64,000 nucleotides of DNA from an uncultured bacterium (lineage in GTDB: Bacteria; Cyanobacteriota; Vampirovibrionia; Gastranaerophilales; Gastranaerophilaceae): NCBI GenBank assembly GCA_902801985.1, contig CADCKD010000002.1, positions 1-64,000 on the forward strand, written 5' to 3'. Positions 1 through 64,000 of this stretch are shown here, piece by piece; position 1 is the stretch's first letter; each line of letters opens with the position of its first letter. The notes below the pieces were generated by a model that worked only from the letters and a program-made list of their open reading frames with translations, searched no databases and was not told the DNA's origin. The position numbers and the translations under genes are program-made.

Positions 1-260
1 TGGGGTGAGGTATGCGAACCGTTATTTAGGTTCGCCCAGGATTTTTGCCTGTAAGGCAAAAACGTATTAACAAATTACACCTATATTGTGTGAGCGGAAC
101 GATGCCGAAGGCAGCGTAGATAATAGTGTGTTTTTCTTTTCGGTTCACTTTTCTTTTTACGTCACAATTAAAAAGAAAAGTGAACAAAGTAATGGTACGT
201 TTTTTTAAGGCACAAAAGAAAACCTGCAAAATACTTTGCAGGATAAAATTTCTACACTAC
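1..260 (-). repeat. Complex palindromic repeat, copy A (cut by the window edge)
   Basis: This non-coding stretch is packed with hairpins: 14-20 with 29-35, 42-50 with 54-62, a perfect 16-bp pair 143-158 with 170-185, and 223-230 with 235-242. Read on the minus strand, the 16-bp hairpin is followed by an A-rich run with GAAA, then a CTACG...CGTTCCGCT block and GTAATTTGTT. Copy B (50728-51130, plus strand) has the same order of blocks: TTTTCTT/AAGAAAA hairpin, CAAAAAGAAAC, CTACGTTCGCT, GTAATTGTT. It also shares a CGTTTTTTT..GG..CAAA.GAAA block. The two reading frames that cross this region have no protein-like character. It may be a structured RNA, a MITE-like element or a recombination site. 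Confidence 0.6.
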
Positions 261-305
261 TTTACTAACCTTATATTAAATAATAAGCTTGTTTACTATA
301 AATAT

Positions 306-1517
306 TTATTTGCTTGGTTTAGTGAATTGACTGCCATATTTTTTGCCTAGAATTTCAACCATAGCATCTATATTCTTGCTAACTGTACCGTTATTTATCC
401 AACTAGAATTTGCTTCAGCTATGACAGCATCTTTGTATTTTCTGAATTCTGCGTCATAAACCCCAAGTTCTCTAGCTTGTTCGCATAATGCATTAGCTAT
501 TTTTTCGCAATATTCTTTCTTTTGGCCGTGACTTGCATCATCCATAAATGCTTCTATGAATGACTCTTTATCTTTTGCTGATTGATCTTCGTTCCAACAT
601 AGCATCAAGCCTAACATTGATCTGCCATCTTGAGTATACGTGTCTAGTACTTCTTTCATTTTATCATTGTCAGTTCCGCATCCGTCAATTGCATCATAGA
701 AGGTTTTTGCTGCATTTCTGACTACAAGAGGGAAGTTGTCAATAGACCCATCACCTATGTTGTCTGTTGCTTGCGACCCGCTATTTTGGTCAGTTGCATC
801 AGTACCTTGTGCACCTTGATTTGTAGGAGTGGATTCTTGATTTTCATTTGTTGGTGTAGATCCTTGGTTTGTTGGTTCAGCACCTTGATTTTGTTGTGCA
901 TTTTGTTCTTCTTCCGCTTTCTTAGCTTCTGCTGCTGCTTTTTCTCTTTCTGCTGCAGCATTTTTAGCATCTATTAATGTTTTATTAATTTCGTTACCAA
1001 TTTCTTGAGCCTGTTTAAATGCTGATTCAGGATCCAAAGTATTTGTTGATTCTTTTAGTGCATTTAATCTTTCTTCTAATGCTTTTAATTGATCTAAAAC
1101 TTTTTGTATTTCTTGTTTTTCTTCTTCTGTAGTATTTTCACTATTTAATTTTGATGTTAAATTTCTTTTTGCACAATCTAAAATACTGGTTGAACATTTT
1201 ATTTGCCCGTTTGCCATGTTGTTGTAAAGAGGGGACAAAATTTGATTAGCAAGGGTAGCTGCTCCTAATGATGCATCAGGAGGAGTTGTCATGTAATTAT
1301 TTGCATACATAGATGAAATACCATAAGTTTGAGCTGCAATTGGATTAAATAATACTCCAAAATTGTACCCGCCGTATGGATCTATCGTTGTACATTGCAA
1401 ATCCCCGCCGAAATTTGTGTACATTGTAGGTAGTACACCACTGTATGGAAAATTGGCGTATGATAAATTTGTAGCAGTCCCTGTGCTGCTCATAAATGAC
1501 ATTGGATAGTTAAACAT
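306..1517 (-). CDS. Hypothetical coiled-coil protein with an annexin-like GxGTD segment
   Basis: 403 residues, preceded by GGGGAAAA as ribosome binding site. The first 110 residues are rich in Tyr, Asn, Gly and Pro with no classical signal peptide. Residues about 120-205 form a charged alpha-helical coiled coil ending in an Ala/Lys/Glu stretch. A low-complexity linker of Gln, Thr, Asn and Pro repeats (about 205-255) follows. The C-terminal domain (about 265-395) is helical and contains GCGTDND near residue 277, which recalls the GxGTD calcium loop of annexin repeats, with acidic residues 35-40 positions later. I do not recognise a bacterial family. A surface or cytoskeletal role would be a guess. 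The neighbour on the minus-strand 3' side is repeat copy A. Confidence 0.75.
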   Translation of the reverse strand: MFNYPMSFMSSTGTATNLSYANFPYSGVLPTMYTNFGGDLQCTTIDPYGGYNFGVLFNPIAAQTYGISSMYANNYMTTPPDASLGAATLANQILSPLYNNMANGQIKCSTSILDCAKRNLTSKLNSENTTEEEKQEIQKVLDQLKALEERLNALKESTNTLDPESAFKQAQEIGNEINKTLIDAKNAAAEREKAAAEAKKAEEEQNAQQNQGAEPTNQGSTPTNENQESTPTNQGAQGTDATDQNSGSQATDNIGDGSIDNFPLVVRNAAKTFYDAIDGCGTDNDKMKEVLDTYTQDGRSMLGLMLCWNEDQSAKDKESFIEAFMDDASHGQKKEYCEKIANALCEQARELGVYDAEFRKYKDAVIAEANSSWINNGTVSKNIDAMVEILGKKYGSQFTKPSK

Positions 1518-1677
1518 GATTTTTTCCCCGTATTTTTATTTTCCCCTGTATCTATATAAACAATTTTTATTTCTCAAAATTGCATGAGGAGTTTGATTTT
1601 GCATGTTTAAAAGAGGCTGTAAAGCAAAAATAACAAGGGTTTAAACCATTTATTTATATTTTAACATTTCTTAATAT

Positions 1678-1706
1678 TTAGTTAAAATACTAATTTATGC
1701 TATTAT
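1678..1706 (+). promoter_or_regulatory. Promoter for a leaderless transcript of the 1713 gene
   Basis: TTAGTT (1678-1683), a 17-base spacer and TATTAT (1701-1706). The ATG follows after exactly six bases and there is no Shine-Dalgarno sequence, so transcription probably begins at the start codon. Confidence 0.55.
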
Positions 1707-1712
1707 TTTCAT

Positions 1713-2117
1713 ATGAAAACATTGGCAAAATTTGTTCAAAAACACAGAGAAGAACTGGGATTAACAGTAAAAGGGCTTTCTATTGCCGCAAATGTTCCAT
1801 CTTCAGAAATTGAAGAAATTGAAGAAGGACGTGTTCTGTTCCTGCCTGTAACTACAAGACAATCACTTGCGAAAGTATTTAAATGCGAAGCGCAAGAAAT
1901 AAAAGCTTTAGAAAAAGATATTTCTGATAATATAATTTCTCCGGAAATTATAGAAAGTTTAAAAGATCTTATTTTAAACGGAGCGGAAGGATTAAAATGC
2001 CCTCAATGCGGTGCGCCGCTTGTCACAAGGATTGCCAGAATGTATGATTTGGAAGACAATTTAATTCTGCACCCGAAAGCACATTGTACAAAATGCCCAT
2101 TCCAAATTCATTCATAA
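1713..2117 (+). CDS. XRE-type HTH regulator with a C-terminal zinc ribbon
   Basis: 134 residues. Residues about 5-65 fit a Cro/CI-type helix-turn-helix (FVQKHREELGLTVKGLSIAA followed by a second helix and an EEGR turn). The C-terminal part has two cysteine pairs, CPQCG near residue 100 and CTKC near 127, as in a zinc ribbon. The combination suggests a DNA-binding regulator stabilised by zinc; the target is unknown. The start has no Shine-Dalgarno sequence and lies six bases after a -10 hexamer, which predicts a leaderless message. The gene faces a convergent truncated dehydrogenase that ends eight bases away. Confidence 0.8.
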   Translation: MKTLAKFVQKHREELGLTVKGLSIAANVPSSEIEEIEEGRVLFLPVTTRQSLAKVFKCEAQEIKALEKDISDNIISPEIIESLKDLILNGAEGLKCPQCGAPLVTRIARMYDLEDNLILHPKAHCTKCPFQIHS

Positions 2118-2124
2118 TTTAAAT

Positions 2125-2526
2125 TTATATTATTCGGGCACTCCTGTCGCCGCATAAAACACCGGTTATTGCATCAAAACTCTCTTTTAATATTAAATCC
2201 GTTGGTTTATTTTTGTATGCCTCAACATTTACAAGAGCAATATTGTTATTAATACATGATGTTAAATCTATATGACCATACCTTGCAGAACGCGTCGCAA
2301 TTACTCGCAAATTCTTAAAATGTTTAATTACATCCTGCGTAATATGAGAAGTTATAAAAACACTTATGACACTGGTTTTTTCTAAATCATCTTCAGTTAA
2401 ATTTTTTACAGTTTCAATATTTAACGGCTGAGAAAAAAAATTTATATCAAAATTGCTAATATTATTATTTTCAAAAAAAGATTTTTCTATCTCCCTATAA
2501 TCAAAAAACAACATTTTACAAACCAT
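2125..2526 (-). CDS. Truncated D-2-hydroxyacid dehydrogenase-like protein (N-terminal domain only)
   Basis: 133 residues with a good ribosome binding site (AAAGGAG). The sequence follows the N-terminal catalytic domain of D-lactate/2-hydroxyacid dehydrogenases: FFDYREIEKSFF start, NxETVKNL, VFITSHITQDVI, and an ATRSARYGHIDL segment that matches the usual 'xRCxGYNxVDL' region. The protein stops about residue 133, where the Rossmann NAD-binding domain should begin, and no such domain continues in any frame. It therefore cannot be a complete dehydrogenase. It is either a decayed gene or a domain kept for another role; the intact start region argues for expression. Confidence 0.6.
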   Translation of the reverse strand: MVCKMLFFDYREIEKSFFENNNISNFDINFFSQPLNIETVKNLTEDDLEKTSVISVFITSHITQDVIKHFKNLRVIATRSARYGHIDLTSCINNNIALVNVEAYKNKPTDLILKESFDAITGVLCGDRSARII

Positions 2527-2606
2527 AAAAGTCTCCTTTTATAAAAATTATTTATTTGTTTTATCCGAAAATCTATTAGATAAAAGAGCATATTAAATAT
2601 AAAAAA

Positions 2607-2624
2607 ATTAGATAAAAGTATAAT
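2607..2624 (+). promoter_or_regulatory. Possible promoter region of the 2684-2840 RNA
   Basis: ATTAGATAAAAG occurs twice, at 2575-2586 and 2607-2618, 32 bases (three helical turns) apart. The second copy runs straight into TATAAT (2619-2624). No good -35 is visible. A pair of activator sites is one reading. Confidence 0.3.
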
Positions 2625-2683
2625 GTATTACAAAAAATAAAAGGATAATATGTAATTGTAAGGAATAAATTGAATATTATTTA

Positions 2684-2840
2684 GCTCTGATGCCGAGTTA
2701 CACCGTGACTTCAACGGACATGCAACAATACGGGACAGAGCAATAGCGATTCTCATTAATTTCGGATGAGCATGACCCGAAAATACATGGAATCGTGGCA
2801 AAAGGGCAAGCCATTATTGAAGCATGCCCTTTTGCGTTAT
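2684..2840 (+). ncRNA. Candidate structured RNA with intrinsic terminator
   Basis: No convincing reading frame lies here, but nested complementary segments do. GCTCTG (2684-2689) pairs with CAGAGC (2736-2741) and encloses CCGT/ACGG (2703-2706, 2714-2717). GCGATTC (2746-2752) pairs with GAATCGT (2790-2796) and encloses ATTTCGG with CCGAAAAT (2759-2765, 2777-2784). The third stem is perfect over 11 bp (GCAAAAGGGCA 2798-2808, 2825-2835) and is followed by a moderately T-rich run, like a terminator. I do not recognise it as tmRNA, SRP RNA, RNase P or 6S RNA. The plus strand is chosen because of the terminator. Confidence 0.45.
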
Positions 2841-2912
2841 TATAATTTATGTAACAAAATAAGCAATTACTCATATTTTTTTACAATTCTTAATACACAT
2901 AAAATCATGCAA

Positions 2913-2932
2913 AACCATGTCTTGACATGGTT
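2913..2932. repeat. Short CCATG palindrome
   Basis: AACCATGTC and GACATGGTT form a perfect 9-bp inverted repeat around TT. It belongs with the CCATG-rich hairpins at 2950-2980 and 24837-24867. Confidence 0.5.
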
Positions 2933-2949
2933 CTTGAGCCTTTACGGCG

Positions 2950-2980
2950 CTAAAAACCATGAATTATCATGCTTTTAGGG
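2950..2980. repeat. REP-like AAAACCATGAAT palindrome, copy 1
   Basis: An imperfect palindrome with CTAAAA and TTTTAG ends and a CATGA/TCATG core. Its left half, AAAACCATGAAT, and its right half, CATG.TTTT.G, match the hairpin at 24837-24867, so the two look like members of one short palindromic family. Confidence 0.45.
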
Positions 2981-3072
2981 TAATTAGTATAAGCCTAAAT
3001 CCCTCTATTCAAGGGCTTTAGAGGCTTGTTACAAAACTTCACAACAACATGGTTCACCCTTGAAAAATAAAT

Positions 3073-3105
3073 CTTAGACTTTATAATTATTTTATAAAGT
3101 CTAAG
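3073..3105. other. Perfect 14-bp hairpin
   Basis: CTTAGACTTTATAA (3073-3086) and its exact complement (3092-3105) flank a five-base loop. No T run follows on either strand, so it is not an obvious terminator. A second inverted repeat, CCGAATAT/ATATTCGG, lies at 3139-3163, just before the small cysteine-rich gene. These may be leader structures or operators for that gene. Confidence 0.5.
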
Positions 3106-3211
3106 GAGCTTAGTTTGAGGGCTTTAAGGGGAGATTGACCGAATATGATTTAGGTATATTCGGCGCATAGTTAGTAAGTGGAGATTATATAAGTTGTTTA
3201 GAAGTAGAGAT

Positions 3212-3418
3212 ATGGGAAGAGCAGTTGCCGTCAGAAGATGGACTACCACTGCTGTTGAATGTTATAAAAGAGGATGTAATTGCGAAGGTTGTTTCTACAA
3301 AGATTTCTTTAGCGGTTCCTCTCAAAAATGCCAAATGAAAGCATCTGTATTGGAACTTGTCCGCGTTATCGGAACTCCTGATGTCGAATTACCGCAATTT
3401 TTGGCTGATGAAGTTTAG
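3212..3418 (+). CDS. Small cysteine-rich protein
   Basis: 68 residues if started at the ATG at 3212; a TTG at 3194 with GGAG upstream would add six. The centre holds five cysteines spaced C-x4-C-x-C-x2-C-x11-C (CYKRGCNCEGC, then SSQKCQMK), which suggests a zinc or iron-sulfur site. The N-terminal part is basic (GRAVAVRRW) and the C-terminal part helical and acidic. I do not recognise the family. The compact layout and two upstream hairpins suggest a regulated, DNA- or RNA-related small protein, but this is inference. Confidence 0.65.
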   Translation: MGRAVAVRRWTTTAVECYKRGCNCEGCFYKDFFSGSSQKCQMKASVLELVRVIGTPDVELPQFLADEV

Positions 3419-3490
3419 TCTATATACCCTTTAAAAATTATATTATCTGTGTTATACTTATTAAGACACGTAGATAATTGGAGGTTTCGC

Positions 3491-3868
3491 ATGCATATTC
3501 ATGTTAACGGTAAAAACATTGAAATTACTGAAGCTATAAAAGCTTATGTTAAAGAAAAAATTGGTAAAGTGGCAGCTCGTTATGACCAAATTCAAGGCAT
3601 AGACGTAGTTTTGACAGTTATAAAAAATCCTTCTGCAGAAGGCAAACACATTGCAGAACTCACTTGTAAAACAAATTCCGGCACTATTCATTCCGAAGAA
3701 GCTGCTGAATCTATGTATGCAAGTATTGATTTGCTGGCTGATAAATTCGCCAGACAAATAACAAAATTTAAAGACAAAAATTTATCTTTAAGCAAAGAAT
3801 CTATTCGTGACGTTCGCCAAGAAGCTGACGTTGATGAAGCAGAAACTATTAAAGCTATTGAAGATTAA
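3491..3868 (+). CDS. hpf: Ribosome hibernation promoting factor (HPF/RaiA family)
   Basis: 125 residues from the ATG at 3491, which follows GGAGG by six bases; an upstream in-frame start at 3449 lacks a binding site. The protein opens with MHIHVNGKNIEITEAIKAYV, the typical beta-alpha start of the family, and contains the helix with KIGKVAARYDQI. Family members bind the 30S subunit near the decoding centre and shut down ribosomes in stationary phase. The length matches the short form, without the C-terminal dimerisation domain of long HPF; the acidic tail after residue 95 is short. An intrinsic terminator follows directly, so the gene is probably its own transcription unit. Confidence 0.9.
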   Translation: MHIHVNGKNIEITEAIKAYVKEKIGKVAARYDQIQGIDVVLTVIKNPSAEGKHIAELTCKTNSGTIHSEEAAESMYASIDLLADKFARQITKFKDKNLSLSKESIRDVRQEADVDEAETIKAIED

Positions 3869-3894
3869 TTATAAGTTTTATTTAAATCGATTTG

Positions 3895-3922
3895 GCCTGC
3901 AAAATGTTTTGCAGGCTTTTTT
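3895..3922 (+). terminator. Intrinsic terminator of hpf
   Basis: Perfect 10-bp stem GCCTGCAAAA/TTTTGCAGGC with a two-base loop, followed by six T. Confidence 0.9.
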
Positions 3923-4002
3923 ATTTGGTATAAATATTTTTTAATAATTGGACTGTAATAAATAGCTATGATAAAATGTTAAATATTAATCGGGAGAAAA
4001 TA

Positions 4003-4401
4003 ATGTTTGAGCTTAATAAATTTAAAATATTTACACTACTTTTTATACTACTGTTCATTTTTTCAATTGCAGCTATGTATACAAATACCAAGGATATAGT
4101 TAATGGTACTGCAGAAAAACCATCAAAAAATAATGAACAGTCATATTATCCGGAACAAAGATCCGCAAAAAAGAATGACATTAATTCTTCTGTAATCAAT
4201 AGCTTAAGCAATAGAGTCTCAGATTTGGAACAAAAATTAAGCGATATTACGGATAATGAAAATTCAGACTCCGATAAACTTAATTGTGATATAAAAGGAT
4301 TTATGAGCGGAGATATATTAGTTCCAGTTTCAGAAGTAGAATCACTTAAAGAAGCTAAAGAAAACGGAAAAGAACTTGTAATGCTTTGTTCTTTTAAATA
4401 G
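4003..4401 (+). CDS. Hypothetical single-pass membrane protein
   Basis: 132 residues from the ATG at 4003, chosen because GGGAG lies six bases upstream; an in-frame ATG at 3976 has none. Residues about 7-28 form one hydrophobic helix (FTLLFILLFIFSIAAMY). A hydrophilic linker and a short heptad-like stretch (NSLSNRVSDLEQKLSDI) follow, then a C-terminal segment with two cysteines. The topology suggests an inner-membrane anchor with the bulk outside the cytoplasm. The family is not recognised. It ends at a shared terminator with the convergent ferredoxin gene. Confidence 0.65.
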   Translation: MFELNKFKIFTLLFILLFIFSIAAMYTNTKDIVNGTAEKPSKNNEQSYYPEQRSAKKNDINSSVINSLSNRVSDLEQKLSDITDNENSDSDKLNCDIKGFMSGDILVPVSEVESLKEAKENGKELVMLCSFK

Positions 4402-4420
4402 ATATAAAATCTAAATATAA

Positions 4421-4453
4421 AAAAGCGGTCGGTTACTTTAACCGACCGCTTTT
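4421..4453. terminator. Bidirectional terminator
   Basis: AAAAGCGGTCGGTTA (4421-4435) pairs perfectly with 4439-4453 across a three-base loop, with A and T runs on the two sides. It serves the 4003-4401 gene and the convergent ferredoxin. Confidence 0.9.
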
Positions 4454-4469
4454 ATTTTTTTAAGTCAAA

Positions 4470-4646
4470 TTATTCAACTTCGATTGCACCAACAGGGCAA
4501 GCATCAGCTGCTTCTTTTACACCATCAATGTTGTCTGCAACAGCTGCATCATTTACAACAGCTTTATCTTCAATAGAAAATACTGCATCACAAATTGATT
4601 CGCAAGCGCCGCATGCAATACATGAATCGTTAACTTTAACTGCCAT
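4470..4646 (-). CDS. Single-cluster 4Fe-4S ferredoxin
   Basis: 58 residues, started at the ATG at 4646 after AAAGGAG. The cluster ligands are CIACGAC near residues 10-16 plus the distal cysteine in ADACPVGAIEVE; a further cysteine (ESIC) fits the disulfide seen in several monocluster ferredoxins. Small size, acidity and the CPVGAI ending are typical of low-potential electron carriers of anaerobes. It would serve redox enzymes encoded elsewhere. It stands alone between two terminators. Confidence 0.9.
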   Translation of the reverse strand: MAVKVNDSCIACGACESICDAVFSIEDKAVVNDAAVADNIDGVKEAADACPVGAIEVE

Positions 4647-4732
4647 TTTATTTCTCCTTTTATTTACAACCCGTGAAATTTCTTTCACTTCAACTATTAT
4701 ATAACAAATATTTTAAAAATTCTACTACCTAT

Positions 4733-5920
4733 TTATACAAAAGTGTCTTTCAAAATATCATTTGCAATATAGTCAAAACCTTCTATTTCACCCATATATC
4801 CTTGACCGTCAATATATTTTGCATATATCAAAACAGGGACTTTTTCTCTTGTATGGTCTGTGCCCGGAACACAAGGATCACAACCGTGATCGGCTGTTAC
4901 AATTAATATATCATCTTCAGTCATAGCATCCATTATAGGTTTTATATAAGTATCAATTTCTTCTATTGCTTTGCCATAACCTTTAGCATCATTTCTATGT
5001 CCATATAACATATCTGTATCTACTAAATTTGTGAAAATTAATGTATTGTTGTTATAAGTTTTACCTTTTTCATAGGCAATATCTTCGAGCGGTAATTCAT
5101 TTTTTACAGCTTTTAAGGTTAGCTCCAAACCCTCTTTGTTAGAGCCAGTATGAATTGCATGCGTTATACCTGCTTTTGAAAAGATATCTTCAATTTTACC
5201 AATAGCAACAACTTTGCCGCCCCCATTTTTTATATCATCCAAAACAGTATGCTTTGGAGCCATAGAGAAATCTCTTCTGTCTTTTGAAATTCTTGTCGGC
5301 TTGCCATCAATAACTTTATAAGGACGAGCAATTACTCTCGCTACATTATATCCACCCTCATCTAAAAGTCTGCGTGCAATTCTACACCATTCATAAAGTG
5401 TTTCAAGTTCTATCATATCAGTATCAACAGCAATTTGGAATACACTGTCTGCTGATGTATAAACTATTGGATATTTTGTATTATGATGCTCGTCATTTAA
5501 TTGTTCAATGATTTTTGTCCCGCTCGCCGGAATATTAGCAAGAATACCTTTACAACCTGTTTGTTCTATAAACTTATCTACAAGTTCTTTTGGAAAACCA
5601 TTAGGATATGTAGAAAATGGTTTTTCTGAAACAAGTCCTGCTATTTCCCAGTGACCTGTTGTTGTATCTTTTCCTTTTGATTTTTCAACAAGAGTCGCAC
5701 AAGTGCCAAGAGGTTTTTCTACGGGTTTTATTCCCATAAAATCCTGTTCCATATTCCCAAGCCCAAGTGCTTCCAAATTAGGAACATGCAAACCTTTATT
5801 AAACTCACACACATGTTTTAAGGTATTACATTCCGGTATATCCCCAAAATCTCTACAATCAGGCATAGCACCAATGCCCATTGAATCAATGACCATAATA
5901 ATTGCTCTATATTCTGACAT
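4733..5920 (-). CDS. deoB: Phosphopentomutase
   Basis: 395 residues, the usual length. It interconverts ribose (or deoxyribose) 1-phosphate and 5-phosphate in the cytosol. Signatures are the metal-binding start IIMVIDSMGIGAMPD, the TTGHWE segment, and the C-terminal VTADHGCDP with a following DHTREKVP, all typical of the alkaline phosphatase-like fold with two manganese ions. It is the last gene of a three-gene run with an unknown protein and uridine phosphorylase, so released ribose 1-phosphate can be sent to central metabolism. Confidence 0.96.
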   Translation of the reverse strand: MSEYRAIIMVIDSMGIGAMPDCRDFGDIPECNTLKHVCEFNKGLHVPNLEALGLGNMEQDFMGIKPVEKPLGTCATLVEKSKGKDTTTGHWEIAGLVSEKPFSTYPNGFPKELVDKFIEQTGCKGILANIPASGTKIIEQLNDEHHNTKYPIVYTSADSVFQIAVDTDMIELETLYEWCRIARRLLDEGGYNVARVIARPYKVIDGKPTRISKDRRDFSMAPKHTVLDDIKNGGGKVVAIGKIEDIFSKAGITHAIHTGSNKEGLELTLKAVKNELPLEDIAYEKGKTYNNNTLIFTNLVDTDMLYGHRNDAKGYGKAIEEIDTYIKPIMDAMTEDDILIVTADHGCDPCVPGTDHTREKVPVLIYAKYIDGQGYMGEIEGFDYIANDILKDTFV

Positions 5921-5923
5921 AAT

Positions 5924-7402
5924 TTATATCTCTCCTAATGAATCTATTTTGTATGCGTACCCGAGTTCTTCCTGTGCCAGAACAGTTATATTATTAATAA
6001 ACATGTTCAGTAGCGTGAAAAATATCTGTCTGTATTCCATAGGAACAACAAGTATCGGAGAATATATGTTCAGTTTTTTAGATTTGGAAATTATTTTCTT
6101 GGCGATTTTTTCAGCCATATCCGCATCAATTTTTATCATAGAATCATCACTGTCATCAAAACCTAAAAGCATTTGAGTATAGGTTTTTTCAGATAACTCG
6201 AATGCACTGATTGTTTCTCCGTCTTCATTTGCATGAGCTCGGCATATCTGTTTTGATAGCGCCAGTCTTATTTTGTTTATAAGATCTATTCTTGAACTGT
6301 CATCTGCATAATCATTAATTTTTTCAAAAATATATGTAATATTTTTGATAGATACATGCTCTTTAATAAGACTTGCCATAATATATTTAAGATCTGCATA
6401 ATTTAAAATATCCGGAACAATATTTTCCACAAGATATTCGTTTTCTTTATCTACAACATCAAGATATTTATCAATATCATCATAATCCAATAAATCATCC
6501 ACATATTTTATTGCACTATGTTCAAGAGCATACGCAATATATTCAGATGAAGTCATACCATTCTGCCAAAAATCTTTGCATTTAGCCTTTTGAACCCAAG
6601 TAAGTTTTCTGCCGGTAATTTCATCAACAGAATCTATAGAATTTTTAATCTTGCTTGTAACTTTTAATTCATCCGCAAAAAATGCTTTATACCCCGGATA
6701 AACAATTCCTCTAAATACTTCAACTCCACGAATACGAATACTAAATTCTCCGCAATTTAGCGCTTCATCATCTTTGAATACAACTTTTGGTATTATATAT
6801 CCGGTACTTTGAGTTAAATTTACTCTTGATTTTACTGTTTCTGCAATTAAATGTTCTTCTCCAAAATTTTCTCTTTCGGAATCAACAAAACTCAAAAGCT
6901 CCTCACTTAAATATATAGCCAGTTTTTCTTCCCTTAGTTTTGAATACATTAAATCAGGGGAAGTTGCTTTGTTCAATTCACCTTTAAGATCATTTAATTC
7001 TTTTAAGCCTGAAGAAATTTTATCGTTTAATTTTTTACGCGAACCTGATTCAGAATCCAACTCCGATTTAATTTGATTAATTTCTTCTCTTTTACGTTTT
7101 ATTTTTGATTGAATTTCCAAACAGGTTTCATATTCAGTCATTTTAGGAGAAAGCATTTTTTCCATTTGGCTTTTAAAATCAGAAATACTGATTATATCGC
7201 TATCAAAACCGCCTTCAGATTTTGCTTCACGCATGAAGATACAATTCATTTGGACTTCATCTTCATCTGTTGAAACTTCATGCATACTATAAAGCTCCCA
7301 ACCGTTCATAGACATTTCGTTCAACAAATTTTGTAACTCTTGTGCATTTTCAGCTGAACAAGTCTTGATAACGTATTCCATTTTGTTTTTACCGAACATC
7401 AT
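5924..7402 (-). CDS. Hypothetical protein with an N-terminal DUF4177-like domain
   Basis: 492 residues. The first 60 residues (MEYVIKTCS..., then [17 protein letters not shown] and IFMREAK) resemble small DUF4177-type proteins, where a GW-E-L turn is common. A long coiled coil (about 95-150) follows, then an acidic, mostly helical C-terminal half that I do not recognise. The gene overlaps the end of udp by four bases (ATGA-type coupling) and stops three bases before deoB, so it is translationally tied to nucleoside salvage. A regulatory or scaffold role is possible, but nothing in the sequence shows an enzyme site. Confidence 0.75.
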
Positions 7403-8166
7403 AAATTTTTATCCTTTAATATTTTAATTGCCTCTATTGCAGTTTTTATAGCCATATCCGTGTCATGAACAACAGGATTTTCTAAATTGTTTTTTTCACG
7501 TTCTTGATTAGCAACAACCAAAAATACAGATCCGACTCTCACTTTTAAGTAACTTGCAACCACAAAAAGTGCCGCCGATTCCATTTCAGATGCCAAACAC
7601 CCCAAACGCTTCCACGCTTCCCATTTATTTTCAAGTTCATAACTTACCGGCATAGTTTGGGGGCTATGCTGGCCATAGAACGAATCTTTGCATTGAACAA
7701 TACCGGTGTGGGCATTATATCCAAGCTTTTTAGAGGCATTCTTCAAAGCATTCACGATATCAATATTCGCAACAGCCGGAAACTCAATAGGAGCATACTC
7801 TTTACTTGTACCCTCGGCTCTTATTGCGCCTGTTGCAATCACTAAATCGCCGCCTTTGACATCAATATCAATTCCGCCGCAAGTACCGACACGAATAAAA
7901 TTTTTCGCGCCAATCTTAGTTAATTCTTCCATAGCTATTGCAGCAGAAGGCCCACCAATACCGGTTGAAGTCACACTGACTTTTACTCCGTCAAGGTAAC
8001 CTGTGTATGTGACATATTCACGATTATCGCCGACTAACTTTGGGTTATCAAAGTATTGAGCGATTTTTTCACATCTTTTAGGATCACCGGGCAATATAAC
8101 ATATTCCCCTACATCCCCCTCTCTTAAACCAATATGATACTGTCTGTCATCTTCTGAATAATGCAT
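7399..8166 (-). CDS. udp: Uridine phosphorylase
   Basis: 255 residues. It splits uridine with phosphate into uracil and ribose 1-phosphate. The protein begins [11 protein letters not shown] followed by [11 protein letters not shown], the phosphate-binding region of the NP-I family, and has STGIGGPS and RVGTCGGI loops, plus the SEMESAALF nucleoside-binding motif. These choices fit uridine phosphorylase better than purine nucleoside phosphorylase. A GGGG binding site precedes the ATG. It heads the operon with deoB. Confidence 0.9.
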
Positions 8167-8211
8167 GGATGCCCCTTTAAAAATAATACAAAAATTTTAT
8201 TATCTATAATC

Positions 8212-8245
8212 AAGTGATTAAACCCCCTAAAGAGTTTAATCACTT
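8212..8245 (-). terminator. Hairpin downstream of the OmpH/Skp gene
   Basis: AAGTGATTAAA and its perfect 11-bp complement enclose a 12-base loop between the Skp-like gene and udp. The T run after it is weak. Confidence 0.55.
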
Positions 8246-8263
8246 TCATATAAATCTATTCTT

Positions 8264-8707
8264 TTATTTTAATTGTTGAATAACTTGATTTGTAATATCT
8301 ACACCACCAACAAATACAACCTGGTCAGATAATACGGCATCCAATTTTTGAGAAACCATAACTGATTTTGCAACTGCTTGAACTTGGTTTAAGATTTGAG
8401 TTTCTTTATCTCTTTGTAATTTTGCAAGAGCTTCTTGTCTTGATTTAAGTTCGTTAGCAGTTTGTGTTTCAAAATTTTGTTTTTGCAAAGGAGTAGACAA
8501 ATTTTTGTATTGTCTTTCTTTTTCAAGCATAAATTGTTGCAATTCTAAGCCTTTGGCATCAATATCTTTCACAGCCTGCTGTGCTGCAGGATAATTTTCT
8601 AAAACTCTTTGATAATCAATATATCCTACTTCTGCATTTGCACCGGAACCAATTCCAAGAATCATTCCAGCAGCCATTAATAATGCCATTAATTTTAAGT
8701 TTTTCAT
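8264..8707 (-). CDS. OmpH/Skp-like periplasmic chaperone
   Basis: 147 residues from the ATG at 8707, which follows AGGAGG; the longer frame to 8731 has no better site. A signal peptide (MKNLKLMALLMAAGMILGIG, cut after GANA) is followed by EVGYIDYQRVLENYPAAQQA, the classic OmpH/Skp start, and a long coiled coil with KERQYKNLSTPLQKQ. Skp carries unfolded outer-membrane proteins across the periplasm. It lies 36 bases downstream of bamA on the same strand, the usual partnership in diderm bacteria. Confidence 0.9.
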   Translation of the reverse strand: MKNLKLMALLMAAGMILGIGSGANAEVGYIDYQRVLENYPAAQQAVKDIDAKGLELQQFMLEKERQYKNLSTPLQKQNFETQTANELKSRQEALAKLQRDKETQILNQVQAVAKSVMVSQKLDAVLSDQVVFVGGVDITNQVIQQLK

Positions 8708-8743
8708 ACTTCCTCCTATATTTTTATTCATTTATATTACACA

Positions 8744-10783
8744 TTAATATAATAAATCACCTACGCCAAAAGTAAAGTACCCATGTTTAGAAGCATTACG
8801 CCCACCATTTGTAAGCGGAATACCATAGTCGATTGACAACGCTCCCATTCCCGGTACAAATACTTTCAAACCAGCACCAGCTGATACGGCATACATAGGT
8901 CTGTCATATATCTTGTTAGATACTGTGCCGTCAAACACTTTACCTGCATCAATCCATGCAGTAAATCTTAAATTATTTAAGAATGAAATTCTTGTTCTAT
9001 CCATAAATGGTATTGGTGTTGCAAATTCTGCAGAACCCATGATAAATGCGTTACCTGTACCAACACCACTCATCTTGAAACCTCTGATAGTATAAGGACC
9101 ACCTAAACGGTATGCCATAACTTCTGGGATATCACCATGAATAGCGCCACCTCCCTTAGCCGTGAATGCTAAAGATGATTTCTTTGCTATTGGTATATAT
9201 TGTTTAATCATACCTGTAATTCTGCCGTTTGTTTTATCAAGTCCGTCAAGCCCAATACTTTCATCAAATCTCAAACTTGCCATTGTACCATGACGTGTTA
9301 CAGTCGCAGAATCTCTTGTATCAAATAATATTGCAGGACTCAAAGATAAGAACATTCCGCCTTCTAATTGTTTTGCACGCTCTGATAACGGAACATTGTA
9401 TGCACGATATAATTGGGTAATTTTTTCTAAACCACCTTCTTTTACATTAATATCTTCAACTCCTAAACTGAATGTTGCTGTGGCATGACGATTCCATTTT
9501 AATCTGTGAGCGGCAGTAAATTCTATACCATATCTTCTTTCAATAGCCAAAGGAACCTGATAAGAACCAAAATCTCTAAAGAATAATCTTGTATTTAATG
9601 AGGTATCAGCATTGAAGAAATATGGTTTGAAATAACTTAATTCTGCTTGAATATTCATGCGATCTTTTACGGATGAATCGTTCAATAAAACACCCGTACC
9701 GGCTAAACCTGTTAAAGAAATTCTTTCCGCTCTGCCTCTGAAATTATTTTCAGAAATACCCATAGACCCGAAAAGACCTGTTACAGTATCCAAACCACCA
9801 CCGACAGATACACTTGCCGTTCTTTGTTCGGTTATTTTTATAGTAACATCATACGCATCAGGAATATCCTCACTTGGTTCAATTTCACGTGTAACATCCT
9901 TAAATGCTTGAGTTGCATACAATCTTACCAAATCTTCTTTGATAAGATTTTCATTATAAACCATGCCCGGCTCTGTTAAAATATTACGAGCAACGATATA
10001 ATCTTTGGTTTTTTCATTACCTTCAATCATTATCTTATCGATAATGCCCTCTTTAATACCGATATTTATTGTTCCGTCAGGGTCATCCTGCACAGTCGCA
10101 ACTCTTGATAGAATATAACCTTTTTCGTTATATAATTCCTGAATTTGTGCAATTGCAGTATTGATTTGTGCAATATTCTGAGGTTTTCCTTTCATACCAA
10201 TAAGAGTTTGGAGAATATCTTCAGTCGGTATAACAGAGTTACCTTCAATTGTAAAATCTTTCACAGGAATATTTTCTTCAACAATTATTTTAACCGTAAC
10301 AGTGCCATCATTATTCAATGTAGGAACAGCTTTCATCCTTTCGGTAAAATATCCTGTATCGTAAATCTCTTTTAAGTCAGATTGAAGCTTATTTTTTGTA
10401 TATTCGGTTCCTGCCTTCATTTGCATAATAGACAATATTTCATCTTTTGGAATAGAGTTTAAACCATAAAATTCAATATCTTTAATAGGTTTATGCTCTT
10501 TGTCTACATAATTTGATGCATCTGATGATGTTGCAGCTAAATCTTCAATTGTCGGAACTACATTTTCTTTAGTGTTGATATCTTCTTGTAATACCGGCAG
10601 AGTGGGAAGAGAAGTATTCGGAGTATAAGAATCAAAAACAGTATTTGATGATGATTCACTTTGGAATGCATCATTTGTTAAACCCATTCCTCCCCAAACA
10701 TCTTCTATTGCATTACCCGGAATTTGTACCAATGAAGCTAAAATTACGGCCGCTAATATATTTTTAGTAATATTTGAATTCAA
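8744..10783 (-). CDS. bamA: Outer-membrane assembly protein BamA/Omp85
   Basis: 679 residues starting at a TTG with AAGGGAAAAAT upstream. A signal peptide and a 70-residue linker precede about three POTRA domains (roughly residues 95-340; for example KDIEFYGLNSIPKDEIL, VKDFTIEGNSVIP, IDKIMIEGNEKTKDYIV). The rest is a 16-strand barrel with the conserved GGPYTIRGF loop (VRGF-type) near residue 575. Three POTRA domains, rather than five, match cyanobacterial Omp85. It inserts barrel proteins into the outer membrane and is direct evidence for a diderm envelope. The Skp-like gene follows. Confidence 0.95.
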   Translation of the reverse strand: MNSNITKNILAAVILASLVQIPGNAIEDVWGGMGLTNDAFQSESSSNTVFDSYTPNTSLPTLPVLQEDINTKENVVPTIEDLAATSSDASNYVDKEHKPIKDIEFYGLNSIPKDEILSIMQMKAGTEYTKNKLQSDLKEIYDTGYFTERMKAVPTLNNDGTVTVKIIVEENIPVKDFTIEGNSVIPTEDILQTLIGMKGKPQNIAQINTAIAQIQELYNEKGYILSRVATVQDDPDGTINIGIKEGIIDKIMIEGNEKTKDYIVARNILTEPGMVYNENLIKEDLVRLYATQAFKDVTREIEPSEDIPDAYDVTIKITEQRTASVSVGGGLDTVTGLFGSMGISENNFRGRAERISLTGLAGTGVLLNDSSVKDRMNIQAELSYFKPYFFNADTSLNTRLFFRDFGSYQVPLAIERRYGIEFTAAHRLKWNRHATATFSLGVEDINVKEGGLEKITQLYRAYNVPLSERAKQLEGGMFLSLSPAILFDTRDSATVTRHGTMASLRFDESIGLDGLDKTNGRITGMIKQYIPIAKKSSLAFTAKGGGAIHGDIPEVMAYRLGGPYTIRGFKMSGVGTGNAFIMGSAEFATPIPFMDRTRISFLNNLRFTAWIDAGKVFDGTVSNKIYDRPMYAVSAGAGLKVFVPGMGALSIDYGIPLTNGGRNASKHGYFTFGVGDLLY

Positions 10784-10864
10784 AATTTTTCCCTTAAATA
10801 AGCTCTCACTATTCTCCTACAAAATTGTAGCATAAATCTATAAAAAAAGTAAAAAAATTTACAT

Positions 10865-11677
10865 CTATTTACCTACTGAAATTTTATAAATTTTATTTTT
10901 ATTAATCCCATATAATTCTGACAAAATTACAGATATATCCTTTGCACTAAAACCTTTGCCCTGCAACAGTTTTATCTTCTCAATAATATCAGACTCCGAA
11001 ATATCTTCTTTTGCCCTAAAAATCATGACTACAAATTCGCCTTTAGGTTCATTCGCTTCAAAATGTTTTATAACTTTATCAATATCATCAACTAGAACTT
11101 CTTCAAAAAGTTTAGTGAGCTCTCTGCCTATTGCAATTTGTGCCTGCGGGCGCGATTGCTGTATTGTTTTGAGGGTATTTAGAATTCTGTTTGGTGATTC
11201 ATAAAATACTGTATCGTGAAATTTGTATTGATTTATAATTTCTTCAATTTGTTTTTGATTTTTTGGTAAAAAACCTATAAAAGAAAACTTTTCATCTTCT
11301 CTTGATATTTGAGATAAAAAAGTAACAAGTGCATTCGCACCGGCAAGTGAAGTTACAGAAAATCCTCTTTGCCGCAATTCTTTTACAATTACAGCTCCGG
11401 GATCACAAATTAATGGCGTGCCGGCATCTGATACTAAAGCCATTTTCTTTCCATCTTCAAGCATGCTTACTATTTGTGAAACACGTTCTTTTTCATTGTA
11501 TTTGTGGTATGATACGCATTTTGTCGCAATATTATAATGATTAAGAAGTTTTTGCGTATTTCGGCTATCTTCACAAGCAATAACATCAACCGATTTTAAT
11601 ATATCAATTGCTCTTAAAGATATATCACCTAAATTCCCGATAGGGGTTGGAACAATATAAAAATCGTATTCTTTCAT
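10865..11677 (-). CDS. rsmI: 16S rRNA 2'-O-ribose C1402 methyltransferase
   Basis: 270 residues. It has the RsmI/tetrapyrrole methylase start FYIVPTPIGNLGDISLRA, then CEDSRNTQKLLNHY, the SAM-site segment LVSDAGTPLICDPG and GFLPKNQKQI. The enzyme methylates C1402 of 16S rRNA with S-adenosylmethionine. A short C-terminal extension (SAKDISVILSELYG) is normal. It begins six bases after the end of the serpin-like gene and has no clear Shine-Dalgarno site, so it is probably translated by coupling as the last gene of that operon. Confidence 0.95.
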   Translation of the reverse strand: MKEYDFYIVPTPIGNLGDISLRAIDILKSVDVIACEDSRNTQKLLNHYNIATKCVSYHKYNEKERVSQIVSMLEDGKKMALVSDAGTPLICDPGAVIVKELRQRGFSVTSLAGANALVTFLSQISREDEKFSFIGFLPKNQKQIEEIINQYKFHDTVFYESPNRILNTLKTIQQSRPQAQIAIGRELTKLFEEVLVDDIDKVIKHFEANEPKGEFVVMIFRAKEDISESDIIEKIKLLQGKGFSAKDISVILSELYGINKNKIYKISVGK

Positions 11678-11683
11678 AATAAA

Positions 11684-12817
11684 TTATTTCTTTTTCCCTG
11701 TTTTATTCAAAGTTTCAACATCATCTACACGCAGTGCAAAATACGGAACAGATTTATCTTTTTCTATCAAGAATAAAACAAATGTGTCATCAAAATAAAA
11801 ACGCCTGATTTGAGGTGGTCTGCCGACAGATGTTAATTCCATCATAATAGCAGCTTCACTTTTTAGGTATACACCTTCATTATCCATTTTGAATTCCACC
11901 GTTTCAATGGTTTGACTTATTAAAAAGTCACTATCCTTAATCGGGCGACCTTCTACATCCGGGAAATTTGTCATTTGATATAAATTTAAATCAGGAACTT
12001 TTAATCTGTCATTATGTCCAAAATATTTATTTCCGTTATATGCAGCCTCTTTAGCTTGCATATCTTCAAATAATTCATTAAACCTTTTATCATCTTTTGT
12101 TTTGTACAAAATTACTTCATCGTTAGTTTTTGTGTGCAATTTTACAGCATAATCACTTGGTGAATTGTAAAATAAAACACTTACGTTTTGATAAAGTTTA
12201 GACGGGCTGTCTTCACTTATACCAAAATATTTTACCTTATTAGGGTTCTGGGCAAATACACCATCTGCAAGTTTTTCAAAAGGTTCCAAAAATTTGAAAT
12301 CTTTTTTGAGCATGGCATAAATAAGTATTTTGGAAGGACTATATGAAAAATCAAATTGATCCAAAATATCACTTGTTTCATTGAATTTATCTTTTATAGC
12401 TTTTTCAATTTTTGTTTTTAATTTAGGCTCAACAATGCCATAAGTTGTATAGTATGAACTTTCGCTAATATCTGTTTTATTAAATTCTCTTGCATTCAAA
12501 TCTTTTGCAGCCTGAGTTGTCCCTCCGACAAATTCAACGGGATGTTTTATAATATTATCCACCATTTCATTCCAAACAATTTGGAATGTACCAACCCAAA
12601 TTCTGTTCGGAGCAGAACTTTTAGTATTCATTGTCGGCAACAGAGCAATATCTCCATCATCCTTCAACGGTTCTGAAACAACAACTTCAGATTCCGGAGT
12701 TATAGTCTTTATTTCTAATTTTTGCATTTTGTTCTTTTTAAAATGGCATGCACTCACGGATGAAAAAATACCCGCAAATAACATCAACGCAATAAAAATT
12801 CCTATAAATTTTTTCAT
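11684..12817 (-). CDS. Serpin-like lipoprotein
   Basis: 377 residues, close to the 350-400 of serpins. The N-terminus is a lipoprotein signal (hydrophobic helix, then SVSAC as lipobox). The C-terminal third follows the serpin core: an EFKMDNEGVYLKSEAA segment in place of the hinge EVxEEGTEAAAA, a short loop, then RRFYFDDTFVLFLIEKD and VPYFALRV in place of FxADHPFLFxI and ILFMGRV. The reactive loop appears short and the hinge alanines are mostly replaced, so inhibition by the classic mechanism is doubtful. It would sit on the periplasmic side of the inner or outer membrane. It overlaps the previous gene by one base and is third in a BlaI-headed operon. Confidence 0.6.
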   Translation of the reverse strand: MKKFIGIFIALMLFAGIFSSVSACHFKKNKMQKLEIKTITPESEVVVSEPLKDDGDIALLPTMNTKSSAPNRIWVGTFQIVWNEMVDNIIKHPVEFVGGTTQAAKDLNAREFNKTDISESSYYTTYGIVEPKLKTKIEKAIKDKFNETSDILDQFDFSYSPSKILIYAMLKKDFKFLEPFEKLADGVFAQNPNKVKYFGISEDSPSKLYQNVSVLFYNSPSDYAVKLHTKTNDEVILYKTKDDKRFNELFEDMQAKEAAYNGNKYFGHNDRLKVPDLNLYQMTNFPDVEGRPIKDSDFLISQTIETVEFKMDNEGVYLKSEAAIMMELTSVGRPPQIRRFYFDDTFVLFLIEKDKSVPYFALRVDDVETLNKTGKKK

Positions 12818-13197
12818 TATTCTTTATCCTTTACATTTAAACTTTTCCAAAAACTTTTAAAAAACCCCCATAAATTTTTTTGATGCATTATCGGGGCATA
12901 CTCATAGAACTGCTTATAATTATCTATTATATTTTGAGGTAAATTTTCTCCTCTTTCCAACGTACTGGAAAGGAATTCTATATAATCATCTTGCTCTTCT
13001 CTGTATAAATTATCTCTTGCTCTGATATCTTCATCTGCCTCATAATGTATTAAAGCATGATAAGCAGCAATAAGACTATCATCCTTTGTATCTTTAGGAT
13101 ATCTGAGCATAGCCTCTCGAACACTCAATGTGCCAAGCCTTACGAGCCTCAGTAATTCTGAAGCAATTTTTCTGTCATTCAAATTATCTTCCGGCAT
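12817..13197 (-). CDS. Hypothetical helical protein in the BlaI operon
   Basis: 126 residues, entirely helical, charged, with no signal peptide and no membrane helix. A segment about 35-95 (SLIAAYHALIHYEADEDI, then YIEFLSSTLERG) has regular helices. It starts two bases after the BlaI-type gene and overlaps the serpin-like gene by one base, so the three are one operon. The family is not recognised. It could be a cytosolic partner linking repressor and lipoprotein, but no sequence evidence shows that. Confidence 0.7.
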   Translation of the reverse strand: MPEDNLNDRKIASELLRLVRLGTLSVREAMLRYPKDTKDDSLIAAYHALIHYEADEDIRARDNLYREEQDDYIEFLSSTLERGENLPQNIIDNYKQFYEYAPIMHQKNLWGFFKSFWKSLNVKDKE

Positions 13198-13199
13198 AA

Positions 13200-13544
13200 T
13201 TATTTAACTAAAAGTTCTACTGTTTCTCTTTCGACAAAACGTACCATATCGGAAGTATTACCGTTAAAGAAATTGTTAGTAAATTCTTTAAGAGTTTCCA
13301 ATGCCATTTCACGTTTGTCCATTGTAACCTTATAGAAAAACTTTTTCCCTGATTTATATCTAACTAAAATACTTTTTGAAACTAATCTGTCCATGACAGT
13401 TTTAATAGTTGTATAAGCTCTTTCCATACCATTTTTTGATAATTCATCAACAACATCCTGAATAGAGATGTCAACGTCTTCATTGTTAGATGAGATGCTC
13501 CAAAATGTATTCAAAATTTCCATTTCAAGAAAACCACAAGCCAT
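13200..13544 (-). CDS. BlaI/MecI/CopY-family transcriptional repressor
   Basis: 114 residues with a good AGGAG site. The winged-helix core is clear: FLEMEILNTFWSI, VVDELSKN, then ERAYTTIKTVMDRLVSKSIL and the wing YKSGKKFFYKV. These repressors bind dyads as dimers and are usually released by cleavage through BlaR1/MecR1 or by metal in CopY. Neither a BlaR1-type peptidase nor a beta-lactamase is nearby. A perfect 13-base palindrome lies 22 bases upstream of the start and may be its own operator. The operon continues with an unknown protein, the serpin-like lipoprotein and rsmI. Confidence 0.88.
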   Translation of the reverse strand: MACGFLEMEILNTFWSISSNNEDVDISIQDVVDELSKNGMERAYTTIKTVMDRLVSKSILVRYKSGKKFFYKVTMDKREMALETLKEFTNNFFNGNTSDMVRFVERETVELLVK

Positions 13545-13565
13545 ATTTTTCTCCTATATTTTTAC

Positions 13566-13578
13566 TACTATAATAGTA
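13566..13578. promoter_or_regulatory. Candidate BlaI-type operator
   Basis: TACTAT-A-ATAGTA is a perfect 13-base palindrome just before the repressor gene. BlaI/CopY dyads are of the TAC(A/T)...(A/T)GTA kind, so autoregulation is likely. Confidence 0.5.
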
Positions 13579-13656
13579 ATATAAATTATTTTTTTTGACA
13601 ATACCCTTATAAAAAATTTACAAAATTACACAAAAAATATACGCAATTTTACAAAA

Positions 13657-13684
13657 TTGATATCCGTTGAAATATTGCTATAAT
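13657..13684 (+). promoter_or_regulatory. Promoter for a leaderless export-ATPase transcript
   Basis: TTGATA (13657-13662), 16 bases, TATAAT (13679-13684), then exactly six bases to the ATG at 13691. No Shine-Dalgarno sequence is present. Confidence 0.7.
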
Positions 13685-13690
13685 AAAAAT

Positions 13691-15043
13691 ATGGCTGATG
13701 AGACTTTAGACAGAAGTGAAATTGATTCATTGAAATCCCGAGTAAAGGAAAAACTCGACCAGACAAATTTGTATACATATAAAGGTTCTGTATCAAAACT
13801 ACTTGGTTTAACGGTAGAGGTAAAACTTCCGGGATTAAAGATTGGCGACTTATGTTTTATAGAGACATATGATGGCAAGCAAAAACCTGCAGAAGTACAA
13901 GCTTTTAGAGGAGAAGTTGCGCAATTATCACTACTTTTGGACGGAGATGGAATCGGACAGGGAAGTCTTGTTACCTCTACAGGAAAACCTATTATTATTC
14001 CTGTTGGTGATTTTTTGCTTGGCAGATTAATAGACCCTATGGGTAATCCTATTGACGGCAGACCTTTAGATTTGACAAATGCAGAATGGAAAGCTATTGA
14101 AGGACCGCCACCGGGACCATTTGAAAGACCAATTATTACCGAGATGTTTTCAACGGGTGTTCGTGCAATAGACGGCTGCATGACTATGGGCTGCGGTCAG
14201 CGTTTGGGTTTATTTGCCGGTTCAGGTGTAGGTAAAAGTACACTATTGGGTATGATTGCACGTAATTCGGACGCAGATGTTAACGTAGTTGCTCTGATTG
14301 GAGAACGTGGCAGAGAAGTAAAAGAATTCGTAGAGGATGCACTAGGGCCTGAAGGTATGGCAAAATCCGTACTTGTATGTTCTACCGGTGATAAACCGCC
14401 TCTTATCAGACAAAAATGTTTACTTACTGCAACTGCTGTTTGTGAATATTTCAGAGATAGAGGACAAAAAGTTTTCTTAATGACGGATACTGTTACACGT
14501 TGTGCAATGGCAGGACGTGAAGTTGGGTTATCTTTAGGTGAGCCCCCAACAATGAAAGGTTATCCGCCGTCTATTTTCTCATGGCTGCAAAAAGTTTTAG
14601 AGCGTGCCGGTAATAGTGAAAAAGGATCTATAACCGCATTATACACCGTTCTTATGGAAGGTGATGATATTAACGACCCGATTGTTGATATTGTACGTGG
14701 TATTGTAGACGGACACATTTTCTTATCAAGAAAAGTAGCAGAATCAAACCACTACCCCGCAATAGACGTATTAGGGAGTATTTCCCGTTTAATGAGTGCA
14801 ATTGCAACTCCTGAACATAAACAAGCTGCCGCAAAACTAAGAACAATTATGTCTTTATACAGAGAAAATAAAGACCTTATTGATGTCGGTATGTATCAAC
14901 CGGGTTCTAACCCAAGGCTTGACACCGCAATTGAAATGATGCCGAAAATTAATGCATTTTTGCAGCAAAGAACGGATGATAGCGTTACTATGGACGGTAC
15001 AATCAGTCAGCTTATTGACATGATGAAAGATGTTGAGATCTAG
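13691..15043 (+). CDS. FliI/SctN-family type III export ATPase, isolated
   Basis: 450 residues from the ATG at 13691. It has the rotary-ATPase fold: an N-terminal barrel, the Walker A loop GLFAGSGVGKSTLLGMIA (about residue 175), LIGERGREVKEF, the Walker B region VFLMTDTVTRCAMAGREVGL, and the SITALYTVLMEGDD and GHIFLSRKVAE segments typical of FliI and SctN rather than of AtpD or Rho. In flagella and injectisomes this enzyme unloads export substrates at the inner-membrane gate. No FliH, FlhA or other export gene lies within 13 kb on the left or 49 kb on the right, so partners must be elsewhere or the protein works alone. Promoter spacing predicts a leaderless message. Confidence 0.88.
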   Translation: MADETLDRSEIDSLKSRVKEKLDQTNLYTYKGSVSKLLGLTVEVKLPGLKIGDLCFIETYDGKQKPAEVQAFRGEVAQLSLLLDGDGIGQGSLVTSTGKPIIIPVGDFLLGRLIDPMGNPIDGRPLDLTNAEWKAIEGPPPGPFERPIITEMFSTGVRAIDGCMTMGCGQRLGLFAGSGVGKSTLLGMIARNSDADVNVVALIGERGREVKEFVEDALGPEGMAKSVLVCSTGDKPPLIRQKCLLTATAVCEYFRDRGQKVFLMTDTVTRCAMAGREVGLSLGEPPTMKGYPPSIFSWLQKVLERAGNSEKGSITALYTVLMEGDDINDPIVDIVRGIVDGHIFLSRKVAESNHYPAIDVLGSISRLMSAIATPEHKQAAAKLRTIMSLYRENKDLIDVGMYQPGSNPRLDTAIEMMPKINAFLQQRTDDSVTMDGTISQLIDMMKDVEI

Positions 15044-16212
15044 GAAACAGAATTCTCATTAAATAAATATTTAACCAAAAACGAACATGCCGCAGGGATT
15101 ACGGAAATAACAACCAAAACGGGAACAATACTTGTTGCCTGAGCAAGGTAACCTATCCCTGACATCAATATTGCAACAATTCCCCAAGAAAAACCATTGA
15201 TAAAACCGCCGATTATACTTTTGTAATGCGGCAAAACATTTTGCGCCAAATTCATTGTAATCGGAGCTGCAAACATAGTAACAAAACCCATTAAAGCAAA
15301 AATTATGAAAGATAAAACAGGATAAGACTTATATGTAAACATAAATAATATCATTAAAGGCAGCGTTGCAATCATCGAAAAATAAAACACATTAGCTGTT
15401 CCTATTTTATGTTCCAGTTTTGGACTTATTAAAGATGAAATTCCTCCCATTGCTAAAAAGAAAAATAAAGCCAAACCTATTTGGAATTTTGTATACCCCT
15501 GCGCTTTCCACAAAAAAGGCAAAAGTATTGAACAGGATGTTGTTATTAAAGATTTTAACATTGCAATCAAATTCAAAATATTTAATCTGCGATTAGAAAG
15601 AATTTCTTTAATTGCCAATTTAAAATTAATTTTTTGTATTTCAACTTTCTGATTAGAAAATTTAGGCACCATAAGAAACATTAAAGGAGCCCAAGTTATC
15701 CCTAAAAATGCAAGCAGAGGCATTTTATCAAGTCCCATATACTGCGCCATAGAAGACGAAAACAAAGGTCCCATTGAAAAACCCAGAGTTCCCAAAGCCA
15801 TAAATATACCCATATTTTTTACAACATCAGAAGTCGTAAACTTGGAAATAAGCCCTAAAGATTGCGGATGGAACAAACTTGAGCCTAAACTGCCCAGCAT
15901 TATACAAAAAACCATAAGATAAATATTATGTACTGCTGGAGCAATAGAAATAAATAAAGCCGTACAAATTAACCCCCAAAATATAAGCGCTCTTTTGCGC
16001 ATATTATCAGCAAAATAGCCAAAAAACGGCTGTAATAATGATGAAAATATATGCGAACAGCTCAAAATTATTGTAGCAACAGGCATTGAAATTCTTACCT
16101 GCTCTGCGATAAACGGCATAATCGGATTTAAACACCCGGTATACACATCATTTATAAAATGCCCGCCACAAAACCATATTTGGGGTTTTATTTCGTCTTT
16201 ATTATAAATCAT
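15040..16212 (-). CDS. MFS transporter, fosmidomycin-resistance (Fsr)-like
   Basis: 390 residues with about 12 hydrophobic helices. The first helix pair carries FCGGHFINDVYTG and the loop LLQPFFGYFADNMRKRALIF, the MFS motif A as found in the Fsr subgroup (QPxxGxxxD). The middle loop after helix 6 is basic. These inner-membrane carriers export small molecules by proton antiport; substrate cannot be read from the sequence. The gene is convergent with the export ATPase and overlaps its end by four bases. Confidence 0.85.
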   Translation of the reverse strand: MIYNKDEIKPQIWFCGGHFINDVYTGCLNPIMPFIAEQVRISMPVATIILSCSHIFSSLLQPFFGYFADNMRKRALIFWGLICTALFISIAPAVHNIYLMVFCIMLGSLGSSLFHPQSLGLISKFTTSDVVKNMGIFMALGTLGFSMGPLFSSSMAQYMGLDKMPLLAFLGITWAPLMFLMVPKFSNQKVEIQKINFKLAIKEILSNRRLNILNLIAMLKSLITTSCSILLPFLWKAQGYTKFQIGLALFFFLAMGGISSLISPKLEHKIGTANVFYFSMIATLPLMILFMFTYKSYPVLSFIIFALMGFVTMFAAPITMNLAQNVLPHYKSIIGGFINGFSWGIVAILMSGIGYLAQATSIVPVLVVISVIPAACSFLVKYLFNENSVS

Positions 16213-16253
16213 AAAAATATTTTAAAATTAAAAGTTCAAAAAATCAAACATTG

Positions 16254-16472
16254 CTATGCAATCATATCAAGCGCTTTTTGAGAATTTTTTAATTCGGGGT
16301 TGGTAAAACGCTCTGCAAATTCACTTATCATTTGAATAAAATCATTCTTAGCCCTATTATTTTCAACATTTAAACCTTGATTGAAAACATTGCTTACGCG
16401 TGCTTTTCCTAACTCTGCATATACACGCTTATCTGTATTTCCCGTAAGATAACCAACTGATGAAACTAGCAT
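16254..16472 (-). CDS. Small hypothetical protein
   Basis: 72 residues, preceded by GGGG and a seven-base gap. The protein is mixed polar and helical (NDFIQMISEFAERFTNPELK) with no cysteine, signal or membrane segment. It may be co-transcribed with the MFS gene 41 bases downstream. The family is not recognised. Confidence 0.5.
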   Translation of the reverse strand: MLVSSVGYLTGNTDKRVYAELGKARVSNVFNQGLNVENNRAKNDFIQMISEFAERFTNPELKNSQKALDMIA

Positions 16473-16638
16473 CTTCTACCCCAACTATCTATTGCCCAAC
16501 TAGCTTATTACAAAAAAAGATTAAAATCAAGCATAAGAAAAGAACAAAATACTACTTGATTTTTTAGTTTGACTGTTTTATCATCCTGAATGTAGAGTGC
16601 TTACGCCAATAATCACTCAACAAGAAAAGGAAATTAAA

Positions 16639-16914
16639 ATGTCAATTAACTTAGAAAAAGAACAAAAACAAGAATTTGCAAAAAAATTCGGCAAGAATGA
16701 AAAAGATACAGGTGCTCCTGCAGTTCAAATCGCTATGATGACAAAGAAAATCGCTGATTTGACAGAACACTTGAAATCTAACAAAAAAGACTTTGCTACA
16801 AAAAGAGGTCTTTTGATGATGGTAGGTAAAAGAAAGAAACTTCTTTCTTACGTAAAATCACACAACCTTGACGAATACAGAGACTTGATTAAAAAGTTAA
16901 AAATTAGAGGTTAA
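16639..16914 (+). CDS. rpsO: 30S ribosomal protein S15
   Basis: 91 residues, normal S15 length, from the ATG at 16639 after AAAGGAAA. Typical segments are KFGKNEKDTGAPAVQIAMMT, LTEHLKSNKKDFATKRGLLM and KRKKLLSYVKSHNLDEY. It binds the central domain of 16S rRNA and organises the small subunit. A TTGACT at 16568 marks a likely -35. S15 often represses its own mRNA through a leader structure; the 60-base leader here is short. A terminator follows directly. Confidence 0.97.
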   Translation: MSINLEKEQKQEFAKKFGKNEKDTGAPAVQIAMMTKKIADLTEHLKSNKKDFATKRGLLMMVGKRKKLLSYVKSHNLDEYRDLIKKLKIRG

Positions 16915-16924
16915 TTCCTTAAAA

Positions 16925-16956
16925 AAAGAACCGTTATCAAGCGGTTCTTTTTTTTT
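16925..16956 (+). terminator. Intrinsic terminator of rpsO
   Basis: AAAGAACCG/CGGTTCTTT stem with an eight-base loop and a run of more than eight T. Confidence 0.92.
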
Positions 16957-17013
16957 GTAAATAATTTGTAATAGTTAAAAAAAAATATTTCGATATATTA
17001 ATCAAAAATAAAA

Positions 17014-17049
17014 AGTTCAATCCTTTGATTGATTGGACTATTTTTTTTT
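17014..17049 (+). terminator. Second intrinsic terminator after rpsO
   Basis: AGTTCAATC/GATTGGACT, a 9-bp stem with one G-U pair, an eight-base loop and nine T. Only 57 bases separate it from the rpsO terminator, so it is either a backup or the end of a very short RNA. Confidence 0.75.
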
Positions 17050-17261
17050 GCATTTTTAAAAATGAAAAGTGTTGATTTTACACGTTTTAAGACCAATATA
17101 TTTTGTAAATATTTGTTAAAATTTATATTCAACTTCTTAAGAAACATGGAGAAATGTCCGATACATGTAGTATAATATATATAGAAGATATACCACAATA
17201 TAAAATTAGACATTACCCTATCAAATATTTTGGTATAATCAGAAAGAAAGGTGGCGAGTGT

Positions 17262-18878
17262 ATGAGCAACCTACAATTTCAAAATGATTTAGATAAGTTG
17301 GTAGAAGTTTTACCTGAGAAAATTCGCAAGTGTATCTCTTATGAACAGATGGATGACGCAATTGAAATTGTTCTTGACTTGGGCAGAGTTGCAGAGGTTC
17401 GCCATTCAAACGGCAAGATTGAATATCTTGGCAGTGAAAATGTAACAGAAGAAGATTTAGACTCAATAATTAAAAAAATTCCTGAATTTACCTCGGATAA
17501 TCGTTCCGGAATTGCAGGTACACTTCATAGGATAAGTGCCATTCGCAACAGACAGAACAAAGTTGTCGGCTTAACCTGCCGTATCGGTCGTGTTGTAACA
17601 GGAACTATATCCTGCATAAAAGACATCTGTATGCAAAACAAAAGTATTTTGTTCCTCGGACGTCCTGGGGTAGGAAAAACCACAAAACTTAGAGAAATTT
17701 CAAGACTTGTAGCAGACGAGCTTGCAAAAAGAGTTGTCATAGTTGATACTTCAAACGAAATTGCAGGTGATGGAGATATTCCGCACCCTGCGGTAGGACA
17801 TGCAAGAAGAATGCAAGTCAGACAACCTGAGTTCCAAAAAGACATTATGATTGAAGCAGTTGAAAACCACACTCCTGAAGTAATCATAGTTGATGAAATC
17901 GGAACAGAAGAAGAAGCACAAGCTGCAAGAACAATTGCCGAACGTGGTGTTATGTTGATTGCAACAGCACACGGTAATACACTGGAAAACTTAATCAAAA
18001 ACCCGACATTATCAGATTTGGTTGGTGGAATTCAATCTGTTACTCTGGGTGATGATGAAGCAAAACGTAGAGCTTCACAAAAAACAGTACTCGAACGTGA
18101 GAAACAACCAACATTCGATATTGTTATAGAAATTTTGGACAGAAATACATTAGCTGTATATAAAGATACTGCAGAAGCGGTAGATTACATATTGAGAGGA
18201 TGGCCGATAAGACCGGAGATTAGAAAAGTTGATAAAACTTATGAATTTAACGCTTCTGCACCGAATCCGGTACCGGAAAGAGTACCAAATGTTATAGATA
18301 AGATTAATCAGCTTGATAATACTATTGAACATCCTGAAAGTTTGAAATTCAGTTTTTCACGTCAAAAATATGTTGAAGAAGTTAAAAAATTCAAAAAAAT
18401 ATACCTATACGCAGTATCAAGAAGTATTGCCGAAAAAGTTATAGAACGACTTGATTTGAATGCAGAAATTACAAGGAATCTCGATGATGCGGATATTGTA
18501 ATTGCGCACAAAAACTTTGTAAAAGGCGGAGCTAAAGTACTTTCAACTGCAGAGCACGACAGACTGCAAATATTCTATGTAAAAACAAACTCAATGGCAC
18601 AAATTCAAAAAGTAATTAAACAAGCCCTTGATATTGCGGAAATTAACAGCCAGCAAACATATTATGACATAACAGAAAAAGCGCTTGATGAAGCAAAAGC
18701 AGCTATTGAAAAGATTTTAGCAGGAGTAGTTAAAGATATAGAACTATCACCGCAAAATACACAAATTCGTAAAATGCAGCACGAGCTTGCAGAACAGCAC
18801 AACTTGGAGAGTAAGTCTATCGGCGAAGGTGAAAATCGCCACCTGAGAATCGTCGGCGGAACAGATTATAAAGAATAA
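17262..18878 (+). CDS. Ycf45/SpoIIIAA-like AAA ATPase with C-terminal R3H domain
   Basis: 538 residues from the ATG at 17262, after GGTGGCGAG; the 36-residue upstream extension in this frame looks untranslated. Domains: an N-terminal stage-III-like segment (LPEKIRKCI...), the ATPase with Walker A LFLGRPGVGKTTKLREISR near residue 130 and Walker B PEVIIVDEIGTEEEA, then a linker, a second alpha/beta region, and an R3H single-strand nucleic-acid binding domain at the end (SPQNTQIRKMQHELAEQ, then RHLRIV). This architecture is a hallmark of cyanobacteria and plastids (Ycf45). Function is not settled; DNA or RNA binding linked to ATP is expected. Confidence 0.9.
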   Translation: MSNLQFQNDLDKLVEVLPEKIRKCISYEQMDDAIEIVLDLGRVAEVRHSNGKIEYLGSENVTEEDLDSIIKKIPEFTSDNRSGIAGTLHRISAIRNRQNKVVGLTCRIGRVVTGTISCIKDICMQNKSILFLGRPGVGKTTKLREISRLVADELAKRVVIVDTSNEIAGDGDIPHPAVGHARRMQVRQPEFQKDIMIEAVENHTPEVIIVDEIGTEEEAQAARTIAERGVMLIATAHGNTLENLIKNPTLSDLVGGIQSVTLGDDEAKRRASQKTVLEREKQPTFDIVIEILDRNTLAVYKDTAEAVDYILRGWPIRPEIRKVDKTYEFNASAPNPVPERVPNVIDKINQLDNTIEHPESLKFSFSRQKYVEEVKKFKKIYLYAVSRSIAEKVIERLDLNAEITRNLDDADIVIAHKNFVKGGAKVLSTAEHDRLQIFYVKTNSMAQIQKVIKQALDIAEINSQQTYYDITEKALDEAKAAIEKILAGVVKDIELSPQNTQIRKMQHELAEQHNLESKSIGEGENRHLRIVGGTDYKE

Positions 18879-18908
18879 TTAGCCCCAAAAAGTGAATAAT
18901 AAAAGTTT

Positions 18909-18976
18909 GAGTCCCTTCTTAAAAAAAGATAGGGGGAAAATTGCATCCCCATTGAAATGATTTTTAGAAGGGGCTC
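18909..18976. other. Stem-loop structure between two genes
   Basis: GAGTCCC-TTCT-T-AAAAA (18909-18925) pairs with TTTTT-AGAA-GGGGCTC (18961-18976) over 16 bp with one bulge and one G-U pair. A GGGG/CCCC hairpin sits inside. The stem follows the Ycf45-like gene and precedes the 19093 gene by 116 bases. No T run follows, so it could be a leader structure, mRNA end or small RNA. Confidence 0.5.
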
Positions 18977-19092
18977 CCGTTTATTAATATTACAAATTGT
19001 TACAATATTCACAAAAAATAAGACTTTTTCCTAAAGATTCTTAAATAACATGCCGAATACTACCATGTGAGTAAATATAAGGAGAAAAAGGT

Positions 19093-19509
19093 ATGGCAGT
19101 AGAATTTAATAAATTTAAAAACTACAAAGACTACAATTTCCTAATCAACAAAGAAGCTGCAAATAAAGCAGCAAGAGAAGAAGCTACACAAGAAATTGAA
19201 CAACAAACCCCTAATGCAGTATTCAAAGGTTTGGAAAATGAAACAGATTTATTAACAAAAAACACACAAAACTTGTACAATTTACGATTTGAAAAATACA
19301 CTGCTGAAGACAAATCAATGGCAGATGAAACAAATGAAATCTTGGCAAGTTTGGGAGTAAAAAACTTTAAAGTTACACCGGCACAAGTAGCAAGTGTTGC
19401 AAACGGTGTAAACAGCGTCGTCCTTCCGGGATTAAAACTGGCAGAAGACGGAGCAGTAGCAGCACACATTGCAGATCCTAACGGACCATTTGCAGATTTA
19501 TTTGCATAA
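19093..19509 (+). CDS. Lineage-specific small protein, TPAQVASV family (copy 1)
   Basis: 138 residues with a strong AAGGAG site. The N-terminal half is charged and helical. The C-terminal half matches the 37975-38370 protein: ILASLGVKNFKVTPAQVASV, then LPGLKLAEDGAVAAHIA and DPNGPFADLF at the very end. No signal peptide, membrane helix or cysteine. The family is unknown; conservation of only the C-terminal half implies a common binding module with variable heads. A terminator follows. Confidence 0.75.
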   Translation: MAVEFNKFKNYKDYNFLINKEAANKAAREEATQEIEQQTPNAVFKGLENETDLLTKNTQNLYNLRFEKYTAEDKSMADETNEILASLGVKNFKVTPAQVASVANGVNSVVLPGLKLAEDGAVAAHIADPNGPFADLFA

Positions 19510-19537
19510 AAAGACTTATAAATATATATTTACTCAC

Positions 19538-19566
19538 AGACCGATTAAATATTAATCGGTCTTTTA
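19538..19566 (+). terminator. Terminator of the 19093 gene
   Basis: AGACCGATTAA and its perfect 11-bp complement around ATA, followed by TTTAATTTT. Confidence 0.88.
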
Positions 19567-19582
19567 ATTTTATGTAATAAAA

Positions 19583-19606
19583 AAACCGACTTTAAAAAGT
19601 CGGTTT
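19583..19606 (-). terminator. Terminator of the small 19612-19770 gene
   Basis: AAACCGACTTT/AAAGTCGGTTT with a two-base loop; on the minus strand it ends in a T run and begins five bases after the stop codon. Confidence 0.85.
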
Positions 19607-19611
19607 CATAA

Positions 19612-19770
19612 TTACATAAGGCCTAAAACTTTTTTGTACCAAGTAAAAGATTCGATCTCAGTACCATTAAAAGTTGTTTTCGCACATTGATGTTTAAGAT
19701 AATCTTCAAACTCATCTGCGAACGGAGACTTCACTTTCTTCACTTCTTTTTCAGAAACTGCTGTTTTCAT
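19612..19770 (-). CDS. Small 52-residue protein
   Basis: A short frame with a full set of gene signals: AAAGGAG seven bases before the ATG at 19770, a TAA at 19612 and a terminator immediately after it. The product starts MKTAVSEKEVKKVKSPFADE and ends FTWYKKVLGLM; it is charged, with one cysteine and no membrane helix. PFADEF faintly resembles the PFADLF ending of the divergent neighbour's family, which may be chance. Function unknown. Confidence 0.7.
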   Translation of the reverse strand: MKTAVSEKEVKKVKSPFADEFEDYLKHQCAKTTFNGTEIESFTWYKKVLGLM

Positions 19771-19969
19771 AGCAATACTCCTTTACACATTGACCCTTTA
19801 CGTATTAATTATAACATAAAAGTTGTTCCATTTCTAGTTATAAAACTCGACTATTTATTTTTTTGCTAATTCAAAAGGTTTTAGATTGTAAATTTTTATT
19901 AAGCATGTATGTTTTTATAATTTTTAAAATAATAAAACAAAATTTTGTTAAAATTTTGTGTTTTTATGA

Positions 19970-19975
19970 TAAAAT
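19970..19975 (+). promoter_or_regulatory. -10 element of a leaderless transcript
   Basis: TAAAAT, then exactly six T, then the ATG at 19982. TTGTTA at 19945-19950 could be the -35 with a long spacer. No Shine-Dalgarno sequence. Confidence 0.5.
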
Positions 19976-19981
19976 TTTTTT

Positions 19982-20893
19982 ATGATTTTAATTGGTGAAA
20001 ATATACATATAATCTCGAAAAAGGTCAAAGAAGCTTTAGAAAAAAAAGATGAAAATTTTATCAAAAATTTGATAAAAATTCAGCAAAAAATGGACTGCAT
20101 AGATTTGAATGTTGGACCTGCTAAATTGAAACTTGACAAAATTTTTGATTGGCTATGTCCGCTTGTCCGAGGACAAAATATTTCATTTGATTCTTCAAAT
20201 ATTGATGCAATAGAAAACGGGTTAAAGTTGATGTCAGACTGTTCAAACTGTTTTATAAACAGTTCTTCTGTCGACTCAGAAAAATTGGAGCGGCTGACTG
20301 ATATGGCATTAGAATACAATTGCAATCTTATTATCCTTGCAATGAAAAAAGAAACAGGAATTCCAAAAGATTCAGACGGAAGGATGGAGCTTATTTTTGA
20401 AGCGTACGAAAAGTGCATTGAAAAAGGAATGGATTCACAAAAAATATTTTTTGACCCGCTTGTATTACCGATAAAAATTGATAATACCCAAGCAATGGAA
20501 GCATTGAACACCATTCAAATGATAAAAGAAAGTTTTGAACCAAAAGTAAATACAATTATCGGACTTTCTAATATATCTAACGGTGCTTTGCAAAATATTC
20601 GCCCGCTAATTAATAGAGTGTATTGTACCATGGCACATGGAGCAGGTCTTGATGCCGCAATAGTTGATGCAAAAGATGAAGAACTCCAAAGAATTATTAA
20701 TATGTTGGAGCAAGAAAATCCAAGTTCAAAAACTGACGAATTGTATTTGAAAATTTCAAAATCAATCCGAAATTTTGAAAATATAGAAGAAATATCATTT
20801 GACAAAAATGATAATGAGCAGGAAAATATAGTTAAGACAACAGCTATCTTGACAGGTAAAAAAATATATTCTGATAGCTTTACACAAGTGTAA
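19982..20893 (+). CDS. Methyltetrahydrofolate:corrinoid methyltransferase-like (DHPS/AcsE-type) protein
   Basis: 303 residues. The barrel opens ILIGENIHIISKKVKEAL, has MDCIDLNVGPAKLK (the pterin-binding D-x-N region), a QNISFDSSN strand and GLSNISNGALQNIRPLIN (compare GLSNVSxGxP in AcsE). Enzymes of this type move the methyl group of methyltetrahydrofolate to a corrinoid protein, in acetyl-CoA pathways or methionine synthesis. A MetE/UROD-like protein and a CooC-like ATPase lie 6 kb away, but no CODH/ACS or corrinoid protein gene is in the window. The message is predicted to be leaderless. Confidence 0.75.
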   Translation: MILIGENIHIISKKVKEALEKKDENFIKNLIKIQQKMDCIDLNVGPAKLKLDKIFDWLCPLVRGQNISFDSSNIDAIENGLKLMSDCSNCFINSSSVDSEKLERLTDMALEYNCNLIILAMKKETGIPKDSDGRMELIFEAYEKCIEKGMDSQKIFFDPLVLPIKIDNTQAMEALNTIQMIKESFEPKVNTIIGLSNISNGALQNIRPLINRVYCTMAHGAGLDAAIVDAKDEELQRIINMLEQENPSSKTDELYLKISKSIRNFENIEEISFDKNDNEQENIVKTTAILTGKKIYSDSFTQV

Positions 20894-20934
20894 AATTTAT
20901 GGTATTATTATTCAGATAATTGAGTTTTAGGAAT

Positions 20935-23010
20935 ATGAAAATTAAGAAGAATTTATTAACGGCAATATTAGTATCAACACTGGCAATCTCGGGGACAAAT
21001 GTACAAGCACAGATGTCGCCTCAAGCCAGCGTTTTGTATCAAGAAGCTTGTAGCGCAGAGCATCAGCAAGATTTGAAAGAAGCTATCTCTAAACTTGAAG
21101 AAGCAATAGAAATTTCAGGTGGAGAAGCGATGTTATACACAAAACTTGCAGGGATATACGCAGAAATTGATGAATACGACAAGGCTCTTGCAAATTATCA
21201 GAAAGTAATTGCAATAAACCCTGAAGATGCTTTTATTTATATAAGCGTAGGAAGTATTTACGAAAACCAAGGCAAATACAAAGATGCACTTGATGCATAT
21301 AACAAAGCCTTAGATATTTTCCCTGAATATAAATACAATTACTTCAACATTGGTAATGTTCAATATCAACTCGGAAACTACAAAGAAGCTGTTAAAAATT
21401 ATTCGACATTTTTGGAAACATATTCCGGTCACTCAGAAGCAAGAGAAAACTTAGCAAATTCGTATCTTGCAATAAAAGATTTTAAAAATGCCGAAAAACA
21501 ATATCAAATTATATATGACAAAAATCCGGATTCATTCAAAGATCAATACGGATACGGAATATCTTTATTGAATACAAACCAACCGGATAAAGCAATTGCA
21601 TTTTTGGAAAAAGCAATTGAAATTGATGCAGAAAATAATGCTGCACATTTGGGACTTGCACAAGCATACCAGGATTTGGGCAAAAACGATATTGCTTACC
21701 AACAGTACCAAATCGTATTAAAAAACGTTCCAAATTTGGATAATGTTCGTCTTGATTACGCCAATTTACTTGCAAGTATGGACAAAAACACAGAAGCTCT
21801 TGAACAGTACAATATGTACATAAAAGCTTTTCCAAATGATGTAAAAGGATATTTAGCAATTGCGGCAATATATCAAGATTTGAAAAATTATGATAAAGCA
21901 ATAGAAAATTATTTAACTGCACAAGAAAAAGATCCAAATAATATCGAAACTAAAAAAAGTTTGGCAAATTGCTATCACAATAAAAAAGATTACTATGAAG
22001 CTTTGAGATATTATGACGAAATCTTGGACGACCAACCTGAAGATTTCAATGTAAGATTTAATAAAGCACTTGCTTTGCATGCACTAAAACAATATGAGCA
22101 GGCAATTACCTTATATAAAGATCTTCTTAATATAAAAAGCGAAAAATCAATTAAAGAAAATTTGAATAACGCATTAGTTTCACGTGGTCATGAGCTTGTT
22201 GAAGACGAAGAATATAAAACAGCAATTTCAACATTTAAAGAAGCTATAAAAGGCGGTTACAATGACGGATATGTATACTATGGAATGGCTAAAGCATATA
22301 AAGGTCTTGGCGAAAATAGCAAGGCCTCAGATAATTATGAAAAAGCTATTTCTATAAATCCGGAAAAAACATTATATAGTGCAGAATATAGTGATTTTAT
22401 TTCATCATTGTATGCTCCGCAAGTAACTGTACAGACTTTGCAACAACCTGGGGAACTCCCGCAAATAAATCTGAGTATGGATACTCCACAGACAAATACT
22501 CCGAAGGCTGAAACTAAACCGGCAACTTCTCCTGTTGCAATCAAGAAAAACGAAGATTTTATTGCAGAAGGTGATAAAAATTATAAAAGCAACAACTATG
22601 ATGCTGCCGTAAAAAATTATCAAGATGCACTTCAGCTTGTTCCGGATGATGAAGTTACACTCTTGAAAATCGGTAACATATATAAATTAAAAGAAGATAA
22701 TACCAAAGCTATTAATTTTTATCAAAAAGCAATTATAGTTAATCCTGATTACACAGACGGATGGTTTAATCTTGGACTCGCATACGCAAATGAAAACAAT
22801 TTAATTGAATCCGAAAAAAGCTTTGAAAAAGTTATAGAACTTGATTCTGATTACAATTTTGGATATGCATATTATGCACTTGCAATGGCTTTGGAACATC
22901 AAGGCAAAAAATCAGAAGCGGTTAAAAATTATAAAACATTTATCAAACATAATAACGATAAAGACTTGGTAGCTTCTGTACAAGAAAAAATTAAAGAATT
23001 GCAACACTAA
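20935..23010 (+). CDS. Secreted TPR-repeat protein
   Basis: 691 residues from the ATG at 20935, with AGGA just upstream. A signal peptide (MKIKKNLLTAILVSTLAISG, cut near VQAQ) is followed by about 17 tetratricopeptide repeats (for example AGIYAEIDEYDKALANYQK, IGNVQYQLGNYKEAVKNY). The array is interrupted at about residues 495-540 by a Pro/Thr-rich spacer. TPR arrays bind proteins; the protein is likely periplasmic. It is followed after one base by a small lipoprotein-like gene, so the pair is an operon. Confidence 0.9.
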   Translation: MKIKKNLLTAILVSTLAISGTNVQAQMSPQASVLYQEACSAEHQQDLKEAISKLEEAIEISGGEAMLYTKLAGIYAEIDEYDKALANYQKVIAINPEDAFIYISVGSIYENQGKYKDALDAYNKALDIFPEYKYNYFNIGNVQYQLGNYKEAVKNYSTFLETYSGHSEARENLANSYLAIKDFKNAEKQYQIIYDKNPDSFKDQYGYGISLLNTNQPDKAIAFLEKAIEIDAENNAAHLGLAQAYQDLGKNDIAYQQYQIVLKNVPNLDNVRLDYANLLASMDKNTEALEQYNMYIKAFPNDVKGYLAIAAIYQDLKNYDKAIENYLTAQEKDPNNIETKKSLANCYHNKKDYYEALRYYDEILDDQPEDFNVRFNKALALHALKQYEQAITLYKDLLNIKSEKSIKENLNNALVSRGHELVEDEEYKTAISTFKEAIKGGYNDGYVYYGMAKAYKGLGENSKASDNYEKAISINPEKTLYSAEYSDFISSLYAPQVTVQTLQQPGELPQINLSMDTPQTNTPKAETKPATSPVAIKKNEDFIAEGDKNYKSNNYDAAVKNYQDALQLVPDDEVTLLKIGNIYKLKEDNTKAINFYQKAIIVNPDYTDGWFNLGLAYANENNLIESEKSFEKVIELDSDYNFGYAYYALAMALEHQGKKSEAVKNYKTFIKHNNDKDLVASVQEKIKELQH

Positions 23011-23011
23011 T

Positions 23012-23416
23012 ATGAAAAAATTTATATCAATTATATCGTTATTTTTGATAATGGGTTTTACCTGTGCGTGTGATAATACTCAATCACATATAATATTTAA
23101 CAAATATCCGTTCACAAGTGAAACGATAACATCTTCTACAAATATATTTTCGCCCGGAGAGAAAATATACTATCTTGTTACAACCCCAAAACCTGTCGAA
23201 ACAAAAAGACTTCTTATCCAAATATACAAAATGGGTGAGAAAGAACGCCTAGGATACGATTTGGTATGGGGGAAACAGGTTAAAATACGCGATGAGCAAG
23301 TTTATTACTACACAGACTATATTGTCTTAACAGAAAAAGGCGCCTATGTGATGAATGCGTATTCGAAAGATAACCCCACAAAATTATTATCATCTAATGA
23401 ATTTTACATAAAATAG
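23012..23416 (+). CDS. Putative small lipoprotein
   Basis: 134 residues, starting one base after the TPR gene ends, so translation is coupled. A hydrophobic leader (FISIISLFLIMGF) ends at TCAC, a weak lipobox. The mature part is beta-rich: NIFSPGEKIYYLVTTP, LLIQIYKMGEKE, VYYYTDYIVLTEKG, YVMNAYSKDNP. This could be an immunoglobulin-like fold. The family is not recognised; a role beside the TPR protein in the envelope is likely. Confidence 0.7.
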   Translation: MKKFISIISLFLIMGFTCACDNTQSHIIFNKYPFTSETITSSTNIFSPGEKIYYLVTTPKPVETKRLLIQIYKMGEKERLGYDLVWGKQVKIRDEQVYYYTDYIVLTEKGAYVMNAYSKDNPTKLLSSNEFYIK

Positions 23417-23472
23417 TGTTATGTCCGGCTAAAGCCTGACATACAACGTCATATAGAACTTTTAAATCAAAA

Positions 23473-23503
23473 ATAAAAGGCGGACAAGTTATGCCCGCCA
23501 AAT
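23473..23503 (-). terminator. Likely sepF terminator
   Basis: GGCGG/CCGCC inverted repeat with a TTTTATTT run on the minus strand, 34 bases after the sepF stop. Confidence 0.5.
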
Positions 23504-23536
23504 TTACAAACTATCTCTTCTCATTCCAAAATTATT

Positions 23537-24040
23537 CTATTGCAGAGATGTTCTCCACAAAGAATCATTAAACTTGTTTTGTTGAGTATTAATTTCATCA
23601 GCTGACAACGCAACATTATGAGGAGCGAAAACAAATACTCTGTCACCAACTTTTTTAGGTTTACCATTCAAAGCTTGAGAAGCACCGCAAACAAAATCAA
23701 TTGTTCTTTGAGATTGCTCATTATCAAGCAAATGAAGGTTTAACATAACAATTTTTCTATCTTTTAGGTGTTGAACAATTGTAGCTGCATCATCAAATGA
23801 ACGAGGTTCGATAACAACAACTTCATTACCGCCTCTGTTGAAACTAGGATGATTTACAACTTTAGTTTCAGGTTGTCTTTCAGGTACAGCTGCAGGAGCA
23901 TAATCAGGAACTCTTACGGCATTACCGTCTTCTTCTTCATAATACTCGTCTTCATTTATCATATCAAACGGATCTTCTTCTCCACGAAAACCGTCCATAA
24001 CAAAATCTACAACCTTTTTAAAACTTTCTGCAATTGCCAC
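23537..24040 (-). CDS. sepF: Cell division protein SepF
   Basis: 167 residues with a good GGAG site. The N-terminal amphipathic helix (FKKVVDFVMDGF) fits a membrane anchor. An acidic linker follows. The C-terminal domain has VVVIEPRSFDDAATIVQHL, RKIVMLNLHLLDNEQSQRTI and DFVCGASQALNG, the SepF core, then VFVFAP. SepF tethers FtsZ to the membrane and is the rule in Firmicutes, Actinobacteria and Cyanobacteria. It is followed 15 bases upstream by yggS, a pairing common in these groups. Confidence 0.95.
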   Translation of the reverse strand: MAIAESFKKVVDFVMDGFRGEEDPFDMINEDEYYEEEDGNAVRVPDYAPAAVPERQPETKVVNHPSFNRGGNEVVVIEPRSFDDAATIVQHLKDRKIVMLNLHLLDNEQSQRTIDFVCGASQALNGKPKKVGDRVFVFAPHNVALSADEINTQQNKFNDSLWRTSLQ

Positions 24041-24055
24041 CTTTATCTCCTCCGT

Positions 24056-24718
24056 TTATTCAAATAGTTTTCTACCAATCCTTAGCATTGTCGAACCGCT
24101 GCGAACTGCTATTTTGTAATCTTGACTCATCCCCATGGATATTTCCTTCAAATCGCAATTAAATCTTTTGTTTATCTCGTTTCTAATTTCGACTACTTCT
24201 GAAAATAATCTTTCAAGTTCATCTTGCGGGGCTCCTAATGGGGCCATATTCATAATTCCTACGATTTCAACACCTGAAAGGCTGTTTACAGACTCAAACT
24301 GAGAAAATAACTCCTCAGGCGAAAACCCAAATTTTTGTTCCTCGTTAGCATTATTTAACTGCAATAATATCTTCTGCTTTATACCCAGTTCCAATGCTCT
24401 TTGAGAAATACACTGTGCCAATTTTAAAGAGTCAACCGAATGTATATATTCAAAAACTCCGACAACGTGCTTTACTTTGTTGGTTTGAAGATGACCAATG
24501 AAGTGAAAAGTTGAATTTTGCTTAATTTCTTGCGATAAAGATTCAATTTTTTCACACGCTTCCAGCGCTCTGGATTCTCCGAAATCACGTAATCCGGCTT
24601 TGTATGCAGCCTCTATTGCATCTTTGCCGTAATACTTCGTAACTGCGATTATTTTAGGTTTACAAGGTTCGATTTCTTCTTGTATTTGTAAAAGATTCTC
24701 CACTACTGTTTCATACAT
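24056..24718 (-). CDS. yggS: YggS-family PLP-binding protein (PLPBP)
   Basis: 220 residues. The lysine that holds pyridoxal phosphate is in KIIAVTKYYGKDAIEAAY, with FGESRALEACEK, FHFIGHLQTNKVKHVV, IHSVDSLKLAQCI, EISMGMSQDYKIAVRSGSTM and RIG, all family blocks. It has no known catalytic activity and helps keep vitamin B6 pools in balance. It lies directly before sepF, matching the ylmE-ylmF order of many bacteria. Confidence 0.95.
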   Translation of the reverse strand: MYETVVENLLQIQEEIEPCKPKIIAVTKYYGKDAIEAAYKAGLRDFGESRALEACEKIESLSQEIKQNSTFHFIGHLQTNKVKHVVGVFEYIHSVDSLKLAQCISQRALELGIKQKILLQLNNANEEQKFGFSPEELFSQFESVNSLSGVEIVGIMNMAPLGAPQDELERLFSEVVEIRNEINKRFNCDLKEISMGMSQDYKIAVRSGSTMLRIGRKLFE

Positions 24719-24836
24719 TAATCATTCACCTCTACAAGAAAACATGCCCATGCCATGAGCATATTTCAATTGTACCTTATGTTTTTAGGATGTCCAAAAT
24801 ATTTATTAAATCTACACCATTTGTATGAGATGAAAA

Positions 24837-24867
24837 CCCAAAACCATGAATATACCATGGTTTTGGG
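24837..24867. repeat. REP-like AAAACCATGAAT palindrome, copy 2
   Basis: CCCAAAACCATG and its perfect 12-bp complement enclose AATATAC. The left half and end match the palindrome at 2950-2980. The 346-base gap between yggS and the ZIP gene also holds a second AAAACCATGTC (near 24930) and an AAAAGCATGCCTTTT near-palindrome; no gene was seen in it. Confidence 0.55.
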
Positions 24868-25064
24868 CACACACTAAAAATCTCGGTGCTCTTAATAATT
24901 CTTAATAATTTAAAATTGTCATGACCTCAAAAACCATGTCTCTACTTAAAAGCATGCCTTTTAAACAAAATTTCATCAATCCCGAGATTGATATAAAAAT
25001 CTGTAATAACTTTTAAAAAAAAACTTTTTATGATAAACTTGAAAACATAAAGGAAATTAGCCAA

Positions 25065-25874
25065 ATGTACATACCCGAAAATATTGGAATAGCATTCAGT
25101 TTAACTATGCTTGCAGGTTTAACCACTGCAATAGGTGGTGCTATTGCATTTGTTACTAAAAAAGATAATTTGAAAGCCTTATCATTAGGACTTGGTTTTA
25201 GTGCAGGGGTAATGATATTTATTTCACTTGTCGATATTATTCCAGAAGCGAATAAAATGCTACAAACAAATTTTGGAGAAATGTATAAATGGTTAGTTTT
25301 TAGCGGGTTTATACTCGGGCTTTTGATTTCAGTGATTATAGACTATTTTTTACCGGACCACGTTGATACTGATGAACTTTTACATCCTGATGCTCCGGAA
25401 GAAGATAATCACTATAAACATTATAAACTCCAAAGAGCAGGAATAATGACAGCCGTCGCAATCTGCGTACACAATTTTCCGGAAGGTATGGCTACATTTT
25501 TAACTACCACCCAAAATATAACCCTGGGAATATCAGTAGCCCTTGCAATCGCAATACATAATATTCCGGAAGGAATTGCCGTAGCACTTCCTATATATCA
25601 TTCAACAGGCAAGAAACGTTATGCAATGCTATATGCAGCAATGTCAGGTATAACAGAACCTATCGGAGCACTTGTCGGTATGTTTATTTTCGGTCTGTTA
25701 GTACCACAAATAATGGTAGGCTGCCTAATGGCAATGGTTGCGGGAATTATGACATACATTTCGTTTGATACATTGCTCCCGCTTGCAAAAGAATACGGAA
25801 ACTGGCACCTGTCAATTGTAGGAATTATGTCAGGAATTTTGTTTATCTGGTTGAGTTTGATACTGCTTGGATAG
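25065..25874 (+). CDS. ZIP-family metal transporter (ZupT-like)
   Basis: 269 residues, AAAGGAAA before the ATG. Eight hydrophobic helices; helices 4 and 5 carry HNFPEGMATF and HNIPEGIAVALP, the paired HNxPEG metal sites of ZIP proteins. A histidine/acidic loop (LPDHVDTDELLHPDAPEEDN) connects helices 3 and 4. These inner-membrane carriers import zinc and sometimes iron or manganese. No neighbour points to a special metal. Confidence 0.93.
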   Translation: MYIPENIGIAFSLTMLAGLTTAIGGAIAFVTKKDNLKALSLGLGFSAGVMIFISLVDIIPEANKMLQTNFGEMYKWLVFSGFILGLLISVIIDYFLPDHVDTDELLHPDAPEEDNHYKHYKLQRAGIMTAVAICVHNFPEGMATFLTTTQNITLGISVALAIAIHNIPEGIAVALPIYHSTGKKRYAMLYAAMSGITEPIGALVGMFIFGLLVPQIMVGCLMAMVAGIMTYISFDTLLPLAKEYGNWHLSIVGIMSGILFIWLSLILLG

Positions 25875-25975
25875 TATTAAACTTAACAAATATACAAACC
25901 CCCTCGACAAATAATCATGTTTGTTGTACGGTATGGCTACATGCGGAAATATAAATATTTAAAGGAGAAATAAAA

Positions 25976-26476
25976 ATGCAAGTTATATTGAAAAAAGATG
26001 TTCAAAACTTAGGCGAAGCCGGCGATATCATCTCTGTAAAAGACGGATATGCAAGAAATTTCTTATTACCTCAAAATGTTGCAGAAGTAGCAACTAAAGG
26101 TGCTTTAGAAAACAGAGAAAAGAATATTGCAAGAATTAAAGCTAAACAAGAAAAATTAAATGCAGAAGCTATGGAAAAAGCTCAAACTCTTGAAAAATTC
26201 GGCAAATTAGAATTATCAGCTAAAGCCGGAGAATCAGGAAAATTATTTGGTACAATTACTACTAAGAAATTGGCTGAAGAAATTGCCGCTAAAACAGGTG
26301 TTGAAGTTGATAGAAAATCTATCTCTTTGAACGCTCCTGTTAACAAAATTGGTGAATACAAAATGTTAATTAAATTAACTTCTAAAGTTAAATGCGAATT
26401 AGCATTATCAGTTACAGCATCTGAAGTTGTTAAAGAATCTTTAGAAGAAGAAACAACTGAAGAAGCTGCAGAATAA
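25976..26476 (+). CDS. rplI: 50S ribosomal protein L9
   Basis: 166 residues. The N-terminal domain is textbook: MQVILKKDVQNLGEAGDIIS, VKDGYARNFLLPQ. A central helix and the C-terminal KLFGTITTKKLAEEIA domain follow. The acidic tail (EESLEEETTEEAAE) after residue 150 is longer than in E. coli L9. A GGAG site precedes the ATG. The usual partners rpsF and rpsR are absent here, so the gene stands alone with its own terminator. Confidence 0.96.
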   Translation: MQVILKKDVQNLGEAGDIISVKDGYARNFLLPQNVAEVATKGALENREKNIARIKAKQEKLNAEAMEKAQTLEKFGKLELSAKAGESGKLFGTITTKKLAEEIAAKTGVEVDRKSISLNAPVNKIGEYKMLIKLTSKVKCELALSVTASEVVKESLEEETTEEAAE

Positions 26477-26497
26477 TTATTATAGGGAAAAGGGAAT

Positions 26498-26533
26498 AAA
26501 GGAATAAGTTTATATAAATAGACTTATTCCTTT
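26498..26533 (+). terminator. Terminator of rplI
   Basis: AAAGGAATAAGT and its perfect 12-bp complement with a 12-base loop, ending in TTTATTATAT. Confidence 0.8.
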
Positions 26534-26559
26534 ATTATATTAATAGTTAAGAGGAAAGT

Positions 26560-27630
26560 ATGTATCAAGATTTAAAATTACAAGCGCTTGCAATAGGCTC
26601 TTTGCCGTACACAGACATAAATTCTGCCATAAATCTTATAAAAAAAGATTTTAGCGAAATTCCATTTGTCCCCCAACTAATAAATATAAGCAAAAACGAA
26701 GATATGATAATACAATTCTTCGAAGGCTTACCGGCTTTCAAACCGGAAAAACCGGAAGAGTTTAAACTTGATATTGAAAATGAAGATTTTATTTTGGGCT
26801 TAGAAACATTCTTATCCGATTATGAAGAAATTATATCGGATATTAATAGCCCCGTACTAGAGAAATACGCTATCAGTAAAAACTTCTCTCACGCATTCGA
26901 ACAATTTACGAAAATAATACAAAATAGCAAACCCAAATATGCGAAAGCACAAATTGTGGGACCATTCACACTTCTTACAACATTAACTGATCCTGAGGGG
27001 AATTATGCCATTTATGATGAAACGTACAAAGAAATTATTACTAAACTGCTAATATTAAAGGCATTATGGCAAATCAAATGTATTAAAGATGCAAATCCTG
27101 ATACTACGCCGATAATCTTTATGGATGAACCTACGCTATCCCAGCTTGGGACATCTGCATATTTATCTGTTGATGTTAATGAAGTCATTAAAACAATTAA
27201 AGAAATCTCCGAAATTATAAAATCTAATGGTGGAATTAGTGCCATTCATTGCTGCGGGAAATTTGATTGGGAAATATTAACCAAAACTAATGTCAATATT
27301 ATTGATTTTGATGCCTATTCATTCTCAGAAAATATCACTCTATACAAACAAAACATAGAAGCTTTTTTGAATAAAGACGGCAAAATAGGCTGGGGGATTG
27401 TTCCTACATCAGATGATAAGCTTTTGAATAAATTAAATATAGATACACTAATAAAAAAATATACAGACTCTGTAAACAATTTGACTAAAATAGGGATTGA
27501 TGAGAAACTAATCATAGACAATTCAATATTAACACCTTCATGCGGGGCCGGCTCGCTGAGTATAAAAGGAGCAGAGCGTGCAATGGATTTGGTTTTTGAA
27601 TTGTCAAACGAATTGAAAAAGAGGTTTTAA
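26560..27630 (+). CDS. MetE/UroD-superfamily methyltransferase-like protein
   Basis: 356 residues after a GAGG site. The start LKLQALAIGSLPYTDINSAI and AQIVGPFTLLTTLTDPEG match cobalamin-independent methionine synthase-like barrels. Likely zinc ligands are in ISAIHCCGKFDW and in TPSCGAGSLS near the end. Members of this group move methyl groups to or from thiols or corrinoids. It is not full MetE, which is twice as long. The CooC-like gene starts two bases after it, so the two form an operon, perhaps with a corrinoid-linked methyl route that also uses the 19982 protein. Confidence 0.75.
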   Translation: MYQDLKLQALAIGSLPYTDINSAINLIKKDFSEIPFVPQLINISKNEDMIIQFFEGLPAFKPEKPEEFKLDIENEDFILGLETFLSDYEEIISDINSPVLEKYAISKNFSHAFEQFTKIIQNSKPKYAKAQIVGPFTLLTTLTDPEGNYAIYDETYKEIITKLLILKALWQIKCIKDANPDTTPIIFMDEPTLSQLGTSAYLSVDVNEVIKTIKEISEIIKSNGGISAIHCCGKFDWEILTKTNVNIIDFDAYSFSENITLYKQNIEAFLNKDGKIGWGIVPTSDDKLLNKLNIDTLIKKYTDSVNNLTKIGIDEKLIIDNSILTPSCGAGSLSIKGAERAMDLVFELSNELKKRF

Positions 27631-27632
27631 AT

Positions 27633-28376
27633 TTGACAGTAAAATTAGCAATTACCGGAAAAGGCGGAAGCGGAAAGACAACTATCGTCAAAGCATTTAT
27701 GCATATTTTTGAAGAAATGTATCCGGGGAAATCCATATTATTATTTGATAATGACTTAACAAGTGAACTTGCACACAGCTTTGGATTAGACATAAGAAAT
27801 ACTATTTACGGTATCAGAAGCGGAAAGCACGAATATAAAACCGGCATCCCCGAAGATATGAGCAAACAAGAATTTATTGAATGGGCTATGGAAGACATTA
27901 TTGTTTCAATAAATGATAATGTTGATATTATTGAATCTTGGTTTGTTGGTTCAAAAGATTGCAGATGTCCTATAACAAAACTTATAAATGATGCCGTTGA
28001 AAAATTAATTAACAGATATGATTTTGTAATCTTTGATTGCGAATTTGATTTGAAATATCTTAACCAACTGGTAGACATAGATATTGATTCAACAATTATT
28101 GTAGCAAACCCGACAGAAGAATCTGCACATCTTGCACAACGTATAAAAGAATTCAGTTCAAAACATGCCGCCGGTAATCAACTTGGTGTTGTAATAAACA
28201 AAATAGACAACAGCAAAATGTCTATGTTATCAGAGCTTTTGAGAAAATACGGACTTGATATCATTGGAGCTATTCCATACGACAAAACACTTGAAGAAAA
28301 TTCTGTTTCAAAAGAATCTAAAATAGTTCAAGACTCTATAAAAGCATTTTATTCAAGATTAAATCTACCGCAATAA
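27633..28376 (+). CDS. CooC-like P-loop ATPase
   Basis: 247 residues starting at a TTG two bases after the previous stop. The deviant Walker A motif LAITGKGGSGKTTIVKAF identifies the MinD/CooC group. LLFDNDLTSELAHSFGL is the switch I region, and FVIFDCEFDLKYL the Walker B part. Two cysteines (KDCRCPITK) may hold a metal between subunits, as in CooC dimers. CooC proteins load nickel into carbon monoxide dehydrogenase; here no such enzyme is nearby, so the client may be the corrinoid/methyl system. Confidence 0.8.
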   Translation: MTVKLAITGKGGSGKTTIVKAFMHIFEEMYPGKSILLFDNDLTSELAHSFGLDIRNTIYGIRSGKHEYKTGIPEDMSKQEFIEWAMEDIIVSINDNVDIIESWFVGSKDCRCPITKLINDAVEKLINRYDFVIFDCEFDLKYLNQLVDIDIDSTIIVANPTEESAHLAQRIKEFSSKHAAGNQLGVVINKIDNSKMSMLSELLRKYGLDIIGAIPYDKTLEENSVSKESKIVQDSIKAFYSRLNLPQ

Positions 28377-28442
28377 ATTAAAGTTTTTTAATAATATGAC
28401 GTATATAATCATGACAATTCATAATTCACAGAGGTATTTGAA

Positions 28443-28814
28443 ATGTTTAACTACGTAAACGGAAATCCTTTCGGTCAAAAAATTGAATCCGCAGTATCTA
28501 CAGGTCAAGGTCAACAACAAAAAAAACAACAGCAAGAAGATGATGACGAAAAAAGATACTTGGAAGATGATGACCAAGACGAAGTTACAATAAGCCAATT
28601 ACCTGAGCTTAGCGAGGATGATGTAAATTACCTCGTTAACGAATACAAAACAAAACTTAAAAATGAACACGAAGACAATGAAAAAGTTCTTCAAAAAATA
28701 GACAAATTTTTTGGGAAATTTGATGTGAAAAGGTTTATGAAACAAAACCCTCATATGACTGCATCCGATTTTAATATGATAATGTTTAACGAAACATCAA
28801 GATTTATAAACTAA
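28443..28814 (+). CDS. Hypothetical acidic protein with Gln/Lys tract
   Basis: 123 residues, GAGG upstream. The start is MFNYVNGNPFGQKIESAVST, followed by a Gln/Lys tract and a strongly acidic run (EDDDEKRYLEDDDQDEV). The second half is helical (DDVNYLVNEYKTKL, KIDKFFGKFDVKRFMKQNPH). No signal or membrane helix. The family is not recognised. It is convergent with a pseudopilin gene. Confidence 0.65.
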   Translation: MFNYVNGNPFGQKIESAVSTGQGQQQKKQQQEDDDEKRYLEDDDQDEVTISQLPELSEDDVNYLVNEYKTKLKNEHEDNEKVLQKIDKFFGKFDVKRFMKQNPHMTASDFNMIMFNETSRFIN

Positions 28815-28826
28815 TATTAAAATAAA

Positions 28827-29621
28827 CTATCTTTCGACACCTATAACTTTTTTGAATAATTTCATCTGAGGATCATCATCACCTACAAGTAATTCATACG
28901 GATAAATGTCAATTTGTCTTGGGGTTACACGTGTTAGACCATTACCTCGTTCTATGATATTAGCATCTGAAAGATAAAATGACATATGAAAAATATCTTT
29001 ACCAATCATATTAGGCTTTTTTGCGCCATTTGTATCTATATAAAACGAATGTGCTTCCGGTGTAAAAATTATATTAGTAAAACGAGGACGTCCCTTTATC
29101 ATAAAAAATGCACCGTCTTTCAATATGTATATACGGGCCGGATTTATACCGGCTTGTATGACTACAGTACGATATTTACCAAGTTCCGTATTGTTAAAAT
29201 CTTTATCACCAGAAATTTCGGCAAAATTTATCCATCTGGTAGCACCCATAAGTTTCATCATATCAGGAATTAGACCATTTATACCAAGGATAATAGAATT
29301 ATCCTTTCCATCCTTAATTTCGTTATAACAACCACTGGCTGTTTCATGCAACTCTGAATTTGCAGGTATACGATTAAAATACTTTTTTCTAAGGTTTTCG
29401 TCAGTCTCAACCCTGTAACACTGGTATATTTTTTCAACTTGAACTGTATCAAGCGCAGCTGACAACCTTGCATACATTGCTTTAAATCTTGCAATGTTTT
29501 CCTGATCTCCGACACGATTATTCAACGTAGGTATCGTCATTGCCGCAAGAACACCAATTAAACCAATAGTAATCAAAACTTCAGCCAACGTAAATGCGTT
29601 TTTTTTATTAAAAATTTTCAT
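28827..29621 (-). CDS. Type IV pilin-like (pseudopilin) protein
   Basis: 264 residues if started at the ATG at 29621, which places the leader MKIFNKKNA just before the cleavage site. The prepilin motif is KNAFTLAEVLITIGLIGVLA, with the glutamate at mature position 5. The C-terminal part holds FYIDTNGAKKPNMIGKDIF, a motif shared with three other pilin-like proteins at 52-54 kb. Products are processed by PilD-type peptidase and assembled into pili or a type II-like secretion pseudopilus. No assembly ATPase is nearby. Confidence 0.85.
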   Translation of the reverse strand: MKIFNKKNAFTLAEVLITIGLIGVLAAMTIPTLNNRVGDQENIARFKAMYARLSAALDTVQVEKIYQCYRVETDENLRKKYFNRIPANSELHETASGCYNEIKDGKDNSIILGINGLIPDMMKLMGATRWINFAEISGDKDFNNTELGKYRTVVIQAGINPARIYILKDGAFFMIKGRPRFTNIIFTPEAHSFYIDTNGAKKPNMIGKDIFHMSFYLSDANIIERGNGLTRVTPRQIDIYPYELLVGDDDPQMKLFKKVIGVER

Positions 29622-29682
29622 AATATAAATCCCATAACATAATCCATATTTACATTTTAACACATTTTTGTATAAGGGTCAA

Positions 29683-30597
29683 TTATGCACGAGGATGTGC
29701 CTCATTATAAACATCTTTCATGTGCTGCATAGAAATATGAGTATAAATTTGGGTATTAGAAATACTTGCGTGACCTAATAGTTCCTGAACAACCCTCAAA
29801 TCCGCTCCGTTTTCTATTAAATGCGTTGCAAAACTATGTCTGAACATGTGAGGAGTAACATGCTTCGGTAATTCAATTTTTTCGACAATATCGTTTATTA
29901 CATTTCTTATCATTCGTGTTTGAAGCCTATAACCGGTCTTATTTATAAAAACAGGAGTATTATCAGATATTGGCTCCAGTGTATAACCTTTTGCAACCAT
30001 TGGCCGCGCAAAATCAATGTATTTTTGTAAATAATCTTTAGCCTTATCTGTTATAAGAATTATTCTTTCTTTTGAACCTTTACCAAAAACTGTTATTTCA
30101 TTATTTTCAAGGTTTAAATTCCCAAAATTTAACCCGCTAAGCTCGGAAATACGCATCCCGCTTGCCCATAGAAGTTCCAGAATTGTACGATTTCTATATC
30201 CTGCCGGTGTATCTATGTTTATATTATTTAGTATATCCTCTACCTCCTCCGTTGTGAGGAATTTTGGCAACGATCTCGGTCGTTTGGGGGATATTATATT
30301 TTCTGCAGGATTTAATTCAATTTTTTTCTCTCTGAAAAGATATTTATAGAAAGTCCTTATGGATGCTATCTTTCGGGCAACTGTTGTTTTTTTGTAATTA
30401 AATTTTTGTAAAAAATGAAGATATTCACGAATTTTGGCAAAATTTGTATCACAACAGCTTGTTTCACCAAGCCATATTAAAAAAGCCTGAATATCAGTGC
30501 AATAGGCCTTTGCAGTATGTTGAGAAAAGTTCTTTTCTACGACAATATAAGCCCTAAAATCTTCTAAATTTTTTTTTGACTCCGTATTTAAACCCAT
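29683..30597 (-). CDS. Tyrosine recombinase XerC/XerD-like
   Basis: 304 residues, the usual length. The N-terminal core-binding domain (FRAYIVVEKNFSQHTAKAYC) is followed by the catalytic domain with the arginine in LLWASGMRISELSGL, lysine in VFGKGSKERIILI, HMFRHSFATHLIENG (H-x-x-R), LGHASISNTQIYTHIS (histidine and the tyrosine nucleophile). Xer enzymes resolve chromosome dimers at dif. No dif or phage signature was seen here, and the gene lies among housekeeping genes, so it is likely the host enzyme; whether C or D cannot be settled. Confidence 0.92.
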   Translation of the reverse strand: MGLNTESKKNLEDFRAYIVVEKNFSQHTAKAYCTDIQAFLIWLGETSCCDTNFAKIREYLHFLQKFNYKKTTVARKIASIRTFYKYLFREKKIELNPAENIISPKRPRSLPKFLTTEEVEDILNNINIDTPAGYRNRTILELLWASGMRISELSGLNFGNLNLENNEITVFGKGSKERIILITDKAKDYLQKYIDFARPMVAKGYTLEPISDNTPVFINKTGYRLQTRMIRNVINDIVEKIELPKHVTPHMFRHSFATHLIENGADLRVVQELLGHASISNTQIYTHISMQHMKDVYNEAHPRA

Positions 30598-30687
30598 AAA
30601 CATTCTCTATTGCTTTTTTAACATAACTATTATACAATAACTTTATAAGAATTAGAATATATTAAGCTAGAAGGTTAGGAGAAAACA

Positions 30688-31461
30688 ATGAATTGTAAAA
30701 AATTATTAGTAACATCAATGATTTTGGCTTCCGCCGTCCTTTGTGCATCCCAATCGTTTGCTGCTGAACCTATAAAAGCACAAGTTTCTAAAAACTATGT
30801 TGATATCAGCAGAATGATTGAATACAACAACTATGAAGATGCTGACAAATTGTTAAAAGAAATTTTAACAGCTAACCCGAATGATTTAGACGCGAAAGCA
30901 TTGAAATTGATGTCAGAAGCAAAACAGTGGAAATTAGCACCTGCTCAAGCAGAATTAGACAAGTTATTAAAGAAATATCCTAATAACCCTCAATTCCACT
31001 ACGCTCAAGGTTTAGTTTATTTGATGCGTGAAACATCATCTGACGTTGAGTATATTAAAAATATTACAAACTTATCAAATGCTGCTATTCAAGAATTTGT
31101 AACAGCAGTAGGCCTAGATAGTACTTATTACCAAGCATACAACGCTATGGGTGTTGCTACATTAAAACTTGGTAACAAAAAAGATGCACAGGATTTATTC
31201 AATGTTGCATTGAAAATTAACCCTGAATTTGCACCTGCATATGACAACCTTGGTAATATCGCTATGATAGACGGCGATTTAGACCAAGCTGAAAAATACT
31301 ATTTAGAATCAATCAAATATAACTCTCACAACCCAACTTCTATGTACCACATGGGGCAAGTAGAAGCAAGACGTGGAGATTATACAAAAGCATTAACTTG
31401 GTTGAACCACTCACTGCATATCAACCCTCAATCATCTCCTGGATGGAACTTGCAGGGTTAA
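30688..31461 (+). CDS. Secreted TPR protein, N-terminal part of a gene broken by an in-frame stop
   Basis: 257 residues after AGGAG. A signal peptide (LLVTSMILASAVLCASQSFA) precedes TPR repeats (for example AYNAMGVATLKLGNKKDAQD, YDNLGNIAMIDGDLDQAEKY). The frame stops at a TAA (31459-31461) in the middle of a repeat, GWNLQG. Downstream codons continue the same repeat in the same frame (LYLKQGN...). A single change, for example CAA to TAA, explains it. It may be a recent nonsense mutation, an error in the sequence, or a functional short form. Confidence 0.8.
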   Translation: MNCKKLLVTSMILASAVLCASQSFAAEPIKAQVSKNYVDISRMIEYNNYEDADKLLKEILTANPNDLDAKALKLMSEAKQWKLAPAQAELDKLLKKYPNNPQFHYAQGLVYLMRETSSDVEYIKNITNLSNAAIQEFVTAVGLDSTYYQAYNAMGVATLKLGNKKDAQDLFNVALKINPEFAPAYDNLGNIAMIDGDLDQAEKYYLESIKYNSHNPTSMYHMGQVEARRGDYTKALTWLNHSLHINPQSSPGWNLQG

Positions 31462-31467
31462 TTATAC

Positions 31468-32490
31468 TTGAAACAAGGTAACCAAGCTGCTGCAATCAAT
31501 TCATTCAAAAAAGCAAAATACGTAAAACCTGAAAACTTCAGACCATACGTTAACTTGGCTGGTGTTTATGAAAACAGATCAGACCACGAATTTGCTATGG
31601 AAGAATTGAAAACAGCTATTATCTTGAACCCTAACTACAAAGAAGGTATTTTCAGAGTTGCTAATATGTCATTAGAAACTAAAAAATACCAACAAGCTCT
31701 TGAATACTATTCAAGATTGTTAGGCGATGCAACTTATAATAATGATGCTATCATCGGTTTAGCAAATACATATTATGAAATGGCTAAAGATACCGCAGAT
31801 AGCCGTGATTATACAACTAACAAAGACGTTTACTTAGCTTATGATTATGTAAATGAAGCTATTCAAAGAACTCCAAATGATTTGAAACTTCACTTAGCAA
31901 AAATCAAATTAGGTAAATTAACTCACCAAATGGAATTAACTGAAGAAAACTTGAACTATATTGTTCAATCTGCTTCAGACAGCTTAATGGATACAGTTAT
32001 CAAAGGTGAAGCATACTTATCACTCGGACGTGAAAAAGATGCTGTTTATACTTTTGAAAACGCAATCAACTTTGCTAACAGCATAGATGATGAATTATAC
32101 TTATCAGAAATTCTTGTTCAACACAAACAATTCAGAACAGCAAGAAAAGCTCTTCAAAAAGTGTTGATGGCTGAACCTGATAACAGAATTGCATTAAACG
32201 GTATTCACTATATTGACTTATGCGAGATGAAATCAAACGAATTCTTTGAAATTGCATTACGTCAATACAAAGAAGGCAATTATGCTTCAACGGTTGAATA
32301 TTGTAACAGAGCAATCGACTTCTATCACAATGCACCATCAATTGCTAAGTTGAAAGCTCAAGCATACGAAGCTGAAAAGAACTACGAAGGTGCTGTTAAG
32401 TACTATACTCAATACTTAGCTCTTGCTCCAAATGCATCTGATAAAGCTGCAGTTGAACAAAGAATCCAAGTATTCAGACAACGTATGTAA
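31468..32490 (+). CDS. C-terminal part of the interrupted TPR protein
   Basis: 340 residues if restarted at the TTG at 31468; GCAGGG lies about ten bases upstream, so reinitiation is possible. About nine further TPR repeats continue without loss (AAINSFKKAKYVKPENFRPY, VNLAGVYENRSDHEFAMEEL) and end at a normal stop with a terminator. Codon use and repeat consensus are intact, so the break must be recent. Together the two parts make a protein of about 600 residues. Confidence 0.7.
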   Translation: MKQGNQAAAINSFKKAKYVKPENFRPYVNLAGVYENRSDHEFAMEELKTAIILNPNYKEGIFRVANMSLETKKYQQALEYYSRLLGDATYNNDAIIGLANTYYEMAKDTADSRDYTTNKDVYLAYDYVNEAIQRTPNDLKLHLAKIKLGKLTHQMELTEENLNYIVQSASDSLMDTVIKGEAYLSLGREKDAVYTFENAINFANSIDDELYLSEILVQHKQFRTARKALQKVLMAEPDNRIALNGIHYIDLCEMKSNEFFEIALRQYKEGNYASTVEYCNRAIDFYHNAPSIAKLKAQAYEAEKNYEGAVKYYTQYLALAPNASDKAAVEQRIQVFRQRM

Positions 32491-32508
32491 TCAAATTATG
32501 ATAAATTA

Positions 32509-32544
32509 TTAAGGCACTAAGGTATTCAGAGCTTAGTGCCTTAA
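32509..32544 (+). terminator. Terminator of the TPR gene
   Basis: TTAAGGCACTAAG and its perfect 13-bp complement with a ten-base loop, followed by TATTAT. Confidence 0.75.
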
Positions 32545-32576
32545 TATTATCTAAAAGTATTAAAGTCTTTAGGGAT

Positions 32577-32825
32577 ATGAAAAAATTTGATATAAGAAAA
32601 ACATTTGAAACGTTTATGCAAGAGCCTCTTAGTATTTTAACTGAGGGGTTGTTTCAAATTGTGAACATACAATCCCCAAATATATTTGAAAAATCTTTTA
32701 ATATTGATTTTGTTAAAGGCAAAACACAATTAACCATTGTCAACAATGATAAAATGTGCAATCTTTTTCAAAGCGTTTTACACAGAAGAAAAGTACTTGA
32801 ACAAAAGGAAAAAGTTCAAAAATAG
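32577..32825 (+). CDS. Small hypothetical protein
   Basis: 82 residues; AGGG stands close before the ATG. The sequence (MKKFDIRKTFETFMQEPLS) is basic and amphipathic, with two beta-like stretches (FNIDFVKGKTQLTIVNNDK). One cysteine, no signal. Convergent with dapL. Unknown family, and the weak start makes it less certain. Confidence 0.5.
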   Translation: MKKFDIRKTFETFMQEPLSILTEGLFQIVNIQSPNIFEKSFNIDFVKGKTQLTIVNNDKMCNLFQSVLHRRKVLEQKEKVQK

Positions 32826-32840
32826 CCTTCTGTTGTTTAT

Positions 32841-34022
32841 TTAGCTTAAATATTTATCAAGTCTTTCAACAGCTTCTTTTGTATTTTCTTTGCTGCCAAA
32901 AGAAGTTAGCCTAAAGTACTTTTCACCATTTTTGCCAAATCCTGCTCCGGGAGTTCCAACAATTTGTATATTTTCTAATAAGCTGTCGAAAAACTCCCAA
33001 GAGTCCATATTATTAGGACATCTTAACCAAATATACGGTGAATGCTTTCCGCCAATATGCCAGATATTGTGTTTTGTTAAAACATCTGAAATTAATTTTG
33101 CATTCTCTTTATAATAATCAAGATTTTCTTTAATTTGTTTTTGTCCATTCGGTGAAAACACAGCTTGCGCACCTTTTTGAACAATATAAGGCACGCCGTT
33201 AAACTTAGTTGTTTGACGTCTTAGCCACATTTTATTCAAATTCATATCACCAAATTCAAGAGTTTTTGGAACAACAGTCCAACCGCATCTTGTACCGGTA
33301 AAACCTGCCATTTTAGAAAATGAGCAGAACTCTATTGCGCAAGTTTTTGCTCCTTCAATTTCAAAGATACTTCTTGGTAAACTTGCATCAGTTATAAAGC
33401 ATTCATAAGCAGCATCAAATAATATGACTGCGTTATTTTTATTTGCATAATCAACCCATTTTTTTAATTGTTCTTTATTATACACCGCACCTGTCGGATT
33501 ATTTGGTGAGCAAAGATATATTATATCTGCTTTTATATTATCATTAGGCATTGGCAGGAAATCATTCTGCGCATTTGCATCAATAAATTCTATTTCGCAA
33601 CCTGCCATAGTGTTTGTATCAACGTAAACTGGATACACCGGATCAGGAACAAGTACACGATTATCTTTATCAAATAAATCCAAAATATTTCCAATATCTG
33701 ATTTTGCACCATCTGAAATAAATATTTCATCTATATCAAGATTTACATTATGTCCATTATAATAATTCTTAATTTCTTGTTTCAAAAAATCATATCCCTG
33801 CTCAGGACCGTAGCCGTGGAATGTTTCTTTAACACCCATTTCATCTGACGCAGATTTTAACGCATCAACGACTGCCTTGCACAAAGGTAATGTAACATCG
33901 CCTATCCCGAGTTTTATTATCTTTTTATCAGGATTTTTTTGAGAAAATTCATTTACTTTTTTGGCTATTGTTGAAAACAAATAACTTTGAGCAATATTTT
34001 TATAATTCTGATTAGCTTTCAT
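32841..34022 (-). CDS. dapL: LL-diaminopimelate aminotransferase
   Basis: 393 residues. The family blocks are present: IIKLGIGDVTLPLCKAVVDA, FHGYGPEQGYDFLKQEI, DEIFISDGAKSDIGNI, LCSPNNPTGAVYNKEQL, and the PLP lysine in EFCSFSKMAGFTGTRCGW. It converts tetrahydrodipicolinate and glutamate directly to LL-diaminopimelate, for lysine and peptidoglycan. The DapL route is used by cyanobacteria, plants, chlamydiae and some anaerobes, and supports the lineage call. It stands as a single gene. Confidence 0.96.
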   Translation of the reverse strand: MKANQNYKNIAQSYLFSTIAKKVNEFSQKNPDKKIIKLGIGDVTLPLCKAVVDALKSASDEMGVKETFHGYGPEQGYDFLKQEIKNYYNGHNVNLDIDEIFISDGAKSDIGNILDLFDKDNRVLVPDPVYPVYVDTNTMAGCEIEFIDANAQNDFLPMPNDNIKADIIYLCSPNNPTGAVYNKEQLKKWVDYANKNNAVILFDAAYECFITDASLPRSIFEIEGAKTCAIEFCSFSKMAGFTGTRCGWTVVPKTLEFGDMNLNKMWLRRQTTKFNGVPYIVQKGAQAVFSPNGQKQIKENLDYYKENAKLISDVLTKHNIWHIGGKHSPYIWLRCPNNMDSWEFFDSLLENIQIVGTPGAGFGKNGEKYFRLTSFGSKENTKEAVERLDKYLS

Positions 34023-34126
34023 TGTCCTATACTCCTCTTATTAAACTATTTATAACATAAAAAATGCTTATATAAAATATTATAAGAAATAATGTATCTA
34101 AATGATGATTTTTTGTAGATCATAAT

Positions 34127-34132
34127 TATAAT
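34127..34132 (+). promoter_or_regulatory. -10 element of a leaderless transcript
   Basis: TATAAT, six bases, then the ATG at 34139; no Shine-Dalgarno sequence. The -35 is weak. Confidence 0.5.
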
Positions 34133-34138
34133 ACTGTT

Positions 34139-34786
34139 ATGGCTAAGTATAAATTTTGGTTTGGAATACTACTAATTGCAATGCTGGCAAGTTCAGCACA
34201 AATTTGCTTTGCCAAAGATAAATTGCCTGTCGAAGGTAAAGGGTATATAGGTACACTGCCGGATTTGACTCGAGACTACGTGCCGGAAGAAAAACAGGAT
34301 AAAGTGCAAGTTATCCCTACCCCCGCAAAAGACTTTAATTCTGAAGGCGAAATAAAACCCGTACCCGATGATAATCCTACTTTCGTAAATATTATACTTA
34401 AACCGGACAAAACTTCTAAATATACAGCTGATTTAATGGAATTTATACCACTTTTAGAAAATATCTTCGATCTTATTGAAGAAGATAAAAATGTTCAATT
34501 TTTTAACGCAAAAGTCTTTTATTTCAACAAAAGTGTAGACTATTTTAGAGATAAATACGCAGATAAACCGGAAAGTGAATATTTAACATATAAAAAATTA
34601 ATGGAACTAAATATACACGCCCGCTCAATCGCACTCCTACGTTCCGAAGCAGCTAAATACAATCCTTATTTAGCTTATGGCAGCGAAGGATACATATACA
34701 ACCCTAATAATATTGAAGAACAGTTAGGATTTTTGAAAACAGAAATTGAACAAACAATATTGTTAATACGTGAATCCAATGAATAA
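34139..34786 (+). CDS. Hypothetical exported protein
   Basis: 215 residues. Signal peptide (YKFWFGILLIAMLASSAQIC, cut near CFA-KD). The mature part starts with a Pro-rich extended region (about 30-85), then a helical domain (LMEFIPLLENIFDLIEEDKN, NAKVFYFNKSVDYFRDKYAD) and ends in LKTEIEQTILLIRESNE. Unknown family. The start follows a -10 by six bases, so the message is probably leaderless. It is convergent with rpoD across a shared terminator. Confidence 0.75.
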   Translation: MAKYKFWFGILLIAMLASSAQICFAKDKLPVEGKGYIGTLPDLTRDYVPEEKQDKVQVIPTPAKDFNSEGEIKPVPDDNPTFVNIILKPDKTSKYTADLMEFIPLLENIFDLIEEDKNVQFFNAKVFYFNKSVDYFRDKYADKPESEYLTYKKLMELNIHARSIALLRSEAAKYNPYLAYGSEGYIYNPNNIEEQLGFLKTEIEQTILLIRESNE

Positions 34787-34820
34787 AAAGAATGACCCGA
34801 TAATTCGGGTCATTCTTTTT
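34785..34820. terminator. Bidirectional terminator
   Basis: AAAAAGAATGACCCGA and its perfect 16-bp complement around TAAT, between the 34139 gene and rpoD. Confidence 0.93.
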
Positions 34821-34823
34821 ATT

Positions 34824-35909
34824 TTATTCTACATATTCTTCTAAGCGTTTTTTACGATTTGGATGACGCAATTTTCTCAAGGCTTTTGCCTCAATCTGTC
34901 TGATACGCTCACGAGTAACTCCAAACAGCTGGCCAACTTCTTCTAAAGTTCTCTGTCTGCCGTCATCCATACCAAAACGTAATCTTAATACATCACGTTC
35001 TCTAGGAGAAAGCGTACACAAAACTTCTGCCAAATCTTCTTTTAACAATTCTGATGCCACCATTTTAACAGGTGCATCTGCTTCCTTATCTTCAATAAAA
35101 TCGCCCAAACGAGAATCTTCTTCTTTACCGATAGGAGTTTCCAATGATAAAGGTTCTTGTGCAATTTTTATAATTTCACGCAATTTTGAAATAGATACAT
35201 TCATTTCTGCTGCAAGTTCATCTTCAGTTGGCTTTCTTGAAAGGTCTTGAGCAAGTTTTCTTGTAACTTTTTTCAATTTATTAATAGTTTCAACCATATG
35301 AACAGGAATTCTAATTGTTCTTGCCTGATCTGCGATTGCACGTGTTATTGCTTGTCTAATCCACCATGTTGCGTATGTAGAGAATTTGAAACCTCTTTCA
35401 TGGTCAAATTTTTCAGCGGCTCTTATTAAACCTAAATTACCTTCTTGAATAAGGTCTAAGAACAACATTCCGCGACCAATGTACTTTTTAGCAATACTAA
35501 CAACCAAACGTAAGTTTGCTTGAACTAATTTACGTTTTGCAATTGCACCCGGAGTTCCGCCTTCTAAAATCTGTCTTGCAAGTTCAATTTCTTCATTTGC
35601 AGACAACAATTTTATGCGGCCAATTTCACGTAAATATAGTCTTACAGGGTCGTCAATAGCAACATTCTTTGGTATTTCCAAATCTCTTGGATCCGGTTCA
35701 TCAGACGAATGCATCATGTAAATATCGTCAGACGATACTTTATCACCCATTTTGGATGTGACAATATCCTCAATATTGTCTGTTGATATATCGACATTAA
35801 TGTAGCTTATATCACTATCCAAACCGTCTTCGGTAATATCATTTAAATCCATTGAATCCTCTTCTTCAATGCTGATAACTGAGGATCCTGATTGTCTTTT
35901 TCTTGTCAT
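34824..35909 (-). CDS. rpoD: Primary sigma factor (RpoD/SigA)
   Basis: 361 residues. After a short acidic N-terminus without the large region 1.1, region 1.2 ([20 protein letters not shown]), 2.1-2.4 ([40 protein letters not shown]), 3 ([13 protein letters not shown]) and 4 ([19 protein letters not shown]) are all complete. It directs RNA polymerase to TTGACA/TATAAT promoters, matching the hexamers seen here. It starts one base from the end of dnaG, the classic macromolecular-synthesis operon, without rpsU. Confidence 0.96.
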
Positions 35910-37805
35910 CTAATTCATCTCCGATTTTTGTATCTTTTTCTTTATTTTATCTCTTAATTGTATTTGAATTTTAAGAGCTTCGGGGTCGTTGTCATCAATC
36001 CCTTTGTACATTTTTTTAATGTGCTCAGCTTCCTCTACATGTTTACACTTATTTATTTTTGCAATTGTTTCTTGAATTATATTTTTAAAATCTTGCGTTT
36101 CTAAACCTTTATATGCTTCAGCCATGCCTATCAATTCGGGTAAAATAGCCTGTGCCTCAGGGTTTTCTATAAATTCAGTGTATAAATGTTCGATTAATTC
36201 TTTCACATTATTTACGGTATATATTAATTTGTCAATTGTAGATTTTACAATTATTAATATTTCATCGCTAAACTCCATATCACCTATCATTTCATTTATT
36301 TGGGTAAATGATATAGGACTGTCTGATACTAGAAAAACGCTCAATAAATTTTTTTGCGCTTTTTCTAAAATTGAATTACTTTTTTTTGTAACATTTTTAA
36401 CAATTCTTTCAACTTTTGGAAGATTTGCACGCTCAAAAGACTTTATTTCAGACTTAATTGCAGATGGATCTATATCAAGTACCTGAGCAACCATTTCAGT
36501 GTATTCCGCCTGAATAATTCTGTTTTTAATTTCTGCCAAAACAGGTATTATTGTTGAAATATATTGAGCTTTTTCCTGAGGTGTTTTATATTTATCTTTA
36601 TCTTTCAATATATTTTCTATCTGAAAATCTATAAATAAAGGAGCATTTTGCATATACATTTTGTACGCATCAGCACCGACTGAACGAACAAATTCATCCG
36701 GATCTTTGCCTTCCGGTGGGGAAATAACACGTATTTCGCAAGCATAGCGTTCACTATTTGAACCTGTCGGCATATAACTTTCATCGAATTGTTTTATACT
36801 GCCAAGACCAGAAAATACTTCTTTTATAACAGAAGCCCCGCGAGCTGTTGCCTTTTGACCCGCACTATCAGTATCAAAAGATAAATATATCCGTCTTGAT
36901 TTTGTATATCTGGATAATAACTTGACATGATCCGGTGTAAGAGATGTTCCGCAAGATGCAACACAGTTTTCTATACCATGAGCTTGTGATGAGATTACAT
37001 CAAAATAACCCTCCATTAAAATAACGGAATCCTCTTGTTTTATTGCATCTTTAGCTGTATACAAACCGTATAATAAACGGCTTTTATTATATATCAATGA
37101 ATCAGAAGAGTTCAAATATTTTGGAGTTTGATCTTTTTCCAATGAACGAGCACCAAACGCAACAAACTGACCATTCTCATTTTGTATTGGAATAATAATT
37201 CTTCCTCTAAATCTGTCAATATAACCGCCTTTTTCACTTTTTAAAACAAGTCCGGCTTTTTCTAAAACATCATTAGAATAATCTTTTCTAAGCTCATCAT
37301 AAAGAGTCGAATATGACTTTGGCGCAACACCAAGATGAAATTTTTTAATTATATCTGTTCCAATTCCCCGCTTTGTCAAATAATTCAAAGCCATTTCAGA
37401 ATTATCAGATTTGTTTCTCAAAAGTAAATCATGATAAAATTCTGCCGCAAGCTCAGTTGCTTTTAACATCTGATCTTTCAATTCTTTTGTAGAGCCTGTA
37501 CCTTTATGAGATTTTGGTATTTCAAGCCCAAATTTATCAGCCAATTCCTCAATTACATCACGAAATTCCATATTTTTAGTTTTCATGATGAACTTGATAG
37601 CATCTCCGGCTTCACCACAACTAAAACACTTATAAATTCCCATACTCGGAGTAACTGCAAAAGATGGATGCTTGTCTTTGTGAAAAGGACATAAACCCCA
37701 ATAAGTATTACCTTTCCGCTTTAAAACGACCTGTTCGGATACAACATCTACTATATCCAAACGCTCTTTTATTTGTTGAATTAATTCATCCCACGTGCCA
37801 GCCAT
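35910..37805 (-). CDS. dnaG: DNA primase
   Basis: 631 residues. The N-terminal CHC2 zinc finger is YWGLCPFHKDKHPSF with IYKCFSCGEAGDAI. The catalytic core has the FRGRIIIPIQNENGQFVAFG part, the Toprim glutamate in VILMEGYFDVIS and the aspartates in RIYLSFDTDSAGQKA. The C-terminal helicase-binding domain is divergent and long. It lays RNA primers for replication. The ATG lies six bases after a -10 (TACAAT) with no Shine-Dalgarno site. rpoD follows without a gap. Confidence 0.96.
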   Translation of the reverse strand: MAGTWDELIQQIKERLDIVDVVSEQVVLKRKGNTYWGLCPFHKDKHPSFAVTPSMGIYKCFSCGEAGDAIKFIMKTKNMEFRDVIEELADKFGLEIPKSHKGTGSTKELKDQMLKATELAAEFYHDLLLRNKSDNSEMALNYLTKRGIGTDIIKKFHLGVAPKSYSTLYDELRKDYSNDVLEKAGLVLKSEKGGYIDRFRGRIIIPIQNENGQFVAFGARSLEKDQTPKYLNSSDSLIYNKSRLLYGLYTAKDAIKQEDSVILMEGYFDVISSQAHGIENCVASCGTSLTPDHVKLLSRYTKSRRIYLSFDTDSAGQKATARGASVIKEVFSGLGSIKQFDESYMPTGSNSERYACEIRVISPPEGKDPDEFVRSVGADAYKMYMQNAPLFIDFQIENILKDKDKYKTPQEKAQYISTIIPVLAEIKNRIIQAEYTEMVAQVLDIDPSAIKSEIKSFERANLPKVERIVKNVTKKSNSILEKAQKNLLSVFLVSDSPISFTQINEMIGDMEFSDEILIIVKSTIDKLIYTVNNVKELIEHLYTEFIENPEAQAILPELIGMAEAYKGLETQDFKNIIQETIAKINKCKHVEEAEHIKKMYKGIDDNDPEALKIQIQLRDKIKKKIQKSEMN

Positions 37806-37811
37806 AATCAG

Positions 37812-37817
37812 ATTGTA
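37812..37817 (-). promoter_or_regulatory. -10 element of a leaderless dnaG-rpoD transcript
   Basis: TACAAT on the minus strand, six bases before the dnaG ATG; no Shine-Dalgarno sequence. Confidence 0.5.
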
Positions 37818-37909
37818 ACATCAATATAAATGTAAGTGTATATATATGAGTAATTTTCATATATTTATATTACAAATAAACCTTAAAATCATAATAAAAA
37901 AGCAAAATA

Positions 37910-37940
37910 AAAAGGCTGATTATATAACTATCAGCCTTTT
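37910..37940 (-). terminator. Terminator of the 37975-38370 gene
   Basis: AAAAGGCTGAT/ATCAGCCTTTT with a nine-base loop, T run continuing on the minus strand. Confidence 0.8.
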
Positions 37941-37974
37941 AAAATTGTGAGTAAACTATTTATATATCAAACGC

Positions 37975-38370
37975 TTACGCGATTGCTGAGAATAATTCTG
38001 CAAATGGTCCGTCCGGATTTGCTATTCTTGCTTCAGTAGCATGGTCTCCGGCTAATGCTAATGCCGGAAGAGTTGTACCTGCTAAGTTTTGTTCAACACT
38101 TGCAACTTGAGCAGGTGTTACTTTTATATTGCATCCCAAAGATGCCAAAGTTGTATTTGTTGCATCTGCTATACCTTGTAATTCCAAAGTTTTTGAATCA
38201 ATTTTGCTTAAATTATCTAAATCTGTTCTGCCAATTTGAGATGCTTCTGATTTAAAAGTCATATCAATTGGTTTTGCGGCAGCTTTTGCTGCTTCTTTTG
38301 TATGTCCCAAGTTAATCTTTTGAAAAGCTGCTTGGTTAATGTTGTTGTTTCCATTTACGCCGAATACCAT
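37975..38370 (-). CDS. Lineage-specific small protein, TPAQVASV family (copy 2)
   Basis: 131 residues, AAAGGAG upstream. Paralogue of the 19093 protein in its C-terminal half: TLASLGCNIKVTPAQVASVE, then TLPALALAGDHATEARIA and NPDGPFAELF near the end. The N-terminal half differs (MVFGVNGNNNINQAAFQKIN) and is rich in Asn and Ala. No signal or membrane segment. It has its own terminator. Function unknown. Confidence 0.75.
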   Translation of the reverse strand: MVFGVNGNNNINQAAFQKINLGHTKEAAKAAAKPIDMTFKSEASQIGRTDLDNLSKIDSKTLELQGIADATNTTLASLGCNIKVTPAQVASVEQNLAGTTLPALALAGDHATEARIANPDGPFAELFSAIA

Positions 38371-38508
38371 AAGTCCAATCTCCTTTGTTTACTCACTTAA
38401 TCGAAGTGTATTTTAATAATTCATCCTATTATAGATTTTCCATCTGTATATATATAAAGTATTTATCAGTTAAATAATTGCGTAAAACAAAGGAATTGTT
38501 AACAATTC

Positions 38509-39036
38509 TTAATATATTTTCAAAAAGTCGATAAATACAGGTGTTGACGGCATCTTAGAAGCAGACAATAAAGTTAAATAATATTCTTTTTGGAAAATCG
38601 AATTATACTCAAACTCACCGCCTGAGCCAAGTTTGATTGATGCTTCATAATTTGTCCAAAATTTATAAAAATCTTCTATTGATTCAAAATTTTTGTTATA
38701 TCTTTTACTCATGCCCTCAATATTTACAGGGCGCATATATTCTAAATCAATTCCGCAAATATTCTTGTCAAATACGCACACAACATAATCCGCAGAATGG
38801 GCAAGAGAAAAATTTATTTCGCCATTTGCTAATCTTGGTTTTTTATTAAGGGTAACTATTTGGGGATTATTTATATTATATATTCGTTTACAAATATTCT
38901 TCACCAAAAATCTGCCGGCGCAATGCTGGATATACCTTTTTTCAGATAAAATTTTATCTGTGTCAGAATAAGAAAATATCTCATCTTTAGGGTATTTATT
39001 TAACAATTCAGATATTTTTATGTAATAAATATCCAT
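38509..39036 (-). CDS. 4'-phosphopantetheinyl transferase, Sfp-like but short
   Basis: 175 residues; a CGGAG site eight bases before the ATG. It has INFSLAHSADYVVCVFD, then CGIDLEYMRP (the magnesium-binding G-x-D-x-E) and FYKFWTNYEASIKL (the W-x3-E-A-x3-K helix). Such enzymes transfer the phosphopantetheine arm of CoA to acyl or peptidyl carrier proteins. Sfp proteins are about 220 residues, so the N-terminal part is reduced. It follows the DUF2130 gene by three bases. Confidence 0.85.
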   Translation of the reverse strand: MDIYYIKISELLNKYPKDEIFSYSDTDKILSEKRYIQHCAGRFLVKNICKRIYNINNPQIVTLNKKPRLANGEINFSLAHSADYVVCVFDKNICGIDLEYMRPVNIEGMSKRYNKNFESIEDFYKFWTNYEASIKLGSGGEFEYNSIFQKEYYLTLLSASKMPSTPVFIDFLKIY

Positions 39037-39039
39037 TAA

Positions 39040-40227
39040 TTATACTCCGCTATCTTCTAAAAGTGGAAATTCAAGAGCTTCGACAGGTTGCACGGCATTC
39101 CCTGCAATACCTTGGATAGAACCATACATATCAGTCGTGGCAGAAATTACATTCTGTATTTCTTTTTCTCGTTTTTTCCATATTTTATTCATTGCACGTT
39201 TTTCTGATTCCAAATCCTGCTGCATACTGACAAAAGCATTCATAATAGTTTCAATTTGAAATCTAAATTCTGTACTTGTTAAATAATTATACAATACAGC
39301 ACTTTTTTCGTGTTTATTTTCTTGCAGACTCTTTGTATCACTAATTTTTATTAAAGCTTCACGCAAAATGCCCGATAGAGCTTTGAATTCTTCATAAGAA
39401 CAGATATAAATACCATCTTTAATTCCCATTCTTGTCATATCTTTTGGATACACGGCAGTAACTAAAACGCCAATATCTGCACCTCTGGATTGTATATCAT
39501 CTTTAAATTTCGAAATCCAGCTTTCTTGAAATGTTTTTGTTCTTTTACTTTCATAATAAATAGAACCACAATTCTGGCGATACGTTGTATTTACTATTTG
39601 AACAGAATCCGCACCCATATCACCTTTTTTTATTTCTTGTATCTCATCAAGACGATAAGTTTCTGTTAAGTATTTTTCTATTGCAAGCTCTTGGACTTCA
39701 CCTTGAAGCTGCATAGAGCCCTGCTCTTGACGTTTTTTCATTTCTTCTGTCAAAGCCATTTGATCAGCAAGCTGTTTTTTAAGTTCGGCAATTTGAAGTT
39801 CAAATTTTTCTTCAGCATTTTTTTGTAATTTTTGTTTTTCTTCCACAAGCCTTTGATTAAATTCCTTTTCACTTTCTGCCTGAATAGAATCTTTTAGTTC
39901 TTCTTTTTCTCGCTCAAGTCGTGCCTTTTCAATTTTTAATTTATTTAATTCTTTTACTTGTTCGGATTTTTCCTTTAATTCTTTTTCAAGTTCAGATTTT
40001 GCTTCTTCTTGTTCAGATAGAATTTTTTTACGTAATTCTTCTTCTTTTTCTTGCTGTTTTTGCTTTTGTTCTTTTAAGATTGATTGAATTTCTTCTTCTT
40101 TTGCTTTTTCAAAAGCAGCTTTTTGGATAGCAAGTTGCTTATCCAATGCATCTTTTGCCCCTGCTTGAATTAAATTTTCTATATCTATTTCATGCCCGCA
40201 ATTAGGGCAAGTAATCTTATTTGGCAT
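39040..40227 (-). CDS. DUF2130 protein: zinc ribbon, coiled coil and nuclease-like domain
   Basis: 395 residues from the ATG at 40227 (GGAG nine bases upstream). The N-terminus ITCPNCGHEIDIENL looks like half a zinc ribbon. A long coiled coil of Glu, Lys and Gln (about 25-180) follows. The C-terminal domain has EKYLTETYRLDEIQEIKKG, GADSVQIVNTTYRQNCG, IYYESKRTKTFQESWISKFK, a pattern like the E-x-K of PD-(D/E)xK nucleases, as is usual in DUF2130 (my reading of the fold). Activity is unproven. Confidence 0.85.
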   Translation of the reverse strand: MPNKITCPNCGHEIDIENLIQAGAKDALDKQLAIQKAAFEKAKEEEIQSILKEQKQKQQEKEEELRKKILSEQEEAKSELEKELKEKSEQVKELNKLKIEKARLEREKEELKDSIQAESEKEFNQRLVEEKQKLQKNAEEKFELQIAELKKQLADQMALTEEMKKRQEQGSMQLQGEVQELAIEKYLTETYRLDEIQEIKKGDMGADSVQIVNTTYRQNCGSIYYESKRTKTFQESWISKFKDDIQSRGADIGVLVTAVYPKDMTRMGIKDGIYICSYEEFKALSGILREALIKISDTKSLQENKHEKSAVLYNYLTSTEFRFQIETIMNAFVSMQQDLESEKRAMNKIWKKREKEIQNVISATTDMYGSIQGIAGNAVQPVEALEFPLLEDSGV

Positions 40228-40270
40228 ATCCACACACTCCATCTGTTTTATATTCTATCATGATTTGTGG

Positions 40271-40276
40271 TAAAAT
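40271..40276 (+). promoter_or_regulatory. -10 element of a leaderless SMR transcript
   Basis: TAAAAT, six bases, then the ATG at 40283; no Shine-Dalgarno sequence. Confidence 0.5.
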
Positions 40277-40282
40277 AAACTT

Positions 40283-40594
40283 ATGAGTTGGATATATTTG
40301 TTAATAGCCGCAATATTTGAAGTAGGCTGGCCGTTAGGGTTGAAAATAGCAACCCAAAGCCAACATCGAATTTTGTGGATTATATTTGCGATAATAACAA
40401 TGGCATTAAGTGGAATATTCCTATATTTGGCTCAAAAGCAAATCCCTATCGGTACAGCATACGCCATTTGGACAGGAATAGGTGCATCCTGTACTTTTAT
40501 AATAGGTGTAGTGGCGTTCCACGATGCTCTAAGTCTTATGAGAGTGCTTGGAGTAATACTTATAATCGGCGGAGTTATTTGCTTAAAAATCTAG
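40283..40594 (+). CDS. SMR transporter, SugE/Gdx type
   Basis: 103 residues and four helices. The first helix has the essential glutamate in AAIFEVGWPLGLK (W-x-x-x-LK as in the Gdx group). Others: IPIGTAYAIWTGIGASCTF, IIGVVAFHDALSLMRVLGVI. Gdx proteins export guanidinium by proton antiport as antiparallel dimers; quaternary amines are alternative cargo. No guanidine riboswitch was seen upstream; only 40 bases separate it from the divergent DUF2130 gene. Confidence 0.88.
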   Translation: MSWIYLLIAAIFEVGWPLGLKIATQSQHRILWIIFAIITMALSGIFLYLAQKQIPIGTAYAIWTGIGASCTFIIGVVAFHDALSLMRVLGVILIIGGVICLKI

Positions 40595-40598
40595 CACC

Positions 40599-42215
40599 CT
40601 ATGCTGCTTTATTAGTTGTTTGATTATTAGGGTGTCTAAATTGCTCTGTTCCGGGGAATTCGTTTTCGCCGGTTCTCATTTTTGTTATGTAGTATTGTAA
40701 TTTTGGTATAATTGTTGATAAGAATGCCGCTGATACTACAAATCCTGCACCCCAGTTAATCAAGTTCATCTTGAAGTTGTGTTTTGAAGCTTGTTTTAAT
40801 ATATCTGATGTGATTTCTTTTGCATTAGCTTTCTTTGCTTGGTCAACTATTGATTTTACATAATTTGTTAAATCACTCTTAAGCGCATCAAATGTACTTT
40901 GAGCCACAAATTTGTATTTACCTTTTTCAACATTCAAAAATTTTCTATGGCCAAGAGCATTTGCATAGAATTCTTTCAAAAATTCAGGATCATTGATGTG
41001 ACCGCCATTTAAAACATCTTTTGCCTGATTCATCGTCAAAATCCGTTTTTCGGCCATTTTAATTACTTCTTTGCCATTTTCAATTTCTTTAACTTCTAGT
41101 ATTCTTTCAGGTTGAAGTTCTGACATTTTTTGTGCAATTTGTTCAAGTTCAGATAATTTTTCTGCGGAAAGATTCATATTCTTGAGTTCTGCATTAAAAT
41201 CATCAAGCGTAATTACTTTGTTGTTGAATTTAGCCTTGATATTTTCAGGGAGCTCTTTATTTTCGCCTAGAACTTCTTTTGTGAATGTTTCAAAATCTAC
41301 TTTTCCATCTCCAACATAATTATTCAAATATTTTGTTGCAAATTTCGCTGATGCAGGGTCGAGTCTTGTCTTATTACCTTTGCCTTGTTCAAGTTGATTC
41401 AACCAGCTGTTCATATTTGCCATGTTGAACATATAGAAATAAATTGAAGCAATATCTCTAAATCCGATTTCTACTCTTTCATTATTATTTCTTGCAGAAT
41501 AAACTCTGCCGGTACATGTGCCGACATCAACCGATAATAATTTCCAATTTCTCTTGCTTTCAAAATTATTAGCAAGAGTTAATAAATCCCATTTACCTGT
41601 AAACGATGTATCCCTATCATTTTCTTTGCAATTTGCAAAATTATCCATGCTTGGCTGTGTAATAAATCCGTTAGCATTGATATTGTTTATATTATCATTC
41701 TTATGACGTGCACGAGTTATTGCTTGATTAATTTTAGGTAAAATAAATCCTATAAATGCGTTTGCAATTATTACACTGGCAGCAACCTTTGTAAATTTAA
41801 ATTTCGCCATCGCTTTTTCAGTAATTACGCCGCCACCTTTTTTCTTCTCGTTTCTTAAATATCTGACTAGCGGATTACGGACTTCATCACTTGCAATATC
41901 AACATTTATGCTAGGTAAATTTAAAATCTTTTGACCAAGTTTTTCAAATACCCAATTTAAAGCAGTCACACCGCCAAGCCAAAATACTGCACCTGAGAAT
42001 TCTTCTGTAATTCTTTCTCTGGCTTCATCAAATCCGCCTCTTTTATATGCTTGATATGTCCTTCCACCTTCAACAAAAGCTTCTAAAGCAATTACAGGTA
42101 AAAAGCCATCACTAGCCATGGCAGAAACAATATTACGAGGTTTAAATTGCTTCTTAAGATTTGCTAATGAAAATGTTGGGTATATATTTGCTTTAGGGAC
42201 TTTTATTCCGGTCAT
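40599..42215 (-). CDS. Large hypothetical membrane protein
   Basis: 538 residues. Three hydrophobic stretches: about 70-90 (SGAVFWLGGVTALNWVF), 145-165 (VAASVIIANAFIGFIL) and 500-520 (LINWGAGFVVSAAFLSTIIP). Between the second and third lies a 330-residue soluble region, mostly helical, with KGNKTRLDPASAKFATKYLN and repeated charged helices. No family recognised. The central region may lie on one side of the membrane; no catalytic motif is seen. The gene is convergent with the SMR transporter. Confidence 0.7.
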   Translation of the reverse strand: MTGIKVPKANIYPTFSLANLKKQFKPRNIVSAMASDGFLPVIALEAFVEGGRTYQAYKRGGFDEARERITEEFSGAVFWLGGVTALNWVFEKLGQKILNLPSINVDIASDEVRNPLVRYLRNEKKKGGGVITEKAMAKFKFTKVAASVIIANAFIGFILPKINQAITRARHKNDNINNINANGFITQPSMDNFANCKENDRDTSFTGKWDLLTLANNFESKRNWKLLSVDVGTCTGRVYSARNNNERVEIGFRDIASIYFYMFNMANMNSWLNQLEQGKGNKTRLDPASAKFATKYLNNYVGDGKVDFETFTKEVLGENKELPENIKAKFNNKVITLDDFNAELKNMNLSAEKLSELEQIAQKMSELQPERILEVKEIENGKEVIKMAEKRILTMNQAKDVLNGGHINDPEFLKEFYANALGHRKFLNVEKGKYKFVAQSTFDALKSDLTNYVKSIVDQAKKANAKEITSDILKQASKHNFKMNLINWGAGFVVSAAFLSTIIPKLQYYITKMRTGENEFPGTEQFRHPNNQTTNKAA

Positions 42216-42333
42216 AAAATTGTTACTTCCACACTACTAAGATATCATGCATAAATCTCGTAAAGATTTGTTTTTGCGTAAAATTTTTACTATTTTAATA
42301 AATTGTTACATAATGAGTAGATGAAAAATAAAG

Positions 42334-42477
42334 ATTTCTCGGCACTTTCTGTTCATATATAAGTATTTAAATTTAGCTATCTGATGTAATTAACCCTTTC
42401 ATTCAGATGTTTATTCTATTAAAAAAAATTACTTGATACTCCTTTTTAGATGAACTTTTGATGAAAGTGCCGGAATC
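42334..42477. other. Long-range stem with inner hairpin, candidate RNA leader
   Basis: CGGCACTTTC (42340-42349) and GTTCAT (42351-42356) pair with ATGAAC (42450-42455) and GAAAGTGCCG (42463-42472); GATT ends extend the stem with bulges. An ATCTGA/TCAGAT hairpin sits inside. The strand is not decided. On the minus strand it would lie in the leader of the large membrane protein; on the plus strand upstream of the flavodiiron gene. The rest of the 467-base gap is AT-rich and holds no gene that I can see. Confidence 0.45.
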
Positions 42478-42611
42478 TGAAAATAAAATAGAATAAAACA
42501 TGTCTTTTTCATACTAATAAAAAACCCTAAAACTTTTTATTCTCTTTTTCATATCAGGACTAAATCATCCTTGCTACATATATACAATATAAGATTTGAC
42601 AAGTAATTTAC

Positions 42612-42629
42612 ATTACCCAACTTGGTAAT
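42612..42629. promoter_or_regulatory. Candidate operator before the flavodiiron-ferritin pair
   Basis: ATTACC-CAACTT-GGTAAT, an 18-base inverted repeat lying 11 bases after a TTGACA and 54 bases before the flavodiiron start. A dimeric redox or iron regulator could bind here. Confidence 0.4.
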
Positions 42630-42682
42630 CTTATTTTAACCTTTTGTTTATGCTATTATTGGATTGTACTAAGGAGAGAAAA

Positions 42683-43885
42683 ATGTATAATATTAAAGAA
42701 ATTTCAAAAGATTTATTCTGGGTCGGAGCTAATGATAGAAGAATTTCCTTGTTTGAAAGTGCATACCCCGTCCCTTGCGGTATTTCATACAATTCATATT
42801 TACTTTTAGATGATAAAACGGTTTTACTTGATACCGTTGATAAATCAGTTAATCATCAATTTTTTGAAAATATTGAATATACATTGAATGGCAAGAATTT
42901 AGACTATTTAATTATTAACCACATGGAGCCGGATCATTGCGCTGAAATAGCTGCTCTTGTTAAAAAATATCCGCAAATAAAAATTGTTTGCAATGCAAAA
43001 TCACAAAGTATGGTAAATCAATTCTTTGATTTTGATTTCCCTGAAAATCAGTGGCAAATCGTAAAAGAAGGAGATATTTTAGAAACCGGCCATCACAAAT
43101 TGACTTTTGTTATGGCGCCAATGGTTCACTGGCCGGAAGTTATGGTTACTTATGATATGGTTGATAAAGTTTTATTCTCTGCAGATGCATTTGGCGCATT
43201 TGGGGCAATAGACGGGAACATCTTTGCTGATGAAGTTGATTTTGACCATAGATACATGGATGAGGCAAGAAGGTATTATACCAATATTGTTGGCAAATAC
43301 GGCCCACAAGTTCAAATGTTATTAAAGAAGGCATCAAATCTTGATATTCAGATGATTTGTCCATTACATGGATATGTATGGAGAAAAGATTTGAATGTAT
43401 TTATTGACAAATACCAAAAATGGTCCACTTATGAACCGGAAGAAAAATCTGTTTTGATTGCATATTCTTCAGTTTACGGGAACACACAAAATGCAGCGGA
43501 AATACTTGCCGGAAAGCTCGCAAAACATGGTGTTAAAAACATAAGAATGTTTGATGTTTCAACAGTTCATCCATCTTATGTTGTTTCAGAAGTTTTCAGA
43601 TATTCACATATTGTATTTGCTTCAACAACATATAATATGGATATTTTTGTAAGTATGGAAATACTATTGAATGATTTATGCGCCCATAATATCCAAAATC
43701 GCAAAGTCGCAATCATTGAAAACGGTTCTTGGGCTCCATCTTGCGGCAATCTTATAACAGAAAAAATTTCTAAATGGAAAAATACCGAAATTATCGGAAA
43801 CAGAATTTTAGTTAAATCTTCTCTTAAACGAAATCAAGAAGAAGAACTTGAAAACTTGGCAAAAGAAATTGTAAGTACAATGTAA
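42683..43885 (+). CDS. A-type flavodiiron protein
   Basis: 400 residues from the ATG at 42683 after AAGGAGAG. The metallo-lactamase domain has the diiron ligands in INHMEPDHCAEIAAL (H-x-E-x-D-H), VMAPMVHWPEVMVTYD, LFSADAFGAFG and ICPLHGYVW. The flavodoxin domain starts at about residue 250 (VLIAYSSVYGNTQNAAEIL). These proteins reduce oxygen to water or nitric oxide to nitrous oxide in anaerobes. Ferritin follows after 25 bases, so the operon joins oxygen removal with iron storage. Confidence 0.94.
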   Translation: MYNIKEISKDLFWVGANDRRISLFESAYPVPCGISYNSYLLLDDKTVLLDTVDKSVNHQFFENIEYTLNGKNLDYLIINHMEPDHCAEIAALVKKYPQIKIVCNAKSQSMVNQFFDFDFPENQWQIVKEGDILETGHHKLTFVMAPMVHWPEVMVTYDMVDKVLFSADAFGAFGAIDGNIFADEVDFDHRYMDEARRYYTNIVGKYGPQVQMLLKKASNLDIQMICPLHGYVWRKDLNVFIDKYQKWSTYEPEEKSVLIAYSSVYGNTQNAAEILAGKLAKHGVKNIRMFDVSTVHPSYVVSEVFRYSHIVFASTTYNMDIFVSMEILLNDLCAHNIQNRKVAIIENGSWAPSCGNLITEKISKWKNTEIIGNRILVKSSLKRNQEEELENLAKEIVSTM

Positions 43886-43910
43886 TAAATTTTTATAAGG
43901 AGGTTTGAAA

Positions 43911-44423
43911 ATGGCAATAGATAAGAAAATGGAAGCAGCTTTTAACGAACAAATTAACAAAGAATATTATTCTGAATATTTGTATTTGGCTATGAAAGCA
44001 AAATTTTCCGAATGGAATTTGGACGGTTTTGTAAATTGGTTTGATATTCAAGTTCAGGAAGAAAGAGCACACGCAGAAGGTATGTATAACTATGTGCTTG
44101 AAAGAGGCGGGAAAATTGAACTTTTTGCTATCGACAAACCGGAAATCAAAGGGAATACACCTTTAGAAATCTTTAAACAAGTTCTTGAGCATGAAGAATA
44201 TGTAACATCAAGAATTAATCACGTTGCTGACGTTGCAGACGAAGTAAAAGACAGAGCAGCATTGATATTCTTGAATTGGTATATCAAAGAACAAGTGGAA
44301 GAAGAAGCAAGTGTAGGCGGTGTTCTTGCAACATTAGAGCTAATCGGAGATGATAAACAAGGCTTGTTAGCTCTTGATAAAGAACTCTCAGCACGTGTTT
44401 TCAACCCGCCTGTAATTGGTTAA
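43911..44423 (+). CDS. Ferritin
   Basis: 170 residues; AAGGAGG precedes the ATG at 43911. The four-helix bundle has NEQINKEYYSEYLYLAM, FDIQVQEERAHAEGMYNYVL (ferroxidase glutamates and histidine), VLEHEEYVTSRIN and FLNWYIKEQVEEEAS. It oxidises ferrous iron and stores it inside a 24-mer. It is second in the operon with the flavodiiron protein. Confidence 0.95.
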   Translation: MAIDKKMEAAFNEQINKEYYSEYLYLAMKAKFSEWNLDGFVNWFDIQVQEERAHAEGMYNYVLERGGKIELFAIDKPEIKGNTPLEIFKQVLEHEEYVTSRINHVADVADEVKDRAALIFLNWYIKEQVEEEASVGGVLATLELIGDDKQGLLALDKELSARVFNPPVIG

Positions 44424-44434
44424 AATACATAAGC

Positions 44435-44466
44435 AAAAAAATGACCGCAAAAGCGGTCATTTTTTT
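44435..44466. terminator. Bidirectional terminator
   Basis: AAAATGACCGC/GCGGTCATTTT around AAAA, with A and T runs on the two sides, between ferritin and fabH. Confidence 0.93.
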
Positions 44467-44480
44467 TTGTCTAACTTGTA

Positions 44481-45482
44481 CTAACAAATACCTTTGCGAA
44501 GTCTTACAACAGCAGCTCCCCAGGTCATGCCTGCACCAAATCCGCATAATACTGCCGTTGAGCCCAGTTTGATTTTTCCTTGCTCAACCCCTTCAACAAG
44601 TGCGATAGGAATTGATGCTGCAGAGGTATTTCCGTAATATTTTATATTTGAAATAACTTTATCATCTGTATACTTTAATCTGTTTTGAATTGATTCAATA
44701 ATTCTTTGATTTGCTTGGTGAGGTATTAAATAATCAATTTCTTCAGACTTCATGCCTGATTTTTGAATGCATTCTTCAACATAAGCAGGAACGGTTGATA
44801 CTGCAAATTTATAAACATCTTTACCGTTCATAATAATCTTGCCTGTACCGACTTCATCAGCTTGCTCTACCAAAGGACAACACTGAGATGGCATATTTGT
44901 CTGTATCATTTGACCGATAGAACCATCTGCACTTATATTAATAGATAATATATCATCAATTCCGTCATCCGATTCAGTTACAACCATTGCACCGGCACCG
45001 TCACCAAATAAAATAGAAGTTCCTCTATCTTCCCAATTAGTAATTTTTGAATTGTTATCAGCTGCAACAATTAAAATTGTCTTATAAATTCCTGCTCCAA
45101 TAAATCCTCTTGCAACTTGAAGTGCATAAATAAGACCTGTGCACGCAGCAGTTAAATCAAAAGCAGGCACTTGATTAGGTATACCCAATTTCGCTTGCAG
45201 CGTACAAGACAATGTCGGATATAACTGCGGAGGTGCAGAAGCTGCAGATATTATACAATCAATATCTTCCGGCTTAAATCCTGATTTATCAAGAGCTTTT
45301 TTCGCAGCATCATAACCCAAATCAATAGCAGTTTCGTTACCTGAAACAACTCTTCTTTCTTTAATCCCTGTACGAGAAAAAATCCACTCATCCGATGTTT
45401 CATACAACTTTGTTAAATCATCATTTGTGATGACTGTTTCCGGTACACAATATCCTATTCCTGCTATTTTTAATGGTTTCAT
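44481..45482 (-). CDS. fabH: 3-oxoacyl-ACP synthase III (KAS III)
   Basis: 333 residues. Catalytic cysteine in FDLTAACTGLIYALQVA, histidine in YLIPHQANQRIIES and asparagine in YYGNTSAASIPIAL; the glycine-rich CGFGAGMTWGA at the end. It starts fatty acid synthesis by condensing acetyl-CoA with malonyl-ACP. It begins 12 bases after plsX, the conserved rpmF-plsX-fabH order. Confidence 0.96.
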   Translation of the reverse strand: MKPLKIAGIGYCVPETVITNDDLTKLYETSDEWIFSRTGIKERRVVSGNETAIDLGYDAAKKALDKSGFKPEDIDCIISAASAPPQLYPTLSCTLQAKLGIPNQVPAFDLTAACTGLIYALQVARGFIGAGIYKTILIVAADNNSKITNWEDRGTSILFGDGAGAMVVTESDDGIDDILSINISADGSIGQMIQTNMPSQCCPLVEQADEVGTGKIIMNGKDVYKFAVSTVPAYVEECIQKSGMKSEEIDYLIPHQANQRIIESIQNRLKYTDDKVISNIKYYGNTSAASIPIALVEGVEQGKIKLGSTAVLCGFGAGMTWGAAVVRLRKGIC

Positions 45483-45494
45483 TTATTATCCTTA

Positions 45495-46559
45495 CTAATT
45501 GTTTATATGCTCTGCAATCTTTGAATTTATATCTTTATTTAAAACTTTTACTGCTGCTCCTACTGCATTTTTCATTGCATAAGATGAACTTCTGCCATGC
45601 GCTATTACTGAAATACCATTAACACCAAGTAAAAGCATTCCACCAAAAACTTCCCAATTTATTCTTTTTAATATTCTTCTTAGGAAAGGTTTTGCCAAAA
45701 GTCCAATTATACATCCGATAAAATCTGATTTGAACTCAGACCCTATCATTTTAAGAAGCATTGAAGCCGTTCCTTCTGTTACTTTTAAAACTATATTACC
45801 TGCAAACCCGTCTGCAACAATAACATCAGCTTTGTTAATGAAAACTTCTTTCCCTTCAACGTTTCCTACAAAATTAAATCTTCCGTTTTCATGTTTTTCT
45901 TTTAATAAAGGATAAGTGTCTTTTACAAGCTCATTACCTTTTCCTTCTTCTTCACCGATACTCAAAATACCAAGTTTAGGATTTTCTATACCCAAACTAA
46001 GTTTTGCGTATTCAACTCCCATTTCAGCAAATTGAGACAGCATTTGAGGAGTACAATCACTATTTGCACCACCATCAATCAATACTACCGGTTTTTTCAT
46101 AGTAGGTAAAGTAACCGCAATAGCAGGTCTTGTAATACCATGAATTCTTCCTAACCCAAATAAACTTGCAGCCATTGCAGCTCCTGTTGAACCCGCACTA
46201 ACAACTGCTTCGCATCTGCCATCAGCAACAGCTTGAACAGCACAAACAATAGAAGAATCTTTTTTGCGGCGAATTGATTGTCCTACTGCTTCGCCCATAC
46301 CAATAACTTCACTACAATGAGTAATTGTGTAATCTATTTTGTCTAAATCTATACGAATTCTTCTTTTATGACCTTTTGTCCCACAATCTGACAAAATATA
46401 ACCGGTATTACGAATTCTTTCTAATTCTTCATTTATATCTTTTTCACGACCGACAAGTTCAAGACCGACCCCGTATTCTTGAGCAGCCCACAATGCACCC
46501 TCTACTATCGTTTTTGGTGCATAATCTCCTCCCATTGCGTCTATTGCTATTCTTGCCAT
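45495..46559 (-). CDS. plsX: Phosphate acyltransferase PlsX
   Basis: 354 residues from the ATG at 46559 after GAGGGAGT. Start ARIAIDAMGGDYAPKTIVEG; then VVSAGSTGAAMAASLFGLGR, LIDGGANSDCTPQML and VADGFAGNIVLKVTEGTA. It makes acyl-phosphate from acyl-ACP for phospholipid synthesis. fabH follows; rpmF precedes after a 158-base gap that holds a nine-base tandem repeat. Confidence 0.96.
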   Translation of the reverse strand: MARIAIDAMGGDYAPKTIVEGALWAAQEYGVGLELVGREKDINEELERIRNTGYILSDCGTKGHKRRIRIDLDKIDYTITHCSEVIGMGEAVGQSIRRKKDSSIVCAVQAVADGRCEAVVSAGSTGAAMAASLFGLGRIHGITRPAIAVTLPTMKKPVVLIDGGANSDCTPQMLSQFAEMGVEYAKLSLGIENPKLGILSIGEEEGKGNELVKDTYPLLKEKHENGRFNFVGNVEGKEVFINKADVIVADGFAGNIVLKVTEGTASMLLKMIGSEFKSDFIGCIIGLLAKPFLRRILKRINWEVFGGMLLLGVNGISVIAHGRSSSYAMKNAVGAAVKVLNKDINSKIAEHINN

Positions 46560-46581
46560 ACTCCCTCTTTCAAAGAACACG

Positions 46582-46613
46582 TAAGTTTGATAAGTTTGAT
46601 AAGTTTGATAAGT
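46582..46613. repeat. Nine-base tandem repeat
   Basis: TAAGTTTGA in about 3.5 direct copies just upstream of plsX. A simple slippage-type repeat that might change spacing between transcription or translation signals. Confidence 0.7.
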
Positions 46614-46717
46614 CCATTGCGTATTTGAATTTTATCATCTTCTCAAATGTTAATAAGTCAAAATACCGTAAAGAACTTAAAACTTATCTTACTTATCCGA
46701 CTTATCTACTTTTTATA

Positions 46718-47071
46718 CTATTCTTCAGTTTTTTCTTCGACTTTTTCTTCTGCTTTTACTTCTTCAACTTTTTCTTCAACAGCTTCCGCAGCTTTTTTAG
46801 TTGTTTTCTTTGCAGAAGTTGCTTTTTTAGTTGTAGTAGTTTTCTTTGCTGCTGTTTTCTTTGCCGGTTTTTCAGCTACAGCTGCTGCAGCTGCTTTATC
46901 AGCTAATTTTACAGGTTGTCCTTTATATGTACCGCATTCAGTACAAACTGTGTGTGCTAATACAGTAGCGCCACAATTAGGGCATTTTGTTGTTTCAGGT
47001 TTTGTAGCTTTCCAATTGGCTCTTCTTGAACCTTGAGCGCTATGTCCTGTTCTTTTCTTAGGTACTGCCAT
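46718..47071 (-). CDS. rpmF: 50S ribosomal protein L32 with a long low-complexity tail
   Basis: 117 residues; L32 is normally about 55-60. The first 57 residues are normal L32: AVPKKRTGHSAQGSRRANWK, zinc pairs CPNCG and CTECG, and TYKGQPV. After that a Lys/Ala/Thr-rich stretch (about 60-95, like a histone H1 tail) and a Glu/Val/Lys stretch (about 95-117) follow. There is no frameshift, and the frame is closed by a normal stop. The tail should lie on the ribosome surface. It heads rpmF-plsX-fabH after yceD. Confidence 0.93.
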   Translation of the reverse strand: MAVPKKRTGHSAQGSRRANWKATKPETTKCPNCGATVLAHTVCTECGTYKGQPVKLADKAAAAAVAEKPAKKTAAKKTTTTKKATSAKKTTKKAAEAVEEKVEEVKAEEKVEEKTEE

Positions 47072-47099
47072 TTTTGTTTTTCCTTTTTATTTACTGTTA

Positions 47100-47600
47100 C
47101 TATACTTTTGGGTTAATTTGGAGATTTTTAAAGACATCCAGTCTTGGGTCATAATTATCTTCGTGAGAAAGATATTCCTTCCCTTTACAATTAATACCAC
47201 AAACTTTTTTATTTGGAAAACTTAATATTACAGATTGATACAATAAGTCATAAATATCAATTTCTTTTTCTCCGTTCAAATCCGTAACAAACTGTCCTTC
47301 CTTGATTTCGAACTCTTTATCAGAATTTTCGTAATCATCTACGATTGTACCCTTTGAATATACCTCATTGATATCAAAATCCAATTTATGTTCAAATTTT
47401 TCCAAACATAAATCACATTCAAGATTCACTGTACCACTTACATGCCCTTTTATTTCTATAAAATCACCCAAAGATTTTATAACTAAATCCGCATGTATAG
47501 GCGTAACACAATCTATACCCTCTATTTTTTCATCAAATTTTGCACAGAGAGTTTTATTTTCGGCGTTTTCTAAATCTTCTATAAGTAATACTTTTTCCAT
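47100..47600 (-). CDS. yceD: YceD/DUF177 protein
   Basis: 166 residues. The core IEIKGHVSGTVNLECDLCLE with KFEHKLDFDINEVY is the DUF177 block, with two cysteines (CDLC) and a second pair (CGINCKG) that may bind zinc. The protein is needed for 23S rRNA accumulation in several bacteria and in plastids. It lies directly before rpmF, the standard order. Confidence 0.92.
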   Translation of the reverse strand: MEKVLLIEDLENAENKTLCAKFDEKIEGIDCVTPIHADLVIKSLGDFIEIKGHVSGTVNLECDLCLEKFEHKLDFDINEVYSKGTIVDDYENSDKEFEIKEGQFVTDLNGEKEIDIYDLLYQSVILSFPNKKVCGINCKGKEYLSHEDNYDPRLDVFKNLQINPKV

Positions 47601-47608
47601 TTGCTATT

Positions 47609-47866
47609 TTACATATACTGTTCTTCTTGAATTGCAACAGCTGCAACCTGACTTGATAGGAAGCAAACTTTTTTGATAGGCCCTTCTGTTTCTTGTTCGA
47701 CAACAACAGATTTTTGGGATTGCAACAAGGATGTTAATTCGTTATACAAACCTTGAGGATCCTTTACATACAAAACCAACGGAGCGGTAGAACCTTTTAT
47801 GAATACTAATACAGCGTAGCGTATTTTAATATTTTGTGCATTCGGGTTGTTGTATTGTCCTGCCAT
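47609..47866 (-). CDS. Small conserved-looking hypothetical protein
   Basis: 85 residues with a strong AAGGAG site. A beta-rich sequence (KIRYAVLVFIKGSTAPLVLY, then KKVCFLSSQVAAVAIQEEQY) without signal or membrane helix. It starts the operon with yceD eight bases on. Its place suggests a ribosome- or lipid-linked role, but the family is not recognised. Confidence 0.7.
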   Translation of the reverse strand: MAGQYNNPNAQNIKIRYAVLVFIKGSTAPLVLYVKDPQGLYNELTSLLQSQKSVVVEQETEGPIKKVCFLSSQVAAVAIQEEQYM

Positions 47867-48006
47867 AAGTTTTTCTCCTTTTCAATATCAAAAATATAAT
47901 AACAAAAAGCCTTTTTAAAATCAAATCAATAAAGACAATTGCAATTAATTAGTGTTTGTAGTACAATTATCGTGTATAGGTACAATTTTTACGGAGGAAA
48001 TAATAC

Positions 48007-49611
48007 ATGGAAACTTATGGTATTGAAAAATTAGGAATTACCTCTCCGTCTGCAGTTCACAGAAACTGGACCCCGGCTCAATTAACAGAAGCTGCTCTAA
48101 GACGTGGAGAAGGTACATTAGCAAACAATGGTGCACTTGTTGTTACAACAGGTAAATATACAGGTCGTTCACCTAAAGACAAATTTATCGTTGATACCCC
48201 GTCTATTCACGATGATATCGCTTGGGGCAAGGTAAACAGACCTATTTCTAGAGAAGCATTCAACTCAATTAAATCAAAAATGATTGAATACTTAAACGGT
48301 AAAGAAGTATTTATTTTTGATGGTTTTGCAGGTGCAGATAAAAAATACACTCAAAAATTCAGAGTTATTAACGAAATGGCATCTCAAAATATGTTCATTC
48401 ACCAATTATTAATCAGACCAACAGCAGAAGAATTAGCATCATACGGCGAAGCTGATTACACAATCATTTGTGCTCCGGGCTTCAAATGCAATCCTGAAGT
48501 TGATGGTACGAATTCAGAAGCTTGCATAGCAATCGACTATGAAGCTCATACAATTATCATTGCAGGTTCTCAATATTCAGGCGAAATCAAAAAATCTGTA
48601 TTCGCTACAATGAACTACGTTATGACTAAGATGAACGTACTTCCAATGCACTGCAGTGCTAACATGGATCCTGAAACTCACGAAACAGCAGTATTCTTCG
48701 GTCTTTCAGGAACAGGTAAAACAACATTATCAGCTGATCCTTCAAGAAAATTGATTGGTGATGATGAACACGGTTGGTCTCCTGACGGTGTATTCAACTT
48801 TGAAGGCGGATGTTATGCAAAATGTATTAACTTAACAGAAGAAAATGAACCTGATATTTATCACGCAATCAAATTCGGTTCTTTAGTTGAAAACGTAATT
48901 ATGAATCCTGAAACAAGAGAACTTGATTTTGCTGACGGTTCATTAACAGAAAATACTCGTGTTGGTTACCCTGTTAATTACATCAACAACGCTGCTATTC
49001 CTTCAATGGGCGGCATTCCGAAAGTTGTTGTATTCTTAACAGCTGACGCATTCGGCGTATTGCCTCCAATCTCAAGATTAGACAAAAACGCTGCAATGTA
49101 TCACTTTGTAACAGGTTTCACTTCAAAATTAGCAGGTACTGAGCGTGGTATCACTGAACCTGTTCCTACATTCTCAACATTATTCGGTGAACCGTTTATG
49201 CCAATGGATGCAAGTGTTTACGCTAAAATGTTAGGTGATAAATTAGACCAATATGGTACTAAAGTTTACTTAGTAAATACAGGTTGGGCTGGCGGCAGTG
49301 CATCTTCAGGTGCTAAGAGAATGAAACTTGCTTACACTCGTGCAATGGTTACGGCTGCATTGAACGGATCATTTGATAATGTTGAATTCAAACATCATGA
49401 TGTATTCAACGTTGATTATCCGACTTCTTGCCCTAACGTTCCGGATGAAATGCTTGATGCAAGAGGTATGTGGTCTGATAAAGCAGCTTACGATGAAGCA
49501 GCTAACAAATTAGCTCAAATGTTCAATGATAATTTCACTTCAAAATATCCGAACATGCCTTCAGAAATTGTAAATGCAGGCCCAAAGCCATTAAGCGCAG
49601 TTAATTATTAA
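48007..49611 (+). CDS. pckA: Phosphoenolpyruvate carboxykinase (ATP)
   Basis: 534 residues, typical length; CGGAGG before the ATG. Signatures: NGALVVTTGKYTGRSPKDKF, the kinase loop VFFGLSGTGKTTLSADP, RKLIGDDEHGWSPDGVFNFE, and GRSPKDK for substrate. It converts oxaloacetate and ATP to phosphoenolpyruvate; in fermenters it often runs toward oxaloacetate and gains ATP. It stands alone before a terminator. Confidence 0.97.
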   Translation: METYGIEKLGITSPSAVHRNWTPAQLTEAALRRGEGTLANNGALVVTTGKYTGRSPKDKFIVDTPSIHDDIAWGKVNRPISREAFNSIKSKMIEYLNGKEVFIFDGFAGADKKYTQKFRVINEMASQNMFIHQLLIRPTAEELASYGEADYTIICAPGFKCNPEVDGTNSEACIAIDYEAHTIIIAGSQYSGEIKKSVFATMNYVMTKMNVLPMHCSANMDPETHETAVFFGLSGTGKTTLSADPSRKLIGDDEHGWSPDGVFNFEGGCYAKCINLTEENEPDIYHAIKFGSLVENVIMNPETRELDFADGSLTENTRVGYPVNYINNAAIPSMGGIPKVVVFLTADAFGVLPPISRLDKNAAMYHFVTGFTSKLAGTERGITEPVPTFSTLFGEPFMPMDASVYAKMLGDKLDQYGTKVYLVNTGWAGGSASSGAKRMKLAYTRAMVTAALNGSFDNVEFKHHDVFNVDYPTSCPNVPDEMLDARGMWSDKAAYDEAANKLAQMFNDNFTSKYPNMPSEIVNAGPKPLSAVNY

Positions 49612-49639
49612 TTGATTGACTAGCGCATACAAATATTAA

Positions 49640-49667
49640 AAAAGCCTTGAAGAAATTCAAGGCTTTT
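49640..49667. terminator. Terminator of pckA
   Basis: AAAAGCCTTGAA/TTCAAGGCTTTT around GAAA; it overlaps the last codons of the convergent regulator. Confidence 0.9.
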
Positions 49668-49887
49668 CTTTTGTAATTGGTTTAAATAATTTATATGCTT
49701 CTATGTCTAAAGCGTTTGCTATTAGCTCTATTCTTTTAAAGCTTGGAGTTCTTTTACCTCTTTCAATCTCTGACAAATAATCACTGCTTATGCCCGAAAT
49801 CTCACTCAATTTTTCTTGAGTATAACCCTTTAAATTTCTGTAATGTTTAACATTATTTCTGAATATATCTTTCGTGCTATTTGCCAT
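49657..49887 (-). CDS. XRE-family regulator
   Basis: 76 residues, one helix-turn-helix domain: VKHYRNLKGYTQEKLSEISG, SSDYLSEIERGKRTPSFKR, IELIANALDIEAYKLF. It has the size of a controller-type or toxin-antitoxin repressor. A divergent 46-residue frame starts 66 bases away, so both may share a promoter region that the protein controls. Confidence 0.88.
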   Translation of the reverse strand: MANSTKDIFRNNVKHYRNLKGYTQEKLSEISGISSDYLSEIERGKRTPSFKRIELIANALDIEAYKLFKPITKEKP

Positions 49888-49953
49888 GCAAATATTTTAG
49901 TTGTATTATATAAATAAATTAACAGGCAAATAGCACGAAAATGGATAAAGAAT

Positions 49954-50094
49954 ATGTTTATAAAAGTATTAAAAGAGATTGGAAAAATTCTGTCTAAATT
50001 TTTTAAAATAATAGTTTCTGCTCCGTATGTAACATATATGGGACAGTTCAATACGGATTTAGATAATATTTCTGATGATGAAAGTAAAAAATGA
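49954..50094 (+). CDS. Possible 46-residue protein divergent from the XRE regulator
   Basis: Start MFIKVLKEIGKILSKFFKII, then VSAPYVTYMGQFNTDLDNIS and an acidic end. The first 25 residues form an amphipathic or membrane-seeking helix. The binding site is weak (AAAGA). Divergence from a single-domain XRE protein recalls small regulator-target pairs, but it may also be chance. Confidence 0.4.
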   Translation: MFIKVLKEIGKILSKFFKIIVSAPYVTYMGQFNTDLDNISDDESKK

Positions 50095-50095
50095 T

Positions 50096-50665
50096 TTAGT
50101 AATTGTTTAAATAGTCTAAAATTTTCTCATTGTAGCAGTTGTTTTCGGCACTGAAAGGGAAAACTTCTCCGCCAAATTCTTTTTTTACATGTGAGATTGC
50201 GCTTTGGATTTTGTTTGAGGAAATTTTATCAACTTTTGTCATAACAGTAATTATCGGAATATCATAATTCAAGACCCATTCTCTCATTTGGTAATCATTT
50301 TTTTGGAGTTCGTGTCGTGCATCTACAAGTTGAATCAAACATGAAATTTGTTCACGTTTTAAAAGATATTCTTCTAAGTTCTTTTGCCATCTGTTTTGAA
50401 TTTCTGCACTTACTTTTGCATAACCATAACCGGGTAAATCTGCAAGGATAAATTTATCGTTAAAATTAAAAAAGTTTATAAGTCTTGTTTTTCCAGGAGT
50501 ATTAGAGGTTCGCGCAAGTTTTTTATTATTTGCCAAACCGTTAATAAAGGATGATTTTCCGACATTTGAACGACCCAAAAGCGGAAATTCAGGCAAATTA
50601 TACTCAGGACACTGAGATAATTTTTCTGCACTTATTAAGAATTTTGCCTGCATAAAATTTGTCAT
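50096..50665 (-). CDS. engB: Ribosome biogenesis GTPase EngB/YsxC
   Basis: 189 residues from the ATG at 50665. GTPase motifs: FPLLGRSNVGKSSFINGLAN (G1), PGKTRLINFF (G2 region), ILADLPGYGYAKV (G3), VMTKVDKI (G4) and FSAEN (G5). It assists late 50S assembly. The start lies six bases after a TATTAT with no Shine-Dalgarno site, so the message is probably leaderless. Confidence 0.95.
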   Translation of the reverse strand: MTNFMQAKFLISAEKLSQCPEYNLPEFPLLGRSNVGKSSFINGLANNKKLARTSNTPGKTRLINFFNFNDKFILADLPGYGYAKVSAEIQNRWQKNLEEYLLKREQISCLIQLVDARHELQKNDYQMREWVLNYDIPIITVMTKVDKISSNKIQSAISHVKKEFGGEVFPFSAENNCYNEKILDYLNNY

Positions 50666-50671
50666 ATACAA

Positions 50672-50677
50672 ATAATA
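50672..50677 (-). promoter_or_regulatory. -10 element of a leaderless engB transcript
   Basis: TATTAT on the minus strand, six bases before the engB ATG. Confidence 0.5.
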
Positions 50678-50727
50678 ACATAAATAATATTATCGGAAAT
50701 TAAAATAAACTTATCGTACTTTATTTA

Positions 50728-51130
50728 TGCGGGGTTATGCACCCCGCACCCGCAGTCTATTTTCTTGTACCGACAAGAAAATAGACAAAAAGAAACTCTC
50801 GACCGGCACTACGTTCGCTAATAAGTTGTAATTGTTCTGCCACAAGCGGGCAAACTCACTTCGTTCAAACAATGCCCGCTCTGATATTACAGAACAATAC
50901 ACTTATTGTTCGCTTCGTGAAGGTCGAAATTTTTCAAAATATTGCTTTTTCCGACCTTTGCGCAGTGAGTAATCATTGTTTGCGACACGAATTCAAGGCG
51001 GAATTTGTTTGAGGACATTAGTCCGAGTTATTCCGCTTGGTGTGGAGCAAATACTAATGATTAACGAACGAAGCATCAGGTCGGGGAGTTTCTTTGCGCC
51101 CCGTTTTTTTGCGGTCAAAGAAATGGGGCA
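50728..51130 (+). repeat. Complex palindromic repeat, copy B
   Basis: A 400-base non-coding element between engB and tpiA, less AT-rich than its flanks and built from nested stems. TGCGGGGT/ACCCCGCA (50728-50748); a perfect 14-bp hairpin at 50755-50786. An outer stem joins AAGAAACTC..GACC (50790-50804) with GGTC..GAGTTTCTT (51079-51094). Inside it are AATAAGT and ATTGTTCTG with their complements (50820-50907), GCGGGC/GCCCGC, AAGGTCG/CGACCTT (50920-50958), and TAATCATT..TTTGC with GCAAA..AATGATTA (50970-51063) around GGCGGAAT/ATTCCGCT and GGAC/GTCC. GCCCC/GGGGC closes the end. It shares its block order with copy A at 1-260. Confidence 0.65.
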
Positions 51131-51190
51131 TAAGGAAGATTTTGGGATTTAACCACAAAAACTTCCGATAATATTATTAATATGAATTAA

Positions 51191-51223
51191 AAAAAGACCC
51201 TTGGATAATCCAAAGGTCTTTTT
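51191..51223 (-). terminator. Terminator of tpiA
   Basis: AAAAAGACC.TTGGA/TCCAA.GGTCTTTTT around TAA, with a T run on the minus strand. Confidence 0.88.
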
Positions 51224-51241
51224 AATCAATATATAAGCTAA

Positions 51242-52036
51242 TTATACAGCAACTTTCATTGTCTTTTCAATAATTTCATTGAAGCTGTCCGCTTTTAATG
51301 AAGCGCCTCCAATTAAAGCACCGTCAATATCAGATTTTGACATTTGTTCTTCAATTGTAGATGGTTTTACAGATCCGCCATAAAGAATTCTTATTGAATC
51401 TGCTGCAGATGCGCCTGCACATTCAGCAACAACACCCCTAATCATCTTGATAACTCTGTTTGCTTCTTCGCTATCACAAGATTTGCCTGTTCCTATTGCC
51501 CAAATTGGTTCATAAGCAATTACAGATTTTGCAACATCTTCTGAAGAAATTCCTGATAATGCAGCTCTGATTTGAGAAGCAATCCAAGAATCTGTAACGC
51601 CTGATTCTCTTTGTTCTAGTGATTCACCACAACAAATAATCGGAATCAAGCCGCCTGCTAAAATAGCTTTTGCTTTTTTGTTAATCATTTCATCTGTTTC
51701 AGAGAAATATTGTCTTCTTTCAGAGTGACCGATGATTACATAAGAACATCCTGCATCTTTTAACATTTCAACTGAAATTTCACCGGTATAAGCACCTGAT
51801 GATTCCCAGTGACAATTTTGACCTGCAACAGATAACTTCCAACCTCCACAACCACAATCACAAGAGATTGCATGAACTTGGTTTAATGAAGTAAATACAG
51901 GAGCAATAATCACTGTCGGCAATTGAGTTGCTTTGTAATTTGAAACAAAAGAACTGATACCGTCAAATAAAGCCTTTGCTTCACTTTGGCAAAGATTCAT
52001 TTTCCAGTTTCCTGCAATAATTGGTTTTCTTGACAT
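51242..52036 (-). CDS. tpiA: Triosephosphate isomerase
   Basis: 264 residues. KPIIAGNWKMNLCQSEAKAL (lysine and asparagine of the site), VIIGHSERRQYFSETDE (histidine), VIAYEPIWAIGTGK (catalytic glutamate and loop 6) and ILYGGSVKPS. It interconverts dihydroxyacetone phosphate and glyceraldehyde 3-phosphate in glycolysis. Slightly longer than usual owing to a Cys/Gly-rich insert (ISCDCGCGGW) near residue 60. GGAG precedes the ATG. Confidence 0.97.
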   Translation of the reverse strand: MSRKPIIAGNWKMNLCQSEAKALFDGISSFVSNYKATQLPTVIIAPVFTSLNQVHAISCDCGCGGWKLSVAGQNCHWESSGAYTGEISVEMLKDAGCSYVIIGHSERRQYFSETDEMINKKAKAILAGGLIPIICCGESLEQRESGVTDSWIASQIRAALSGISSEDVAKSVIAYEPIWAIGTGKSCDSEEANRVIKMIRGVVAECAGASAADSIRILYGGSVKPSTIEEQMSKSDIDGALIGGASLKADSFNEIIEKTMKVAV

Positions 52037-52055
52037 AATAAAATCTCCTTATTAA

Positions 52056-52081
52056 AAAATACCGTTTTACAACGGTATTTT
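52056..52081 (-). terminator. Terminator of the pseudopilin cluster
   Basis: AAAATACCGTT/AACGGTATTTT with a four-base loop; T run on the minus strand, before the tpiA start. Confidence 0.85.
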
Positions 52082-52120
52082 ATATTAAAAATATTCTATT
52101 ATCAAGCAAAACATGCATTT

Positions 52121-53068
52121 TTAGCTTTCATTTTCAAATCTTGTAATTCTGCCGCCATTTTTCAAAACTCTAGCATAACAACCAAGTGCGTGATTTGCTT
52201 TGCTAGCATTATTCGCATCTGACGCATTGACAATAGCACAACCTTCCGACGAAGGGGATAAAACGCTATCAATAGTCGTATCTTCCCAACGAACTTCATT
52301 TACATCAAACACATCGGATAGAGAACCGTCATTATTTACCTGCAAAATGAAAAAGTCATAACCGGTTGCGTTTGGAGGTTTTGGGCCATTTGTATCAAGA
52401 TAAACTATAATAGCTCCTCTGCGAACCTCTTTTGAAACAGTCTTAGAATATATTCCATTTGACAATGTTAATTCTTCTTTCGGCACAACATGCACTGCAA
52501 ATTGAGTACCATTATTCACTGTTTGTGTAAAACCTATGCATAGTACCGCCCCTTGAGGGGTTTTACCACAAGCACCCGTATTATTAGAATACATCCTATA
52601 AGCATTAGGTATACTAAACTTAGCTTGGGACCTCCAAGATTGACCATTCAAATTTATATATTCAGTATCAGGATACGGCCAAGCCAATTTTACGGTCCCG
52701 GAACCATCTTGTGAAATGGCTGGTCCTATAACATCAGTAGCATTCATATAATTTTCAAGAAAATCTTGATAGATATTTTGCTTGTTTGGATTAGCTTGTG
52801 TCGGCAAATCATCCTTTAATAATTCTAAATGTCCGTACTTTGTCGCATATATACCATCAAGTTCAATTTCATCCGTTTTGTTATTACCGCTCTGGTCACT
52901 TAATGCACTACCAAGTGCTGTTGTTAATTGTGAAGTGACACGATTGAAATTGGCAGTATACATTCTAAATCTAAACATCTCAAGCGTAGATGGTATAGTT
53001 AATATTGAAACAACACCAAGTACAAATAATACGATTAAAATTTCTGCTAAAGTAAAGCCTTTTTTCAT
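52121..53068 (-). CDS. Pseudopilin, third of three
   Basis: 315 residues from the ATG at 53068, which places the MKK leader directly before GFTLAEILIVLFVLGVVSIL. The head domain is Asn- and Gly-rich with YLDTNGPKPPNATGYDFFIL, the motif shared with the other pilin-like proteins, and cysteines near the C-terminus (EGCAIV, LGCYARVLKNGG). It lies four bases after the preceding pseudopilin gene. Confidence 0.88.
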   Translation of the reverse strand: MKKGFTLAEILIVLFVLGVVSILTIPSTLEMFRFRMYTANFNRVTSQLTTALGSALSDQSGNNKTDEIELDGIYATKYGHLELLKDDLPTQANPNKQNIYQDFLENYMNATDVIGPAISQDGSGTVKLAWPYPDTEYINLNGQSWRSQAKFSIPNAYRMYSNNTGACGKTPQGAVLCIGFTQTVNNGTQFAVHVVPKEELTLSNGIYSKTVSKEVRRGAIIVYLDTNGPKPPNATGYDFFILQVNNDGSLSDVFDVNEVRWEDTTIDSVLSPSSEGCAIVNASDANNASKANHALGCYARVLKNGGRITRFENES

Positions 53069-53072
53069 ATTT

Positions 53073-53777
53073 TTAGTACTCCATTTGCCAATCATTATCC
53101 ATAATGCTCTTTAAGCATCCAAGAGAATACTTAGCAGCTGTTCCATCAAAGTAATCAGATTCTTCACCACATTTGTCAACATCTTCGGCATCTACTATAA
53201 GACCATCAGGCGTTACAAAAAGCGCAAATACATCCCTGCCCGAAGTATTTGGAGCATTTATACCATTTACATCAACAGTAAAGATAAGTCTTGCATCTGT
53301 ATTTTCTCCTGTGAAACCTGCACATATAGTTGCACCCGTTTTTGTCTGAGCACAATGTTGACCATATAATCCGGTCTTTCCATCATCATTTTCTATTTGA
53401 GTACCATCCAAAGATTCATAGTTCAATTTAACATCAGGTTCTTCAGCCCCTCGAATTTTTGCTGTAATACATCTTGTATTGCTGGCTCCACAAGAATAAT
53501 CATTAATATTTTTAATATAATTAGTTAAAAAATATTGAGCACCATGTTGTGCATCAGAAGTTGCATTAAATGAAGCAGTTTCAAAAAAATCATCCGTATT
53601 TTCAGTATTCTTGGCAAGCTCTATACCATTTGAAATTTCCGAATAGACTTTTTTAAGCTGCGTAGTATAAAGCTTATATTTATAATCTTGCATAACCTGA
53701 GGGATTGTCAAAACTGCAATCGTTCCAACAATTGTAAGTGTTATTAAAACTTCTGCTAAAGTAAAGCCTTTTTTCAT
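53073..53777 (-). CDS. Pseudopilin, second of three
   Basis: 234 residues. KKGFTLAEVLITLTIVGTIA is the prepilin site and helix. The head has paired cysteines (YSCGASNTRCITAK) and TVDVNGINAPNTSGRDVFAL, the shared motif, and SLGCLKSIMDNDWQ at the end. One operon with its neighbours, 18 bases after the first. Confidence 0.88.
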   Translation of the reverse strand: MKKGFTLAEVLITLTIVGTIAVLTIPQVMQDYKYKLYTTQLKKVYSEISNGIELAKNTENTDDFFETASFNATSDAQHGAQYFLTNYIKNINDYSCGASNTRCITAKIRGAEEPDVKLNYESLDGTQIENDDGKTGLYGQHCAQTKTGATICAGFTGENTDARLIFTVDVNGINAPNTSGRDVFALFVTPDGLIVDAEDVDKCGEESDYFDGTAAKYSLGCLKSIMDNDWQMEY

Positions 53778-53795
53778 ATTTTAATCTCCAAATAT

Positions 53796-54440
53796 TTAAT
53801 ATTCATCATATTCATCATCGTCATCTTCATTACCATCACAATTATTGGTATATCTCTCAATATCCCAATCTTTTCTTAATAATTCCTGTATACATTGAGA
53901 ACCTGCGGCACTTCCGTAGCACTGCCCATCTCCCCCTATTGAAAGTTGCTGTTGAATACTACTAGATCTTGTCGCAAGATCTAAACGAAATTTATCCAGT
54001 CCGCCAATATTCGGGCCGGATCTTCCATTTGTATCAATATGAATTGTGCAAACAAAATTATTTTTACATTTCATTTGTAACGCTGCACCACTTGGCAATA
54101 TAAAAGTTTTATCCTCTTCTGGAGTAAAATCCTTTTCCGTACCACATAAAGACTTATATTTTGTTGCAAATGAATTTCCTTCTTGTCCTTTAAAATAGGT
54201 TTTCATAAAATTCATCTCATTACCTGATTTACTGTAAATCGTTTCGGAAAAACGGGTTACATTACTGTCGGCACACGCACGCGCAACAGCGTTCATTATA
54301 TCATTGTAAATATTTTTTATAGACGTAGAATAAACACGCATATTATAGTCTTTAATAAATGTCGGAACAACCAACATTGCAATTGTACCAATGATGACCA
54401 ACGAAATTAGCAACTCTGCCGTTGTAAAAGCCTTTTTCAT
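53796..54440 (-). CDS. Pseudopilin, first of three
   Basis: 214 residues. KKAFTTAELLISLVIIGTIA is the prepilin site and helix. The head domain holds IHIDTNGRSGPNIGGLDKF, the shared motif, cysteines near LQMKCKNNFVC, and an acidic tail (NEDDDDEYDEY). Start of the three-gene operon. Assembly machinery must be encoded elsewhere. Confidence 0.88.
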   Translation of the reverse strand: MKKAFTTAELLISLVIIGTIAMLVVPTFIKDYNMRVYSTSIKNIYNDIMNAVARACADSNVTRFSETIYSKSGNEMNFMKTYFKGQEGNSFATKYKSLCGTEKDFTPEEDKTFILPSGAALQMKCKNNFVCTIHIDTNGRSGPNIGGLDKFRLDLATRSSSIQQQLSIGGDGQCYGSAAGSQCIQELLRKDWDIERYTNNCDGNEDDDDEYDEY

Positions 54441-54541
54441 TAAATATAATCCTCGCAGATATTCCTTATAATATTATATTCTATTATACAACTTTTTAAG
54501 GGCATTTTCAAGCCTGTTAAGGGCTGCACAATATACAATAA

Positions 54542-54664
54542 TTAATTAAAATATCCCGAATAAACTTGCATTCCAATAGCCTTTGCTTGAGCATACTGCC
54601 CCAGCTTTAAAACCCCAAAAGAAAGAATACTTAATATTAATAATATATATATAGCTTTTTTCAT
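54542..54664 (-). CDS. Small 40-residue membrane or exported peptide
   Basis: A short frame with a strong GGGAGG six bases before the ATG at 54664. Product: MKKAIYILLILSILSFGVLK, then LGQYAQAKAIGMQVYSGYFN. The N-terminal half is a signal peptide or membrane anchor with a possible AQA cut site. It stands between the pseudopilin operon and the divergent lepA. Its place suggests a small pilus or envelope component, but that is inference. Confidence 0.6.
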   Translation of the reverse strand: MKKAIYILLILSILSFGVLKLGQYAQAKAIGMQVYSGYFN

Positions 54665-54748
54665 TATTCCTCCCAGCATAACACATAATATACTTTTATT
54701 TAAAATAAGTAAATAAACTGTTTATAGGATTTTTAAAAATTATAAATA

Positions 54749-54776
54749 TTGAGTTTGGAACTTTTTCATATATAAT
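54749..54776 (+). promoter_or_regulatory. Promoter for a leaderless lepA transcript
   Basis: TTGAGT (54749-54754), 16 bases, TATAAT (54771-54776), six bases, ATG. No Shine-Dalgarno sequence. Confidence 0.7.
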
Positions 54777-54782
54777 TAACTT

Positions 54783-56585
54783 ATGACAACGCGCGATAAT
54801 GTAAGAAATTTTTGTATAATTGCCCACATTGACCACGGGAAATCAACACTTGCCGACAGACTCTTAGAAAAAACAGGTACTGTTTCTCAAAGAGATATGC
54901 AAGAACAGCTCTTGGATTCAATGGATATTGAACGTGAACGAGGAATAACAATTAAGCTCAATGCCGCAAGAATGAATTATAAAGCGCATGACGGCAAAGA
55001 ATATGAGCTTAACCTGATTGATACTCCCGGGCACGTTGATTTTTCGTATGAAGTTTCACGTTCTTTAGCTGCTTGTGAAGGCGCGTTGTTAATTGTAGAT
55101 GCAACACAAGGCGTTGAAGCACAAACCTTGGCCAATGTTTACCTTGCCATTGAACAAAACCTTGAAATTATACCGGTAATTAATAAAATTGACCTGCCAT
55201 CTGCTGATGTTGAAAAGGTTAAACAAGAAATAGAAGAAATTTTGGGGCTAGATACCTCTATTGCAATTCCTGTCAGTGCAAAAACAGGACAAGGAATTGA
55301 AGATGTTCTGGAGGCGATAGTTGATTACGTCCCTGCACCTGCTGATAACACTCAAAAACCTTTACGTGCATTGATTTTTGATAGTGTGTATGACCAATAT
55401 TTGGGAACAGTATGCTATTTCAAAGTTGTTGACGGCGTTATGAATGTCGGCGACAAAGTAAAATTTATGGCAACAGGCAAAGAATGTGAAATTGTCGAGC
55501 TTGGTTATCAAAATCCGCAAAGAGTACCAGTAAAGCAATTAAAATGTGGTGACGTAGGCTATTTCGCCGGTTCAATAAAAGAACTTACCCGTTTTGTCGG
55601 TGACACACTCACAACAGCTGAAAATCCGGCTTCAGAACCTTTACCGGGGTATAAAGAAGCTTTACCTATGGTATTTTCAGGTCTATATCCTGTCGATAAC
55701 GAAGACTATGCAGATTTAAAAGAGGCCTTGGAAAAATTAAAACTCAATGACAGTTCTATAACTTTTGAACCTGAAACATCAAATGCACTGGGATTTGGCT
55801 TTAGGTGCGGTTTTTTAGGTATGCTCCATATGGAAATTATTCAAGAGCGGCTTGAAAGAGAGTATGACTTGTCACTTATTACCACTGCGCCGTCTGTTGT
55901 GTATAAAGTTCATAAAACAAACGGAGAAGTTTTAGATATTGATAATCCGTCAAATCTTCCGGATGCACAGTATCGTGATTTTATTGAAGAACCTTATGTC
56001 AAAGTTCAAATCCTTGCTCCAAACGATTATGTAGGAACACTAATGGATTTGGCTCAATCAAAACGCGGAATTTTTATCAACATGACTTATTTAGATAAAG
56101 TTCGTGTTGATTTAACTTATGAAATTCCTTTGAGCGAAGTAATTACAGATTTTTATGACCAATTAAAATCCCGCACTAAAGGTTATGCGAGTATGGATTA
56201 CGAATTTTGCGGGTACAAGCGTTCTAACCTTGTAAAACTTGATATTATGTTATCTGGAGAAGTTGTTGATGCTCTTTCTGTAATTTGTCACACTGATAGC
56301 GCGTATTATATCGGGCAAAAATTGACCGTAAAATTGAAAGAAATTATCCCGAAACAACTTTTTGAAGTTCCTATTCAAGCTGCAGTCGGTGGAAGAATTA
56401 TCGCAAGAACAAATATCAAAGCTATGCGCAAAAACGTACTTGCAAAATGTTATGGTGGCGATATCACACGTAAACGCAAACTTTTGGAAAAACAAAAACG
56501 CGGTAAAAAACGTATGAAATCTGTCGGAAGCGTTGAAATTCCTCAAGAAGCATTTATGGCTATATTGAGTCTTGAAGAAGAATAG
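54783..56585 (+). CDS. lepA: Elongation factor 4 (LepA)
   Basis: 600 residues, normal length. GTPase motifs: [20 protein letters not shown] (G1), [12 protein letters not shown] (G2), [20 protein letters not shown] (G3), NKIDLP (G4). The EF4-specific C-terminal domain is intact ([39 protein letters not shown]). It acts on the ribosome in back-translocation or initiation control. The -10 lies six bases before the ATG, so the mRNA should be leaderless. Confidence 0.97.
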
Positions 56586-56588
56586 CCA

Positions 56589-57092
56589 TTAAAACGGAAT
56601 TGAAACACCTGCATTTAAACCAATAGTCGATTTATTGACTTTGGTAACATCATACATTTGTCCTTCAACAAATATACTTGCATTACCAACCTTAGTTGAT
56701 ACTCCGCCAAAAGCACCAAAAGTTGTATTCGTATCACCTGTTTTGTAATTAATTTTTGTTGCAGAGTAAGGAGTAGCATATACTTTTGTATTCTCAGAAA
56801 CAGGAATATTTACTGTTGCCGGTTGAACCCTTATCTGTACAGTTTGAGAATTTCCATTGATATTATTACGGACACGAAAACCGCCGCTTAAAGGAGTATC
56901 ACCGTATGGCATACTTCCTTTGAAATCTATAATTGCGCCGGTAGAACCTTGAGTAAAATTAGTTCCGACACCCCCATATATGCCCAAAGAACCCTTGCCA
57001 ACATTAATACCTGCATCTATACCCGCAGTTGTAAAGTTTGAGCCATCCATATTCTGAAATGTTGATACAGAAATTTTCGTATTTACCGGCAT
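56589..57092 (-). CDS. Hypothetical beta-rich protein
   Basis: 167 residues from the ATG at 57092, which follows GGGGAAAA by several bases. The sequence alternates Gly, Asn and hydrophobic residues (GINVGKGSLGIYGGVGTNF, VSTKVGNASIFVEGQMYDV) and ends in GVSIPF, a terminal aromatic as in outer-membrane barrels. But no signal peptide is present, so a barrel role is uncertain. Convergent with lepA. Confidence 0.65.
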   Translation of the reverse strand: MPVNTKISVSTFQNMDGSNFTTAGIDAGINVGKGSLGIYGGVGTNFTQGSTGAIIDFKGSMPYGDTPLSGGFRVRNNINGNSQTVQIRVQPATVNIPVSENTKVYATPYSATKINYKTGDTNTTFGAFGGVSTKVGNASIFVEGQMYDVTKVNKSTIGLNAGVSIPF

Positions 57093-57173
57093 AATTATTT
57101 TCCCCATAATAATACTTCTTGTATATATATAAAGTATTTTATGAGATTAAAATTGCCTAAAATTTAAAAAACT

Positions 57174-57995
57174 TTACACATCCGCAACTTCCGGCAAGTC
57201 GATACTCTTTAATCTTTGTTCAATTCGTCTATACCATTTGAGGTGTTGTTTAAACAAGATTTCGTATTCTTCAACTTTGCCTGTTGAAATATTATGATAC
57301 TGTTGGTCACAAATTGTTTCTAACGCTTTTTCCAAAACTTTTGTATATTCATGACGATCAATATTTTTATCAGTCAACTCAATACATTTGCCAAAATCTA
57401 CAATAACTTCAGGACGATTATCTCTCAAAAAACAATAATCCACTGCTATCGGTATCAAGTTTACTTTACCATATTTTTTTACAGCGCATTGTGCTATATA
57501 TGCAAGACCTGTTTGAAATTCAATCGGTCTGTAATGAGGCGGTCTTATTATCCCTTGAGGGAAAATGCACAACTGGTTTCTTAAATCTTTCAACAAATCA
57601 ACAGAATATTTCAAAGCCTTCATAGCAGATTGAGCAGACTTTTTGTTAACAGAATAAGCTCCGCCGCGTCTTAAAAGAGGAAATCTGTTCAATTCTTCCA
57701 CCATCAAACGAATTTCTTTGTGGCAAATACGGTGGGTAATGTTATACATAACAATACCGTCCCACCAGTTACAATGCGGAGAAAACATAATTGTCGGAAC
57801 AGTTTTATCCCTGTCTTTATAATTTTCAACACCATTATACCTCATTGCATAAAATCTATTCTGAAGCATATTGAAGAAAAATAAACTCGCGATAGTTAAC
57901 CAAAACTTGTTAGTTTTGGCAGGTTTAAATTTTTCCTCCTTGCCTCGAGCTTTTGTCGGCGGTGTATCTAAATATAACTTTTCCCCTTTAGACAT
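57174..57995 (-). CDS. PlsC-like 1-acyl-glycerol-3-phosphate acyltransferase
   Basis: 273 residues. FSPHCNWWDGIVMYN gives the H-x4-D site, the FPLLRRGGAYSVNK block follows, and CIFPQGIIRPPH takes the place of the FPEG motif (Gln for Glu). One hydrophobic segment near residue 30 (FWLTIASLFFFNML) anchors it to the inner membrane. It would add the second acyl chain in phospholipid synthesis or acylate another lipid. A TAGAAT lies six bases before the ATG, although a GGAG site further up is also possible. Confidence 0.85.
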   Translation of the reverse strand: MSKGEKLYLDTPPTKARGKEEKFKPAKTNKFWLTIASLFFFNMLQNRFYAMRYNGVENYKDRDKTVPTIMFSPHCNWWDGIVMYNITHRICHKEIRLMVEELNRFPLLRRGGAYSVNKKSAQSAMKALKYSVDLLKDLRNQLCIFPQGIIRPPHYRPIEFQTGLAYIAQCAVKKYGKVNLIPIAVDYCFLRDNRPEVIVDFGKCIELTDKNIDRHEYTKVLEKALETICDQQYHNISTGKVEEYEILFKQHLKWYRRIEQRLKSIDLPEVADV

Positions 57996-58001
57996 AATAG
58001 A

Positions 58002-58007
58002 ATTCTA
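58002..58007 (-). promoter_or_regulatory. Possible -10 element of the PlsC-like gene
   Basis: TAGAAT on the minus strand, six bases before the ATG. GGAG twelve bases upstream of the ATG leaves open a normal leader. Confidence 0.35.
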
Positions 58008-58068
58008 CTCCAATAATAAATAAAATGAAACCCTTTTTAATAAACATTAACATTTTAAAGAATAAAAT

Positions 58069-58097
58069 AAAAACGATCTTGAAACAAGACCGTTTTT
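58069..58097 (-). terminator. Terminator of the HEAT-repeat gene
   Basis: A 13-bp stem with one wobble pair (AAAACGATCTTG/CAAGACCGTTTT) around AAA; T run on the minus strand. Confidence 0.82.
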
Positions 58098-58124
58098 ATT
58101 AACTAATTAAATAGTATCTGTCAA

Positions 58125-58982
58125 TTAGAACACACCTGCAGGTTTTTTAGCAGGAGTTGCGCCCGGAATTGATTGCCAATTCGCAGCCATAATCTTCTTG
58201 AATGATTTTAGAGCTGTATCTTCAAGTTCACCAAGCTCTTCAGCTTCCATAATCAATTCTCTTAAAGGCAATAATGCTCTTGTATCTCTAAGAACACCTA
58301 ATGCAGCAGCTGCACCGGCTCTGACAAGTTCGTTTTCAGAACGATTTTTCATAACATCGATTAGGGCAGGAACTGCTTTTGAGTCATTTAATTTTCCGAG
58401 TGAAGTTACCGCATAAATTCTTACGTTAACCCATTCGTCATATAACATATTTATTACCTTATCAACAGCCTTTTTATTACCGATTTCACCAAGTGCTCTT
58501 GTTGCATCACATCTTACGTTTACTTTTTCATGATCTAATGATTCAATCAACGCATCTGTTGCTACATCACCGATTTCGATTAACGCGTCTGTTGCAGTAA
58601 TACATACTTGAGGGTTTTCATCATTCAATGCTTCAACTAATGGTTCTACAACAATTGCCCCGCCTAAACGGCCAAGTGCTCTTGCTGCACGAACTCTTAC
58701 GTCAACATTTCTGTCTTCACGTAAAGATTCTATTAAATGAAGTGTTGCTTTAGAATCACCAAGTTCTCCTAATGCTCTTGCAGCATATAATCTTACTGAA
58801 CCGTTTTTATCATTTTTAAGAACATCAATCAATGGTTCAACCGCTTTTGAGTCACCCATTTCTCCAAGGATACGAGCTGCATTGTAACGAACCTTTTCAG
58901 AATTACTTGTTCTTAAATCATTTAGTAGTTCATCAAAAGATTTTTTAACTTGTTTTTTCTTACTATTCACACTAATTGTCAT
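58125..58982 (-). CDS. HEAT-repeat (PBS lyase-type) protein
   Basis: 285 residues with a strong GGAGG site. About seven 31-residue HEAT repeats, such as AARILGEMGDSKAVEPLIDV, AARALGELGDSKATLHLIES, AARALGRLGGAIVVEPLVEA. This PBS lyase-type repeat is common in cyanobacteria, where relatives attach bilins; no lyase residues can be claimed here. It is probably a protein-binding scaffold. Confidence 0.92.
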   Translation of the reverse strand: MTISVNSKKKQVKKSFDELLNDLRTSNSEKVRYNAARILGEMGDSKAVEPLIDVLKNDKNGSVRLYAARALGELGDSKATLHLIESLREDRNVDVRVRAARALGRLGGAIVVEPLVEALNDENPQVCITATDALIEIGDVATDALIESLDHEKVNVRCDATRALGEIGNKKAVDKVINMLYDEWVNVRIYAVTSLGKLNDSKAVPALIDVMKNRSENELVRAGAAAALGVLRDTRALLPLRELIMEAEELGELEDTALKSFKKIMAANWQSIPGATPAKKPAGVF

Positions 58983-59322
58983 TATTTTCCTCCGACACTA
59001 TAACAAATATTCACACTACTTACTCATATATAAAAAATATTCAGTGAATATAATTGCTATTTTTGTAATATTTTTGTTAACATTGTTTACAATTCATAAA
59101 TTTTATTTTCTTTTCCTTTGTAAATACCGGTTACGTTATGCGTTTTTATATTAAGGGTAATTCCGACACTTAATCGCTCGGTAGTTTTATATTACCACAT
59201 TTTTTTATTTTACACCTTGGCCAGTTAAATATTTTTACAATTTTTGTCAACTGTTTTTATAATTATATGTATAATTTAATAATAATTTAAAATAAATATT
59301 TCAAAATTGTTACATTATATTA
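58983..59322. other. AT-rich gap without a gene
   Basis: This 340-base stretch between the HEAT-repeat gene and the end of the kinase gene shows no reading frame with a binding site, no strong hairpin and no RNA motif that I recognise. Its right part should hold the promoter of the HEAT-repeat gene. Confidence 0.5.
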
Positions 59323-60981
59323 CTAACATTTGATAGTAATAATAAATTCCGTACCAACTCCAACTTCACTATTTACATGGATTTCACCATTATGCTTTGC
59401 AATAATCTTTTGGCTGATTGCAAGGCCTAATCCGGTACCAACTCCTACACCTTTTGTAGTATAACCGACAGTAAAAATCTTATTTAAGTTTTCTTGTGGT
59501 ATACCTTTTCCGTTATCCTTTATTTTTATTGTTAAAATATTGTTTTCAAACTGAGTAGTAATAACTATTTTTCCCTTTTCTTCTATTGCTTGACAGGCAT
59601 TAACAAGAATATTTGTAAAAACTTGATTTAACATATTCGGATAACATTTTATCAAAGGAATTTCTCCATAATGTTTCTCTATTTCTACTTTGTTTTTTGT
59701 TTCATGCCTGATAATTTCAAGGGTTAAATCCATTTCTTTATTAATATCAGCCTCTTGAAGTTCAGCCTCATCAAGGCGGACAAATTTTTTCAAAGATGTA
59801 ACGATTTTACTAATTCTGTCGATAGCTTCTTTATCAATGGAATTTATTCGAGAAAACATATCTTTGATATCATCTTGTTCTATTTTTGAAGATAGTTTTG
59901 AAAGTATTTCGTTATTTGATTTTATAGAAGCAACAGGAGTATTAATTTCATGGGCAATACCTGCAACAAGTTGACCTAATGAAGCCATTTTTTCAGAATT
60001 GATTAACTGAAGTTGAGTTTCTTTCAGTTCATTCAACGCTTTGGACAAATCACGAACGTTTTGTGCATTTTTCTGATAAAGTTCCGCCCTTATGATTGCG
60101 TTGCCCAGTTGAGAAGAAACAGCATCCAAAATTTCTATTTCTTCATTAAGTTCTCTTTTTTGGTAACTCAAAAGAACGAGAACACCTATCATTTTTTGAA
60201 GATGAAATATCGGAACAATTATGCGTAATACGGACTGCTTAAACGGAGTAGCACCAACATATTCAACCATAGAATATCCGGTAGAAATCTCTCTTTTATT
60301 TATTTTTTCATTCACATAATCGTCAAAACAAATATTCTCATTTATTAAAATCTCATTTTCACCATATATTTCAGTAATTTTAAAAAATCCATCTTTTTGA
60401 GATGATGCATAATATGAACGAAAACATCCAAACATTATTGAAAGTTCTTTCAATACTGAATTTAGGATATCCGAAATATTCATAGATTCTCTTATAATGT
60501 TAGAAACTTTATTTATTAATGCAATTTTGAATGCCTGAGTTTGCGCTTTTTGCCTAATTTTTTGGAGTTCATCATTTTCTTCTTGAAGTTTAGCCAATTC
60601 CTCCAAAACTTTTTGCTGCTCTTGTATGTTATTTTTTAACATAACATTTGAACTCACATCAACAAAGAATAATATAGTATAGCAGCCACGCTTGATTGAG
60701 GTCATCTCGTAATATACAGTATTCCCTGCTGCGGAGGAATATGACACATTCGCAAAAAAATTCTCTTTTGAAACAATTGCCTGAAACACAGGTGAAAACA
60801 AATCTACATTTTCACTATCCATAGGACACATCTCAAAATTCATTTGATGTGCAAACTTTTTAAGGGTATCAAATTGCTTAAAAACACGACAAAATACGTT
60901 GTTTTTAAACACAACGTCCTCATAATCCCTTATAACAATGACCGGATCCTTATATTGATTAAAAAAGTCAAACTTTTTCAT
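59323..60981 (-). CDS. Sensor histidine kinase with PAS-like and GAF domains
   Basis: 552 residues from the ATG at 60981, which follows TATAAT by six bases; the frame extends six codons upstream, but that part contains the -10. Order: PAS-like (about 5-110), coiled coil (120-150), GAF (160-310), coiled coil, HisKA with MASLGQLVAGIAHEINTPVA (phospho-histidine), N box QVFTNILVNACQAIEEKG, G boxes IKIKDNGKGIPQENL and GTGLGLAISQKIIAKHNGE. No membrane helix, so it is a cytosolic sensor. No response regulator is adjacent. Confidence 0.93.
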   Translation of the reverse strand: MKKFDFFNQYKDPVIVIRDYEDVVFKNNVFCRVFKQFDTLKKFAHQMNFEMCPMDSENVDLFSPVFQAIVSKENFFANVSYSSAAGNTVYYEMTSIKRGCYTILFFVDVSSNVMLKNNIQEQQKVLEELAKLQEENDELQKIRQKAQTQAFKIALINKVSNIIRESMNISDILNSVLKELSIMFGCFRSYYASSQKDGFFKITEIYGENEILINENICFDDYVNEKINKREISTGYSMVEYVGATPFKQSVLRIIVPIFHLQKMIGVLVLLSYQKRELNEEIEILDAVSSQLGNAIIRAELYQKNAQNVRDLSKALNELKETQLQLINSEKMASLGQLVAGIAHEINTPVASIKSNNEILSKLSSKIEQDDIKDMFSRINSIDKEAIDRISKIVTSLKKFVRLDEAELQEADINKEMDLTLEIIRHETKNKVEIEKHYGEIPLIKCYPNMLNQVFTNILVNACQAIEEKGKIVITTQFENNILTIKIKDNGKGIPQENLNKIFTVGYTTKGVGVGTGLGLAISQKIIAKHNGEIHVNSEVGVGTEFIITIKC

Positions 60982-60987
60982 ATCAAA

Positions 60988-60993
60988 ATTATA
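60988..60993 (-). promoter_or_regulatory. -10 element of a leaderless kinase transcript
   Basis: TATAAT on the minus strand, six bases before the ATG at 60981; no Shine-Dalgarno sequence. Confidence 0.6.
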
Positions 60994-61020
60994 GGTCATT
61001 TTGTGCCAAAAGTGAAGTTT

Positions 61021-61977
61021 TTACAAAATATCAACCCAGTTGTTTTTATACTTCATTCCTTTAAGCTTGTTTCTTTCAAGTTTTATATCCTGATATATTA
61101 TCTCGCTTATAAAATTCCCCTCACCATCGAGAACTCCATACCTATTTCCTTGACGAACAAGAATATATTCTCCTAATTTTTTAATTTTGTCATAATTTGG
61201 ATTTAAAACCTTTTCTCCATTAGCTTTTACAAGGCCATATTTGCGGTATCTTTTTAATACCATAGTATCATACAAAGGTTTAATCTTTTCACAATCAGGA
61301 TAGACTAATACATTATTCTCTATATCAATGATTCCATAATATCCGTTTAACTTTGCAATAAACACATTTTCGCTGTTTTGCTCAAGATTTTGATACTTTA
61401 ACGGAACAATTACATTTTCGTGCAAATCAATAACGCCATATTTTTTATCGTGACGGGCAAGAATTCTGTTTGGCTTAAGTTCTTCCATTTTTGTGTATTT
61501 ACGGAAAGTTAATACTTGTCCCTTATTATCAATTATCTTATACCCTTTACTATTCCGGATAATAAAATAATGTTTATCTTCATATATAGTATGTTTCAAA
61601 CTAAGGCAATTCGATTCTAAAACCGTTCCGTCAGAATTATAAATTGTACTATTTGTAAAGACTCTTTGAGTACCATCAGAATAATAATTTGTTGTAACAT
61701 CTGTTATTGCATAATGTTCATCACAATTTTGGAATTTAACTTCTTCCTGATGATGATTGCTGTTAACAAGATAAACCGGATGAGAATCACTTCCGGAAGA
61801 ATGATTTGAATGGGTATGTGCAGGCCCCGAATGTGCATGCCCGGAGTGAGATGGGCCGCCATGCGAAGAATGTCCTCCGCCATGCCCTGAATGTGAAGCA
61901 CCGCCTGAAGGACCTTTGGCATTTGCAACACCACAAGACAATATTAAAATCAACAATATTGATAATATCTTTTTCAT
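61021..61977 (-). CDS. Exported WG-repeat protein with His/Gly-rich N-terminal region
   Basis: 318 residues, GAGG upstream. Signal peptide (KKILSILLILILSCGVANA). Residues about 22-70 are Gly, Ser and His repeats (GGASHSGHGGGHSSHGGPSH), which could bind zinc, nickel or copper. From about residue 140, WG-type repeats follow (KKYGVIDLHENVIVPLKYQN, GYYGIIDIENNVLVYPD, RKYGLVKANGEKVLNPNYDK). WG repeats are beta-rich protein-binding units. An envelope role with metal binding is inferred. Confidence 0.85.
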   Translation of the reverse strand: MKKILSILLILILSCGVANAKGPSGGASHSGHGGGHSSHGGPSHSGHAHSGPAHTHSNHSSGSDSHPVYLVNSNHHQEEVKFQNCDEHYAITDVTTNYYSDGTQRVFTNSTIYNSDGTVLESNCLSLKHTIYEDKHYFIIRNSKGYKIIDNKGQVLTFRKYTKMEELKPNRILARHDKKYGVIDLHENVIVPLKYQNLEQNSENVFIAKLNGYYGIIDIENNVLVYPDCEKIKPLYDTMVLKRYRKYGLVKANGEKVLNPNYDKIKKLGEYILVRQGNRYGVLDGEGNFISEIIYQDIKLERNKLKGMKYKNNWVDIL

Positions 61978-62052
61978 AACGCCACCTCACACAAATTCAA
62001 TCTTCTACTACACGTATAATAATCCCAAATTTGTGATGAAGTAAACATTTTT

Positions 62053-62514
62053 TTACAAAACTTCAGATTTAGCCTCTTGTAAATACTTTTCAAAAATTTC
62101 AACAGCATCGCCTACAAGCTCGACACAAGGGCGTTTTTTGTAATATGTTTCAGTTCTTTCACTCGGAGTAGGAGAAGTCGAACTTTCAACGCCTTGCAAT
62201 AATTCTCTGCATATAATGCTGCCGTTTTGTTCTTTAAATCTTTTTGCGAGTTCTTGTATTCGTTTATAATGCTCCCCTTTTTCTAACGGAGAATCACTTG
62301 AGGAGGCAAATGCCAACCCCGCAGCCATAAACATACCACTAACAGTACCGCATACTTCTCTCATTCTTCCCATGCCGCCGCCAAATGAGGACGCTACTTT
62401 CATTGCGGTATCAAAATCCATTCCAAGCTCCTCACAAAAAACACCCAGTACCGCTTGAGAACAGTTGTAACCTTGTTTAAATAATTCTTTAGCCTTATCT
62501 GATTTTATACTCAT
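62053..62514 (-). CDS. C_GCAxxG_C_C family protein
   Basis: 153 residues, AAGGAAA upstream. Family blocks: GYNCSQAVLGVFCEELG, ASSFGGGMGRMREVCGTVSG (with the cysteine and glycine-rich turn), and cysteines at SIICRELLQGV and KKRPCVELVGDAVEI. Such proteins are found in anaerobes and are thought to bind metal or act in redox processes; no activity is settled. Single gene. Confidence 0.88.
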   Translation of the reverse strand: MSIKSDKAKELFKQGYNCSQAVLGVFCEELGMDFDTAMKVASSFGGGMGRMREVCGTVSGMFMAAGLAFASSSDSPLEKGEHYKRIQELAKRFKEQNGSIICRELLQGVESSTSPTPSERTETYYKKRPCVELVGDAVEIFEKYLQEAKSEVL

Positions 62515-62643
62515 TTATATTTCCTTTTTTACTCTTTATATAAACGATATTATATCATTATTTTATTAAATATTAAAAAATAAAGATAGATAGCAAATTT
62601 AATTTTTATAAACATTAATACATCTGAAAAAGGAAAATAAAGA

Positions 62644-63126
62644 ATGTTATCAATTAATAACCCCGTTCAAATACAACCAAACTTTCAAGGTTCACTTCGT
62701 GCATATAATCTTCAACTCCCTGCACAAAAACTTGCAGAAGTACAAAGATTATTTCAAACAAAAACAAAAGGCTTACCGGATGTAACATTGTACAATGAAT
62801 GCCCAAAAGACCAATTGGAACAATACGAACATACAACTTATTTTATTTTAGAAAAAGGTTTTGAAAAAATCATAACCTTGGGAAATCGAGCCGGAAACAG
62901 TTCCACAAAAGGAACAAAACCATTTGAAAAATATATTTTAGGCACAACTCACGGAACAATTGCAACAAAAAATATACAAAAAATGTTCAAATCTTTATCC
63001 GCAGATGAAATAGCAACAGAATTAGCCAATATAACAAAATGGGCAAATCATAAAGAAAAAATTAAAGAAGCTGTAAATAATGAACAAAAGTATGCAATAG
63101 TATATTCTCCTGTTTGGAAATTTTAG
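62644..63126 (+). CDS. Lineage-specific protein, 'INxPVQ...FQG' family (member 1)
   Basis: 160 residues, AAAGGAAA upstream. Starts MLSINNPVQIQPNFQGSLRA. Blocks shared with the next gene: KLAEVQRLFQTKTKGLPDVT, EHTTYFILEKG, MFKSLSADEIATELANIT. No signal or membrane helix. Unknown family; the two genes are tandem paralogues. Confidence 0.7.
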   Translation: MLSINNPVQIQPNFQGSLRAYNLQLPAQKLAEVQRLFQTKTKGLPDVTLYNECPKDQLEQYEHTTYFILEKGFEKIITLGNRAGNSSTKGTKPFEKYILGTTHGTIATKNIQKMFKSLSADEIATELANITKWANHKEKIKEAVNNEQKYAIVYSPVWKF

Positions 63127-63222
63127 TATAAAAGATTAATATTTGTAAAATTTCTATACCAAAATGGCAATTTTATTTTTTATACATGTTTATGCATACA
63201 AAATAATGTGAAAGGAGATAAC

Positions 63223-63783
63223 ATGTTAGCAATAAATACCCCGGTACAATCACCACAACAAAGTTTTCAAGGGAGATTACTTGTAGATGGAGTCAAACTT
63301 CCTAAAAGAAAATTAGCGCAAGTTGCACAAATTTTTGAAGAAAAAACCAAAGGTTTGCCTGATGCAACCTTGATAGGAAAACGTAGAAATAGTATAGATG
63401 GGACATTTTACCATACAACAAATTTCATTCAACAAGGAAATGATTTTGCCGCAATATTAACCAGTGAATTCAAAGAATTATTTAAAAAGCTTAGCCCTAA
63501 ACAAATTGCAACCGGTTTAGCTAACATGAGTAAAGCTGTTGCAAAAGAAGAACAAGCAATTGCACTTGAAAAAGAAATACAAAGTTTGAAAATAAAACGT
63601 AAAAACTTAATTGCACAAGCTGAGGCAATGAGAAATAACGGCAAAAACGTAAAATTTGCACAATTTAATGAAGCAAGCTCAAAACGTATGAATTTGAGAA
63701 TAACAAAATTGGAAATGGAACTCGATAAAATCAATAAAGAAGCGCAAAAAGAAATTAAATGTAAAGGCAATTGGCTTTTCTAA
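63223..63783 (+). CDS. Lineage-specific protein, 'INxPVQ...FQG' family (member 2)
   Basis: 186 residues from the ATG at 63223 after AAAGGAG; an in-frame start 15 bases earlier lies before the site. Starts MLAINTPVQSPQQSFQGRLL, with KLAQVAQIFEEKTKGLPDAT and LFKKLSPKQIATGLANMS, aligned with its neighbour. It carries an added coiled coil of about 60 residues (LEKEIQSLKIKRKNLIAQAE) before the end. Confidence 0.72.
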   Translation: MLAINTPVQSPQQSFQGRLLVDGVKLPKRKLAQVAQIFEEKTKGLPDATLIGKRRNSIDGTFYHTTNFIQQGNDFAAILTSEFKELFKKLSPKQIATGLANMSKAVAKEEQAIALEKEIQSLKIKRKNLIAQAEAMRNNGKNVKFAQFNEASSKRMNLRITKLEMELDKINKEAQKEIKCKGNWLF

Positions 63784-63935
63784 ATTTGTATTTGGAATTA
63801 TTTAATAGATATTACATTCACCCCCAAAATCTATATCATACCATTAAATAAGCCCTTTAAACAATAATTTAATTCAAATAGCAAAAAAATTTTTGTAAGG
63901 TTTTAAAACATACATGAGATTATGAGGATTTAACT

Positions 63936-64000
63936 ATGCAAATAAATAATATCCAAAGCTACAATATAAACCAAAAACCTTCATTTAAGTCAAAAATTGT
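63936..64000 (+). CDS. Start of a third protein with the same N-terminal motif (partial)
   Basis: Begins at 63936 after GAGG and runs off the window. The visible part, MQINNIQSYNINQKPSFKSK, keeps the M-x-IN-x-x-Q...F pattern of the two previous genes. Confidence 0.5.
   Translation, partial: MQINNIQSYNINQKPSFKSKI

Follow-up and report, generated by a model that had tools for sequence, protein, structure and literature searches.

What is known of BlaI repressors concerns mainly beta-lactam resistance, in which they act as the switch and the BlaR1 protease drives them. A BlaI-type gene that shares an operon with a serpin-like gene, in a genome with no evident BlaR1, therefore raises the question of what such a repressor controls and what could release it. 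We addressed this question in a stretch of 64,000 nucleotides (the window), which comes from a genome of 2.14 Mb (G000). The named relatives of this genome belong to the Gastranaerophilales/Melainabacteria, and many of them are from gut and rumen. The initial annotation had proposed that the BlaI-type gene (here BLAI), a gene for a helical protein (HEL), a gene for a serpin-like lipoprotein (LIPO) and rsmI form an operon responding to protease stress in the envelope. Two surveys of relatives were used, one of 80 named loci centred on LIPO and one of 194 genomes for BLAI, HEL and LIPO. The features of the locus are collected in Table 1.

Table 1. Features of the BLAI locus, in window coordinates
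Feature	Position	Strand	Remarks
BLAI	13200..13544	-	114 aa; PF03965, E 6.5e-19; matches solved BlaI/MecI
HEL	12817..13197	-	126 aa, helical; no Pfam family; accompanies BLAI constantly throughout the order
LIPO	11684..12817	-	377 aa; exported, predicted serpin fold; lipobox-like VSAC in this species
rsmI	10865..11677	-	TIGR00096, E 2.3e-66
Predicted operator dyad TTACTATTATAGTAG; family form TTACAATNNTAGTAA	13565..13579	-	contains the initially annotated TACTAT-A-ATAGTA; arms kept in relatives
-10 box TACTAT	13573..13578	-	within operator; TACAAT at the same position in relatives
-35 box TTGTCA	13596..13601	-	spacer 17; TTGAAA-like at the same position in relatives

The product of BLAI scored 68.8 bits against Penicillinase_R (PF03965; curated cut-off 22.6), which places it in this family, and a genome-wide profile search detected no other PF03965 gene in G000. 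BLAI, HEL and LIPO form a tight operon: a 2-nt gap separates BLAI from HEL, HEL and LIPO overlap by 1 nt, and 6 nt lie between LIPO and rsmI, in agreement with the one- to six-base junctions originally described. In the window genome rsmI may be co-transcribed with the operon; it lies outside the segment 11684-13578 to which the initial annotation had assigned the four genes. A gene for a FliI/YscN-type secretion ATPase (13691-15043) is divergent from BLAI, and the two have their intergenic region in common; among the 80 named loci this gene was found beside BLAI only in L083.

The palindrome TACTATAATAGTA at 13566-13578, which the initial annotation had placed at the BLAI promoter, has no second perfect copy in the window; read as TACTATNATAGTA, it has none in the whole 2.1-Mb genome either. 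It overlaps the promoter TTGTCA-17-TACTAT, and relatives carry TTACAATNNTAGTAA at the same place upstream of BLAI. Judged by this conservation, the palindrome belongs to a putative operator, TTAC-N7-GTAR, that is kept among relatives and overlaps the -10 box, and BLAI would have the dyad over its own promoter that is characteristic of its family. An alignment of 59 distinct upstream regions was anchored at the left arm alone; in it the right arm, which the promoter boxes do not cover, showed 1.5-1.9 bits per position and 0.9 bits at its last base. All close relatives that were read have the motif at the BLAI promoter; the site of G005 (on the contig that also holds L083) was a TTACTAT variant. 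The operator was kept ahead of BLAI-HEL where LIPO is absent or located elsewhere. It was found neither upstream of stand-alone LIPO genes (4-5 mismatches) nor before the gene that in many loci stands ahead of BLAI (3-5 mismatches).

The conservation of the gene order expected by the initial annotation held for the first three genes and failed for the fourth. BLAI, HEL and LIPO occurred together in 60 of the 80 LIPO-centred loci. LIPO was present in 86 of the 194 genomes, a count that comes from a single-sequence search which distant LIPO genes may escape, and it adjoined HEL in 49 of these 86, spanning nine genera; in the remaining 37 LIPO-bearing genomes it was located elsewhere, without the operator. 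HEL was present in 140 genomes and adjoined BLAI in 114 of them. In the genus of the window the BLAI-HEL pair was found in 41 of 46 members; LIPO was found in 33, linked to the pair every time, and nine members had the pair without LIPO. Other genera carried the pair ahead of TadE-like genes, radA or rsmH-ftsL-ftsI. Since BLAI-HEL occurs both without LIPO and with different flanking genes, it appears as the more widespread unit and LIPO as a frequent cargo: BLAI-HEL is an old, order-wide pair and LIPO is optional. As a conserved member of the operon rsmI was rejected, because it adjoined the other genes only in the window and in L083 among 81 loci. Several genera have BLAI-HEL directly upstream of the rsmH-ftsL-ftsI cell-division cluster (L224, L227 and L230; also L225, L226, L231 and L239). 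The products of rsmI and rsmH modify the same 16S rRNA base; that rsmI follows the operon in the window and rsmH lies near BLAI-HEL elsewhere is possibly a coincidence. A small lipoprotein with a GPxDxxFD-type tail was seen upstream of HEL or BLAI in three loci only.

An assignment of HEL to a known family or fold was rejected: we obtained one weak, sub-threshold NCBIfam match and no Pfam family, and a structure search with its predicted model (pLDDT 82) returned no PDB match with E < 3. Some genera retain HEL without BLAI. In 15 loci from other families and genera a gene for a TadE-like pseudopilin lies 3' of HEL, with or without BLAI (L203, L204, L206-L209, L216, L218 and others). Models of defence systems gave no match for BLAI, HEL or LIPO.

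The genome of the window contains four perfect TTACNATNNTAGTAR sites, of which two are intragenic, one is that at BLAI and one, at C29:12765-12779, has the surroundings of a promoter and precedes a gene encoding a NAGPA-domain phosphodiester glycosidase by about 116 nt. The product of this gene (PF09992, E 4.2e-42) has an N-terminal hydrophobic segment. The NAGPA gene is divergent from a DUF167 (YggU) gene (G000:C29:12765-14140; L245, L253), and in other genera many stand-alone LIPO genes likewise have a DUF167-like gene ahead of them. Thirty orthologues of the NAGPA gene were collected from the genus, and 28 of the 29 that were readable carried the site (26 perfect, 2 with one mismatch), compared to 3-5 mismatches for the reversed control. 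In other genera a perfect NAGPA site was found in 15 of 22 BLAI-bearing genomes and in 1 of 7 BLAI-less genomes (Fisher p 0.019, descent ignored); in some of the seven BLAI-bearing genomes lacking it the promoter may fall beyond the sequence that was read. Across ten whole genomes from four genera there were 25 perfect TTACAATNNTAGTAR sites, of which 10 were at NAGPA, 9 at BLAI and 6 elsewhere, the last being at chance level (7 in the reversed control); the BLAI site of the tenth genome, G005, is the TTACTAT variant mentioned above. In one genome a third perfect operator-like promoter was found before a small gene with a HEMAH motif and a weak SprA-related match (L314; G051:C11:410541-410555). 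A larger regulon built on loosely matching sites was rejected, since sites with one mismatch were no commoner than in the reversed control.

From the distribution of these sites we consider it probable, with moderate confidence, that BLAI governs a BlaR1-less, envelope-facing regulon of two promoters. Several observations weigh against this reading. A NAGPA site was kept in genomes in which no BlaI gene was detected, namely in three genus members (G002, G007 and G042, all draft genomes, G042 being 66% complete) and, as a perfect site, in G074. The NAGPA leader is conserved past the dyad, so another factor could act there. Finally, the TTAC-N7-GTAA spacing is wider than that of TACANNTGTA, reported for BlaI, MecI and CopY. 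The first two of these findings would be explained if the shared TTACAATNNTAGTA motif were a promoter or leader feature read by a factor other than BLAI, and its link to NAGPA were coincidental. We regard this explanation as unlikely, considering that the motif shows no genome-wide enrichment over the reversed control, is confined to two promoters in several genomes, stands at the BLAI promoter of all the close relatives read and has been lost from most BLAI-less genera.

We then asked what LIPO contributes to a regulon of this kind. As a single sequence LIPO had no PDB match by sequence. When a profile of 26 family members was used, all PDB matches up to E 10 were serpins (best E 0.009). Pfam Serpin (PF00079) matched 12 of the 26 members, with a best E of 8.2e-5 and all observed scores below the Pfam cut-off; for ten members scanned singly the top score was 22.1 bits against a cut-off of 27 bits, and a PF00079 scan of genome G000 gave no match. 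An AlphaFold2 model built from 63 sequences (pLDDT 81.6, pTM 0.78) matched serpins in Foldseek with a best E of 5e-11 and superimposed on solved serpins with Z 19.2 and an rmsd of 3.6 Å over 276 aligned residues in the range 60-367, at 10-15% identity in the structural alignments. According to this model most of the LIPO chain adopts the serpin fold, which bears out the serpin-like character first suggested for it. Its description as a lipoprotein applies to the window, where LIPO has the lipobox-like VSAC, and does not extend to the family, in which a similar motif was present in just 15 of 63 members.

Inhibitory serpins have a hinge of small residues with a consensus around EEGTEAAAAT. Alignment to antitrypsin revealed an insertion of four residues after the hinge Gly and before EAA in the LIPO family, so that its hinge consists of Gly, the four extra residues, SEAA and then a bulky residue. 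G315, L318, K319, S320, E321 and A322 were invariant in the 63 family sequences, position 324 was Ile, Met or Leu in all of them, and residues 325-337 were variable. By its sequence the hinge is serpin-like but not of the usual inhibitory type, and protease inhibition cannot be judged from it. The model shows residues 315-326 as a strand, which we read as an inserted loop; the prediction cannot tell whether this is the native state.

These features bear on the proposal of the initial annotation, in which a protease would inactivate BLAI, and the serpin-fold LIPO would be induced to trap that or another protease. This proposal draws on the serpin fold of the model, and it agrees with a hinge that retains SEAA past an invariant Gly and then runs into a variable loop, and with the place of LIPO within the BLAI operon in nine genera. 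We nevertheless consider it very unlikely: there is no M56 receptor above cut-off in the genome and the scissile Asn is not kept in BLAI (see below), the hinge has the insertion and the bulky position 324, the BLAI-HEL pair with its operator exists without LIPO, and the candidate target in trans is a glycosidase and not a protease. The alternative that LIPO is a non-inhibitory serpin (a carrier, a chaperone or a structural protein of the envelope) and joined the BLAI operon as neutral cargo has in our estimation a little less than an even chance. It would fit the best structural matches of the model, which were mostly cleaved or relaxed serpins, the strand at 315-326, the atypical hinge and the 37 genomes in which LIPO stands apart from the operator. 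However, the predictor may favour the relaxed state for any serpin, none of the 63 sequences departs from the hinge motif, as though the loop were of importance, and the linkage to BLAI-HEL persists in nine genera. Since stand-alone LIPO genes are without an operator, LIPO does not need control by BLAI, which also counts against the two-promoter reading.

Returning to the two-promoter regulon that we favour, BLAI, probably as a dimer, would occupy TTAC-N7-GTAR at two -10 boxes, that of its own operon and that of a single distant gene. Both dyads overlap a -10 box, and therefore repression is the simplest reading. BLAI would repress itself, HEL and LIPO (the last in the genus of the window and in eight other genera) and, in trans, the exported NAGPA phosphodiester glycosidase. 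The set supported by conservation is BLAI-HEL(-LIPO) with NAGPA, instead of the four genes first annotated. As for its release, the initial annotation had seen no BlaR1, and we searched the genome for M56 peptidases (PF05569). No match above cut-off was obtained anywhere in G000. One weak match, on contig C9, was rejected as BlaR1-type because, carrying a HELSH motif, it was read as HtpX-like. A real M56 gene was found in one genus member only, G011, beside a genuine second BlaI and apart from the BLAI-HEL-LIPO operon of that genome (G011:C12:16810-18292; L177, L223). In S. aureus BlaI the Asn101-Phe102 bond is cut by BlaR1 (PMC9834060). The Asn-Phe pair is not kept in the BLAI alignment, which has Arg, Lys or His before the Phe at that place. 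Release of BLAI by an M56 receptor is thus unlikely, in view of both the M56 search and the replaced Asn. Compared to staphylococcal BlaI, BLAI is also the shorter protein; its conserved hydrophobic tail, Leu-Val(-Lys) (13200-13214), might be a degradation signal.

A small cytoplasmic ligand, such as a wall fragment, or HEL would be a more likely trigger. Peptidoglycan dipeptides at millimolar concentration loosen B. licheniformis BlaI and S. aureus MecI directly (PMC3305447), and such a ligand would be apt for a regulon made up of exported proteins. The other candidate trigger is the co-encoded HEL. The full scheme in which HEL, as a new family of antirepressors or sensors, frees BLAI without BlaR1 and thereby induces both an exported serpin that traps proteases and a phosphodiester glycosidase at the cell surface seems to us distinctly improbable.

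A whole order of uncultured gut bacteria thus keeps BlaI without BlaR1, with HEL as a constant partner and with what appears to be a compact two-promoter regulon of exported proteins. This provides a simple setting for asking what BlaI senses without BlaR1, wall fragments being the first candidate. It also adds a divergent exported family, LIPO, with a predicted serpin fold that standard annotation has missed. Among open-licence papers we found none that links serpins with BlaI and none on an orphan BlaI in Melainabacteria.

Several known systems resemble parts of this one. Bacterial serpins such as chloropin and the siropins have the serpin fold predicted for LIPO, and an export signal is found in chloropin as well (PMC10090351). 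Compared to them LIPO has diverged much further, its hinge is altered and it belongs to a BlaI operon. The regulons of Clostridium thermocellum BlaI_1845 and BlaI_0696 are likewise very small and self-regulating, and their half-sites GACTAT/GTCTAT resemble TACTAT, but they include BlaR1 genes and paired sites, and neither a serpin nor NAGPA is named among their members (PMC8457756). With BlaI-BlaR1 and MecI-MecR1 of S. aureus and B. licheniformis BLAI shares a winged-helix repressor over its own promoter, a dyad operator and envelope-related cargo. It differs from them in having neither the M56 receptor nor the Asn-Phe pair, in its cargo of a helical protein, a serpin-fold protein and a NAGPA glycosidase, and in its operator, which has N7 between TAC and GTA, compared to N4 in theirs. 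The copper repressors CopY/CopR belong to the same PF03965 family and fold, and their operator has TAC/GTA arms; unlike them, BLAI and its relatives lack C-terminal Cys-X-Cys metal motifs in sequence and alignment, and no copper pump adjoins BLAI. As to family, BLAI is therefore a BlaI-type regulator; its system matches neither BlaI-BlaR1 nor CopY.
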